A DNA stretch of 64,000 nucleotides. Source: Hexactinellida sp. DTS-2022 (taxonomy: Eukaryota > Porifera > Hexactinellida). The position numbers and the translations under genes are program-made. Below, in pieces: positions 1 through 64,000 of this stretch. Location: assembly GCA_028753945.1 (NCBI GenBank), contig JAPNXP010000009.1, positions 3,658,001-3,722,000 of the forward strand, in the 5' to 3' direction. Positions within the stretch are counted from its first letter, which is position 1; the number at the start of each line of letters is the position of its first letter. The notes beneath the pieces are model-generated. The model did no database searches. It was not told the DNA's origin and was given only the letters and a program-made list of their open reading frames with translations.

Positions 1-346
1 GGAAGGACGTCCAGCCGTTCCTCAGCCAAAGGCAAACCTCAGACCCATATGTGTTACTCGCTGGGTCCTAAGGGCTCTGGCCATGGACTCTTTCTGTGCC
101 AGTTACTCGAAAATTCTGGATTACATGTCGAGATTGAAGGCGGTACCGTGAATGGTACCTCCTCTAAGAATAAGGACGTTGCTGTGGGCTACGTGAAAAC
201 TCTTCATAAGTTCAAGACATATTTCTGCGCGAGGCTGTTACAACGTCTCTACAATATCGTTGGTCCCGTAAACGCAGAAATTCAAGGTCGTAAATGTTCG
301 GTAGGTGGCGTGCGCGACAAGATCATGAAACTTATGGGCGCGCGCG
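1..346 (+). CDS. hAT-family transposase, 5' part (partial, split by insertion)
   Basis: The frame is open from the first base, so the true start and the expected BED zinc finger lie outside the window. The peptide includes LLQRLYNIVGPVNAEIQG and KIMKLMG and reads like the middle of a ZMYM1-like hAT transposase. It is cut by the RAG1-like transposon at 347. Omitting that element and one GGGCG target copy makes the frame run on into 3491-4336 (LMG followed by VLAAMGNEEQGF), so both parts are one gene. The six bases CGCGCG at 341-346 lie between the apparent target copy (336-340) and the transposon heptamer and do not break the frame. A domesticated host gene is possible; a transposon gene is more likely. 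Confidence 0.75.
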
Positions 347-375
347 CACAGTGGGGCAACATGGCTGAATAAACA
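347..375 (+). repeat. Left terminal signal of RAG1-like transposon
   Basis: Heptamer CACAGTG (347-353), then GGGCAACATGGC (354-365, 12 bp), then TGAATA (366-371), which is also present in the right end. There is no clear ACAAAAACC-like nonamer. Confidence 0.8.
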
Positions 376-1103
376 ATTTTTTTACCATTTTAAATTGTTA
401 AATGATTGCGATATTCGAAATCAGAACTATTGAAAACCTAGGAATCCGAAATTTAATTAATCTAACACCAGTGGTTATGAAATAGTTGGTGGTTGAAAGG
501 ATGGTTTCTATTTTTGTATCTAAAATATTCAACATATTTTTATTATATTAGTGACATTTACGTCATCCTCATATGAAAACTACGAATCATACGTATTGGA
601 ATGTTGTTTGTGAGTGATCTACTATCTACTTGTTGCATTTATAAAAACATTTTGAATTATTCCGTTGAAAATTATAAACTCATCAGAATTCGTAAAGCTT
701 GTTTCACTAATACATTACAAACGGTGACACTACACTTTTAACTGTCGAAACTTATACTGATCACTGCTGATCAAAGAAGTTGGTGATATGTGAAGCCAAA
801 TATTGATATATATTTAAATTTAGTAATAATTTCAGGGTGACCAAAGATGACCAAAATATCCTTTTGGTCTCCAGTTTACGCTAAAATAGTCCCCTAATGC
901 ATTGTAGTAAAAATGTAAATTTATTACCAATCAATATTGTAGATGTAATATTTATTTGAACTTTCTGAGATATCAAACAAGAGATATGGAATGCAATTAA
1001 TTTGTTTCATAGAGATATTAGTGACTTAAAACAATGTAGTAATATTGGTCATAAATAATATAATATGCAAGAAATTTTCAAAAGTCTAATCATTTAATCT
1101 AAA

Positions 1104-3134
1104 ATGAACAATCAAGAAGTAAGAAATATTCTCCAAAAGGCGGAAAATAACTGTCGTAAAGCAACCAGCGAGATGCTGGTCCTATTTGATTTACCAGAAT
1201 CTCAATTTTCAATGATGAATTTGAAATTTCAGGAATTAACCACTATCCGTAGAGAGTTTGTCCGACATAATGATCTGGATAATTGGGAAATTTTGCCTTT
1301 CTATGAACATGGGGCATGTAAACCTTCAGGAAAGATGAGATCTGATGGAACAGATAAACTGACTGATACAATTTCATTTGTTGAACCTCTCTCTAATACA
1401 AACAGGAAATCTATTTCAGCAGTTACTCTGCAAACAATAAGAACACGGCTTATGGTACTACTCGATCATATCACTTTTCTCGCTGAGAGAGAAAATACTG
1501 ACTCCAGAACAATTGCAGCTTTAGCAATCCAGTGTATCAGCAATGATAATTATGACAGAGATGCAGCCAAATTATGTCCCGATGTTGCTGCGAGAACTGC
1601 ACCCAATCAAGTTAACAAGTTCCCATTAGAAAAAGCCTCCTTTATGTTAGATCTCTTGGAAATTGGGAAAAGGAAATACATTGACCTCCGTCGTATCTGC
1701 AAGTCAGAAGATATTCATTTTCCTGGTTACAAGAAGATTGTAGCATACCGAAATGAAATTTGTTCAGCACAGGAAATCTCTGTCTTAAATAATGAACAAG
1801 GAAATTCCATAGGAGTGAATATTCCATACTCTACTTTAGTACATAAAACAACAGAAAGAATAGTACAGTTGATTCCTTCTTGCATAGAATCTCATTACCC
1901 TTTAACTCTCACGATAGCTGATGGTTTCGATGGCTCAGGGAGTCATCGACTTTACAACCAGTTTCCTACAAACCCAAGCCTCTCAACGAAATCTCTCATA
2001 TAATTTGACTTCAAAGCTTTATCCCTAATCGATAAATCTGGTAAGGAAATTTGGTCAAATCCATGCCCTAACTCACCTTTTGTGACGAGGCCAGTTGCAT
2101 TAGTATCTCAAAAAGAAAATTACGAAAATGTCGATTATCTCATGAAAACATTAATTAATCCTAAAACTAGTTTATTAGAATCTAATGGCTTAGAACTACG
2201 TGAAGGGCATGTAAACGTGATTGTAAAGAGGACTCTGTTCGATGGCAAAATGTCCGCTATACTAAGTGGGGCTGGAGGTGCTGTATGTCAACTATGCACA
2301 GCTAATCGCGATCAACTTAAAGATATCGAGTTTGTTAATATGGCTTCCCCATCAATAGGCATGTAAAAGATGCAATTGACATTTTCAGTGATGTCAATCC
2401 GGAAGAATTTCTCAAGCTACCTTCTGAGATGAGATTCGGTTTAACTGTATCCCCACTACACAGTTATCTATGTGTGTTTAGGTGGTTTATGCTTTTAATT
2501 TATCACTTAGATGCTAATCTCAAGAAATGGGCTCCTATATCTCCAAAAATAAAAAGATCTGTGGATAAAAAGCGCACTTTGTTGTTGGAGAAAACAGGAT
2601 TTCATATCGATCTTCTTTCCTGTGATGGAGGGACAAGTACAACTGGGAACATAGCACGATCCTGTTTTCTAAATGGAAAGGAATTCATCAAGTGGGCAAC
2701 TTCTACATTATTGCACGAAGATAAGTCGTCAATATCTCTAATCAGAAGAAATCTCTCTGTTATCTTAAGACTCTATAACAGTAGTTCAAAACTTGACACA
2801 TTTAAACTCAACAGTTTTTGTAAAGAAACTTCTATTCGTGTTAACAACATTCCCATGGGCCAGCATCACGCCATCTATACACAAGTTATTGGCTCATACT
2901 GTGGAACTTGTAGCAGATTATAATAATGGATGTGGAATGAAAATATTGTCAGAGGAATGCATTGAATCTTTAAATAAATACGTTAGAAGGTTCCGAGAGA
3001 AGCTATCCAGAAAATTCACGTTTGAAGATATAACATTAAAGATGTATTCATTCGTATTTTATGTCAAAGTGATCCAGTTCTGGCAAGTTATAGGATGTTC
3101 ACAGAAAAAAACGAAAGAAATATTTGTAAATTAA
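1104..3134 (+). pseudogene. RAG1-like / Transib transposase, three inactivating lesions
   Basis: About 676 codons, close to normal Transib transposase length. It follows the RAG1 core in order: LTLTIADGFDGSGSH (first catalytic Asp at 1929-1931, corresponding to RAG1 D600), then RTLFDGKMSAILSGAGG (second Asp at 2241-2243, like D708) followed by CQLC (like the RAG1 CTLC zinc motif), then SEECIESLNKYVRRFREK (catalytic Glu at 2964-2966, like E962 in RAG1 NESGNKLFRRFR). Lesions are an in-frame TAA at 2001-2003, a frameshift near 2345 and a frameshift near 2855; the protein is otherwise continuous. The first ATG is 1104. The N-terminal RING/zinc region of vertebrate RAG1 is absent, as expected for Transib. 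Inference: recently inactivated. Confidence 0.88.
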
Positions 3135-3451
3135 GTGAAGAAGATTTCCTTGTTAACTCGTTTATATTAGAATAGGGTGTTCATTAAATTGAGGTGAATC
3201 AAATTATCAAAATAGCTTTACATGTACTAGCATCATTATAAACAATGGAAATGATAAATCGAAATAGTAATTAACAATAGGTAGGTACATTATTGTAGTA
3301 ACATCATATATTTTTTTTGCAAATCACGATGACGTGACAACAATTGATAGGGAATCCTAAGAAAAAATCTGAACATACCAAACGATTTCACATAGTATAA
3401 AACCCATATGTAAATAATACATTTGATAGGTCTAACTTTAACCCAAACACC

Positions 3452-3485
3452 TATTCAGCCATTATTGCCATTTTGCCCCACTGTG
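3452..3485 (-). repeat. Right terminal signal of RAG1-like transposon
   Basis: Read on the minus strand: heptamer CACAGTG (3485-3479), GGGCAAAATGGC (12 bp, one mismatch to the left end), an extra AATAATGGC (9 bp, resembling a duplication of the preceding bases), then TGAATA. The spacing from heptamer to TGAATA is 21 bp here and 12 bp on the left. Confidence 0.8.
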
Positions 3486-3490
3486 GGGCG

Positions 3491-4336
3491 TATTGGCCGC
3501 TATGGGTAATGAGGAACAGGGTTTCGCTTTCTACGAGGAGGTCAAGTCACAGGCAATGGACATACGTCTGGAACAGCCAATGAGCAGTCGTACGCAGTGC
3601 CTAGCAAGATGGGTTGTCCGCGGGGCCCGCGGCGAATTGGAAATAGAGCAAGGTGCCATCGACAATGTCCACGCGAAGATATACGCTACCATATTTGAAG
3701 CCGCTGCTGATGGAATCGCCCAAAGGTATTGTAATCAAATATTTAAGAAAGATTTTTTGTACTATATAGTATATATCCAACTTTGTATTGTTTTTTAGGT
3801 ATCCTACTGAGGATCTTAAGCTTCTAGTCCAACTGGAGGAGGTCATCTGTGATTCGACATCTGAGTTCGTCGGTATCATCTGCGAGAGGTACTCTTCCGA
3901 CCTGAATGGTATCACTCAGGAGGTGCTTCGCTCACATATCAAGGGAACTAACGAAGTTATCAAGCCAAAGTTAGACGAACAGACGAAGACCACTTTCACT
4001 ACAGAGGAATGTCGGGTGATTCTCAAGGAAAATGATGTGCTCAAAGCAGCTTGCATTGGCATGGATGTTTTAGTAAGAGAGTATTTTACCGTTCCGGCCA
4101 CCAGCTGTGAGGCAGAGAGGTCGTTTTCCTCTCTGAGGATAATCAAAACATGGCTGAGAACTTCAATGACTCAACGACGGATGAATCACAGTGCGACTTT
4201 GAAGATAAACAGTGATTATGTCGAATTGCTGGATATGCGCGAGGAGGTGAACGAATTCGTCGAGAAGAACAGCATGCGAAAAGTGATGTATGCGAAAACG
4301 CTAAAATTGTGTGAGAACTTAAATTATTTGACTTAA
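3491..4336 (+). CDS. hAT-family transposase, 3' part with C-terminal dimerisation domain
   Basis: Continuation of the gene that begins at 1. Exon 3491-3725, intron 3726-3798 (73 bp; GTATTG donor, pyrimidine-rich acceptor ending TTTTTTAG), exon 3799-4336 ending in TAA. The spliced frame reads GIAQRYPTEDLKLLVQLEE. The C-terminus has the classic hAT dimerisation signature (VPATSCEAERSFSSLRIIK). No stop or frameshift was found in either exon, so the hAT copy was apparently intact before the RAG1-like element landed in it. The 3' end of the hAT element probably lies near 4385, where a CATGAGGGGGCAGGG-type terminus is read on the minus strand; its left end is outside the window. Confidence 0.8.
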
Positions 4337-4385
4337 GTTTGTTTTCAATAGTGATTTGCCTACTTTTGACCCTGCCCCCTCATGG

Positions 4386-4479
4386 ATTTATATAGTTCGG
4401 CGCCTATGTTGACCAATTTCTATTACCATTGTTGCTTCATCCAAAAGATTAATTTAGTTTCTGGAAGCAGTAACTAGAC
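4386..4479 (-). pseudogene. Gypsy protease remnant, continuation across a hAT insertion
   Basis: Read on the minus strand this continues the protease-like reading at 10087-10240 once the hAT element 4480-10078 and one target copy are left out (VKEKGLVTAS, then a frame break, then LLDEATMVIEIG). It is the downstream end of the older Gypsy remnant, here cut short by the hAT element that ends near 4385. Confidence 0.5.
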
Positions 4480-4781
4480 CAGGGGTCGGCAACCCCCGGC
4501 CCGCGGGACAGATCTGGCCCGCGAGGCGAAATTATCCGGCCCGCTGCTCTCTATAAACATGCCCATCATAAGCTCCGATTCGTTCATTCAAATAAATCCA
4601 AATATAGTACACCCTCGCTATCCTGAAGAAGGTGTTCCGATTCAAAAAAATTCTGTTCCGATTTGTGAATTCGTATGGAATAGTTAAGTATACGATTATA
4701 TAGGCCTCTATAAATGAGATCCTGATAATCCAAACCAAACAAGTCCAATGCTTTAAATCCAAACTAAACATTTAACATGGT

Positions 4782-4951
4782 ACGTTGGATGCCGGTAATA
4801 AGCACATCGTCGGGGACTGCACTTAATGTGCTTATAACTGGCATGTTCTTATAACCGACATAAATTATATAGGATAAATGGCACAGTTTTCCAACATAGT
4901 GTTATTATATCCGATATGTTTAACCGGTGGGCTGATATCCGACTTCTAATG
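4782..4951. mobile_element. Mariner-type MITE, GATGCCGGTTATAAGCAC family, copy 1
   Basis: About 170 bp with ends TTGGATGCCGG and CGACTTCTAATGTA. The same element occurs at 32527-33093 and 62492-62648, where the ends are CAGTGGATGCCGG-like and lie at TA. The Gypsy element inserted right at its right edge. Confidence 0.7.
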
Positions 4952-4955
4952 TACT

Positions 4956-5121
4956 TGTGACGAACGAACTCTTACAACTGTATAAGAAGTAAACTTTAAT
5001 TTCGGTAGAAGTACAATTGAGAATACTAACTAATTACATAATATTAACACACGTTTATTAGGGAGTGACTATTGCTATTGTGGTTGCATGGAAATGCCTA
5101 CAAGTTATATAATCCATGACA
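4956..5121 (-). repeat. Gypsy 3' LTR (166 bp)
   Basis: Begins TGTCATGG and ends CGTCACA on the minus strand (TG...CA ends). It is almost identical to the 5' LTR once the MITE in the latter is left out. I saw one substitution block, in the ATATTAACAC/ATATAAACAC region. Confidence 0.95.
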
Positions 5122-5136
5122 TCACCTCCCTCCTAA
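5122..5136 (-). other. Polypurine tract
   Basis: AGGAGGGAGGTGA on the minus strand lies directly upstream of the 3' LTR, as expected for the plus-strand DNA primer of LTR retrotransposons. Confidence 0.8.
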
Positions 5137-5272
5137 CAAAACTATTACGACCAGTAGGCAGGAGCACCAAATCTCTCGGGTTCTTTTCGAATCCTAGACG
5201 AACGCCTCAATCCGCTTAATGACGGATTTTCCGGTTCCTCTATCGATATATGTTCTACTACTTCGTCCTCGG

Positions 5273-6253
5273 TTATATCCGCTTGTGAAGATATGCTACC
5301 ATCCAACTGTGCCGATTGCCCACGTCTGTCTCTGGGGGAATAGGTTCACTCATCGCCTCCTCGGGATGTAGTATTTCGGGAGAAAGCTCAGGAACTATCT
5401 TACAATCGTTGAGGTGAACCCACGAGTACTTGTTTCCTCTTTTAATCTTTAGGTTAGGGTACTTGGTATCGAATACTAAGTAGGGGCCTATATACTTTGG
5501 AGCTAACCCATCTTCTCGCGTAAAGTTCCTTAGTAAAATGCTCTGGCCCACCAGGACACACGTCGGTTTTTCTACTGTATTCCTGTCGTAGTACTTTTTA
5601 GCTTGGGATTTAGCACTGGCTATATTTTCAGCAGCCTACTTCACGCATTCCTCCTGTTCCCTGGATCTCATCTCTTTGCCACCCGTTTTCTGACAATCCT
5701 CCACGACCTGATCGATCGCCGACCTTATACTTGCTCCGAACATCAGTTCTTGAGGTGTGAACTTTGTACTACTACTCATCAATGAGTTCACATTAAATGC
5801 TACCTCCTGGAGCACACTTGGCCAACTTGTCTTATCCAAGTTACGGTCTACAAGAAAACAGCGCAATGCTTGTTTGACACTCTCTACCGCTCGTTCCGCC
5901 TGCCCATCGCCCTGAGGGTGATAAGCCGATGAACGTTTTTTCTTTATCCCGAAACCTGCGCATATTTCTCGTACTGCTTCTCCATCGACGTTCCTTCCCT
6001 GATCCGTCAAGAGCATGTCCGGAACTCCATACTGATAAATCCACCCATTTAGTAGCGCATTGCATACGGACTCAGCTGTTTGGTCTCGCATAGCGACGAT
6101 TTCAACGAACTTCGAGAACAGATCAATGATTATCAATATATATCGGTATCCTTCCGCGCCCCAAGGTAGGACAGCAATATCTGCTGCAATAGCTCTTCTC
6201 GGTTCTGGGTTATCCAATACGATCGGCTTCAACGGTTCTCTTTTCTTCATCAC
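5273..6253 (-). pseudogene. Gypsy integrase core and C-terminus (frameshifted)
   Basis: The DDE integrase is visible as AADIAVLP (Asp), MLLTDQGRNVDG (Asp) and SAYHPQGDGQAERAVESVK (Glu). The C-terminal segment (5273-5551) has GLAPKYIGPYLVFDTK, a GPY/F-like motif typical of Gypsy integrases, but lies in another frame after a break near 5600. It inserts the cDNA; the 4-bp target duplication fits. Confidence 0.88.
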
Positions 6254-8176
6254 TCTTGTTCTCCAAACACACTATACACACCCTACAGCACTGTTCCACG
6301 TCTTTCCTCATCCCTATCCAATAAAATCGGTCTAGTAAATACGCACACGTTTTCTCTACCCCCGAATGTGTGACTCTGTGTGCTAATTCGGTAACTTCTG
6401 CTCTTTGATTCCGGGAAATTACTAACGCCCTTTTCCGAAAGAGTCTACCTAATTCGTCTATTCGCATACCTTCCTGCTTTTTGAAAGGACCCGACATAAT
6501 CTCTCCTTGTTCTCGTAGTTGCCTGATGGCATTCACGATACTCTGGTCCTTCAGCTGCCCCACCGTTAAGTCCTCACGTAGTAAGCTAACCTCCCGATTT
6601 AACCAATACACATTTCGCTCAAAACTATCTTCGTCAGCCATGACGTCATCTACGTCCCCAGGCACCCGACTCAAATAGTCTGCCGCTCCGTTTTCGTAAC
6701 CCTTCCGATACTGTATTTCGTAATGAATGGGCTCGAATTCAAGAATCCAGCTTGCGTACTTGTTCCTCGGGTCTCTTTGTCGCCTCAGCCACTCCAGAGG
6801 ATGGTGGTCGGTGATTATGACGACCCTACTAGCCGCTTGCAAGTAGACCTTCCATTTCCTTAATGCAGCCACCACTGCGGAGGTCTCCAACTCTCCCGCT
6901 GAGTATTTCCGTTGAGCGTCGTTCAGCTTACTCGAGCAGAACTCTAATATTCTCCTCCTGCCGGTTACATCATCTTGAGAGAGTACTGCCCCCACCGCTA
7001 TACCTGATGCATCGGTTTCTACGTAGAAAGGAACCTTCCAATCCGGGAAAGCCAACTGCTGTGGCTCATTAATTAACTGTGTCCTCAACTTCTGGTAACA
7101 ACACTCACACTCCTTTGTCCAAAGCCACTCCGTCCCCTTGTTTGTCAGCGCGAGTAATGGATCTGCCGTATCTGACACGCTTGGAATATAATCGCGATAC
7201 CAATTCACCAGCCCCATGAACTGGCGCACCTCCTTCTTACTCCGCGGGCGGGGAAATTTTGAAATTTTGGATAAAGTTGTGGGGAGTGGACGTCTACCCT
7301 TACTAGAGACTCGGTGACCCAGGAACTCGACCTCCTCATATCCGAAAGAGCATTTTTCAACTCGCAGTTGAATCCCGGCTCGGTTAAACCGACCTAACGT
7401 TTGGTCCAAATGGTCCAAATGAGCCTCGAAATCGTGCGAGTGCACACATGTATCGTCCACGAAAGCCTGGACGTTTGGGCATCCTCGAGTGCTTGATCCA
7501 CTGTTCTCTGATAAGTCGCCTGCGAATTTGATAAACCGAATGGCATTCGGTTGAATTCAAACTGTCCTCGTGTAGAAACGAACGCATTGAACTCCTTATG
7601 CTCTTCTCTCATTGGGATACACCAATAAGCCGATGCGCCGTCCAGTTTCGAGAATATTGTGCAACCTCCCATTCTATCAAACAAGTCGCGCGGGTCAGGC
7701 ATCGGATAAGCATCCTTCTTGGATATATCGTTCAAATCCCGATAGTCGGCGAATCGCCGCGATCCATCCTTCTTTTTGACCAAAATTACCCGATTGGCCC
7801 AAGGTGAGGACGAGGGACGTATTATCCCATTACATAGCATCTCGTCTATTTGTTTAGAAACTTCTGCTTCCATCTCAGGAGATACACGGAGCGACCGGTG
7901 ACGGATCGGTCGCTCATCTAATAAAGTAATGATATGCTCAGCCGTTCTGATTTCCTGAGGCTTCTTCGGGTTCTCTGCGAAAACCCCTCTCCACTTCTCT
8001 AACACCCGATAAATCGCTTGACGTTGCTTGGAAGACAGTTGCTGGTTTATATCGAATCCAGTCGTGATAGTTGAACTGACGCCCTCGGCCTCTATTCGCA
8101 CTACCTCAGCCCTTGTAACCGCCTGACCTCCGTAGACAGCAGCTAGAGAAGGCACCCAATGCTCCTCCAACTTCAC
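6210..8176 (-). pseudogene. Gypsy reverse transcriptase - RNase H - integrase zinc domain (frameshifted)
   Basis: Reverse transcriptase motifs in order: VKKKDGSRRFADYRDLN, FSKLDGASAYWCIPM and MPFGLSNSQATYQ, followed by the catalytic box FVDDTC (7460 region), which is reached only after a frame change near 7470-7500. RNase H shows FYVETDASGIAVGAVLSQ and ITDHHPLEWL. The integrase HHCC zinc domain is visible as HRVTHSGVEKTC and CCRVCIVC. Another frame change near 6215-6250 precedes the integrase core. Typical Ty3/Gypsy order (RT-RH-INT). Confidence 0.9.
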
Positions 8177-9416
8177 TCGCCAATTCTCCCAATCGAAAGT
8201 AGTATATACAGCGATAGAAACTTCCTACCCAATATTGCGGTCTTTGCGTCTGTGTCGAGTACTTCAATCTCATGGTCTACTAGATGGGAATCTCCGATGT
8301 CTATAGAAACCCGGGCCACACCACATACCACTAGTGGCGTTCGACAAAGCCCGTATACCCGATCCTCCTTCGTTTCGTAGGGAATTTGCATTGCTTGGAT
8401 GGTACGCTTATCCACGACGGAGGGGTCAGCTCCTGTATCAATCATCACATCTACTGGTTGATCGTTCCATTTCATGGCCACTACGACTGCGGTGTCTCTT
8501 ATTCCATCTTGCCTGGAAACTGCTTGAAACACACCCCTATAGGCTTTCGTGTTGGGGAAATTCCGGGTTCCGTGTCCTTTTTCTCCGCACTTTGGGTAGT
8601 ACCGCTCCGAACATTGAGACATGAAATGCTGGTTTGACCCGCAGATAAAACAACGTCCTCTCTGTTGGTACTGGCCACTGGTACGTCTTTCGAAAGGTCT
8701 CGATCTGCCCTGCCCATAAGCCTGACCACGTGACGCGCCTCTAGGCCTACCGCTAGTCGTAATGTATACTGACGGGCATTCACCCTCGTCCTGTGGTATC
8801 TCTCGTTCCGGGGCGGGCTCCACCCTTACTTTCGGCGCTTCATCCCGTTGAAGGACCGCGATCTTTCCTAACTCTCTATACCCGTAGTCCAAAGGTATAT
8901 TCTTCTCTACTAATGCTGTTTTCACTTTGACTATCAGCTCTAAAGGTTCCTTGGTACCTACTTTTCTCGGATATCCAGCCACTCTCGCAACGAAGGTTGT
9001 ATACTCAGGGGGAGCTGAGATACGAAATTGTTGCACGCCATTGACGTGGAGGTCCTTGCTTCACGGGCTAGATCTTGCATGCGGTAGAAAAAGTCATCTA
9101 CACTCTCACCCGCCTGCCAATCCGTTTTTCTTAACTCTCGTAAAGCACGATGGGGGTCTTTGGGAGGGTCGATTTGCTTGATCAAAGTGTCGAATGCTAC
9201 GTCCAGGCTCTCCTCTTCCCTATTTTCCTCAATCACCTCAACTACCAACCTGCGCTCTGCGAAAGTACGGTTTACGTGATTGGGTAACATCTGTAGCGCC
9301 TTTAGAACTCCGCCCTCTGTCGTTCTCAAACCCGCGGTCGCTGCCTGAAACAAGGGCTTCCAATCTTCAATACGCTCATCCTTCTTTAGAATAGGTGCAT
9401 GGATCGATTCTGCCAT
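8173..9416 (-). pseudogene. Gypsy gag - zinc knuckle - protease (frameshifted)
   Basis: ATG at 9416 (MAESIHAPILKKDERIEDW). The capsid-like part contains ESVDDFFYRMQDLAREA. A -1 frame change near 8960 (AGAAAAGTAGG region) is needed to join the rest of gag. A good zinc knuckle CFICGSNQHFMSQC (CX2CX4HX4C) follows, then a degenerate second one, then the retropepsin active site MIDTGADPSVVD. A further frame change near 8180 connects to pol. The nucleocapsid packages RNA and the protease would process the polyprotein. This copy cannot make an uninterrupted product as read. Confidence 0.85.
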
Positions 9417-9439
9417 CCGAGAGAAATCAATTGTACTTA

Positions 9440-9756
9440 TGTGACGAACGAACTCTTACAACTGCAGGGCCGTAGGAACACGGGCGGCAGGTGCGGCATA
9501 GGCCGCACCAATATTTTAGGTGCCCGCATCATAATTCGGGTTATACACTGCGAATCAATTAAGTGACGTCACTTGGCAGCACCAATAATAATTGGCCTAC
9601 GAAGGGCCTGAACTGTATAAGAAGTAAACTTTAATTTCGGTAGAAGTACAATTGAGAATACTAACTAATTACATAATATAAACACACGTTTATTAGGGAG
9701 TGACTATTGCTATTGTGGTTGCATGGAAATGCCTACAAGTTATATAATCCATGACA
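9440..9756 (-). repeat. Gypsy 5' LTR with internal MITE (317 bp)
   Basis: 166 bp of LTR plus a 146-bp MITE and its 5-bp duplication. Only 23 bp separate it from the gag ATG at 9416, and I could not recognise a tRNA primer-binding site there. Confidence 0.92.
9465..9610. mobile_element. 146-bp GC-rich MITE inside the 5' LTR
   Basis: Ends CAGGGCC and CAGGCCC (read inwards), flanked by AACTG on both sides (9460-9464, 9611-9615). The 3' LTR has the uninterrupted site, so insertion followed integration of the Gypsy element. Probably a short-duplication hAT MITE. Confidence 0.85.
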
Positions 9757-10086
9757 TACTACGTACCTAAATTCTTTTTTAAGACATTTTTTCATAATTC
9801 CAATGTAATGTTAAAAAAATCAAAATTTTACGAATGATAATTTTGGATCTACTGTTCGGACAAGCGAGGTTCGGAATAGGGAGGGGAGGGTGAACATTAT
9901 TTTCATAAATTATAGTGTGGTAACATTATTGAGATAAGTCAATTCATATTTATTCATGATTAACATTTCTACAATGGAACTATTCGGAGTAAGACTAAAG
10001 GATGGTAAATCGCTTGGCCCGACTAATGCGGTAAATTAATCAATCTGGCCCGTAGTTTCAAAAGGTTGCCGACACATGAACTAGAC

Positions 10087-11373
10087 CCTTTTCTTTTACT
10101 GTTTTAGTTTGAAATCTTGACAGATTTTTAAAGAAATCTCCCGAAGCTAGACAAACTGTTGCCCCGCTATCAATCAATGCTGTGCACTCTCTAGCCCCCA
10201 CCTTTATTCTAATCTTCCACACTTTATTGTTTCTGTTTTGAGCCTTTTCAACTACTGGGACAATATCACGGCTCTCCCGTATTGTCCCTTTCAGTTTAAA
10301 TGTTTATCAAAATGGGCTGTTTGGCAATATCTAGCGATATGCCCTGGCTTATCACATCTATAGCATCTCATCTGGTTTGACGCTCTGCCTCGTCCTCTTC
10401 CTCGTTTATTTGCACAATCTCTCGCATAATGACCTTCTCCTCCACACAGAAAACATTTGTAAACAGTTTCTTGGTTTCTTTCTCTTGAAAAATACTTCCC
10501 CTGTTCCCTTTCTCTCGAGATGTAATTCCCATGGTCTCTCCCTCTTGAAATTTTTTCCCTTTTTTCAACTATTGCTATATCTTCCATGTTGCGCAATTCA
10601 TAATTCATACATTCCTTCCTATTAGTATTGCTTAAACTAATTTGGTTTTGATCCTTCAAATTGACTGAAGCCACTGCTTCCCCATCCAAATTTTATAATT
10701 CACTATCCAATCTGACGAGCACTTGTGCTCTTCTCATCGCTTCTAATGAAGTTTTGATTTCCGGAGTACCTCTAATTTGTTTGTGAATTGATTTTGGTAA
10801 ACCTCGAATATACTGTTCAAATAACAATGATTCCCTCGCTGCATTATACATCTCTGGAAAAGCCCTCCTTAATAAGTCCTTTAGCTCGTCCAGATACCTT
10901 TGGGGAGTCTCATTCGGAAGAATACCCCTGTCATGGAACTTGCTCAATGATGTGAACCTAATATCCTCAGGTCTGAAAGCATTTAATAGTGTATCCCTCA
11001 CAGTTTCGTATTCTTTTCTCTTTTCTCTGTTTAGTGTTTTATATACTTCCAATCAGGCACGGATCCACCGGGGGGGTGCGGGGGGGGTGCGCACCCCCCC
11101 AACTCTTCATGAGATCGAACTCAGAGACTGTCACATTTCACAGATAGCTAAATTAGAGTGATAATACGATATGGTTTAAATTTGCACCCCCCCCCCACTA
11201 ATTCTTGCCTGGATCCGTCCATGCTTCCAATGCTTCTCCTCTCAAACTCGTAGCTAACATTGCAGCTTTTTTTCTCCTCCCCATTCGTTTGCTATTGCAC
11301 ATATGTCGACATGTTCTAGAAAATTCTCAATATCGCCATCTTCAAATTTATCCAAATGTACATTAGCTGCCAT
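10087..11373 (-). pseudogene. Older Gypsy gag-protease remnant
   Basis: On the minus strand, ATG at 11373 opens AANVHLDKFEDGDIENFLEH and continues to ATSLRGEALEAW. It is broken by the hAT MITE 11054-11223 and resumes as VYKTLNREKRKEYETV. Two intact zinc knuckles follow, CFLCGGEGHYARDC and CYRCDKPGHIARYC. Near 10190-10160 comes the protease site ALIDSGATVCLAS. The reading is cut at 10087 by the hAT element and continues at 4479. No RT or integrase of this element is present. It differs in sequence from the Gypsy at 4956-9756. Confidence 0.85.
11054..11223. mobile_element. 170-bp hAT MITE in Gypsy gag
   Basis: Ends CAGGCACGGATCCA and CATGGACGGATCCA (read inwards), G- and C-homopolymer rich, with an exact 8-bp duplication CTTCCAAT (11046-11053, 11224-11231). 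It splits the gag frame. Confidence 0.92.
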
Positions 11374-11545
11374 TTTTCTTAGTTTACTCTCTGCTACCAA
11401 TATAACGTGTCTATAGTATTAACAATTCATAATCATTAATCTCGTGAATACAATACTCTTAAGTAATCTACTACACAGAATTACAGATGTTCTACTGAAT
11501 TTACATTTCTTAGTAACTACTATGAATCTCGTTATATAACTAATC

Positions 11546-12508
11546 GTTTTCTATTTATTCTAAATGTGTTAGAAATTTCAATTTTGTTTTATTTTCAAAC
11601 GGTTTATTCTAACTATCGGATTTTTCTTACTTTATTTCCAAGAAAAGAATTGTTTTGAAATAAACCGGTTTTGACTGTATGAACATTTGATTCTAATAGA
11701 TAAGATACAATTATAATCATGCAATGCATTTCTATAAACACAAATACTTTGAAGTTAATTATAATTATATTCCAAGCAATGCATCCTACAATTGCATGTG
11801 AAAAAATCTGAACGATTGCAATTTTATCAAAGTCCCAAACATAACATCTATCTATCTATATATTAAAAACGGAATTTGTTGTGTGTTTGTGTGTTTGTTT
11901 TTCCGGATTGTATTAAACTAATAAAGTAATGGGGGAATAGAACCGCATTTATATATCAGATATAAACTAACTTTCAAATGTTATAATTGGTAAACAAATG
12001 TTATAATAGGTAAACAAATATGCTGAACACGAATTTCGCACTTACAAATTTAGAATTCGAAAACAAGTTAGAACTATGGAAATCATATAAAAGGATGTAT
12101 ATAACGTCCCTTTCTACCATTTTCCATGTCAGAAAGTGTGAGGAGTAAGGCCGCACAGCGGCCGTTAACTTAAGGTGCGTAGCACCGAACTGTCGGAAAG
12201 GGACCGAGACCGAAGGGCTCGTATGTATAATACTAGCTATATTACATCGAAGAAATATATGTACAATTTCAGAATCATTGTTATATCATAACTAGATACA
12301 CAGGAATTCTCAATATACAGCCGAAACCGGTTTTTTCTAACCAAATCTTTGCATGGAAATAAAGTAAGAAAAATGCGATAGTTAGAATAAACCGATTGAA
12401 AATAACACAAAAATGGAATTTCTTACAAGTTTAAAATAAATAGTTAGTTAGAAAAAACCGATTAGTTAGAAAAAACCGGTGTTAGAATAAACCGGTGTTA
12501 GAATAAAC
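11546..12508. repeat. Foldback element with GTTAGAATAAACCG motifs
   Basis: Imperfect inverted arms of about 120 bp (roughly 11546-11675 and 12320-12440), each containing CGGTTTATTCTAACTATCG or its complement, plus tandem copies of GTTAGAATAAACCG at 12440-12508. A single related arm lies at 43240-43400. It abuts the truncated MULE copy at 12509. Confidence 0.65.
11855..12236 (+). mobile_element. Helitron-like non-autonomous element, copy 1
   Basis: Starts TCTATATATTAAAAACGG and ends near ACTAG after GC-rich hairpins (GGCCGCACAGCGGCC, GGTGCGTAGCACC). A second copy at 31294-31946 shares the start, the body and the CCGAAGGGCTCG end. A 5' TC and 3' CTAG suggest a Helitron, but the second copy lacks CTAG, so the class is tentative. 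Confidence 0.5.
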
Positions 12509-12579
12509 CGAAGTGTTAAATTGCTGCGAAAAATTCTACTACTAGACTAAGAGAATTATTCGACGACACAACAAGACAA

Positions 12580-13858
12580 GTTGATTTTGCTACGGAAATT
12601 TCTTTTAAAATCAATAATGTATCGAGCACGCCGTGAAATACAACTGAAAATCCCAAATTTGCATTCGAATTTTCCACAATTATTAAGGACTGTACAAACT
12701 TTGGGCAATTTAATAAAGCAACTGTAGTAATCGGAGAGCATTGTTCAGTGATTTTTTATTCAGAGAACATGCATGAATATTTATCTGTTGCAACAAATGT
12801 ATTCTTTGATGGCACATTCAAAAAGTGTCCCAAACAATTTTTCCAACTTTGGACACTATTTGTTGAGTTTGGAAGATACGTATTGCCTGCAAAACACTGT
12901 TTGCTAACAAGTAAGAGTGAAGATATTTACACTGCTACTCTATTAAAAATAAAACAACTAGCTCCCCAATTAAGTGCATCTTCCGCTATGGGTGACTGGG
13001 AACCGGCGGGAAGAAATGCAATTAAAACTGCCTATCCCAGTATTTCATTATATGGCTGTTGGTTTCACCATAATCAAGCTATTTGGAAAAAAATAACCAA
13101 ATTAGGGTTAGTAAAGGAATATCATGCTAATGACAGCTTCAAAAACTTCTTGAAATCAATCATGAATTTGCCTTTGCTCCCTTCAGAACATATTGAACAT
13201 ACATTTTATTACCTCACATCCACGTTTGTATCCTTCACTTTAAGTGAAAATATTCAAATTGAAAATTTTTAACGTTATTATAAACACCAATGGTTAACAA
13301 GAATCGGACCTTCCCAATTATCAGTTTTCAAAAGTAAAGTAACTACAACAATGGCGCAGAGAGTTACCATGCAAGGATTAACAAAAATTTCAAATCTAAT
13401 CACCCGAATATATGGGTATTTGTGAAACTCTGAATAATATCATCGTTGATACAGACGCAGAAATCGGTAGACTGAATAATAGTTTGGACATTTCCAGGAG
13501 TCAAAAGAAAGACCAAATTAAGAAAGATGAGCTAAGAGAAATTTGTAGAAAAAATCTTGTAAATGGGACATACACACCAATAGAGTTTATAACTGCTCTT
13601 CACACTACTCTCGACTCTGTGACAAGTCTTAGTGTAGACTTCGACGATAATGATTCAGATTCTGGAGAGTCAGAATACAATGTTTTAATAACAGAATCAA
13701 CATGTTGTATATGTTTACAACCACGTGAGGATACGATTTGCTTTCGTCCTTGTTCGCATGCTAGAGTATGCTCTCGCTGTGACCAGGTTCTTAAAGAAGA
13801 GAACAAACCTTGTCCGATTTGTAGATATATTATTCAAGATAGATTTAAGATATACTAA
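12580..13858 (+). pseudogene. MULE transposase with C-terminal RING finger, copy a
   Basis: MULE DDE signature: ATNVFFDGTFKKCPKQFFQL (first Asp), SAMGDWEPAGRNAIK (second Asp), YGCWFHHNQAIWKKI (C/H motif), then GAESYHAKINKNF (Glu). The C-terminal 40 residues form a C3HC4 RING: CCICLQ, CFRPCSHARVCSRC, CPICRYII. Lesions are a TAA after NIQIENF (about 13271), a frameshift at the GAES block, and a missing T before GTGAAACTC (about 13420). The first two lesion sites (TAA and missing T) also differ from copy b, and copy c shares both. Upstream, 12580-12730 reads as a basic segment ending in a stop. RING domains recruit ubiquitin-conjugating enzymes; the role in a transposase is unknown. Confidence 0.85.
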
Positions 13859-14196
13859 ACTGAGTTTTCTACTAATTAGTTAATTTTATTCCAGAAATTC
13901 CTGAATTTATTCTCAACTATGATAATGGCCATATTTCCAAATCATGATACCATACAGAAAACTATATTCACTTTTCTCAAATACTACAGTGATTACTTAT
14001 CATTTAACTTAAGTATAATTGTTTAGTTCTTTATATAATTAATAAATTTATATTGTAATACATTGATCTATTATACAAACATAAATTAAAATCATTCGCA
14101 ACTTGAGAATTAATTGATATCGACTTAGTTGTAAAAATACGTAATTATTATATAACTGAAAATGAAAGAAATAATGTAGCAGTACAAATTCATACT

Positions 14197-14329
14197 CTTG
14201 TCGGACAAATGCATAATCTTGTCGGACAAATGCATGTGTCGGACAAATGCATACTCAAGTCGGACAAATGCATACTAGAGCTGTCGGACAAATGCAGGTA
14301 TCTTTTGTCGGACAAATGCAGCGCCCCCC
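14197..14329 (+). repeat. Terminal motif array of MULE-RING copy a (6 units)
   Basis: Six copies of TCGGACAAATGCA separated by 4-11 variable bases. Likely transposase-binding sites by position, but unproven. Confidence 0.75.
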
Positions 14330-14659
14330 TTTTTTACTGTTCAATTGTAAACTAGTGTCAATAGTATATAACCAAATCGAAATAAGATATCTTAGTTTTA
14401 TACTTTTTCTTATTATTCAAGGGTATAGTATTGACCAGTTTGACCGGTAAAAACCGGGTTTTTCCCACTGTTCGTCCAAAACCAGTTTTGGACAGGACAA
14501 AACGCAGCCCTGATTTAGATCCATTTCAAAACAAAAGTTGATGGAAAGTTTATAAGCTCTATGAATGCGGGAGTTACTATATCTTCATCCCTAAGATATT
14601 CACGCATTGCAGCTGAGGTTTACTATCAGAAATAGCTAGAGCTAGTGTAACCGATTGTT

Positions 14660-15245
14660 TGTTATTTCCTGGGTGAAGTGCTTGGTAGTTTAAAGATGGA
14701 AATTGAGAGAGTGGTCTGCGTCATGAACTTTGTGAAGGCTACGCCAAAATATATTCCCTGCTGGAAATATGAATTAATTCTTGACGTTCTAATGCAGCTG
14801 TGGAATTTGAAAGCACCAATAAGATTATTCCGAATGTTTTTGATTAGGTGAACTGTATCAAAAAGCAAGTAAACAAAAATTAGTGAATTATTTGGATTGA
14901 TCATACATTATTTCTTTTCAGGAAATGGATAAATATTCATCAAATAGTTGAACGAAGAAATATTGGTTCGGTGATTATCAGAGGTTAAAATTTTATAGGT
15001 TAAAATTTCCAGACAATTAAGGGTACCATTACTTACAATTTTAGACGACATAGTGAATATTGGAATAACTTTAATGATAAAGGGGATAGTATTAGTGAGA
15101 GACGTCGAGACATCTCCATAAAACAAAGTATGCTCTTGTACATTTGGAGATCTTCATTACAACCATTTATAGTTTGTCCTTCAAATTGTACTTGTTGCTG
15201 TAGATGCATTTCATCAAGAAGAATTACGTTTCCAACAGTTCATCA
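14660..15245 (-). pseudogene. P-element transposase fragment
   Basis: Read on the minus strand in two frames: VILLDEMHLQQQVQFEGQ then INGCNEDLQMYKSILCF, then ILTSDNHRTNISSFNYL, then LLFDTVHLIKNIRNNLIG. These are the conserved blocks of P/THAP9 transposases in order: the DEM(Y/H)LQ catalytic Asp, the second Asp block, and DxxHxxKxIRNNL. The N-terminal THAP domain and C-terminus are missing. A GTCCAAAAC-rich MITE remnant lies at 14450-14520. Confidence 0.75.
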
Positions 15246-15299
15246 GGATTAGTAGTTGATCCTCTTCTCATTCTTTTCTTAACAATGTATGCACACCAG

Positions 15300-16044
15300 T
15301 AGTTGGATTCACGAAGTTCTCACTATGGTTCACAGTGTGATGTGTGTACTGGGGTGAGTGAGCCAAGATATTGTACGTATGCAGCCCACTCATCTGAGTA
15401 TACAATGGAGCCAGGTAGGACGTAATGCTGGATAAGGGGGAACAGAGTTGCAGCAGATCTATCTGGTACACATAACATAACCATTCGGCCTGTATTTCTC
15501 TCGACTATTCCAAAAACCCATTTACCCACTACTAATCTTCCGCGGTTGTATTTACGTTTGCCGAACTTGGATTCATCAATCTCCACGATAATCTCGGGAC
15601 CACCTAAGGATTCAGCATCTTGTAGGATCTCTTCAACACATATATCTCTCATAAAGTTCTTCCAATCAACAACAGTAGCTGGTGCCCACTGCAACGCTTC
15701 TCCATAATAGCGTGTGACTGAATGTCCTCACACCAAAGATACATGAATTGGAGAAGTGAAGTAATTGAGAGTTTGGAAGGATGAAAGGAGGAACCAAAAC
15801 GGATTGTACAGGAACTCTTGCATCCGCGACATTTCCACTTGTAACCATCCTGGGAGTTGGCGTAGGCACCCTCATACATTTCCTCCCCACATTTGCATTG
15901 TATTGCACGAGCTAAAAGGCCATAATCCCGTAACCAGTTAATCGTGTATTGATAGTTTGAGGTTAGAGAATACAAGTAAGGGAGAAGAAAGTCAATTGGG
16001 ATGTCGGGAATGATAAGTGGGATTTGCAGTGGTATGTAATCCAT
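15300..16044 (-). pseudogene. Merlin (IS1016/ISXO2-like) transposase, frameshifted
   Basis: ATG at 16044 (MDYIPLQIPL). A zinc ribbon CKCGEEM...WKCRGCK is followed by a frameshift near 15680, then the DDE core: EIIVEIDESKFGKRKYNRG (Asp), VPDRSAATL, IVYSDEWAAY (Asp). After another frameshift near 15350 comes TVNHSENFVNPTTGVHT (Glu). This order is diagnostic of Merlin, a eukaryotic relative of bacterial IS1016. Terminal inverted repeats were not found. The C-terminus runs into the P fragment. Confidence 0.88.
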
Positions 16045-16299
16045 TTAGAACGGTGTTCCTTATAGGGAAAAAATCGGAAATATCGCTCCCAAAGACAGCA
16101 TAACCCATTATTTTTTTTGTACCAAACACTGCCGAAGGACCATAACTAACGTTTGTATATGGTCTTGAGTCTCGTCCACGCGTATTTTCAGAGTTATGAG
16201 CTATTTTGTACAGCGGATCACTGGTTTCTCCACTTTGAACTATTATCAGTACTGTATTCCTCACCAATGGTAGGATTTTTGGTATCATTACTCTATCCT

Positions 16300-17647
16300 A
16301 GCAATCACTGACGAAAATAAACAACAATTGATCAAAAAAATACGCAAAAAGTGAAAATCGTAACATGTATGGTCTATAATCTGATTCGAGGGTACGTTTT
16401 CTTGTCCATTTTTTTTCTCAGTCACCCGAGCAGCTAGAATCAAAATTTACGTCTCAAAATGCTCGCAATACCCGATTTCCTATCCGTTCATAATACATTT
16501 TGGGACCCTAACACGCTCCGTTTTCAAAATGGTCCCTATATGGGCATGTAATGTGCCCAATTTTGATGACACAGCAAAATTTATATCAACGAAAGTATAA
16601 ACTCTAGAGCTTAGATCTAACCATCTATTCACATCAATATCCCACTACAAACTCATTGGAAGAACAAATGAGACTAGTAACCAAATGGTCACTCTTCTAT
16701 AAATTTACATACCCATATATGGTGGTGTCATTTCAGAAATGAAACCATTAACTTTGTAATTAAATAATAAGCTAGAGCTTAGTTCCAACTTCCTAGTAAC
16801 ATCATTAATCCATTTTAAGTTAGATGGTATAGTTATCGAATACTACTTCGTAAATTTAATCGTGTGGGGATTCTTTACGGCCTTTTTCTCAATATAATAT
16901 AAATGCCGGTGTTTGGGGGCTAATGTCACGGAGTTTGACGAAATCAAGATAGGTTAAGAGCTCAAATTTTTCTACAAGTTCTATACCACTAACATTTAAA
17001 AATCAGTTAGAGAAAAAGCAAAAAAACACCAAACTTCTACTAATAATAGAGAAAGAATCTTAAAACTAAATAAATATTCAAAGATCCCTACCTCAGACGC
17101 TCTCCCCTTCATATTCGTTGAAGAAATTTCGAAATCGAAGAATAATTGAATTGCATCTATTTAGTTGACTATACTAATTAATCCCTGGTCCAGAAATTTG
17201 AGTGCGTATCATTGCCTTATGTATAGAATGTTATGGTAATGCCCAAAATATAAGACTTATTAAAAATTGGTACATTAAGAGTACTTTCACAAGTTTATAG
17301 CTAATATCTGTACAATATGTTCAGAAGATACTAATAAAAAATATCCGGACGGGGGTGAAATTTGGGACGGACGGGGATGATATAGAAGTTATTTTGTTAT
17401 TATGGCCTATAATATTTTAATAGAAATAGTGCTCAACGTTTTTTTAAATGATTACATTGACAGGCGGTTTCAGAAAAGTGTTATTGCTCATTTAAGTGAT
17501 TGCTCTTAGTATAATTTTGTAATTATTATATAAATTAATTAAGGAGACGTTTTCAAGTAACTGTAATAGATTATTCTACTCCTGCAAAGAATCGTTGCAT
17601 AATTTATCATATGGATGGAGTGTTGCTTTACCAAATTGTACAGTTAC
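16300..17647. other. No gene recognised
   Basis: AT-rich with no long frame. 17210-17390 resembles 51700-51990 (shared blocks such as GACTTATTAAAAATT, TTTACACAAGTTTAT and CCGGACGG), a dispersed repeat of unknown class. Confidence 0.5.
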
Positions 17648-17659
17648 ATTAAGGGGGAC

Positions 17660-17812
17660 GCTGCATTTGTCCGACAAAAGATACCTGCATTTGTCCGACA
17701 GCTCTAGTATGCATTTGTCCGACTTGAGTATAGCATTTGTCCGACACATGCATTTGTCCGACAAGATTATGCATTTGTCCGACAAATGCATTTGTCCGAC
17801 AAGAGTATGAAT
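17660..17812 (-). repeat. Terminal motif array of MULE-RING copy b (7 units)
   Basis: Seven copies of GCATTTGTCCGAC with short variable spacers. Four units of the complement lie at the other end (22996-23094). Confidence 0.78.
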
Positions 17813-18390
17813 TTGTACTGCTACATTATTTCTTTCATTTTCAGTTATATAATAATTTACGTATTTTTACAACTAAGTCGATATCAATTAATTCTCAAGT
17901 TGCGAATGATTTTAATTTATGTTTGTATAATAGATCAATGTATTACAATATAAAATTATTAATTATATAAAGAACTAAACAATTATAATTAAGTTAAATG
18001 ATAAGTAATCACTGTAGTATTTGAGAAAAGTGAATATAGTTTTTTGTATGGTATCATGATTTGGAAATATAGCATTATGAATTTATGATAGTTAGAATAA
18101 ATTCAGGAATTTCTGGAAGAAAATTAACTAATTAGTAGAAAACTCAGTTTAGTATATCTTAAATCATAGCCTACTCTATATAAGGCCTACCATCAAAGCT
18201 AATATTTTGCACCAAGGATGAAATAGTGTACGATATTATTATTGACCCATAGTTATTTACATTTATCTCTGTACAGTTAGAAATATTTTTAATTTAGTTG
18301 GATCAACTTGTTACTGATTTTTGTTAATTTTAGTAATTAATTAATACAATTTTCCTTCCACCGATATTTTAAGCACTTCCTAGTACTATA

Positions 18391-18582
18391 CAGTCAGGTT
18401 CTTTTATTATGAACATTCAAGGGACCAAAAATTGAGTTCATAATAGAGACTTCATAATAAGCGAATTCAACTTAATACAAACCCTATGTAAGTTGTTAAA
18501 TTGGGACCGTAGGGTTTGTTCATAATAAAAAATCTTCATATTAAGCAGACGAAATCTTGTTCATAATAAGCAGACCTGACTG
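18391..18582. mobile_element. Mariner-type MITE, CAGTCAGGTTC family, copy 1
   Basis: 192 bp, ends CAGTCAGGTTC and CAGTCAGGTC (inwards), flanked by TA. Other copies: 34752-34943, 58276-58480, 61042-61235, and a left-end fragment at 42410-42480. Confidence 0.88.
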
Positions 18583-18632
18583 TATTTGACTTTGTTTCTT
18601 TTTATTAATAGTTAGATATTTAATTTTTCTCA

Positions 18633-20812
18633 ATGCCGAACTGTTCTGGCCTGGTTGTAGGGGTAATTATACCCCCAGAAGAGCGCGTCCCAGTTTTTAA
18701 ACTTCCAGATGGTCCACCTGAGTTATGACATGCCTGGATAAGTGCTCTCCATCGTATATTTCTGACCTAAAATGGTGTATGTGTCACACATACACCATTT
18801 TAGCGTGTTTACTTTCAATACTACACCAATGACTTTGCGGAATTTTTTTCAAAGGTGAGAAATTCCAACTTATCATTCCGACAGTGTTGAAAGTAAACAC
18901 GATATCAATTAAAACGCTCTGTTACGTATAGTTAGCTAGTTAGTACTAACTATATTGGCACTAATGTCGCATTGATAACTACCCAATTTTCCTGGAAATA
19001 AAAGTGAATAGAAAATTCTCAAATAATGTTAAATACAATGATTCGTCATTTAGTTCCATATTCACATACCTTGCTGTAACTTGGAAACTATATGAGCTAG
19101 AGAGTCAAACTTTCTTATGAATATATAGCTAATAGAATAATCTAGTGGATTTTAATATAAAAATTTAGGGGTTCAGTAGCCTATTTCCAGAAGGTCAGAG
19201 GCCTTAAGATCAGAGAATACAGAAATGGAGAAGTTTCGTGTTGGTTGTATACAAGAAATATGAGATAAGTTAGCTTTGATAACAATCCCAACTGACTGGT
19301 TAGTTTGGATTCAAACAGATAATTGTGTGAGATTTTTTTGACTAAGATGGAAAATCATAATATTTGTGCAGATGTTTCTCTTGAAATATAAATTCTTTTT
19401 TATCTGTGAACGGATATATATATGGGGAGTCCATTTCTCTCTCACTTATCTCTATCACTGATATTCGACAAATTAAAACGATGTTTACAGAGATTACTCT
19501 GAAACTTAGCTCTTCCCCTCAGAAGAAACATCCTCACCATATCTCTAAAGCAAAATAACATATTGAGGAGGCCATCTGATAATAAAAGAAAACTCTATGT
19601 AACTTTTGACTTTGTGCACATTTTGAAAAGTATTCGAAACAACTGGTTGAATCAGAAAGATTTTCGGAAAACCTTTCACTTTCCCAACTTTCAGAACATT
19701 AAGCTGGATTACTGTGTGTATCCTGTTCAAGTTTACTCTGCATCTTTTAGTGATGTGCGTCTCCTCTATAATTTAGAGAAAGGATCCTTAGCTAAGTTAG
19801 CTCCTAGCTTGACTATCAAAGCTTGTTATCCTTCTGCTATTGTGCGCCAAAATGTGAAACTTGTTTTGAAAGTATTCAACGAATTAACTGCTACAGCTCT
19901 GAAGTTACAGAATGAACTCCGTAACCAAGAAGACCGAAACAATACACACGACTTTGTTGTAATGCTTCTTCAAATTTGGTAACTTTTCAACATAAATTCC
20001 CCACTTAAAGGTAAACGTTGGAATGATGATATCTCAAGACCTCTAACATACCAGGGCGAACGATTTTCATTCTTAGCTTGTGTTGTTATTTGGTTAGAGA
20101 CTTGGCTGGCCTTGCCAGGAAATGTATGAAAGTTAAATAAACAAACGTTTACCAGTTCTAAACATGCTTGTACTGTATTGCCTCAGATAACTAACCATTA
20201 ACTGGATTTTGTGGATTTAACTATCTTTTGACATCCTTTTTACAGACAGATCCATTGGAACATCACTTTGGCCTATATCGTATGATGTCAGGTTCAAACT
20301 ATCATATCTCTTATCTTCAAATCCTTGAAACTGAACGCCGCCTCAAGTTATCTAACATATTAAAGATTTTTGCTTCACAACAAGATTGTGGCCTATATTC
20401 AATTAAGACATTTATTGATTCATACTCATCCTTTGATACGAATAATGGCGATGAAATTGATGTCCAACTAGTCTGGGATGAAATTGATGATCTAACTTCC
20501 ATTGAATGTAGTTTACTGACTCTTCACTCATTAGCTTTTATTGCTGGTTATGCAGTACATAAATATATTTTAAAAACTCAGCCATGTCATGTTTGCATTG
20601 ATCTTTTGACCATTGACAAAGACTTTATCTTTGATGAAGATTTACAACCCGAGTTCAGTCTTTTGCAATTAACTGACCGTAGTGGCCTAAAGTATCCATC
20701 TGAGTTTATCCTCGAATCTATAGTAACTTTATGGAAGACGTCAATTGCAATTGAAAGCAAAGACAACTTGTTGGCGATATTGATGCAAGGATCATCCAGA
20801 AAATTATTGTGA
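18633..20812 (+). pseudogene. P-element transposase (THAP9-like), broken
   Basis: ATG at 18633 opens MPNCSGL...VPVFKLPDGPPEL, a degraded THAP DNA-binding start that hits a stop. 18767-18903 holds a perfect hairpin and a second inverted repeat, probably a small insertion. 18930-19560 is not recognisable. 19563-19982 has VTFDFVHILKSIRNNWLNQ (catalytic/GTP-domain region). 20228-20812 has TDPLEHHFGLYRMMSGSNY and FIAGYAVHKYILKTQPCHVC, the conserved C-terminal part. Several parts are missing, so this copy cannot encode a full enzyme. Confidence 0.85.
18767..18803. repeat. Perfect 18-bp-arm hairpin in the P element
   Basis: CTAAAATGGTGTATGTGT and its exact complement separated by one base (18785). 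Just beyond it, CGTGTTTACTTTCAA and its complement (18803-18903) form a second inverted pair. Confidence 0.85.
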
Positions 20813-21244
20813 AAGTACCTTGATATTCTTAGAAGAGACGGATGCGATTGCTAAATCGAGTTGCATTTCTTGTGGTGTCTCTATTTTGACTATCCTAAAA
20901 ATCTTATTTTCACTTGCGCCAACTGTTTACTATCTAGCAAGGTTAATAATTATAACTCCGCTGTTGCATCTAAAGGTATAGAAAAGCGAAAACTGAAGAA
21001 GTTCCCACATTAATGAAATACACCAGAAGGCTACTCTTCTATTATTATTATTGTTATTTGAACACACATTATTATTTATGTATTCTTATCATTGTTGTTA
21101 AGTAAGCAATAAAGACTCAATAGAGAAAATCTATTAATTTACTAGAATTATTTATTATAACAGATTAATTTCTAAAATTAATCTCATCGTACACTACTTC
21201 ATCATGGTACATTTGATGGTAGGCCTTATATAGAGTAGGCTATG

Positions 21245-22770
21245 CTTAAATTTATCTTGAATAATATATCTACAAATCGGACAAGGTTTGTTCTCTTCTT
21301 TAAGAACCTGGTCACAGCGAGAGCATACTCTAGCATGCGAACAAGGACGAAAGCAAATCGTATCCTCACGTGGTTGTAAACATATACAACATGTTGATTC
21401 TGTTATTAAAACATTGTATCCTGACTCTCCAGAATCTGAATCATTATCGTCGAAATCTACACTAAGACTTGCCACAGAGTCGAGAGTAGTGTGAAGAGCA
21501 GTTATAAACTCTATTGGTGTGTCATAGGCGTCGACCATGCCGGGGCGGTCGGGGCGTGCCCCGGCATGAGAAAATCATGCCGGCGCGGCCACTGTTCCGC
21601 CCCGGCATAAATTCGATTGGATTCGATTGGAACCCAAAAATTTTGGTTTCGGCTGAACTAAAAATTCTAAATCGATCCATATCATCTCTGCTCTGTTCGA
21701 AGGGTAATTAATTAACATAAATTATTGACAGTTGAAATTCATCCTCGGCAAAAGTTTTTTTAATTCATAGTTCAGCACGAACCTATTTGATTCGGATGAA
21801 CCTATTTAGTTCGCTGAGAACTAAACTAATTAGGTTTGTCCGAACTTAATTCGAACCATTAAAGCCGCCATGTTTATAGCAATGATGCAATGTATTTGTT
21901 GTGTCAGAAAGATCAAAGAAATCGATTTATCGGGAAATTTTCATCAAGATAAACCCAACCTTTGGAAAAAAGTTACAATATGTAAAACAACTTTTCTGAG
22001 ACACGTTGTATACTAGGTGATATTTAAAAAATTTCATAGCTCGCCCCGTCATTATTTTCCGAAAAATGGAAAAGTTCGACGCCACTGTGGTGTGTATGTC
22101 CCATTTACAAGATTTTCTCTACAAATTTCTCTTAGCTCATCTTTCTTTTGACTCCTGGAAATGTCCAAACTATTATTCAGTCTACCGATTTCTGCGTCTG
22201 TATCAACGATGATATTATTCAGAGTTTCACAAAATACCCATATATTCGGGTGATTAGATTTGAAATTTTTGTTAATCTTTGCATGGTAACTCTCTGCGCC
22301 ATTGTTTGTTGTTACTTTACTTTTGAAAACTGATAATTGGGAAGGTCCGATTCTTGTTAGCCATTGGTGTTTATAATAACGTTTAAATTTTTCAATTTGA
22401 ATATTTTCACTTAAAGTGAAGGATACAAACGTGGATGTGAGGTAATAAAATGTATGTTCAATATGTTCTGAAGGGAGCAAAAGCAAATTCATGATTGATT
22501 TCAAGAAGTTTTTGAAGCTGTCATTAGCATGATATTCCTTTACTAACCCTAATTTGGTTATTTTTTCCAAATAGCTTGATTATGGTGAAACCAACAGCCA
22601 TATAATGAAATACTGGGATAGGCAGTTTTAATTGCATTTCTTGCCGCCGGTTCCCAGTCCCCCATAGCGGAAGATGGACTTAATTGGGGAGCTAGTTGTT
22701 TTATTTTTAATAGAGTAGCAGTGTAAATATCTTCACTCTTACTTGTTAGCAAACAGTGAATTGCAGGCAA
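21245..22770 (-). pseudogene. MULE transposase with RING finger, copy b
   Basis: Minus strand: LTSKSEDIYTATLLKIKQLA, AMGDWEPAARNAIK (Asp), YGCWFHHNQAIWKKI, then NNGAESYHAKINKNF (Glu) with an intact frame through WVFCETLNNIIVDTD. Interrupted by the MITE 21523-22087, it resumes as PIEFITALHTTLDSVASL and the RING (CCICLQ, CSHARVCSRC, CPICRYII). The first catalytic Asp block is missing through an internal deletion joining 22770 to sequence near the FLYWCH region. Unlike copies a and c it lacks their shared stop and frameshift. Confidence 0.83.
21523..22087. mobile_element. 565-bp hAT MITE in MULE copy b
   Basis: Ends CATAGGCGTCGA and CAGTGGCGTCGA (inwards), with exact 8-bp duplication TGGTGTGT (21515-21522, 22088-22095). 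The empty site is seen in the other MULE copies. Confidence 0.93.
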
Positions 22771-23099
22771 TACGTATTATTCTTGTACTCGCTTCTTGAA
22801 TATTCCATCGTTAACAAATAAATTGAAGAATTTAGGTAAAGTTCAAAAGTGTTAGTGTGTATATATATATGTACACCAATGTGTAACCATGCGTACTTGT
22901 TGTAAGCATAATACATTTCCTTGTTGTGTTCTGACACATTACATCGTGATTTTGGAAAACAAACCTTACAATAGAAGTATACTTAGTAAAACAAATGCAT
23001 GTGTCGGACAAATGCATACTCAAGTCGGACAAATGCATACTAGAGCTGTCGGACAAATGCAGGTATCTTTTTTCGGACAAATGCATGCGCCCCCATTAA

Positions 23100-24140
23100 A
23101 GATATTAGCTGTGGAGCGGATTAAATAGTATAATAAATAATTATAGAATATGATACCACTCAAATAATTATGTTCAATTTATACTCTGGTATAATTTGGG
23201 CTTGGATACTAGGACAATAAATAGTAATATAACAGGGAGCTACGCCTGTCATCAACATGACCTTATCTACGTCTCGTCCTTGTATTAGAATTCCAAGCTA
23301 TTTAGAGAGAATCTTTATTCTTAGAATAACAAAATCCTTAAATAATCAAAAATTATAGGATAAACCATCTAGATTTGTTGACCGATTGAAGCAACTGCAG
23401 GAGCAGTTGCTTCACTGTTTATAGATACAGTAGTGCCTAATATTAATATCTATAAAAGGAATATTTCATTATTACCAACATACTTTTTATATAATTATTA
23501 CCCCCAAACGGTAATTTTTTGTTATAATATAGGTATATACGTATGTGGAAAATAGCAAGTTTGTAGATTAAGCAGTCAAATTGTATCAAAATAGTAATGA
23601 ACAAATTTGTGATTGCGTAATGAACAGTGTTATTGGAATTCACATGAAACCTCAAATTCGTCACTAGCAAACGAATAAAGCTGTGGCGTCATTAGGAATA
23701 GCTTGTATGCACAAGAGTAACTACTGTAATATCATTGTTTATACTATAAAAGGCTCCTGTGATGTTATCAATTTTCTCAATAGGATTTGGCTTATAACTG
23801 ATTTTGGCCGTAACTTTGTCAATTGTTGTCCGATTTTAGATATCTTTTGGTCTATCTTCATCATTTAGCGAGTTCTAGACGTGTCCATATAGCGTTTTAG
23901 CCTAACTCCACTAAATCTAGGAGGTGTTTATTACTGAAGTTGCTCTCAATAGTTACCGCGAACCTAGATTTAGTTTGAGCTCGCTTATACCCGCCTTGAT
24001 TACTCATTTTGTATACAAGCATCCTTAACCGCGGAGTAATTACTTTTGCCCAGGCTGAATCATGGTGTAACTCCCAAAAAATTTGGTGTACTTTTACACC
24101 AAGATCGCCCTTTAAAAACACCCTGCACTAGAGCAGTTGT
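23100..24140. other. No gene recognised; MITE remnant at its right end
   Basis: AT-rich. 24060-24125 (GGTGTAACTCCC...CACCCTG) resembles the right half of the MITE at 25899-26040. No other structure identified. Confidence 0.45.
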
Positions 24141-25262
24141 ACCAAATTTAAGCCTTTTCTTTTTAATAGGCATATAGTAGACCTGGTCTAACACAAGGTG
24201 CTATTCCTTCAATTTGACCAAATTGTCCTTCCTATTTTCAAAATACTATTAAAAAATCTAACCGTTTTGACTTTGATGAGAAAGAGAGAACACAGTTAGC
24301 TAAGATTTTCGAAGAAAGCGTTCCTCTGCATGAATGGAAAAAGCGGAATATGGAGTTGATACCTTGTCAACAAATTGAAGAAGATTGACATGCCGAACAA
24401 TTGGCTTCTCTGGAGTCCAATAAAAGACACCTTACATATTATACATCCCTCTATTTCTCAAGAATATTTGTCAATCGAATCTTACTTGACAATTGATTCT
24501 CATTGTAATACAGAGCTTTTTTCACAATACTCAAATGGCTCGCATGCTCTTTCTATTAGCAAAGTAACAGATGTTCGTCACTTATTGAGGAAGTTTCCAA
24601 TTATTCCTTGGATTCAATTGAACTAGCTGTGAGGAGTGCTACGGCTAATCTGTCTAATTCTATAACAGAGCTCGAAGAAAATAACGACGAATATTCGACA
24701 ACTAGATATTCAGAGCTACTTCCTCGGTTCCATTTCATTCATTGTCAGCTGAAAAATGTTCTCGTTACTAAAACCCGGAGGAATTATAAAGTAGTAACTA
24801 CTATACTGTCACTTAACTGTAGACTGCCTAACTGATACACGTTGTAACAGGAGGAATACAGGTGGATCAAATAATTCAAATTTCAAGAAAATTCGGATTT
24901 AGACATGGTTTTGTACTCTCTTTCGATTTCATTCAAAAAAAACAAAATTTTCAGAAATTGTTATGATGACGTAGCATAAAAGTGAACTGCTCCACTTGCC
25001 TTCCACTTGATTTTCTAAATTATAAATGTTATAATTTCACCGTAGAAATACCCGAAAAAAGATATTAGACTAAATAATATCTATTTAGTAAAATTTTAGT
25101 GTATTTGGTTTGACTAATACAGAGTTGTGATATATATAACTAAAATATATGTATTTTTTCGTAGTATTTTTCGTATCCATAGTTCATTAAATCAAATTTG
25201 TCGATTTTTTAAAAATCATGTAACTTTCGTTTCGTAAATCGGATTTGTTCAATTTTTGAGAT

Positions 25263-25875
25263 CTGGGCCCGTATTCACTAAGAAGTTAAGTACGTACTTA
25301 GTACTTAAGTACTAAGTATGTACTTAAGTCGTATTCACTAAGATTGGTATTCACTAAGATTTAAGTGTGTACTTAAGTACATACTTAAGTACAAAACTTA
25401 AGTAACCTACTAAGTTAACTTAACTTATAAGAATTTACTTTTATTGACTCTTTAGACGTTGGTGTTTAATTATAACATTGTAATAGATTTCTAGTAGTAC
25501 TTGCTTTACTTTAGGGGAAGTTTATGATTCTATTTTCAACATTTATTACTATTGGTTGTTATTTTCTAAAAGTTCTGTTTTTTCTCAAGCACACAATCAC
25601 AGGAACTTCATTGAGAATATTCTTTTTAAAGTTAAAAGAATACACCAAGCTATTTCAATAGCATTCCATACACTAATATGCTATGCTATTAAATAAATTT
25701 AGTAAATATAATTCAATTTCGTACTTAAGTACGTACTTAGTTAAGTATGTACTTAAGTACAACAATATTTCTTAGTGAATACGACTTAAGTATGTACTTA
25801 ACTAAGTACGTACTTAGTACTTAGGTATATACTTAGTACTTAAGTACTAAGTAATCTTAGTGAATACGGGCCCTG
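25263..25875. repeat. Foldback MITE, GGGCCCGTATTCACTAAG ends
   Basis: Ends CTGGGCCCGTATTCACTAAG and CAGGGCCCGTATTCACTAAG (inwards). The arms are dominated by alternating ACTTAAGT/GTACTTA motifs, giving strong self-complementarity. No matching target duplication found. Confidence 0.75.
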
Positions 25876-25898
25876 ATAACTAATAAGATAGTCGCCAT

Positions 25899-26040
25899 CA
25901 GGGTTTTTTTTAAGGTTGAGACCTTGGTGTAACTCAGCAGCGACCTTGGTGTAACTCAACACTGCTGCGACCGCGGCCGACCCGAATCGTGGTGTAACTC
26001 CCAAAAATTTACACCAAGATCGGCCTTTAAAAAAACCCTG
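25899..26040. mobile_element. 142-bp hAT MITE
   Basis: Ends CAGGGTTTTTTTTAAGG and CAGGGTTTTTTTAAAGG (inwards), with a 7-of-8 duplication GTCGCCAT/GTCGTCAT (25891-25898, 26041-26048). Contains repeated ACCTTGGTGTAACTC. Confidence 0.85.
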
Positions 26041-26529
26041 GTCGTCATTGTTCAAGTTTAGAAACAAAGGATTACATACATGTTAACGGCGTTATATCGA
26101 TTTAAAGAGAAAGTATGTGTCATCACTTTTTGTCAAAATCATCATGTAAATTTTTAAATTTTTTTAGCATGTTGATATATTATTGTGCTCTTGTTGGATT
26201 TCAAATTTATAGGTTCTAAATATTAAACACAAAGAACTACAGGGTATGCTATTTTCCTGAAAATCACTCCGGCAGTCTACGGTTAAATGTGAGCTAATCT
26301 CTCCTGCTGCTTATCGATATCATCAATCGCTTGAGTGCATTACACTGCCGCATCACCCTACTCTTCGTCGCCTCTCAGAAAAGGATTTTATTTCGCATTT
26401 TAGTCAGTTAACTTCGGGATTTAATTACCAACAGGGCCATGTCTCGCTTCACATGGATGAAATTCATTTGAAAGCTGAATATAGTTACAAATGCATGCAT
26501 GCATGCACAGTGGGTTATGCACAGGAAGT

Positions 26530-27190
26530 AGGGTGATTTTGTGTTGTGTTCGGATCGCTTCGTAAATAACTTAATCTGATTCAGGAACACTTTAAACCCT
26601 AGTGAACATTTTTTTGTCGACTTAATATTTGAATTTTCAATCCTCTTCCGGCTGGATATTCTCTAGTTGTATGTCCGATAATATGACATTTTTCACACAT
26701 TATACTTTGAACGAATCTGATCAAATATAGGATCGGTTTCAGATATTAATCCAACAAAAATGTCAATATATTTGTTAAAAATCTGATCTTTCTTGACAAA
26801 TGCTCGCGATACCTAGGAATGAGCTTATTGACAATGCTAATCTCGCTCATTTAATGAGAATCGCAATCTAAGGTGCAAAGCTATCCTCAATCCTCATTAA
26901 CTTTAATGAAGTCCTTGAAGCTCTTAAAGAGAAAAGTCGATGAATTCAGTTAGTTTCTTAGTATAGCATATAATTATTACTCACATTTGATCTGTATTTT
27001 CATGTCAGCTATAGTGATCACATGATTTAGAACAATGCTATCATATAGCCTGCCCTTTGTTTTAATGTCACATAATGTCAACATGTTCAAGATTGTTGTG
27101 TGATAAATTGTCCTGGGATGGGGATAAATGCCAGGGCAACCCCTCCTCTGTATGAAACCCTTATCAGAGAGTGGCCTCAACAACTCATCA
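26530..27190. other. No gene recognised
   Basis: AT-rich sequence without long frames. It includes a short GCAT run near 26490-26505. Confidence 0.4.
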
Positions 27191-27197
27191 ACAACTA

Positions 27198-27386
27198 CAG
27201 TCGAAATCGGATTATTATGTCCAATTCTTTTCATGGATAATTCGACAAAATAATCCGATAAGACAAATAAACCCGGTGGGATATCCATGCAAAATGGTAT
27301 ATATATCATAATTTTCCTCGAATATTAGGACAAAATAGTCCGATAAAACAAAATAATCCGATGACAAAATATTCCGATTTCGACTG
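27198..27386. mobile_element. Mariner-type MITE, CAGTCGAAATCGGA family
   Basis: 189 bp with ends CAGTCGAAATCGGA (inwards on both sides), flanked by TA. Internally rich in TAATCCGAT motifs. Confidence 0.88.
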
Positions 27387-27957
27387 TACTTAGAATCAAA
27401 AACTATACCAACAACACTTCTAATCAACAGCTTAGCAACAAACTCTATCATCGACTTATCAACAAACTCTATCATCAACTTATCAGCAAACTTTAGCAAC
27501 AATGTATCAACAGACATAATGGTGAATTTCTCATATATTTAATGAAAAACTTGTGAAATATTTTGTCCTATTTTGTCAAATTTTTAGAATTTATTCCTGA
27601 TTAAAATTAACTATTGTAGTATATATGTTGCAGCAAACGCAAGATTGATGTACACGCGTTCACACTGGTGTAAACGCGAGATTTTATTAAGTTTAGTTAA
27701 TCTCGCACTTACACCAGTGCAAACGCGAGATTGAGGATTTATTATACTTGAGGTTCATTTATATGAAATAACTAACGTGGTATTTGTTGACCATGATAGG
27801 CAGGATTATTATGGGAATGGGAATCATATTATTCCCAGTGGGATTCTATTATAAGTGTGCACTATTTATTACACGTAGACAAAAGTGCACTATACACTAA
27901 CCGGCCAAAAGGATTTGAACAGCAAGAATTTGTATTCAGACATGAGGTTATACCAGC

Positions 27958-28689
27958 CGTGACCTTCGATATTAAAGGCCTGAGTACTGGTTTGAACCAT
28001 GGATCACTTAAAGTGCATTCAAACTGGAGAATTGATCTTTAAACAATAATTAGCAATGATAGAGCTGAAAAGTGTATTATAACTAGTATATAGGGATATG
28101 GTATCCAGGTATACATAGCACCCTCCAGAATTGTGATATGTCATCATCTGATGACGTTTTGGTAATTTTGGTTGCGAATTATCTTGTTTTTCTAGCATAC
28201 TTTTAACATTGTTAAACGTGTTATAAATTGGAACATGGTTATACCCAGAAGTAGTAGAATAAAATATATCGAAATTGTAAATGGAATGTTACACATTCCT
28301 CGGTTGCCATGGACAATGTAGATTTCCTAAAATGTGCCAGAACTCAAAAACTATCAATGTTATGTAAACTAGGCTGATCATAATCTATCCGGAATAGGTA
28401 ACTTCCTATTCATCTATAATACATTTTCTATGCCTAACTTCAATAATCTTTGAGATAGTGAGTCATTACCTAATAATGAATTAAGTGTTAATTATCTCAT
28501 TATCTCAAAGATTATTGAAGATAGGCATAGAAAATATATTGTCGATGAATAGGAAGTTACCTATTCCGATAGATTATGACCAGCCTAGTTTAACTATGCT
28601 AAAAGTATGCCATTTTTCAATGCACTTCAATTAATCCATGGTACACAAATTTTCGCTTAGCACTCAGGCCTTTTATATCGAAGGTCACG
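27958..28689. repeat. Foldback element A, copy 1
   Basis: Ends CGTGACCTTCGATAT and its complement. The whole 732 bp is one long imperfect palindrome centred near 28470. Flanked by TACCAGC (27951-27957, 28690-28696). Same family as 32511-34210. Confidence 0.88.
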
Positions 28690-29218
28690 TACCAGCATAA
28701 TAACATTAGTAGATACTACAAAATGGCTATTTACATGAAACGATATGTAAAGTATAATAAAACAGCAAAATTTTCGAATTTACATTTTTATGGAGGCGTT
28801 AAACTCATTAAATATATAGTTAGCTAATTAAATAATTAATTTATGATCATCAAGATACAATAATTCTGATTGCAGATTTGAATTCCACATGGTAAATTAC
28901 TCTAAGTGCATAATTTCAAATCAATCCGAATATTTTCTACTGTGATACAGCCACATTTCCATTTGGGCCACTTATGCCACAAGTGGTACGTGGGAGAAAC
29001 ACCTATGCCACTTCGTGGATATTTTCTAAATTGAATTGGAATCATAATATTTTGTAATATATATCTATAATAAGATATTTATAGTAATTTCAGAGTAGTT
29101 TAGATAGCCGTTAATAAGTTACCAGACGAGTATTGTGTGTGCATTAAAATCCCTATTGTTCAAATACTTTTGGCTGGTTAGTGTATACACAGCTCTCATT
29201 TTTGTCGGTATACCCTTT

Positions 29219-29376
29219 CTAGGGCGCCGGCGGCACGGGTGCACCGGGTGCACGGTGTACCCGTTGCTCCGGTCAATTTTTTGAAGGCGGGTGCAGGGGC
29301 TTTGCCCCTCCCCCCGGTTTTGGGTTATCATTTCTACTTGTGCACCCGTTGCTCCGGGGGGTTGCCGGCGCCCCAG
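29219..29376. mobile_element. GC-rich MITE, CTAGGGCGCCGGC ends
   Basis: Ends CTAGGGCGCCGGC and CTGGGGCGCCGGC (inwards), with internal GTGCACCCGTTGCTCCGG. Strikingly GC-rich against an AT-rich background. The target duplication is not clear. Confidence 0.7.
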
Positions 29377-29659
29377 CCTTTGAAATCTTGTGTATTTGAA
29401 TGGGTCTGAAGTATTTTTCCTACAGTTACCATGAGTATCATTTGATAAGAAATAGTATGTATTGCATCTCGTTCTTGCCAACTGTTCTAGTAATACTTTT
29501 AAACTGTCAACGTCAAGGAATATATTATACTACATACAACTCATCTGAAATCTGGTTTTCGGAGACAAATGAATTTAATAAAGGTGGCGGAGCAGTGATA
29601 TTTGAATGAAACGACAAAAAATTGTCACTGACAATTGTCCCAACTGGGAGAGCTGTCAA

Positions 29660-30520
29660 AATTTAATTCTCGTACTCGTCGATTTGAGTCATCCGGATAG
29701 CAGTATGATAGCTGGTGTTATGATTCCACTGTACCCACCTTAGGTACTTCACCCAGCAATGGTCGTTGTTATCTCGCACCATTCCGAAAAGGCCGTCTTT
29801 GATATCGCGGTCAGCTCTTTCCACAGCACCCTGAGACTGGGTGTCTGGGTTTTCCGTGGACTATTTTTATTGTTGGCCATTTCATTGCTAATGTAGTGAA
29901 GAGGAGATTGTTAGAGAACTCCCTACCATTGTCAGAGTAGAGAATGTGTGGTGGTCCCAAGTCAAAAAAGATATCCAGCAAACTCTCAAATACCTCTTCA
30001 GTCGACTTACGTTTAAGCGGAACCAGGTTGATCTTCTTGGTAAAACGATCCAAATAGACCAAGAGATATATGTAGGGTGTAACCCCATCAGCTGACAAGT
30101 TGACTTCAAGATTTTGATCGCTCATATCGATCAAGTCCATCTGTGCCCTGCTGAGGAAATCGGTGCATGTGATGGGTTTCACAACTACACTCTTAAGAGA
30201 CTTCTTGGCTTTCTTTAAAGGACATACATGGCAAGTTTTGACAAAAAGCCCACAAATCTTTTATGTCACGCCATGATATTTCAGAGCAGTTTGCTTGAGA
30301 GCTTGGTTCTACCTGTATGGTTACTTTCGAGCCTATGAAGCGAGTCCAATTTATCGTACAGCTCTTCTATTGCCAACACTCTTCTGGATATTCCATCTTT
30401 CTTGCCCTTAAGATACAGGATACTTGTTCCCTGATATGACACCAACTCAAAACGGTCCTGAACCCTTTGCCATCTGGAAAGTTCATTCTTCTGGAAGACG
30501 GATGGTCTGGTACTTTGGAG
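29660..30520 (-). pseudogene. KRBA2/Ginger-type integrase transposase, decayed
   Basis: Minus strand: ILYLKGKKDGISRRVLAIEE (N-terminal region), CHVCPLKKAKKSLKS (zinc CC pair), AQMDLIDMSDQNLEVNLS (Asp), YLLVYLDRFTKKINLVPLK, ILYSDNGREFSNNLL (Asp), KIVHGKPRHP, and after a frame change SQGAVERADRDIKDGLFG (Glu), YLRWVQWNHNTSYHTAI. This order is that of KRBA2-like integrases derived from Ginger transposons. At least three frame breaks. No C-terminal accessory domain was found. Confidence 0.8.
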
Positions 30521-31293
30521 TAAAGTGATTTAATTAGCTATATCAGCTCGTGTATAAGTAGCACTTGATGGCTCCGTCGATATAGTTAAAGTGACTTGTC
30601 GAATTCACTCCTGGACATGTTACTCTTCCAGTCGATTCAAACGGTATTCACTAATAAGAGATCTAATGAATACGCCCATTGATCTATTTATAAGCAACTT
30701 TTCAATTTTGTTCACAGTTACAGTTTATGTGATCACAAACCAGCGCATAACATCAAACAGATGTCATACTTCATTTATATTAGGTAACAATGCAATAGCA
30801 TAAAAATACTTTGAACATTCTGATGCAATCACTATTTGTTTATGCTATCATCATACAATATTTTAAAAGTGATAATCGTCATTATTTATAATCCAGTTTA
30901 GACTGTTATTTGCGTACCTAATTCAGTCGCCGCTTAACTGGGTCTAACTACCCTCGGACCAGTGACACTATGATGCGCAGTGGTGGTTTATATTATTATT
31001 GGACACTACTAGAATATAATATTATTAAATAGTACTGCCCAACTACAATTATAGAAAAATAAATGACACTCAATCAATAAAATGATTCCCATTCCCTGAT
31101 TCCCATAATTATCCATCCTAGCATGGTCAACAAATACCACGTTAGTTATTTAATATAAATGAACCACAAGTATAATAAATCCCCAATCTCGCGTTTGCAC
31201 TGGTGTAAGTGCGAGATTAACTAAACTTAATAGAATCTCGCGTTTACACCAGTGTGAACGCGTGTACACCAGTCTCGCGTTTGCACTGCAACA

Positions 31294-31946
31294 TCTATAT
31301 TATTAAATCTCGATTGTTGTGTGTTTGTGTGTGTGTTTGTTTGTTTGTCCGGATGTATTAAAGTGATGGGGGAATAGAAACCGCATTAATATATGAGATA
31401 TAGACTAACTGTCAAATGTTATAATTGGTAAACAAATGTTATAATAGGTAAACAAGTATTCTGACCTCGAATTTCGCATTTATATATTTCTAATATTAAT
31501 ATTTGTTGTTGTTGTTGACACAAATAAGTAAACAAATTAATGAAAATTCAAAATCAAACCAGAAGTTAGCTTTCAACGGGTATTATAGGTAAACAAGTAT
31601 GCTGATTTCGAATTTCGCATTTATAAATTTATAATATGAATATTTTTTGTTGTTGTTTACACAAAATAGGTAAACAAATTAATGAAATTCAAAATCAACC
31701 TAGAAGTTAGTTTTCAACGGGTATTATAGGTAAACAAGTGTGCTGAACACTAATTTCGCATTTATAAATTTAGAATATGAAATCCAAGTTAAAACTATGG
31801 AAATTTTCTAAAGGGATGTATATAACTCCCTTTCTGCCATTTTCCATGGTAGAAAGGGTGAGGAGTTAGGCCGCACAGCGGCCGTTAACTTGAGGTGCGT
31901 AGCACCGATCCGTCGCAAAGCGACCGAGACCGAAGGGCTCGTATAT
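31294..31946 (+). mobile_element. Helitron-like non-autonomous element, copy 2
   Basis: Starts TCTATATTATTAAATC and ends around CGAAGGGCTCGTATATATTA. It shares with copy 1 the TGTTGTGTGTTTGTGTG start, the GGTAAACAAATGTTATAATA repeats, and the hairpins GGCCGCACAGCGGCC and GGTGCGTAGCACC. The internal block with TGGAAATTTC and GGTAAACAA is repeated about three times. Confidence 0.5.
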
Positions 31947-32526
31947 ATTATATTCAATGAACAGCCAAACTAAATTTACAGTCAGCTAATACCAATATTA
32001 TACAGATCGTTAAAAGTTAAATTACCTTGATAATTCCTTCAGCAGTGCTCAATGGATTTTGTAACAATGTTGTTTCATTAATTATCATATATAATTAAAC
32101 CTTTTTACTGTGCCGACTATGCTATAGTATAGTGGCCCAGTGTTGAAATCACTGCCTTGGTTTTTTATTATTTTTTAGTCCATATCTGCTCTACAGGCCA
32201 GAGTTGGATTGCCCCGGAGCTCAAATTTTAACATCGGTGTCCCATATGTCACAGATCTGCATCTCGAGCCAAAATTTTTGAAAAACAATTTTTTAATACC
32301 ACTTTGACACCTTTGAACATTTGTCTGGTCCATAACTCAAAAAATGTTATACTAAACCCGCAATTTTTATTTCACCATTGGATTCACCATAAAATTTTGC
32401 TTCTGATGGGAGAATAGGAAATTTAATTAAGGGTTTAATTAATGCCATAAATGGGTGTTGAAAATTCTTTGTTTACTAACACTTCTGTTCAAAATTGAAA
32501 GTGTTATATCCGTGACCATCGTTATA

Positions 32527-33093
32527 CAGTGGATGCCGGTTATAAGCACATCGTCGGGAACTGGATTCGGTTAACCGGCTAACCGGTTAACCGTTGCTGA
32601 CATCGGTTAACGGTTAGAGATTTTATTAACCAGTTAGCCGGTCTGTTGAATATAAGCAGAGTTATTGGGAAATTAATGTATAAAGTACTAAAAGTTTTTG
32701 AATTTTATCAGATAATGTAGTCCTAAATCCATTTCTCATCACCACTTAATAAATTTTCTTAGACAACATTGAATTAAATTTACCTAAATCACGAAATGTA
32801 TCAGTTAATATACTTATGCAGTATAATTTATACAGCTGAGTCATATTCTGTAGTAGAATCAAATTTTTATAAAGGATTTATTGTATTGAGTAGGATGGGC
32901 GGTTAACCGGTTAACCGTGGCGAGAAATGGAATTGTAACCGTAGCCTCAGATCGGTTAACCAACCCCACCCTTGCCGACATGTTCTTATAACCGACATAA
33001 ATTATACAGGGTATATGGCAACCGTTTTCCAACATAGTGTGCTTATATCCGATATGTTCTTATAACCGGTGTGCTTATATCCGACATCTACTG
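32527..33093. mobile_element. Mariner-type MITE, GATGCCGG family, copy 2, itself interrupted
   Basis: Ends CAGTGGATGCCGG and CAGTAGATGTCGG (inwards), flanked by TA. Roughly 32564-32965 is extra relative to the copy at 62492-62648 and is bounded by CGGTTAACCGG-type repeats. Confidence 0.82.
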
Positions 33094-33111
33094 TATAAGG
33101 CCATACTACTA

Positions 33112-33191
33112 ATAATCAATGGCCTTTAAGTAATCCATGTTTCGGAGTAGTACTACTCCGAAACATGGATTACTTAAAGGCCATTGATTAT
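33112..33191. repeat. Perfect 80-bp palindrome
   Basis: Two exact 40-bp arms with no spacer, centred between 33151 and 33152 (GGAGTAGT|ACTACTCC). Part of foldback A copy 2; the outer sequence (GGATTACTTAAAGGCC) recurs at the opposite end near 34150. Confidence 0.95.
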
Positions 33192-34499
33192 ATTATTAGC
33201 TGACATATCTTTATCTCAATAGCTAATGTTGACAGACCTGAGAAATGCATTATAATTATATAGGAATTTAGGAACATGATATCAAGGCATACATAATACC
33301 CTTTATAATTGTGATATATCACCATTTATTACGTAATCGCTATTTTTCGTGGGAATTTTCGTGTTTTTATAGCATGCTTTTAACGTTATAAATGTTAAAA
33401 TTGGGACATGGCACATGAGGATGTCCATAACTAGCTGAATGAAATATATCGAAATTATAAATGGAATGTTGACACATTCCTCGGTTGCCAGGGAGATAAA
33501 TATTTCTTAAAATGAGCCATAACTCAAAAACTATCCATTTTATGTAAACTATGTTAGCAGTGATCTATCCGCAATTGGTAACTTCCTATTCATTGATAAT
33601 ACATTTTCAGGGCCTAACTAACTTCAATAATCTTTGAGATATTAGATTATTAGCACTTAATTCTTATATGGTAATACACTCATTATCTCAAATATTATTG
33701 AAGTTAGGCCTAGAAAATGTATTATCAATTAATAGGAAGTTACATATTGCGCGATAGATCAGTACTAACATATAGTTTACATAAAATGCATTGTTTTTGA
33801 GTTATGGCTCATTTCGAGAAAATATGAATTTCCCTGGCAACCGAGTAATGTGTCAAAATTACATTTATAATCTCGATATATATCATTCAACTAGGTAGTT
33901 ATGGACATCCTGATGTTCCAATTTTGAAAATTTATTACACGTTTAATTAACAATGCTAAAAGCAGGCTATAAAATAATTCCCACGAAAAATAGCGATTAC
34001 GTAATCAAATGGTGATATATCACAAATCTAAAGGGTGTTATGTATGCCTTGATATCATGTTCCTAACTTCCTATATATTTATGATGCATTTCTCAGGTCT
34101 GTCATAGCGATTGAGATAAAGATATGTTAGCTAATAATAAATGGTCTTTAAGTAATCCATGGTCCAGCAAAATCTACACAGTAGTAAGGCCTTATATAAC
34201 GAAGGTTACGGTTATATCTAATTCTATTGTTTCGACTCGTGATTATTATATTGATTCAACTTGTGAGATGGCTTCTATTTTCTAATTGACAATTAAGATT
34301 TTACATTCCATAACAACGACAGAATATGTGAGTATATTTCCTTCTGCAAGAATACTCTTGCACTGTTAATATACTGAAGTAATTAATTATAATTAATTAT
34401 TTCTGTATTTAACTTATATAGATGCTTCCAATTTGTTTATTAGGTTTATCGAGTGTGCGGAATTGAAATATGATAGCCAAATTAATAAATTTATTATTT

Positions 34500-35410
34500 A
34501 CTAGCCGAAAAGCCGCCCTCCGGGCGGCGTTTTTCTGCTAGTTTACTACGCTTTACTACGCTTTGTATTTGGTGGTAAGTTTCATTTTCACGTTTTAATC
34601 GCTTTCTCGCTGTATTGGGCGTTTGTTTACAATCATTACCAACACGCGAACGTTTTTTAAGTGGCATACGTAATAGTTGAATAACAGGTTTGGATTTTGT
34701 ATGTAAATTATGACTGAAGTTGGCAAAATATGTCAACCCGATCTATATATATAGTCAGGTTCTTTTATTATGAACATTTAATGGACCAAAAATGTGTTCA
34801 TAATAGAGAGACTTCATAATAAGCGAACTCAACTTAATACAACCCTATGTAAGTTGTTAAATTGGGACCATAGGGCTTGTTCATAATAAAAAATCTTCAC
34901 ATTAAGCAGACGAAATCTTGTTCATAATAAGCAGACCTGACTGTATAGCAATAGGTATGACTATTAAATTGTCCAACAACACAAATGTAAGGTTGAATTT
35001 TATTGGTCTATATGTATATTCAATTGTTGTTTATATTATGGGAAATCATAATGGAATACTGAACACAAATAACTGATTGGATAAATTAATTTACTCTCGC
35101 CCAATTAAATTACAGTCTCAGTTAGGTATCTATACTGCACACTTAACAATTGATAGAGACATAAAAATCCTATTATACTATGCTAGATGCTAATCCATAC
35201 TGGGACAACCCTCGAATTTAATTGGTTAAAGGTTTTGTCACCTTGGGGATGGGAAGATGTGAATATTTTTCTTAAAAATTCCTTATCTGGAGTGGTGAGA
35301 TAATTCCTAGATTATATGCAAAATTTGGTAGAGATCGGTTGAGGCATCTCAGAGGAGATGTGAGGACAGACAGACAGACAGACAGACATTGTCTTTTATA
35401 TATATAGATG
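34500..35410 (-). mobile_element. Possible Helitron/Helentron-like remnant
   Basis: Left edge ACTAGCCGAAAAGCCGCCCT with a CCGCCCTCCGGGCGG hairpin; right part ends with GACA repeats and TTTTATATATATAGA. A minus-strand frame (34494-34736) contains MPLKKRSRVGNDCKQTP followed by a basic helix, loosely like N-termini of Helitron proteins. Low certainty; no Rep or helicase motifs seen. Carries a CAGTCAGGTTC MITE. Confidence 0.3.
34752..34943. mobile_element. Mariner-type MITE, CAGTCAGGTTC family, copy 2
   Basis: Nearly identical to 18391-18582, TA on both sides; the first base of the left end is changed (TAGTCAGG). Confidence 0.88.
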
Positions 35411-35411
35411 A

Positions 35412-36450
35412 CAAATAATTTAACTCAATAAATGTAAGTTGACATTGAAATTGGTGTTAAATTATAAATAATATTAATAATTATTTATACTAATTAATTA
35501 AATATCATTAATCTCAGAGATTATAGAAGATAGAAACAAATTTATCAATTAATCCTTATGCCACTTTAACTCCTCTACAAATGGTTCTTGACACCTTGAG
35601 GTGATGATGACATCGTAAAATGTGTTTTACAATTTTGTGAATTCTATATTTCGAATGGGTTGGTTGGTGTTGGGTATTCACCCTACATGCACATAAAAAT
35701 TGCTGACTCATCACATATTATTTTCTACTGAAACTTGAATATCTTTGAAATGAAGTGAGCTAGAACGAAACTTATAACTCACTATAGTGGGGCAGCATAG
35801 CAATAAAATTGTTCAATTTTTGATACAAGCATGAAAATTGGCACAGACATAGATAAATTTATTATTTAAAGATATGGATATGGAGGCATCACGAAATTTT
35901 AATATTTTCAAGATGGCGGCCAATAATTGTCGGCAACTGTCGGACAAAAGTCCGCTCTCGCGAATACTTGTTAAATGACCTCGTAGAGTGTTTGTATGTA
36001 CATAGTTATTCTCAAATTACTGTGCGGTGAAGAACGAGGGGTCACTCGATAGGGTAAAAACAATATTTGAGAATGGAATGTATCACATTTTAGCGTTGTC
36101 AAGGAATGTCATCCCTCCAAAACATGGTCATGTGGCCCTTATAATGACATGAAATCTTATGCTGATTACGAATATCATCATTAAACATTTATTAAACTTC
36201 AATTGACAGAGTTAATTTGCTCTTGTATACATATATGTACTACATTATAACTCGCTTAGTACGTATTTCGGCTTAGTAGGTACTAATTTATTTAACCAAT
36301 TAGTAAATTTATATGAATCTCAATATAAGTTAGTCTCTATCTTGTATATAAATTGAACAATTCGCTGCCCCACTACTAACGGTCGTTGCCTTTTTAAACA
36401 CCTTTCTGAAATAATTTAACACCTTGATAGTGATGATGACATGGCGAAAA
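35412..36450. other. No gene recognised
   Basis: AT-rich unique-looking sequence. The block around 35590-35660 (CACCTTGAGGTGATGATGACATCG) recurs in altered form at 36420, 38095, 43990 and 45390, so it belongs to a dispersed repeat. Confidence 0.45.
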
Positions 36451-36454
36451 AGTC

Positions 36455-36568
36455 CAAAATTGCAGCTGTGGCGACAGCATTTTCCTTTGGAGGCACTATC
36501 CATTAACCAGCCAATAGCCACAAAATATAGTGCCTACAAGGGAAATGCGTCGGCACACTGCAATTTTG
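36455..36568. repeat. Hairpin MITE, CAAAATTGCAGC family, copy 1
   Basis: Inverted repeat of about 45-bp arms around ATTAACCAGCC (CAAAATTGCAGCTGTGGCGA ... TCGGCACACTGCAATTTTG). Related copies: 38130-38239, and diverged ones near 43420-43525 and 45410-45520. Confidence 0.75.
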
Positions 36569-36719
36569 GATTTTTTCTCTTCTCTTTTGAATAAATTAAA
36601 TTTGAATCGATCGGAAGAGGGGAAGCGGATTAAACATAGATTTAAACCGTGCTCGGATGAATACTAAGCCAACTTCACACTCTTCACATTAGTAGGGTAC
36701 TAACCACCGTACTATAATG

Positions 36720-37266
36720 CCTATTTCACTGTGCCGACTATACAATAGTATAGTGGCCCAGTATTGAAATCACTGCCTTTATTATTGTATACCGTATTTA
36801 TTCGAATAGTAGCCTAGGCGATTATTTTTTTTAGGCCATTTTTTACCAATAATTTTTGTTACTTTTCGAGAATATCACATGTTGTGATGTTGATACAATT
36901 TATTTAGTAGAATCGGTTGATAATCGTATTGCGACTAATATTAGATAAAGATATTACTCAGGTTACCGGTAGTAAATTTGTATTTGCTAATTTGGGGGGG
37001 GGGGGGCTATTATTGGAGGTAGGCGATTATTCGAATAGGGGCTACTATTAGAGTATATACGGTATTTTTACTGTGCCGACAATACTATAGTATAGTGGCC
37101 CAGTATTGAAATGACTGCCTTTATTATTATTATTTTTACTATGCCGACTATACTATAGTATAGTGGCCCAGTATTGAAATGACTGCCTTTATTATTATTA
37201 TTTTTACTGTGCCGACTATACTATAGTATAGTGGCCCAGTATTGAAATCACTGCCTTTATTTTTAT
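36720..37266 (+). repeat. 69-bp tandem repeat (4 units) with nested MITE
   Basis: Units start ACTGTGCCGACTATACTATA and end CACTGCCTTTATTATT. Three adjacent units lie at 37070-37266, and a fourth at 36726-36788 is separated by the TA-flanked MITE 36789-37064 (ends ATACCGTATTTATTCGAATA / ATACCGTATATAC). Each unit contains the palindrome ACTATACTATAGTATAGT. This is the start of repeat family R copy 2 (to about 37790). Confidence 0.8.
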
Positions 37267-37805
37267 TTCTCCGTAGCAGGTACCCTGGCCACACCTGTAT
37301 ACATTGAGGGCTGAAACTTGGCTGCAGGTGCGGAGTGACCGTCTAATTTGCACCTGGGGTTACGAATTTGTTCAAATTATTTTGACACCTATTTAAACTA
37401 ATTATGGCTCATAAAATGAAAAATAATAATTATTGAGCTTGATAAATTTTACATGTACGGATAGAGAATTAAATTCTACACCTTTTCACAGTGCACGAAT
37501 TTTTAAATTGGGTTTCGTTAACTAGTGCCAGAATAGAGTTGCAAGTTCCCTTTGTTTACTAACACTTCAGTTTCATTGAAAGTGTTAAATCTAATTCTAT
37601 TGTTTCAACTTGTAATAAATTTATTGATTTAACTTGTTAAATCTTTCACTATTGTTTAACTTGCGATAATTACATTGATTTAACTTGTGAATTCGAGCTG
37701 GCTTCTATTTAATTGTAGTATTACTATACAATGGAAAAAATTAAATTAAATAAATACGTAATTTGTTGAATTTTCCTCAACTCACCGTGGATAACATTGC
37801 TGAAT

Positions 37806-37949
37806 CAGGGGCGTCGCACGGCTCTGAAAAGTCTCCGGCCCAACAGTTAAAGTGGTCCGGCTAAAGCAGGACCCTCCTATATAATATAGTACAAGAAAAG
37901 AAAACTGGTCCGGCCAAAGCCGGACCTGCCGGACCGCGTGCTACGCCTG
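37806..37949. mobile_element. GC-rich MITE, CAGGGGCGTCGCACGG end
   Basis: Ends CAGGGGCGTCGCACGG and CAGGCGTAGCACGCGG (inwards), internal GGTCCGGC repeats. hAT-like ends; flanking octamers match only partly. Confidence 0.6.
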
Positions 37950-38129
37950 TGTGAAATATATAACTAATAATATAGTTTATTATCAATACATAATGAATGA
38001 ATGGCATTAAACTCAAGATGGTTTATGATAGAAACAAACTTCAAATTTATCTACCGTTCCTTGTGACTAGGTCCAATTAACAATGGTTCTAGACGCCTTG
38101 AGGCGTTGATGACTTGGCAAAAAAAAATC

Positions 38130-38239
38130 CAAAATTGCAGCCTGTGCCGACAGCATATTCCTTTGGAGGCACTATCAATAAACCACCACCAAAATATAGT
38201 GCCACCAAAGGAATATGTGTCGGCACAGCTGCAATTTTG
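38130..38239. repeat. Hairpin MITE, CAAAATTGCAGC family, copy 2
   Basis: Near-perfect inverted repeat (CAAAATTGCAGCCTGTGCCG ... CGGCACAGCTGCAATTTTG, arms about 45 bp), able to form a long miRNA-precursor-like hairpin. Confidence 0.8.
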
Positions 38240-38389
38240 TTAACAAATGATTGACCTGAAGTGAGTATATTATCTAGACATGGTAAGTAAATTTGTTATA
38301 TAAATAAATTGTAAAAGTTTCATTGATAATAATAAAAATAAGCTAATTGAAAGTATAAGTAAGGTAAGAATATCTTCAATAAATCAAAT

Positions 38390-39463
38390 CTATTTGGAAG
38401 GATCCAATAAAATCTTCATTGCTTTACCGCTACATAATAGTTCATAGGCCTCTTGGTAGCGTGTGAGAGGTATCTTGTGTGTAATTAATAACTCTGGTTT
38501 TACCTTTCCTTCTGAAATAGCTTTTTCGGACTCTTTCCAAGTATGAAATATCTTTCGCCCGTAAATTGACTTTAGTGTCAATCCTTTCATCAGGAAATTA
38601 GTAATAGGTTCATTTATTATAATATCAGATTTTGGTAAGCCAATAACAGCAATCTTACCACCTCGACGCAAAAGATAAAACGCCCTTGTTAACATTGCTG
38701 ATACTCCACTTGCCTCAACAATAACTCCAACTCCATTCCCTTCTGTAATATTACTAATTTCCGTAATAAAGTCCTTACTATCAGAATTTAATGCATAATC
38801 TGCTCCCATTACCTTCGCCCTATCCAATCTATCATCTTGTATATCAGTAGCTATAACTATATTTGCACCGAAAATCTTAGCAAAGCTACAAGCTAACAGT
38901 CCAATTGGACCACACCCAATAATCATGGTGATTTCTCCACAAGGCTGCACAGCTTCCAAAGCTTGATGCGCAACACCAGTCGGTTCTAATAGACAGGCCT
39001 GTTCATCGGATAAATCATATTCCAACTTGTACGCATACCTATCAGCCACAATGGTGTATTCAGAACAACCTCCTTGTTCTGTTCCCCTACCATGTCCATA
39101 CTGTCGCATATTCTGGCAGATATGGAACTCATTTCGTTTACATTGGAAGCAATCACCACAATAGAAATGGTTCTCTATTGCTACACGAGAGCCTATTGTG
39201 AATTTATCATCTGCATCTTTGCCCTTAGCTACAACAACCCCTACAGCCTCGTGTCCAGTTATGAAAGGAATATGAGCAACCTTTTGGGCCAGAGAATTCC
39301 ATTTGTACAAATTAATGTCAGATCCACATAGAGATGAGTAGATGACACGTAATAAAAGGTCTGTATCACTAGGGACTGGTAAGGGAATTGATTTAAGTAC
39401 AAAGCCAATCCCTGGATTTTCTTTTATGAGAGCATTCATAGTAGATGGTAAATGTTGAACCAT
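38390..39463 (-). CDS. Zinc-dependent medium-chain dehydrogenase, L-threonine 3-dehydrogenase type
   Basis: Intact 357-residue frame, no introns. Catalytic zinc site C46 (SSLCGSD) and H71/E72 (TGHEAVGVV); structural zinc Cys 102, 105, 108 and 116 (CGDCFQCKRNEFHIC); Rossmann motif GCGPIG (183-188); NAD-favouring acidic residue in IATDIQDDR. The C-terminus (KGLTLKSIYGRKIFHTW) is very like bacterial threonine dehydrogenase, which oxidises L-threonine to 2-amino-3-ketobutyrate with NAD+. Bacterial enzymes are about 341-343 residues; this one has a slightly longer N-terminus. A related sugar-alcohol or butanediol dehydrogenase is the alternative. Animals generally use an unrelated short-chain enzyme for this step, so horizontal acquisition is possible. 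A MITE begins 30 bp upstream of the ATG; transposon DNA surrounds it on both sides. Confidence 0.85.
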   Translation of the reverse strand: MVQHLPSTMNALIKENPGIGFVLKSIPLPVPSDTDLLLRVIYSSLCGSDINLYKWNSLAQKVAHIPFITGHEAVGVVVAKGKDADDKFTIGSRVAIENHFYCGDCFQCKRNEFHICQNMRQYGHGRGTEQGGCSEYTIVADRYAYKLEYDLSDEQACLLEPTGVAHQALEAVQPCGEITMIIGCGPIGLLACSFAKIFGANIVIATDIQDDRLDRAKVMGADYALNSDSKDFITEISNITEGNGVGVIVEASGVSAMLTRAFYLLRRGGKIAVIGLPKSDIIINEPITNFLMKGLTLKSIYGRKIFHTWKESEKAISEGKVKPELLITHKIPLTRYQEAYELLCSGKAMKILLDPSK

Positions 39464-39492
39464 AGAAATAACTTATAGTAGAAGCAAAATTT

Positions 39493-42400
39493 CAGGGTTG
39501 ATAAAAATCAAAAAAATTTACAAAATCAAAAAAATCCGATTTTATTGATTTAAATCAGATTTTGGTACAATTATAGTATTGTACCGGATATAAAGATGAT
39601 TCGGTCGTACACACATATACGTAAAATTGGTGAAAATGCCTAGAGTTACTCTTGGGGGCATTTTACGCGACCAATCCCTAGAGTAACTCCTGGGGGCATT
39701 TTACGTGACTTCCCCCTGGAGTTATTCTTGGAACGATTTTACGCAAGCAACCTATTGGCGTATTTTATTAACACAGGTGCAGTAAGTAGCCTTTATATGG
39801 GGGGATTTTACGCGAGTTGGACCTTTCACCTAAATAAGCCTATTTATGATTACCTCCCACAGCATTATGGCCATAATTAGCCTTGAAATCTCCAGTGGCG
39901 GCGCTAGCTCATCAAAAGAGGGGGTGCAACGGGAGGTGCTGTTTTATTTCAGGGGATGCAAACATTTTGTTCAGTTACAGCCTGCCACTGGCTGCCAGAA
40001 TGTTTGAATGAATACTGTTTGATCCTATCACGGATGTTCTTTTATAGAAAGTAGATATAATACTTTAGGTTTCACTCAAATCTAATATTCGGAAACTTTA
40101 AACTTGTTTAGCAATAATATGAACATACAGTGTTATCAAATCACTTAGTGCTAAATTTGAAATTTGAAGTCATTCTTGCCTATCCTTATATATTCAGGGT
40201 TGCCAACTATACCGCTTTTCTGCCTTTTTATTACATCCTCTCGGTCTCGCGCCAAACTTTTCAAACCGATTTTTTGGAAATTGTTTCTAAATTTAGATTT
40301 TATGATATTTATCAGTAATTAAAGGATTTTTTGATAAAATTAGTCAAGATACGAGTAGCAAGTTCTGTTCTACTCTTATACTTGTAAATTAGTTAAGATT
40401 CTTTAGCCCACTTATTAATGCACGATACTAAAAAATTTGTAATTCGAATTTGGAAGTTCTTAAAAATATCCCGGGTGGCCTTGTGCCTACATCCTCCAGA
40501 AAGTTGTTATACTAGATACGATGCAGAATTTTTTCTCGTTTAGTTTATATGTTGTTGATCCATTCACCACGGGTGAAATCAGTTTTCAACACATTTTACA
40601 AATTTATGGCCTAATCATCAATAAATTCCTTGAAATTTCAAGCAAAATGTCCATATATTCCGAGAACCTTTGACGATATTTAATTCTGCAATTTGTTTTG
40701 TTGCATTATTGCATACATTGTGTCCTCACGAGATACGTGGGAAGAGGTTTGATAGATAAAACTAGAAAGATAAGTGTTTCCTGGTTTGTAGATATCCAAA
40801 CATACTAAATATGATTTTGTATCGTCTATTCATGTAGATTCTAAATAATAGTATGTATTTGAGTTTCCTGCATTTCACCCACTTTTTCCACTTCGACCTC
40901 ACGCTTTTTTTGGTAAAACTCTCGCCAGGTAGGCAAAACCCCGGCTTTTCGGTTTCCAGAAGTTGTCATTCCTGATGTATTGAAGTGGGCTAGTTATGCT
41001 ATTCTACCTGAATGCAAGAGATTCTAAATATACCATGAATTTTCAAAGCAGCCCCACTAGGGGTGCTGACACAGTTTCAGGAGGCGCCGTAGCACCCCCT
41101 TGGCGCCAGGGGCGTCAGAAGGGGGGGGGCACGTGCCCCCCTCAAAAATCTCGGTGCTCCTCATCTGTGGATCCCCTCGCCTGTGCCCCTTCCCCTGTCC
41201 AAATAGATGAAATAACAACATCAATGATACACATGAGTTCAAATATCATGGTCCTACTGCTCTTATCCGATGTGAAACTATCAAAAAATACATAAAATCA
41301 CGTGGGGTTTTATACTATCAAGAATTAGCTTTTATATAAAATGAATTGCCTAAAAATATTAGAACGAATCATAACCTCAAAATAATCACTATAATTTAGA
41401 GTATACGTTCAAACCACTAACCCAATATTTCTGTTTAAGGGAAAGCGTAAGTGAATTTTCAACATTCGAATTTGATAAAGTTGAAATAGCCATTAATTTG
41501 CTCTATAACTATCTAGTAAATATCCATAATATTAGAAGTTGCGAATTCATATATCCTCGGTTATAGCTTAATCAAATTTCTATACTATACTGATCCATAC
41601 TAGCCACGCAAAGTGAATTCACTATCTAAAATTATTTTTTCGAATAGTAACCTCAATTATAAAATATTCTTTACTCAATTTAGCTGTGTTTGTGTCGTAG
41701 GGAATTTTGATTTTAGGATTAAAATTTTCTAAAAATCATTTTTGGAAATTATGATCGAAAATTTTCATATTTTCCCATCTAAAAAATTAATTGCTCAATA
41801 AAACATAAAAACATTTGAAATTCCATACGACACAAACACAAGTACTTGTAATTATCGAAGTTTTTTATAATGAATGTCCGGTTCAAAAAATGATATTTTC
41901 CCCCCTTATCACTTTTGCCGCAAAGTGTCTTTTTTCAAAATTTTACTTTTTTGTAAGTTTTTTCAATAAGTTCATAATAGTAATAAATAACAACAATTAG
42001 TGGCAGAAAAAAAAAAAAAATTTTAATTTAATTTTTTTTTTAATTTCCTACCAAAAGTGACCTCAAAGGTGAAATTTTCGGAATTTTTTTTCGGATTCGT
42101 CATCTTGCTATATTTTCGTACAATAATGGCCATTATAAATATTTTTTCCTTTAAACTCCCTTTGCAACTTTGATCACTTCCGCTTTCCCTTAATTTCTCA
42201 TTAGCTTTCTAGATTATAAAGACATTGCGCTCTAGTGTTTAATATTAAACAATTAAACTAGCAAAGTCCATTCTGACCATTATTTTACTTAGGTTCCAGC
42301 AGGATTATACTCAAATACTAAGAACTCACTAACGAAAATATGGTTAATACTTTAATACTTAATAGCTTATCTACGTCAGAATAGGCATATTATTTTGTAC

Positions 42401-43165
42401 GTAATTATATAGTCAGGTTCACTTATTATTAACCTTCAGGGGGCCAAATGTATTCATAATACAAAGACTTAATTATAAATTTCGATATTTGAGATATAGA
42501 TTTCTATTTGACAATTCTAATATTATCCATATTTTTTAGAATAAATCTTAGTTAAGGTGCGATGACCAGCATTTGGAGTAGTGGAATCAGTTCTAATTAT
42601 TCAACCATAACATTGAGGCTAAATATGGCCATAACGCTGTGGGAGGTAATCATAAATAGGCTTATTTAGGTGAAAGGTCCAACTCGCGTAAAATCCCCCC
42701 ATATATAGGCTACTGCACCTGTGTTAATAAAATACGCCAATAGGTTGCTTGCGTAAAATCGTTCCAAGAGTAACTCCAGGGGGAAGTCACGTAAAATGCC
42801 CCCAGGAGTTACTCTAGGGATTGGTCGCGTAAAATGCCCCCAAGAGTAACTCTAGGCATTTTCACCAATTTTACGTATAGTTCTGCACGACGCAATACTA
42901 TAGTTGTACCCAGATTTTTTTGATTTTAATTGTTTTTTTGCAATCTATATCACACTGACGTATTTTATTTGGCTAATGGATTAATTACATTAATAATGAC
43001 TCATTATCAATGTAATTTGACTCATTATAAATGTATTTCTTTACTTTTCGCAAAAAAACATAGACATAAAAAATCTGATTTAAATCATAAAAATCGGATA
43101 TTTTTGATTTAAATCAGATTTTTGATTTAAATCATGATTTTATTAATAAAAATCAAATTCCAGAT
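39493..43165. mobile_element. AAATCA-rich hAT MITE, split by a 3.3-kb element
   Basis: Left part begins CAGGGTTGATAAAAATC (39493-39563). Right part 42911-43165 continues with GATTTAAATCAGATTT repeats. An intact relative with both ends lies at 55773-56119. The right terminus is eroded. Confidence 0.7.
39564..42910. mobile_element. 3.35-kb transposon with ~300-bp inverted ends, no recognisable gene
   Basis: Ends GGTACAATTATAGTATTG and GGTACAACTATAGTATTG (inwards). Inverted arms 39564-39895 and 42590-42910 contain repeated ACGTAAAATGCCCCCAAGAG / AGAGTAACTC blocks. Exact 8-bp duplication CAGATTTT (39556-39563, 42911-42918). The interior (39.9-42.6 kb) has no frame matching a transposase I know; it holds a G-rich segment at 41050-41160, AT-rich sequence and a MITE fragment at 42410. 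Duplication length fits hAT or MULE; class undetermined. Confidence 0.88.
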
Positions 43166-43239
43166 AAGGCAGACGCATTTTGGCAGTCCCTAGAATTCGT
43201 TCAAATAGGATTCTACTATACAGTTAAAGCAGGGTTTTT

Positions 43240-43400
43240 TCTAACACCGGGTTTTTCTAACTAATCGGTTTGTTATAATTAATTTATATTTTAATGTGTA
43301 AGAAATTCCAAATTTGATATTTTCAATCGCTTTATTCGAACTATCGGATTTATTCCTTTATTTACATGCAAAGAATTGGTTAGAAAAACTGTATTTATAC
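43240..43400. repeat. Single arm of the GTTAGAATAAACCG foldback family
   Basis: Contains TTTCTAACACCGGGTTTTTC and a CGAACTATCGGATTTATTCC-type block, like the arms at 11546-11675. Confidence 0.55.
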
Positions 43401-43419
43401 TAGAAATATAAAATTACAG

Positions 43420-44640
43420 TTGTACTGACAGCGTTATCCTTTGAAGTCACTATCTTGAAATGGTTGGTAGATTTATGGTGCTTCCAAATTAAAATGCAGT
43501 AGGAAAAGCTGTAATTTTAGATTTTTGTCATGTCATCATAATATAAGTGTTAAACCATTTCAGAAAGGTTGTTTCGGAAAGTAACTACCCTAATTGTGTT
43601 GGCATGGCAAAACTCAAGACCAAAGGGCTCATTGATCATATTAGTAATTAAAAAATTACATTGTTGTAAATGCACATGTGCATTTATTAATTTGAAATGT
43701 CTTTAAATACGACTGGTCGGTTATAATAGACATTATGTGGTTCTTATTGCATAGAAAGTCGGGATCAAATTAGTCCTCAGACTTAGGCATATCCTGCGGG
43801 TGCACCACCAAATTTTCAGGTATCAAGGGGGTTCACGAGTTATTAAAAGGTTGGGACCTCTGACTTAATTTAATAGATATTTTAGTTAGAGGGTTAAATA
43901 ACAGATGATGAGTCAACATTTTGAAGTGTTGTTGGGTAATCACCATTCTCTAACTACTTTTGAAATATCGAATTCACAAAATTGTTAAAACAAATTTTTG
44001 ACGATGTCGTAATCACCTCAAGATGTTAGAACCTATTTATAGAGGTGTTACGTGGCATAAGAATAAATTGATAAATTGGAATGTTGTTTCTATCGTGTGT
44101 CATCCTTGAGATTAATGATATTAAGCTAATTAGTATTAGTATCTATCAGGGCTGTATCAATTCATTTTGAGTTGGCACAAAAACTCATTTTCTCTCTGCC
44201 AACTCATTCATATTACCTGTACCAACTCATTCAACTCATTCATTTTTATGCAACCAACTCATTCAGAAAAAAAGTTGATTGTACCAACTCATTATGCCAA
44301 TTTTGAATAAGTATCTTCTCATTAGAAATGATCATTGATAAATAAGGAGTATTAATTAATTAATTATTTAAAAGCAATAAATTCATTATAACCAAACTCA
44401 CTAAAGTTCTCAAATACTAAAACCATTACTATAATCTTAGACAAATCTCCACATGACTTAATCTAGAAAAGAGTCGATTCAACCAACAGTCGTTACACAA
44501 TTTTGTAACATAAAATAGATTATACCAGTTTGGCTTCCATCAGCTTACTTCTATTGGTGAATTATTATTAGTAGTGCTGAAACGAATATTCATTCGTTTC
44601 GATGACTAAGCATTAAATGAATTCCAAGACACAAAATACA
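43420..44640. other. No gene recognised; CAACTCATT-rich block
   Basis: 43420-43525 is a diverged hairpin MITE. 44155-44300 has irregular repeats of CAACTCATT. Nothing else supported. Confidence 0.45.
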
Positions 44641-44644
44641 TTGT

Positions 44645-45200
44645 TACTGTGCCGACTATACTATAGTATAGTTTAGTCCGTGTCCGCCATACAGGCAAGA
44701 GCTAGATTGCCCGGAGCTCAAATTTTTATTATAGGTCTCCCATATGTTACAGTTGTGCATCTCGAGCCAAATTTTTGCTGAACCATTTGTTAATACCACT
44801 TTGAAACCTTTGAAAATTTGCCTGGACCGTAACTCAAAAAATGTTATATTAAACCCCCAACTTTTATTTCACCATTGGATTCTCCATAAAATTCTGTGTC
44901 TGATGGGAGAAGAAATTTTTTAATAATCGGTTTAATTCATGCCATAAATGGAGGTTGAAATTTCAAAGTTTACTCACACCTCAATTTCAGCAAAACTGTT
45001 GAATCTAATTCTATAGTTTCAACTTGAAATAATTACCATGATTTAACTTGTTAAATCTTACTCTATTGTTTCAACTTTCGATAATTATATTGATTCAACT
45101 TGTGAATTGAGCTGGCTTCTATTTAATTGTAGTATTACTATACAATGGAATAAAACAAATAAAATAAAATAAGGAATTTGTAATTTGAAGACTTAATTCA
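44645..45200 (+). repeat. Dispersed repeat family R, copy 3
   Basis: Colinear with 32107-32510/34219-34330 and 36720-37790, from TGTGCCGACTATACTATAGT to GAGCTGGCTTCTATTTAATT. Non-coding. Confidence 0.75.
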
Positions 45201-46040
45201 ACTCACCGTGGATAACATAGCTAAAATAATTAGCTAGTACGTTTGTACGTGTATTTATATAGTTAATTATCTTTACATAATGAATGAATGGCATTAAACA
45301 CAAATTTGTTTAAGATAGAAATAAACTACAAATTCATCAATCGTTCCTATGTCCCGTACCAACTTGATAAATGGGTGTAAACACCTTGATGATGCGTTCA
45401 TAACATGTCGAAAATATCCAAAATTGAAGCCTGTAACGAAGGTATTTCCCTTTGGAAGCGCTACTAGTTACCGAAACCACTAAATGTAGTGGATCAACAC
45501 AGTGGGCATTTTCAGGGTTGTAAGTGGAAATAGGAAAAACTATACTAGATAGAATCTAATGAAGTATTATTGACATATAGATTATCGGTAGCTGCCAGAA
45601 CTTGGGCTGATTACTAGTTAGCAGTGAAGTTTTGGGGCTTATATCCCAAGGGGGGGGGGGGGGGCGATCCTTCCAATCAGTTATCTATAGAATATAACAT
45701 CAAGTTTAAAAAATTTGTCGCCATTTTAACTTATCCTCATTTAATATCATTATAGTTCTCTATGGATCTATTATAACAGATTTACGATGATTTTTTCAAA
45801 ATTTCTAAATTTCCTATCATCCTATAATAGTTTATTTGTGAAATTTGAGCAGTGTTGACAGATCATAAACAAAGTTCCTATATTTTGGCTTTGGTATGAA
45901 CCTATGGCATGTACATGGCCCCCCACTTCATTATATGGGGCCGTTTTTACCTATGTTTTCTATGAAATGCTAAATTTGAAAGGGAGCGCCCCCGCCCACT
46001 TCTTTTTTTGGCAAAACACCACGTGATGAGTGATTACGAT
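45200..46040. other. No gene recognised; G homopolymer
   Basis: Contains a diverged hairpin MITE (45410-45520) and a run of about 15 G at 45651-45665. Confidence 0.45.
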
Positions 46041-46044
46041 GGTA

Positions 46045-48080
46045 AACGGACACTTAGTTGCGGACATTTTGTCGAACGGACATTTCGTCGAATGGAGATT
46101 TTGTATGATGGACAGTTGGATTAGTAGATATCATTTTTTGCACTGTCTATTTTTTCAATACGCCAAATCAATTAATTAAATTTATTGATAATTAATGAAT
46201 AGCATAACAACAAAAATACAAAAACAAAGTTAAAGTAATAGCAATACGTAGATGGCTAACGAGTGAGTTGAATTGAAGATTATTTTCTAAACTAATTAGT
46301 AATTTGATAATTCATATTTCTTGGCATTAAAAGGTAAATTATGTGCCACTCCTTTAAGATAGGTTATCGTATCTCTAGTAGCATATTCTGAAACAATTGT
46401 TTGCAATCGTTTGCTCCTAGCAATGCTCTCTTTCGAATGATTTGTAGCTTCTCCTGCCTCCCATTTAGTTAGTATTGCTTCTTGAAATTATTGCTCAAGT
46501 TGTAAATAACGCAACATTTTTGTAAAAGTGGGGTGCGCACAAGCAATGCCTGTTTGGAACCCATTTTGCCACCCTTCAACGTAGTTATTTGTTCTAGCCA
46601 TTTGTAAATTTGCACGAGTGTATTGATTCCAAATTCGAATTGGGAATAGAGGTATTCTTCGTGTATGATTCGGGAGCACTCTTCCAATATAGGTTTTCTC
46701 AAAGTAATCAGCAATTTCGATGGCAGAAGATGGAAACTCTAGCATGAGTCTACTGAAACAAGATATAACTTCATTTTCTGGAACAAATGCCAAACTAGCT
46801 AGCATTTTTATTTTAAGTGCGAAATCTTCATCCTCTATATATTGATTGACTAACCCAGCAGATTGTATTTTACGGTAAATATTTTGTGAGAAATTAAAGA
46901 AACATCCAGAGACCACACTCAGGAATGTATTTTCAAAAGCATTTAAAGCGGCCTTCTCAAAATCAATCATTATGCAGAGGGGATTTAGTGCTGGCTTTAA
47001 TTCAAGTAATTTCAACAGGAGTTTTCTGTAGACAAGCTCAGTTTTGTTTGACAGCAAAGCATATATACAAGGAATAGTGATACTATCCTTTTCAGCATGA
47101 ATAGTATAAAGCTGAAAAAATTGTTCAGGTACAACCTTGAAAGTGCCATCTGCAAACCAACTCTGTGATTCTTGCAATACGATAGCATTTTGGGAGTACT
47201 AAATATAAGCATACGATCAGAATCTCCGATTCCAGAATCATATACTAGGAAAGTTTCATCCTTCAGAGTTATCAAGTACCTATCAGGTACGAGTACATCA
47301 GCTGCAGATGCTTGATTGTTAGTACTGTCTTGATCCACACTTTTATGCCTACGTGTTGTTCTTTTGACTGATTCTAAACGAGGTAATGAGGCTCACTCAA
47401 ATTTACAATTCCTTGTGAAAGTATTGTTCGAGTTATCTCTCCCGAGTTATTTGCACGTTCCTTCATTGACTGTTAGTTTTGCAACATTTGTGCGCGCGAA
47501 AGATCAGGGGCATGAGAGTGGCTGGCGAGAATTTCACTTAATTCAGTTGGAATCAATACTGTACCGTTTTTAGTTGTATTTATTCTAGCTTTACATGTGC
47601 TCTCTTTTCGCATACCCAGGAATGCGTACCTGCTGTACTGACTCTATTAAGAGTATATAAAAACTTGGATATGTGCTTTATTCTTTGATTTCGTAGTCTT
47701 TATGAATTCAACATTAAGTGGAGTGGCCATATTTAAATACTGAAAATGATTGTGACAAAAGTATTAATATAATATAATATTGCTATATAAGTCTGTATTT
47801 ATATGTGATGATTTTGAGTAAAGTATACAACAATCAAAGATAAATTTACCCTATTCAATCAAAATAGTTAAATGTAAACAATGTAGTGTGAAATAATGCA
47901 CAATATAAATGAAATCGCCATTCGGCGAACTGTCAAAGTGTGAAATGATACAAGGAATTAATTTTATTAATCATATCTCTATCCGACGAAATGTCCGTCG
48001 ACAAATGTCCGTCGACGAAATGTCCGTTCGACAAAATGTCCGCGACGAAATGTCCGTCGACGAAATGTCCATCGACAAAG
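46045..48080 (-). mobile_element. Second MULE family, with terminal GACGAAATGTCCGT arrays
   Basis: Short arrays of TTTCGTCGAACGGACA-type motifs at 46045-46110, and at least seven GACGAAATGTCCGTC-type units in the opposite sense at 47985-48085, bracket a MULE transposase. Exact ends and target duplication not determined. Unrelated in sequence to the TGCATTTGTCCGAC array but similar in design. Confidence 0.7.
46299..47640 (-). pseudogene. MULE transposase with FLYWCH-like N-terminus, second family
   Basis: Minus strand: STCKARINTTKNGTVLIPTE then SHSHAPD (FLYWCH-type C/H end), a frame change, then WFADGTFKVVPEQFFQLYTI (first Asp), IMIDFEKAALNAFENTF (second Asp), SGCFFNFSQNIYRKI (the usual His of the C/H motif is Asn here), and NNYVEGWQNGFQTG (Glu). 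After a TAA at about 46485 the frame continues as FQEAILTKWEAGEATN to near 46299. No RING domain is present. At least three lesions. The catalytic stretch 46488-47177 is uninterrupted. Confidence 0.85.
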
Positions 48081-48084
48081 TGTC

Positions 48085-48245
48085 CGCCATTCGATTACGA
48101 TTACGATTACAAGAAATGTTGTAATCGATTACAATCGATTACGATTGTAATCGTAATCAACCCCAAGCCTAGGTTGGGGCCGATTACTAGTCAGCCCCAA
48201 GTGATTCGTCGCCAAGCGACCGATATCGAAGGGCTCGTAATTACT
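48085..48245. repeat. GATTAC palindromic repeat and Helitron-like 3' remnant
   Basis: 48085-48165 alternates CGATTACGATTAC and its complement. 48190-48240 (CGCCAAGCGACCGATATCG, AAGGGCTCG) matches the 3' ends of the Helitron-like copies at 12236 and 31946. Confidence 0.55.
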
Positions 48246-48319
48246 AAATTATAAATAATTTAACCAATTCAATGTAAACTAACATTTCTTAAGTTTAATA
48301 ACGGTATATATGTTGCAGT

Positions 48320-48845
48320 CAGTGCTGCCAAGTGAGTTCAGATAAATTCCTGGAGATTGACCATAAAATTTACGGAGAAACAAAAGTTTTTACGAAGCAT
48401 GCTAAAATTCCCTCTGCAACCCAATAGTTCTTAATTTGCTTTTTCAAATCATATAAACTAACTATTTTGTATGAATAATCATGTATAAAGGTAGATATAT
48501 GGACGCTTTCGAGCTTGTAAACAATATGATATACTCACTAATAGTATGTGTTAAACTATCAAAGTAAGATTTAATTTAACTAATTTTTAATTGTGCAACT
48601 GTTTTGAATCAAGAGTATTCTGCGATTGAAATAATTCATCACTATGATATTATTTAACATATTATAAAACATAAATAATGATATGGTGGTTCACTAGTAA
48701 AAACAAACGCAGTTATATGTTAAACAAGAAGTCTTAAAAAATATATTTCGCTAGAAATAAGTAGAAATAAGTCTTAATACGTAGACACGTAGATAGGGGT
48801 ATATTTACGTAGTCTATGTAAATTTACGGAGACTTGGCAGCACTG
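48320..48845. mobile_element. 526-bp hAT MITE, CAGTGCTGCCAAGT ends
   Basis: Ends CAGTGCTGCCAAGT (inwards on both sides) with an exact 8-bp duplication GTTGCAGT (48312-48319, 48846-48853). Confidence 0.93.
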
Positions 48846-48883
48846 GTTGCAGTGTATATGTACTTTTGGTGTACATGTATGTG

Positions 48884-51060
48884 GGGACGCTGCATTTGTC
48901 CGACAAAAGATACCTGCATTTGTCCGACAGCTCTAGTATGCATTTCTCCGACTTGAGTATGCATTTGTCCGACACATGCATTTGTCCGACAAGATTATGC
49001 ATTTGTCCGACAAGAGTATGAATTTGTACTGCTACATTATTTCTTTCATTTTCAGTTATATAATAATTACGTATTTTTACAACTAAGTCGATATCAATTA
49101 ATTCTCAAGTTGCGAATGATTTTAATTTATGTTTGTATAATAGATCAATGTATTACAATATAAAATTATTAATTATATAAAGAACTAAACAATTATACTT
49201 AAGTTAAATGATAAGTAATCACTGTAGTATTTGAGAAAAGTGAATATAGTTTTCTGTATGGTATCATGATTTGGAAATATGGCCATTATCATAGTTGAGA
49301 ATAAATTCAGGAATTTCTGGAATAAAATTAACTAATTAGTAGAAAACTCAGTTTAGTATATCTTAAATCTATCTTGAATAATATATCTACAAATCGGACA
49401 AGGTTTGTTCTCTTCTTTAAGAACCTGGTCACAGCGAGAGCATACTCTAGCATGCGAACAAGGACGAAAGCAAATCGTATCCTCACGTGGTTGTAAACAT
49501 ATACAACATGTTGATTCTGTTATTAAAACATTGTATTCTGACTCTCCAGAATCTGAATCATTATCGTCGAAGTCTACACTAAGACTTGCCACAGAGTCGA
49601 GAGTAGTGTGAAGAGCAGTTATAAACTCTATTGGTGTGTATGTCCCATTTACAAGATTTTTTCTACAAATTTCTCTTAGCTCATCTTTCTTAATTTGGTC
49701 TTTCTTTTGACTCCTGGAAATGTCCAAACTATTATTCAGTCTACCGATTTCTGCGTCTGTATCAACGATGATATTATTCAGAGTTTCACAAATACCCATA
49801 TATTCGGGTGATTAGATTTGAAATTTTTGTTAATCCTTGCATGGTAACTCTCTGCGCCATTGTTTGTAGTTACTTTACTTTTGAAAACTGATAATTGGGA
49901 AGGTCCGATTCTTGTTAACCATTGGTGTTTATAATAACGTTAAAAATTTTCAATTTGAATATTTTCACTTAAAGTGAAGGATACAAACGTGGATGTGAGG
50001 TAATAAAATGTATGTTCAATATGTTCTGAAGGGAGCAAAGGCAAATTCATGATTGATTTCAAGAAGTTTTTGAAGCTGTCATTAGCATGATATTCCTTTA
50101 CTAACCCTAATTTGGTTATTTTTTTCCAAATAGCTTGATTATGGTGAAACCAACAGCCATATAATGAAATACTGGGATAGGCAGTTTTAATTGCATTTCT
50201 TCCCGCCGGTTCCCAGTCACCCATAGCGGAAGATGCACTTAATTGGGGAGCTAGTTGTTTTATTTTTAATAGAGTAGCAGTGTAAATATCTTCACTCTTA
50301 CTTGTTAGCAAACAGTGTTTTGCAGGCAATACGTATCTTCCAAACTCAACAAATAGTGTCCAAAGTTGGAAAAATTGTTTGGGACACTTTTTGAATGTGC
50401 CATCAAAGAATACATTTGTTGCAACAGATAAATATTCATGCATGTTCTCTGAATAAAAATCACTGAACAATGCTCTCCGATTACTAATTCTCTTAGTCTA
50501 GTAGTAGAATTTTTCCCAGCAATTTAACACTTCGTTCTTAATTTGAACTTTTCCGCATGATAAGTATCTATATCATGATTGTGCGGACATAAAACAGCTA
50601 TTTTATTGGTTAACATATTTAACTTAGCTGTGCTTGGGCATGATTCTCGAAATAAAATGCATTTGAGGTAAGCTACCGAATTACGCTCTTTTGATAGTGT
50701 GTATTTGTGACCGTCTGTTGTTGTAAAAACATTTCCACGCTTATTCTTGTACTCGCTTCTTGATTATTCCATCGTTAACAATAAATTGAAGAATTTAGGT
50801 AAAGTTCAAAAGTGTTAGTGTGTATATATACATATATGTACACCAATGTGTAACCATGCGTACTTGTAGTAAGCATAATACATTTCCTTGTTATGTTCTG
50901 ACACATTACATCGTGATTTTGGAAAACAAACCTTACAATAGAAGTATACTTAGTAAAACAAATGCATGTGTCGGACAAATGCATACTCAAGTCGGACAAA
51001 TGCATACTAGAGCTGTCGGACAAATGCAGGTATCTTTTGTCGGACAAATGCATGCGCCCC
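48884..51060 (-). mobile_element. MULE-RING transposon, copy c (most complete)
   Basis: Left GGGACGCTGCATTTG with six motif units (48893-49020), right end GCATGCGCCCC with four units (50962-51060). Contains FLYWCH, DDE and RING parts. No convincing target duplication. Not interrupted by other elements. Confidence 0.88.
49353..50760 (-). pseudogene. FLYWCH - MULE transposase - RING protein, copy c
   Basis: From the N-terminus (high coordinates): FLYWCH-type zinc finger at about 50730-50510 (GNVFTTTDGHKYTL, YLKCILFRESCP, CPHNHDIDTYH), a deletion relative to copy a near 50480, then 50470-49940 with ATNVFFDGTFKKCPKQFF (Asp), MGDWEPAGRNAI (Asp), YGCWFHHNQAIWKK; after the stop at about 49940, TTNNGAESYHAKINKNF (Glu); after a one-base frameshift at about 49795, 49799-49353 with an acidic linker (DFDDNDSDSGES) and the RING (CCICLQPRED, CSHARVCSRC, CPICRYII). 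The stop and frameshift are identical to those of copy a. Confidence 0.87.
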
Positions 51061-52377
51061 GTAAAAAAGTAATCATAAATGTGTGGTTTCACCGGGCTTC
51101 AACCAATTAAATACTAATTAGTACTAAAGTATTCGTACATATGTACTCTATAAGGGGGGATAATTACCAAAGCATTTGTGATATTATATAATTTGAATAC
51201 CATCGTGCAGATTTGTATATCTCACTTACTTAAATTGACCAATTTGAAATGGCACAAGGATTCCGGAAGGCCCATTGATTCAGTATGGACATTTACATCA
51301 AAGTTGAAGATGGTGGAAAACAAGAGTGTAGAAAATGTAGTGCTGTTTCGACGTATTTTGAGTACCGTCGTATTTTGAGTACTTTTCAGTACCGAAACCA
51401 TGGATTACCAATTTATCGACGTATTTTGAGTACTGTCTTATTTTGAGTACTGGCGTATTTTGAGTACTGGCGTATTTTGAGTACTATCGTATTTTGAGTA
51501 CTGGCGTATTTTGAGTATTTTTTCTATTCTATTTCTTCTATTTTTTGTTTTCTATTCTATCTATTCTATCTATTCTATTTTCTATTAGTTATTTTTTTAG
51601 TACAAATTATGCTGTGATATTTTGAGGCGCTCTGATAGACTGAGACGCTACTATAAGGCCACATAAAATAAATTACTTGTTTATCATCAATATTTTTCGA
51701 GAAAATTGGGACGGCGGACGGGATTTTATTATTATTTTTAATTCCCATTAATATGCAAATAACATCATCCTATGCCAAAAATAAATATAAATATTTAATT
51801 TAATTAGAAAATAACATGACAATGCCCAAATAATTAAAGTAATGCTCTAAAATATGGGACTTATTAAAAATTTATGCATAGTAGGTACTTTACACAAGTT
51901 TATTGCTTATATTTTGTACGATTATGTTCCTAAGATAAAAATAAATAGATCCGGACGGATAGTAAAAATTGGGGCGGGCGGGGATGATAAACAAGTTATT
52001 TATTTTATACTGCCTAAATGCAATTTCCTACTCATTTTACAATTTATCTTTATTATTTTAGATAATATTTCTTTCTGCTCCAGGTATCTTTCAAAGTATT
52101 GTAATATACTATTCCATACGGTCTGAACATGTTTACTGTTAATACGATCCGATCAGATTAAATAAATGTGGAACACTAAAGCCAACTCAAAACTAAACAT
52201 AACTACATATATCATATATGCTTATACAGACTATATAACAAAGTTTGCAATGCGAAATCAGCGGAAATGTATTACAAAAATACACTATATTAATGATACA
52301 ATTTACAAAAGCATATACAAAATTAATGGCTAGAGGGAAGAATTATTAGTTAGCCAGTAAATACACACAACTTAGAC

Positions 52378-52680
52378 AGGACACATACAATACAACAGCT
52401 ACACTATACCAGTACCGCTATAACCTAGCTGATAAAACTCTCCCAACCCGAAGCTGGTGGTGAATTCCAGATAGCAGGTACTCATATATAGCGTAACTAT
52501 TGTAATTATAATACTAAACTATATAAACCAGACACATACAATACAACAGCTACACTATACCAGCACCGCTATAACCTAGCTGATAATACTCTCCTAACCC
52601 GAAGCTGGTGGTGAATTCCAGATAACAGGTATTCAGATATAGCGTAAGTATTGTAATTATAATACTAAACTATATAAACG
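52378..52680. repeat. 151-bp tandem duplication (2 units)
   Basis: Two nearly identical units starting GACACATACAATACAACAGC and including CCCGAAGCTGGTGGTGAATT, about 151 bp apart, between the array end and the transposase stop. Confidence 0.85.
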
Positions 52681-52699
52681 GACACTCTCAGCTGAAATA

Positions 52700-55600
52700 A
52701 TTAATTAATTACAACTCAACTGATATTATTTGTGTTTCGTCCCGGCTTGGACTCGTCAGTTGCGTTGCCTTTCCCGTAATACACTTTAGATTGTTGAGTG
52801 TTGGTGTAGTGTTCTGTCGCGTTTTCGCCACTGGGGACATGCCGTTGCAGGTCGCGTTTCCATTATCTGGGCTCGCCATGATAGGGATTGCGTTGCCTGA
52901 ATAGCCTCGGGCAGAAGTCCCCACAGGGTTCGATGTACCTTGTCTTTGAGCGCTTTCGAAAATAGGAGGAGTTATTCAGACGAGTGCAGTGTGTAGTATA
53001 CTGTATTGACTGTTCCGATGAATGAAGAATTGGGGTATAATTTGAGTGGTGATTCGCGTGTGCTGTCAAATTTATAGAATTGGTTGTCGAGGCGAATTAG
53101 TGAGTAGAAGTAATTTGAGAGATTGATCGAGAGGCCGGCTAACTCGTACCGCAATAGTTTTTTTTGTGATTGATGGTAAAGTGTGTATTGATGTCAGGTA
53201 GTAGTAGTACACTAGACTTAGGAAGGTGCCCAATTTCAATGGTGAGAAGTGGAGGGATAGAATCAAATTGGCTGGAGCTTATTTCAAACTTATCGGTCTG
53301 ACTACAACCACATTTATTGCATTTTGATGGGAGTAGTTTGGCACATATTGAATGCTCGATGTTAGTGTTAACAGAACCGATTATTCCAAGCATACAGGTC
53401 CAGGTGAATGTGCTATGACATTGATGGCAGTAGAAGGTGGATGTGTATTTGTCGTTGCAGAGGTTAAGACTTTGTAGGTATTTAATGGTTGTACCCTCAG
53501 AGCCGTAAAAGTCGTATTGTTCCATCAGGTCAGAGTATGTAGTCTGCATTCCAATCGCTTTAGCAATGAAGTCTCTGAGCTTATCGAAATTAAACTCATT
53601 GACAAGGGTCATAAGTTCATGGAATTTCGCATCAGATGGTGTAGACCCGAGTATTCCGCAAGATTCAATTATCTTCTCCTTAAACAGACTTAATATGGCG
53701 ATGATATTGTCGAGGGGGCAGGTGTTAGTTTGTGCAATGTTATTATATTCCCCTTGCCATGTTGGTAAATGAAAGTCTTCTCGCGTTAACACTCTATTTT
53801 CCGAGTTTGTCTTAGAAGGTGATTCTAGAATGATTTGAATCACTTCTTCGGGGAAAATCAACAACATCACCACTGGTAGAAGGACAGCGAAGGGGTAGTC
53901 TCGTTCCCATTTATCCCGTGGTATGTTAGCACCAAATTCAGCTTCGGCATATTCGTCATACCATAAGGCAACGTTATGTCCTATTTGCTGCTTGAACTCG
54001 GAGCTTATTTCGGCTCTTGAACTGTATTCAAAAAGAATATCCAATGACCTTAATGTTAAAGCTTTTGTTGCGAGTTTTCTATGAAGTGGTGTAATGTAAG
54101 TGCATGTTTGTAGAGCTGAAATGACCTCTGATTTGAGCGAATTGAGTTTTTCTGATAGTATTTCTGGTGTCATTATACTCTGTTCATCCATATCTCCGAA
54201 TGTTTCTTCAGTTGCGCCCAAACAAAGCTCATCGATTACTTCTCCTATGTTATCAAATGACAAACAATTAGGTTAAGTTCTACCCAAAATTTAAACGGTT
54301 TTCGAATTGCAAATGGTTTGCATTCGCATGAGACGCTCTCCTGGTGTCTATATATGTTTTAAGGAACTAAATTCTCCCGTTATAACGAAATGCTTGAGAC
54401 CCCGTCTCGGTTTCAATTCGTATTTAGACGAGTAAATCGATTACTTGCATCAAATAATCACATATGTTGCTGGAAATTTTATATTCAAAATGAGCATACT
54501 CGATTACCCCAGTGGAGTGTTATTTTTTGTTCGATTATTTACTATCATTATTTCAGATTGGTACCCGAGTTTTATAATGCGAAACAAAGTGTGACACACA
54601 GAGAGACAGGCAGACAGAAATGAGACATATATTAATAAATAATAATATACATCAATTATAGTAACTTATTCGGGAATATCTCAGGAATATTAGTTTGCAT
54701 TATATTAAGTGCTGATCAAGATTATTCTACTCACCAGATTGTATGTTGACATATTTAGGTTTTCTCGCTGTTGATCTCCTATGTCCATAAGCTGGCGGTT
54801 TAACCTATCGAAGTTATATATATTCATACATAAGTATACAAGAGGACGTATTTGACCCTGCTAATAATAGTTTACTGAATCAACAACTTTAATTTACTTT
54901 GATATCTTTTTGCCGATACTTTCGTGACAAGTGAATTAGAATCTTTGTCGTTTGTCACTGGCAGGATTTTCTGTGTAACAAGATGGCTAGGAGTTACTTC
55001 GGAAACCGTATATGGACCAAGAAACTTTTGTTCGTTTTTCGTCCCAGGTAGTTTCTTTGATTTCTTGATGTTCTGAACAAGAATCAAATCACCTTCCTCA
55101 AACTCAGATCTATTTCACAATGTAATATAATCAATTACGTAATAACAGAATAATTAATGTTATTATATACAATAGTAGTATAAAGTATATTTCAATAACA
55201 TCCGGGTTTAGTTCCAATTTAAGTAAGCAAATCACATAACAAATATCACTACCTATTACGCTTGACTTTGCGATCGAAAATATTCTTCTGTATTTTTTGC
55301 TCTTTCATGATGTTATTCCGCGCTGACATTCTTTCACTAGTACGATTATCTTCAATCTGATCGATCCATTCAGCTTCAAAGTCAGGTAATTGAAAAGGAC
55401 ATAGTGTTTCCATTGGATAATCGTTCGTCTAGAAACCTAAATAATAACTGCAATTAAACTTTCTATGGATCCAGCCTGGATTTGACGTTAAAATATTAAT
55501 TTTAAAATGTGTAATAATAGAACATAAATTAGTACCTACCGTTTCTTCAGCATCAAAAAAATGATTTTGTTGACCTTGAGTATCCTCATGAGCTCCAGAT

Positions 55601-57509
55601 ATCAAGTTCAGAAGGGGGAATGGATCGCACTCTCTTCCAAACATGATTCGAAATGCTGTGGAGCCTGTTGCTCTCTTGAACTGAGTGTTGATAGAAAATA
55701 CAGCATATTGAAGCTTGTCTGGCCACTCAGCATCCTTTTCGAACTTCATTTTATTGGTTTTGCTAATTAAATCTGGGTTGATAAAAATCAAAAAAATCCG
55801 ATTTTTTTAATTTAAATCAGAATTTTGATTTTAATTGTTTTTTTTTGCAATCTATATCACACTGGCGTATATTATTTGGCTAATAGATTAATTACATTGT
55901 TAATGACTCATTATCAATGTAATTTGACTCATTATCAATGTATTTCTTTTCTTTTCGCAAAAAACAATAGACATAAAAAATCTGATTTAAATCAAAAAAG
56001 TCCGACTTTTTTTAATTTAAATCAGATTTCTTGATTAAAATCAGATTTTTGATTTAAATCATGTTTTTTATTAATAAAAATCATTGATTTAAATCAATGA
56101 TTTAAGTCAAACAACCCTGAATTAAATACCTTGTAATAAATTGGAATTCACTAGTGAAAACTGAATTTCACATACGTTTTGAGGATTTTGTTGTGCGCTT
56201 CTACTAGTCCATTACTTTGAGGGTGGTAGGCGGTGGTCTTACGATTGTCTACGTTCAATTTTTGATGTTAGCTTTGGAATTCCTTTTAAATGATAGACAT
56301 TATAAGGCAATTTATTTATATCTTAATTCTAAATTAAATCTATTGAACTTGATTATTGTATGCAAATACGTATATCTGATTGTCCAGATAGTATATTATC
56401 AATTAATTAAAGTGATAGGATACAACCAACTCCATAAGATTCAATTACTCAAATTAACAAATTGAATATCACCTTGCTGGTAAATTCTGGGCCCTGGTCG
56501 TGTTGAATGACGTGAGGAACACCATAGGTAAGATAGATTTCCTGCAGTTTGCTCAATACCTCTTTGGTTGTCATGGTCATTAGAGCACGAGCAACCACAA
56601 ACTTAGTTAGATAGCATACAATAACTAGTATGTGGTGAAATCCAAAGGAGTTTGCCGGCTTGTCACATACAAGGTCGATTCCACAATGTTTCCAAGGTTC
56701 TTCAGGTGGTGAAATGGGTTGAAGTTCTCGTTGAGGTTGGGGTGGGAGTGAAGCAGTTATTTGACACTGATGACAGGTTTTGATCTAGGAATAAACTTAA
56801 CTAAAAATACTGGCAATAGTTTTAAATAATTGATCACAATTGCTTACATAATTTTCAACGTCTTTGTATAATACCATCCAAGTGTACTTGCGAATAGCAT
56901 GAATAGTGGTTCGCATTCCAGCATGGGTTACATCATGGTAGTACTGAATAATCTCCAAAACTTCAGATTGAGTTGGTACTTGGAGGAATGTTTCTCTTCC
57001 GTTAGAATCGCGAACACACTGAAAAATTAATATGAGATAACTAATTTTTCAGATCGTCAGAATTTCAAACCCAATTCTTGTGTTCATATCAAAAATACTT
57101 ATTTTTTTATTAATTAACTCGTAATTCATTCATTAATTAATTAATAAGGGAACACAAACATGCATAAATGTTTGGAAGGGTTCGTTAAAATGTAACATTA
57201 CGCCAACAAGTTAGGGGGTGACTAGTAAAGTGTGATAACTAAGGCTTGCGCAAAAGCGTGACAAAAGAGAGGATTTTACGCATTACGCGGAACGGTTGCA
57301 ACCTAAACAACTTTACAACGTAAAGAACAGCTAACCTTGAATAGTTTGTCTCCTTCTTCAACTCTATATACAGTGCACTTAAGAATGAAAATATTCCTCC
57401 TTTGCTTCTTCAACTCTGAAGGGATAGTTTTCTTCTTCAGATATTCACGGAATTGTTCGAGTTCGACTGTATCCATTATTTCAAATTGGGTTTGACAGGT
57501 AATTTCCTA
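52700..57509 (-). CDS. Ginger-like integrase-transposase with C-terminal cysteine-peptidase-like domain
   Basis: Exons inferred from GT-AG joins (minus): 57509-57336, 57020-56848, 56784-56473, 56248-56176, 55762-55540, 55428-55253, 55109-54876, 54804-54735, 54244-about 52700; an earlier exon is possible. Domains: HHCC zinc (HDVTHAGMRTTIH, CHQC); DDE core with HCGIDLVCDKP (Asp), VIQHDQGPEFTSK (Asp), HPQSNGLVEAHNKILK (Glu); GPY/F-like FLGPYTVSEVTPS. The last exon has YNNIAQTNTCPLDNIIAIL (cysteine-box-like), CHQC and CNKC pairs, PPLLTIEIGHLP, then after a frameshift at an A8 run (about 53160) YELAGLSINLSNYFYSL and FYKFDS, resembling the His box of USP/USPL1-like proteases with Tyr where His is expected. 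Ginger1 transposases are known to carry OTU or Ulp1 protease tails. The C-terminal end is uncertain. Confidence 0.78.
55773..56119. mobile_element. 347-bp AAATCA-rich hAT MITE in an intron of the Ginger-like gene
   Basis: Ends CTGGGTTGATAAAAATC and CAGGGTTGTTTGAC (inwards), exact 8-bp duplication AATTAAAT (55765-55772, 56120-56127). It lies in the intron between 56176 and 55762, ending only about ten bases from the acceptor. Confidence 0.93.
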
Positions 57510-58275
57510 AAGCAAATACAAAGTCAGTTAGTTAGTAAACACTTGAAAAAGTTGTTAAATAGCATTCGAATTAATAAATGATGTCATTGTTATGGAGTAT
57601 TTACTTTGCAATAAACACTGAAGTTAATTGTACATACTCAAAATACGCCAGTACTCAAAATACGACAGACTCAAAATACGACAGTACTCAAAATACGTCG
57701 ATAAATTGGTTATCCATGGTTTGGATAATGAAAAGTACTCAAATACGACGGTACTCAAAATACGTCGAAACAGTGCTATGATCAGTGCAAAGGCTGGAAG
57801 GCTTAGAACTCCTCTTGAAAAATGTTCTCAAAGCGAACAACAAATAATTTTCCTAGAGATCTTCCCGAAATTATAATACCGATTAACAGTAGTGATTCAA
57901 CTAAGCCACCTGAAAAACGTTTATGTCATAAGATCATCCAGCCGAATTTGAATGACTTCACAATAAAGACTAACTCTCACCAGAAAGAAATCTCGACGAT
58001 CAAATTGCTCGCTTACTCTATGGGTGTAATCTACCTTTTAGCCTCGCTGAGAATGACGTATTCAAAAAGACAATTTCTATGCTCAGAACTGGTTATACAC
58101 CGCAGGGTTTTACACGCCTTAATCTTTTTACTCGCCATTAGCCTTGTTTTTTTTATATTTTAAGAAAAAATAGTATGGCAAGTAAGTTAAATTAAAAATG
58201 CGAAATTTAAAAATTAAGGCGAGTAAAATTCTTCAGGAGTGCAACAAAAAAAATTAAGGCTAGTAAATAATTTTA

Positions 58276-58480
58276 CAGTCAGGTCTGCATATTATGAACA
58301 AGATTTCGTCTGCTTAATATGAAGATTTTTATTATGAACAAATCCTACGGTCCCAATTTAACAACTTACATAGGGTTTGTATTAAGTGGTGTTCGCTTAT
58401 TATGAAGTCTCTCTATTATGAACACAATTTTGGTCCCTTGATAATAAAAGAACCTGACTGATAATAAAACAACCTGACTG
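58276..58480. mobile_element. Mariner-type MITE, CAGTCAGGTTC family, copy 3
   Basis: Reverse orientation copy flanked by TA, with the last 20 bp (ATAATAAAA(G/C)AACCTGACTG) duplicated at its right end. Confidence 0.88.
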
Positions 58481-58739
58481 TATTAAATGGAAAAAATTAA
58501 GGCGTGTAAAAATTAAGAAAAGTAAATTAAGGCGTGTAAAAAATTAACCCAATTGGTGCAAAAAGGTATAATATTAATAAAAAGCTCTATAAGTAGACAA
58601 CGAAAAAGTTAACAATGGTGTATTACATATAGTAAACAGTAATTGTGCAAAGTATCATGAAACAAATTGTGGTTAATCAACATATATCTATACTTAACTG
58701 AATTGAAGGTTATTATACGACGAGAAACCAATTTGATGA

Positions 58740-58995
58740 GCGAGAAAATCCCGAAGGCGAGTAAACCAATTGGGGTAGGACCGAAAAAAATTAAGGCGAG
58801 TAAACTAATTGGGGTTAGGACCGAAAAAATTAAGGCGAGTAAACCAATTGGGGTTAGGACCGGAAAAAATAAGGCGAGTAACCAATTAGGGGTAGGACCC
58901 AAAAAAATATGGCGAGTAAACCAATTGGGGGTAAGACCAAAAAAAATATAAGGCGAGTAAACCAATTGGGGCTAGGACAAAAAATATGGCGAGTA
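58740..58995 (+). repeat. Tandem array, ~42-bp unit, about six copies
   Basis: Units of GGCGAGTAAACCAATTGGGG followed by TTAGGACCGAAAAAAATTAA with small variations. Both strands stay open across it (58609-58965), a by-product of the repeat rather than a gene. Related single units TTAAGGCGAGTAAA lie at 58200-58260. Confidence 0.85.
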
Positions 58996-59208
58996 GATAT
59001 GGATGACCAAAAAAATTAAGCCGCCTTAATTTTTACACTCATTTTTTAGAACCCTGATACACCACCTACAAGGAAAAGTCTAGCTGGAGGTCTTCTTGAC
59101 AAGATATTTAATGAAGTAACCACCATGACTGCTTCAGTTCTGGAATGCAAGGATGTTACTCTAGTACAGGATGGGTGGAATGACATACACAACTCCCCTA
59201 TAATTGCC

Positions 59209-59707
59209 ACGGTTGCCGTGGGAATGGAATTTCCGTTCCCATTCCCATAGGAATCTTGTGGGAATCCCCATAAGGAATCTCCATGGGTTCCTATTCCTTA
59301 TATGGCAGTTCAGTTACCAGTGACTGAACACCATATTAGTAATCTGTTTTCAGATAGTGTTCAACTACAGATTTAGATTTAAATTATTCAAACTGAATAG
59401 GGGAGTATAATATAATAAATACGTAAAAACGAATTTAACTACCAAAGCAGATTCGTATCAATAGTAAAGCCTATATTAATTAAGGATGACCTAATGAAAC
59501 TATATTCGAATATCCCATGGGGATTCCTATGGGGGGGTCTACGACAATTCATCACGAACATTTCATCACGAACTATTCATCACTGTTAATAATGATCAAT
59601 CGTGATCAATTGTCGTGCTGCCCCTATGGGGATCCCGGCAGGGAAAAAATCAATAACATTCCAATCCCATGGGTATTCCCATTCCCACGGCAACTCTGGC
59701 CCGGCCC
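59209..59707. mobile_element. 499-bp MITE with GTTGCCGTGGGAATGG ends
   Basis: Inverted ends GTTGCCGTGGGAATGG, rich in GGGAATCCCCAT-type palindromes, with duplication TAATTGCC (59201-59208, 59708-59715). Splits the hAT gene just after QDGWND. Confidence 0.85.
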
Positions 59708-60601
59708 TAATTGCCCATTGTGTACATACAGGAGAAAGATCATATTTTCTGAATTCTGTTGACACTGGATCAAACAAGAAAACTGTACCTATTGTACTTC
59801 TTTAGCTATCGAAGCGACGAAAGAAGCAACTGATAAATTTGGGTTAAAGTTGTTGCTGTCGTTACTGACAATGAACACAAAATGCAGTCAATGCACTGCA
59901 AGTTGAAATTACTTGACATAACACTTTCAGTATACAGCTGTGCTTTCATTTATTGAACCTGTTGGGGAAGGTATCACCCCTTCGAAAATTATTTCTCGTA
60001 TAACAGAGATAAATAAATATTTTCGCAATCATCACAATCCTGGATCCCTCCTATCTGCACAAAAAGGATCTCTTAAGCCTCAATTACCAGTTGTGAAACA
60101 GGGAATAGTCAATTAGAGTGTATCAAGACATACCTAACAAATAGGCCTTTCCTTTTGAACATCCTGGCACAACATGAACATGTCTCGACTTGTCTATTGT
60201 AAACCTAATAAACAACGTTGGCCTTTATCGTGAGGCTAAAAATATTTATGACCAACTTAAACCGATTTCAATATCTTTGGACAGATTACAAGGAGAAAAG
60301 TCTAATATTGCAGACCTTGCGAAGAATGGATGAAATTACTCGTTAGACGAGCTGAAATTTCACCAAAGCAAAATTCAGCAAGGATTCAAACAAGCAATTA
60401 CACGTACTCACTTACTAGCCAACATGATCAATCCAAAGTACATGGGACAGAGGCTTTCATGTGAACAACATGAAGAAGCGAGGGTTTGCTTATTCTACTA
60501 AATGCTTCTCTTTTGCCGCAACTTTATCAACTTCAGGCAAAAGCAGCACCATTTCCCGCATCTATATTTGAATGTACAGATGCATTAGATCCGGCATGGC
60601 C

Positions 60602-61537
60602 TACTTAATATACGGCCGTGTATGTCACCGAAAAAAATAGAAGGCCAGTTTATAAATTTCATCCTAGGATACACTATGCCTTCTATTGTTATTTTTTGGG
60701 TTGTATATGGGGTAATCAACCATTGCGAGTCCAATGGAACCACTTTTGAGAATCTCAGATTTGTGGTTAAGCTGTTTAGGCGCCATTTCATGGTGACGGA
60801 ACAATTTATGGTAAATGAAAAAAAATTCAAATATCTTAAATTTCATTTTCTTCCTACTTTCTAATAATTTTATAATAGGAATACTAAATAGGGATATATT
60901 TCATACCCCAAAGGTTACTAAATCACAAAATGGCGACATTCTAAAAATTTTTAAAATTATAAATCAACCACATGCTAAATTACAAGTGGTATCCGAGTTA
61001 TAACTTAATATTTTCGTTATATATTTCATACACATTATATACAGTCAGGTTCATTTATTATGAACATTCAAGGGACCAAAAATTGTGTTCATAATAGAGA
61101 GACTTCATAATAAGCGAACTCAACTTAATACAAACCCTATGTAAATTATAAATTTGGGACCGTAGGGTTTGTTCATATTAAGAAATCTTCATATTAAGCA
61201 GACGAAATCTTGTTCATAATAAGCAGACCTGACTGTATTCGGAATTGTAAACTAAGTGTATTAGCAAATTATCTTCATTTTCTCGTAGTTCTTTAGACTC
61301 GAATTGTATATTTTGTATATTTGTTGTGTCATCATTAAATGGCGCCTAAACAGCTTAACGACAATCTGAGATTCTCAAAAGTGGTTCCATTGGACTCGCA
61401 ATGGTTGATTACCCCATATACAATCCAAATAATAACAACAGGAGGCATAATTTATCCTAGAATGAATTTATAAACTGGCCTTCTATTTTTTTTGCCTTCT
61501 CGGTGACCTACACGGCCGTATATTAAGTAGTCCATGG
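60602..61537. mobile_element. 0.94-kb element with ~210-bp inverted ends, no gene
   Basis: Ends TACTTAATATACGGCCGTGT (inwards on both sides); arms 60602-60810 and about 61330-61537 are near-identical inverted copies. Contains the CAGTCAGGTTC MITE copy 4. The target duplication is unclear. Class unknown. Confidence 0.8.
61042..61235. mobile_element. Mariner-type MITE, CAGTCAGGTTC family, copy 4
   Basis: 194 bp, TA on both sides, nearly identical to 18391-18582. Confidence 0.9.
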
Positions 61538-61857
61538 ATTAGGTAACGTGGTGGAAGACCATTAAAACATCGAAAAATATAGCTATCAATTTATTAATCT
61601 TACAGTCAAGTTCAGCAAGTATTGAAAGAATTTTCTCGAATTTTGGTTTAATTCAAACCCAACTAAGGAACAGATTGGGAATCGACAAAACCAGCAAATT
61701 AGTAACTTTTTAAAGAGAATTGAGAGATGTCAAGAATTAGATTGGTAACAAGAATAAAGGTTAATTAAACATCAATTTACTGTCATATTTTTCATCTATA
61801 TCTTTTCAACTAGTATTTATTCAGCATATTTATTATTATATATATATATATATATAT

Positions 61858-62973
61858 AGGGTGGCCATTGTCCAGTTTTTACCCTGGACAGTCCAGTTTT
61901 TTCGGCGAAATTTAGAAATTGTCCAGGTTTGTGATATGTCCAGTTTTTGTCCAGTTTTTCCCCAAAATTTGGAATCTGTCCAGTTTTTGTCATTTTCTTG
62001 ACCACCCAGTCATTTTATATAAGTAATATGACTAATCTTTGTCTTATATTCCATTATGTAATGATTTTAATTGCATGTGATTGCGGTATATTCGGTTATC
62101 GATAATTTTGTACAGGACTGGTCATTTTATATGGAACCATAACCCAACCTGAAATTCAAGTTTCATATTAGTATTCTCAAAATTACATCTTGCATGTCTA
62201 ATTGTTCAATATTTTTCTTATTATATATCTTGGAGTGATATCAAAATATTATTTTCCCAATCTCAAAAAAATAAATTTATATTTGGTCTCATTTGTATTC
62301 CTCATTTATCATAGAAATTTGTCAACTTCATTTCAACATTTGTATCCTTAATTTCAACATTTGTATTTATGTTTTCATTTTTTTTCACATGATATATCAG
62401 AATATTTAAAGTTCTTATTTAGTAATATTGTAGTAATTGGGCTTTAAATTATATGGGATAAGCTCACGGTAATACGAATTGGAAGGTAATACAGTAGATG
62501 TCGGATATAAGCACACCGGTTATAAACACATATCGGATATAAGGACACTATGTTGGGAAACGTTTGCCATATACCCTGTATAATTTATGTCGGTTATAAG
62601 CACATCAAGTGCAGTTCCCGACGATGTGCTTATAACCGGCATCCACTGACAGACAAATTTTGATAGTCCCCTGATTTAGATATTAACGAGAGTGCCTATA
62701 AACGGAGGTACATCTTCTATATTACTAAGTAGAATAGAGTATAAACATTGGCTTATCGTGAATTTGAGTGAACAATTTTAACATGAAATTTTCTACTCTT
62801 ATATACCAGAGTATGGAATATACAATTTTAGCACTTCCACGCTCATAATATGAGATTATTCGCGGTTTTATATTTGTCCAGGTTTTGGATTTTACGTGTC
62901 TAGGAATGTCCAGTTTTTTTGGCCAATAAATGGAAAATGTCCAGGTTTTCGGTCAAAGCCATCTGGCCACTCT
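61858..62973. mobile_element. GTCCAG-rich MITE with AGGGTGGCCA ends
   Basis: Ends AGGGTGGCCA and AGAGTGGCCA (inwards) next to TA repeats. Internal repeated TGTCCAGTTTTT at both ends. Interrupted by the GATGCCGG MITE at 62492-62648. Confidence 0.75.
62492..62648. mobile_element. Mariner-type MITE, GATGCCGG family, copy 3 (intact)
   Basis: 157 bp with ends CAGTAGATGTCGG and CAGTGGATGCCGG (inwards). Serves as the uninterrupted reference for copies 1 and 2. Confidence 0.85.
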
Positions 62974-63139
62974 ATATATATACAAGTTACAACTTATTAA
63001 ATATACAAGTAATATGCACGACTCAGCATGAGTATCACTCTTAGGGTTTGTCCAGTTCAGGAGTTCTGACCGGTTTTACCACATGGACAAAACCTGCCAA
63101 CCCTGATCTAAATTCATCATTCTGACCTTTTTCTTTTTC

Positions 63140-64000
63140 TTTGCCCTCGATATTTCTCTGCCTTGACTCACCGTCCAATATCGTTATCTACAACTTTTAT
63201 TATTTCACTAAGTGTGTCTATGTAAGTCCATATCATAGGATGACTAGTCTTTATTATCGGCTTAAGTTTTGCATGATAGCTCTCTGCTGAGGCATTGGAA
63301 AACATAGTAATGTCAAAAATTGAAAGTTCTTCGGGGTTAACTTGGTTTTGCAGACATTTTTTGAAATAAGTATTTAGTTTTTTTGAGTTGGAACATCTGA
63401 GGACTCTCCAAGGAAGGCATTTGAATAAAAGTGAAGGGCTTTTCAGAGGAGGTAAAGTGGTATTACCATAAGTTGTTTATTATTTTCGTCACTTCGGGGT
63501 TACTTCTAAAACTTTCACTTAGACCTAACTTCTGTGATTTAATCCATATTCGCTGAGTGAATTGAAACCAGCAACCATATAGTTTTATGTAGGATAAACT
63601 TGTTTAAGAGCATTTCTAGGAGCTGATTCCAATTTGACATAAAAAGTAGCATCAAACTGTATTGGTTACTTGTGTTAAGAATGTTCTCATTGCTTCTGAA
63701 AATAATATTGCCGCTGTTTGATTACCACATGTAACCGTAAATATGAAGTAGATTCCAAAATTTGTAGCTGACAACATATCGCAGAATTCTATAGCCGTAT
63801 CTGGAATTTTGGGATGCAACTTCCTCATTCGACCATACATTGATTATTCTACTTCGGGGAATGATATTTCGCATCCAGATGGAACGGTATTGGTTGTATC
63901 ATCAAAATCTTTCCTAAATTAGATTGAGATGTTTAGACAGTTTTTGCATTTAAGTTTGAGTTCATAAATAGCAGACTTGTATTCATTAATATTATGATTG
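63140..64000 (-). pseudogene. MULE transposase fragment, relative of the MULE-RING family
   Basis: Minus strand: NTVXFDATFYVK (first Asp region, with a deletion directly after), SAPRNALKQVYPT, GCWFQFTQRIWIKSQKLGLS, then NASAESYHAKLKPIIKTSHP and MIWTYIDTLSEIIKVVDNDI. These match the MULE-RING order (GCWFHHNQAIWKK, GAESYHAKINKNF, IWVFCETLNNIIVDTD) at moderate identity, so it is a diverged cousin. Upstream 63652-63840 is the N-terminal part. The fragment runs to the window end; no RING seen before 63140. Confidence 0.75.

Follow-up and report, generated by a model that had tools for sequence, protein, structure and literature searches.

The question raised by this locus was what kind of element begins and ends with CACAGTG, the consensus heptamer of the V(D)J recombination signals, and how its transposase and its ends stand with respect to RAG1 and its targets. 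The window, that is, the whole stretch of 64,000 nucleotides analysed (G000:C18:3658001-3722000), came from a genome of 112.4 Mb in 18 contigs. Its positions 347-3485 are, with high confidence, a fossil cut-and-paste Transib transposon inserted in a hAT-type gene, delimited as follows:

1..340, + strand: upstream part of the interrupted hAT-type transposase gene, the target (frame open across the joined flanks)
336..340, no strand: left copy of the target duplication GGGCG (single in the three fetched empty sites)
341..346, no strand: extra CGCGCG between the left duplication and the element (missing in the three fetched empty sites)
347..353, + strand: left heptamer CACAGTG (common to the sister copies)
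3479..3485, - strand: right heptamer CACAGTG (from the sequence)
3486..3490, no strand: right copy of the target duplication GGGCG (empty-site comparison)
3491..4336, + strand: downstream part of the interrupted hAT-type gene (Dimer_Tnp_hAT PF05699 in 3770-4333, E 1e-5)

The element is 3139 bp long and represents a full-length but broken copy. Its terminal 19 bases form inverted repeats (95%), and the earlier note was right in placing CACAGTG at both ends. The 13-mer CACAGTGGGGCAA, which opens both ends, had 19 occurrences in the 112.4-Mb genome, against none for its reversed control. Four other loci matched the joined flanks across the insertion point (85-94%), and the three of these that were fetched all read ATGGGCGTATTGG, with one GGGCG and no extra CGCGCG. 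Since the empty sites hold a single GGGCG, the target duplication of the window element is GGGCG; the GGGCG flank described earlier is therefore a duplication, but its left copy is displaced from the element by the extra bases at 341-346. Extra CG repeats between duplication and element end were observed in two family copies (window 341-346 and the right junction of L009), and may be by-products of insertion or the result of slippage.

Other mobile elements and a dehydrogenase gene were also observed in the window. A broken LTR-type retroelement (5636-9455, - strand) had reverse transcriptase, RNase H and integrase zinc domains in overlapping frames. Two element copies, near-identical by eye (12637-13858, + strand, and 49353-50497, - strand), had a MULE transposase domain and, after it, a frame carrying a RING finger at its C-terminus, both domains having been tested in the first copy (12637-13858); a piece related to this MULE/RING element was located at 22052-22579, another MULE domain at 46488-47198, and an ISXO2/IS1595-like DDE transposase domain, here in an animal genome, at 15323-16044 (- strand). 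The dehydrogenase gene had five relatives at 66-93%; among the rows with a named organism, the next were from a demosponge and from other animals, at no more than 50%.

The Transib element carries one gene alone, as expected for the Transib superfamily, and the features of this gene were the following:

1104..3175, + strand: broken Transib transposase gene (stop, frameshifts and in-frame deletion with respect to the sister copies)
1395..1496, + strand: region aligned with the nonamer-binding part of RAG1, with the limits that we assume for that domain (alignment)
1929..1931, + strand: first catalytic Asp, HzTransib D126 (alignment)
2241..2243, + strand: second catalytic Asp, HzTransib D225 (alignment)
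2286..2297, + strand: CxxC zinc motif, CQLC (sequence)
2880..2897, + strand: HxxxxH zinc motif, HKLLAH (sequence)
2964..2966, + strand: catalytic Glu, HzTransib E436 (alignment)

The frame starts at 1104 and ends at about 3175 (about 690 codons), and not at 3134 after some 676 codons as had been proposed. The three catalytic residues named in the earlier note (Asp 1929, Asp 2241 and Glu 2964) did align with those of HzTransib, a correspondence counted from printed alignments using residue numbers from the available text of PMC6941560, and form a DDE triad in the HzTransib/RAG1 arrangement that characterizes the Transib superfamily. The CxxC motif, already noticed at 2286, and the HxxxxH motif both lie between the second and third catalytic residues, as in that superfamily. 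In sequence comparisons, the HzTransib structure was matched by later pieces of the transposase (3e-5, 0.036 and 2e-4) but not by its first piece alone, and the natural 567-aa frame of a sister copy matched HzTransib at 7e-10.

The gene carries five lesions, namely a stop codon (2001), a loss of 33 bp that keeps the frame (near 2444) and three frameshifts (near 2338, 2830 and 3028). Three had been counted before; the stop and two frameshifts were correct, these two being nearer to 2338 and 2830 than to the 2345 and 2855 given, but the deletion and the frameshift near 3028 had been missed. All five were private to the window copy and missing in the sister copies covering each place (six of the seven compared, at each place). 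The search for other copies recommended in the earlier note gave eight sisters, and those covering each lesion had neither the stop nor the frameshifts. The sisters were 91-97% identical, two more of them being full-length (C13 and C14) and six partial or interrupted; over aligned columns, seven were 94.9-97.4% identical to the window copy, and the closest sister pairs reached 98-99%. Perfect duplications (GTCTC and TAGTG) flanked the C14 sister copies, and the C13 sister had an extra CG at its right junction. Three Transib fragments (L035, L036 and L037, in C18, C12 and C11) had identical scores and identical 15-base flanks, and probably reflect the duplication of larger segments, not three separate insertions.

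Genome searches with two protein pieces gave at least 131 and at least 150 Transib matches, both lower bounds in which one copy can yield several matches. Uninterrupted frames of at least 700 amino acids were found for 13 of the at least 131 matches listed, and seven of these 13 loci also carried the heptamer CACAGTG at each end and were flanked by a perfect 5-bp duplication. With regard to the active relatives suspected in the earlier note, young copies and uninterrupted frames exist elsewhere in the genome, but the listed frames of the window family are all broken, the longest having 567 amino acids. In two copies of one family, similar-looking frames (157 aa in L011, 152 aa in L013) were seen on the strand opposite (-) to the transposase. 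The homologues with a named organism all belonged to the glass sponge Oopsacas minuta (10 of 71 and 11 of 67, 39-61% identity), and the host is presumably a glass sponge, probably of a species other than O. minuta. No relative of these Transibs was found in the bacterial/archaeal and viral contigs scanned. The word Transib did not appear in the available main texts of the papers describing the genomes of O. minuta and Aphrocallistes vastus, and among the open-licence papers listed by literature searches with sponge terms no title dealt with Transib in sponges.

Ends were sampled for 21 further families, of which 15 gave both ends and six gave one. The resulting set of 18 families comprised these 15, the window family, its 70%-identical relative (two C5 loci treated as one element because their CATTA duplications agree) and the L011 family. 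A relative of the window family, L049/L034 (C5, about 2304737-2316800), appears to span about 12 kb with matching CATTA duplications, so that a large nested insertion is probable. CACAGTG was exact at 35 of the 36 ends, and perfect 5-bp duplications were present in 14 of the 18 families (exceptions: four of five bases in family j, 4 bp in q, 6 bp in n, and the displaced duplication of the window copy), both counts being partly built in, since the search pattern for ends was CACNNTG and the choice of 13 pairs relied on a duplication of four or more of five bases. The window element itself combines a CAC-type heptamer with a 5-bp duplication, as does the Transib superfamily. Eighteen duplications, from the 18-family set and the sister copies, were 49% G+C (44/90 bases) versus 35% in the window (one-sided binomial 0.006), a mild G+C bias and not a strong GC-richness.

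The two ends of the window element differ in the spacing between the heptamer and an inner block:

354..365, + strand: left 12-bp spacer (end alignment)
366..374, + strand: left inner block TGAATAAAC (matches the right block at shift +9)
3416..3423, - strand: right subterminal motif AATGTATT (in 13 of 18 right ends)
3449..3457, - strand: right inner block TGAATAGGT (matches the left block at shift +9)
3458..3478, - strand: right 21-bp spacer (end alignment)

In the window family, sister copies included, the block TGAATA is located 12 bp after the left heptamer and 21 bp after the right one. For 17 families (the 18 minus one near-copy), mean left/right identity was 0.65 at shift +9, versus 0.35 at the next best of 30 other shifts and at most 0.40 in 1000 shuffles of the right ends, and stayed at 0.60 when four more related families were removed. 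The family ends had been picked regardless of the block, the 14-base stretch compared was chosen after the pattern was seen, and the six sampled families with one end each fell outside the shift count. The best shift was +9 in 12 of the 17 families (one tied), +10 in two (e and f) and another in three (g, h and p, +9 being second in p); family i was best at +9 (9 of 14), yet matched 7 of 14 at equal spacing. Wherever the offset was seen, the short spacer was upstream of the gene. Left and right blocks agreed more within a family (0.65) than between families (0.42), and thus change together. The motif AATGTATT, which lies some 62 bp from the right end in 13 of 18 families and is missing from the first 70 bp of all 18 left ends, is possibly a further binding site. 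Conservation of ACAAAAACC, which we take to be the nonamer of V(D)J signals, was not found at these ends: the right ends showed no conserved nonamer, the left ends showed an A-rich run alone, and the long spacer was 21 bp, so that the heptamer-12/23-nonamer arrangement was absent.

With respect to classification, a profile of the relatives scored 156 bits to HzTransib versus 70 to amphioxus RAG1L, with RAG1 also below HzTransib, and a tree with long branches, partial rows and a midpoint root separated RAG1L and RAG1 from a group of HzTransib and all these proteins (100/99). The RAG1-like, Transib-type identity proposed in the earlier note was upheld by these scores and by the alignment of the triad. 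Overall similarity was highest to HzTransib, which belongs, in the accessible text of Tao 2022 (PMC9435367), to Subgroup II, its CTT2 group. A segment with GFPINR, present also in the natural frame of the window-family copy L025, aligned with RAG1L and was missing in HzTransib, and the model of L053 showed helices at 395-430; as we read Tao 2022, this segment would by its sequence be the equivalent of RAG1 alpha11-alpha12, a region expected in Subgroup I. Asymmetric ends, another feature of that subgroup, were present (12/21 in the window element and its sisters). Its CTT1 zinc tail was found in most of the wider group only: a RAG1L-like tail was present in 13 of 18 long relatives, L053 among them, and missing in the window copy, in the five sisters reaching the gene end and in L051 and L052. 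The conserved RAG1-like segment, together with the zinc tail of the 13 relatives, suggests that these elements are 'Subgroup I' Transibs, a placement by features rather than by tree proof.

These features could also be expected of a RAGL transposon (RAG1L plus RAG2L) from which the RAG2-like gene has been lost: the relatives keep a CxxC-SPLH segment which is present in RAG1L and missing in HzTransib, most have the zinc tail, and unequal ends occur in the algal RAGL element (PMC9435367, in the part available). Neither the bit scores nor the midpoint-rooted, long-branched tree showed the closeness to RAG1L over Transib that this origin implies, and no second, RAG2-like gene was found inside the 3139-bp element; loss from a RAGL ancestor is accordingly very unlikely. 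A search of the genome for RAG2 gave no match, and its positive controls likewise had no match anywhere. Long open frames at several loci might be thought to indicate a domesticated host gene, but sister copies occupy unrelated sites, target duplications are perfect, empty sites exist and the frames of the window family are broken, which leaves this reading next to no credit. For the ends of these Transibs, the 9-bp offset might be a functionless relic, an insertion in the right end of an ancestor kept by its descendants. The constant position of the short end upstream of the gene fits such a single origin, and the right spacer of the window family looks internally duplicated (AATGGC-AAT-AATGGC); against it, the offset is kept in families whose proteins share as little as 30-40% identity with that of the window and whose left ends are about 38% alike (median), and the joint change of left and right blocks is unexpected for a relic, which makes this explanation improbable.

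In intact relatives, the catalytic part of the transposase would bind the heptamer of each end, and the N-terminal domain, aligned above with the nonamer-binding region of RAG1, would be the candidate reader of the inner block, a hinge perhaps letting it serve both spacings. Each element would pair a short end (about 12 bp) with a long one (about 21 bp), like 12/23 in V(D)J recombination, and would be cut beside CACAGTG and inserted with a 5-bp stagger and duplication, cleavage and insertion steps established for HzTransib and RAG (PMC6941560, available sections). That the transposase prefers a short-long pair is, in our judgement, about evenly balanced. A broader proposal, possible but less likely than not, is that of a large, recently active RAG1-like radiation in one early-branching animal lineage under an about-12/21 rule, with a nonamer-binding-like domain reading the block at two spacings 9 bp apart; taken with the equal 9-bp step of the algal RAGL element, a 12/21-type rule would then be ancestral to 12/23 and older than the involvement of RAG2.

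The fold of a relative, the unequal spacing in most tested families and the young copies among the relatives are established by the results above. Taken alone, the window element is an ordinary fossil. More remarkable is the genome around it, with its many families, its young insertions, its consensus heptamers and a 12/21-type spacing common to most families tested, all in an early animal lineage; the structure of the ends is unusually informative. Autonomous Transibs have been described as usually single or present in no more than a few copies in an animal genome (PMC4411706, available text), and most Transib families as having symmetric ends (PMC8289069, available text); in this one 112-Mb genome, uninterrupted frames of 700 amino acids or more were found at no fewer than 13 loci, and most tested families had a 9-bp spacing difference.

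Among known systems, HzTransib (Helicoverpa zea; PDB 6pqn, 6pqx) was 20-25% identical in the aligned structures and is missing some 35 residues that follow CxxC in these proteins; symmetric ends are reported for it (PMC8289069, as far as available). The ctenophore, Hydra and bacterial Transibs of Subgroup I (Tao et al. 2022, PMC9435367, accessible part) share the unequal ends, the segment in place of RAG1 alpha11-alpha12 and, with the 13 long relatives but not the window family, the RAG1L-like zinc tail; they differ in host group, and the words sponge and Porifera did not appear in the main text available. AanRAGL of the alga Aureococcus (PMC9435367, same part) likewise has two conserved end elements with spacers 9 bp apart (4/13) and 5-bp duplications, but carries RAG1L and RAG2L and has other end sequences. 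The asymmetric dipteran Transibs (Drosophila Transib5; Anopheles Transib2, N1, N2 and N3) also combine short and long spacers, of 12 or 23 within 1 bp and with nonamer-like sequences, whereas the spacers here were about 12/21 with another block (PMC8355894, available text).

V(D)J signals share with these ends the heptamer and the 12-bp spacer at one end, and differ in a long spacer of 23 instead of 21 and in the nonamer consensus. RAG1 shares the homologous recombinase core and the region aligned with its nonamer-binding part; it is a domesticated recombinase, whereas here the protein belongs to a transposon without a RAG2-like gene in the element. These sequences offer a natural collection for studying the origin of the short-long pairing rule of antibody-gene recombination and its possible need for RAG2.
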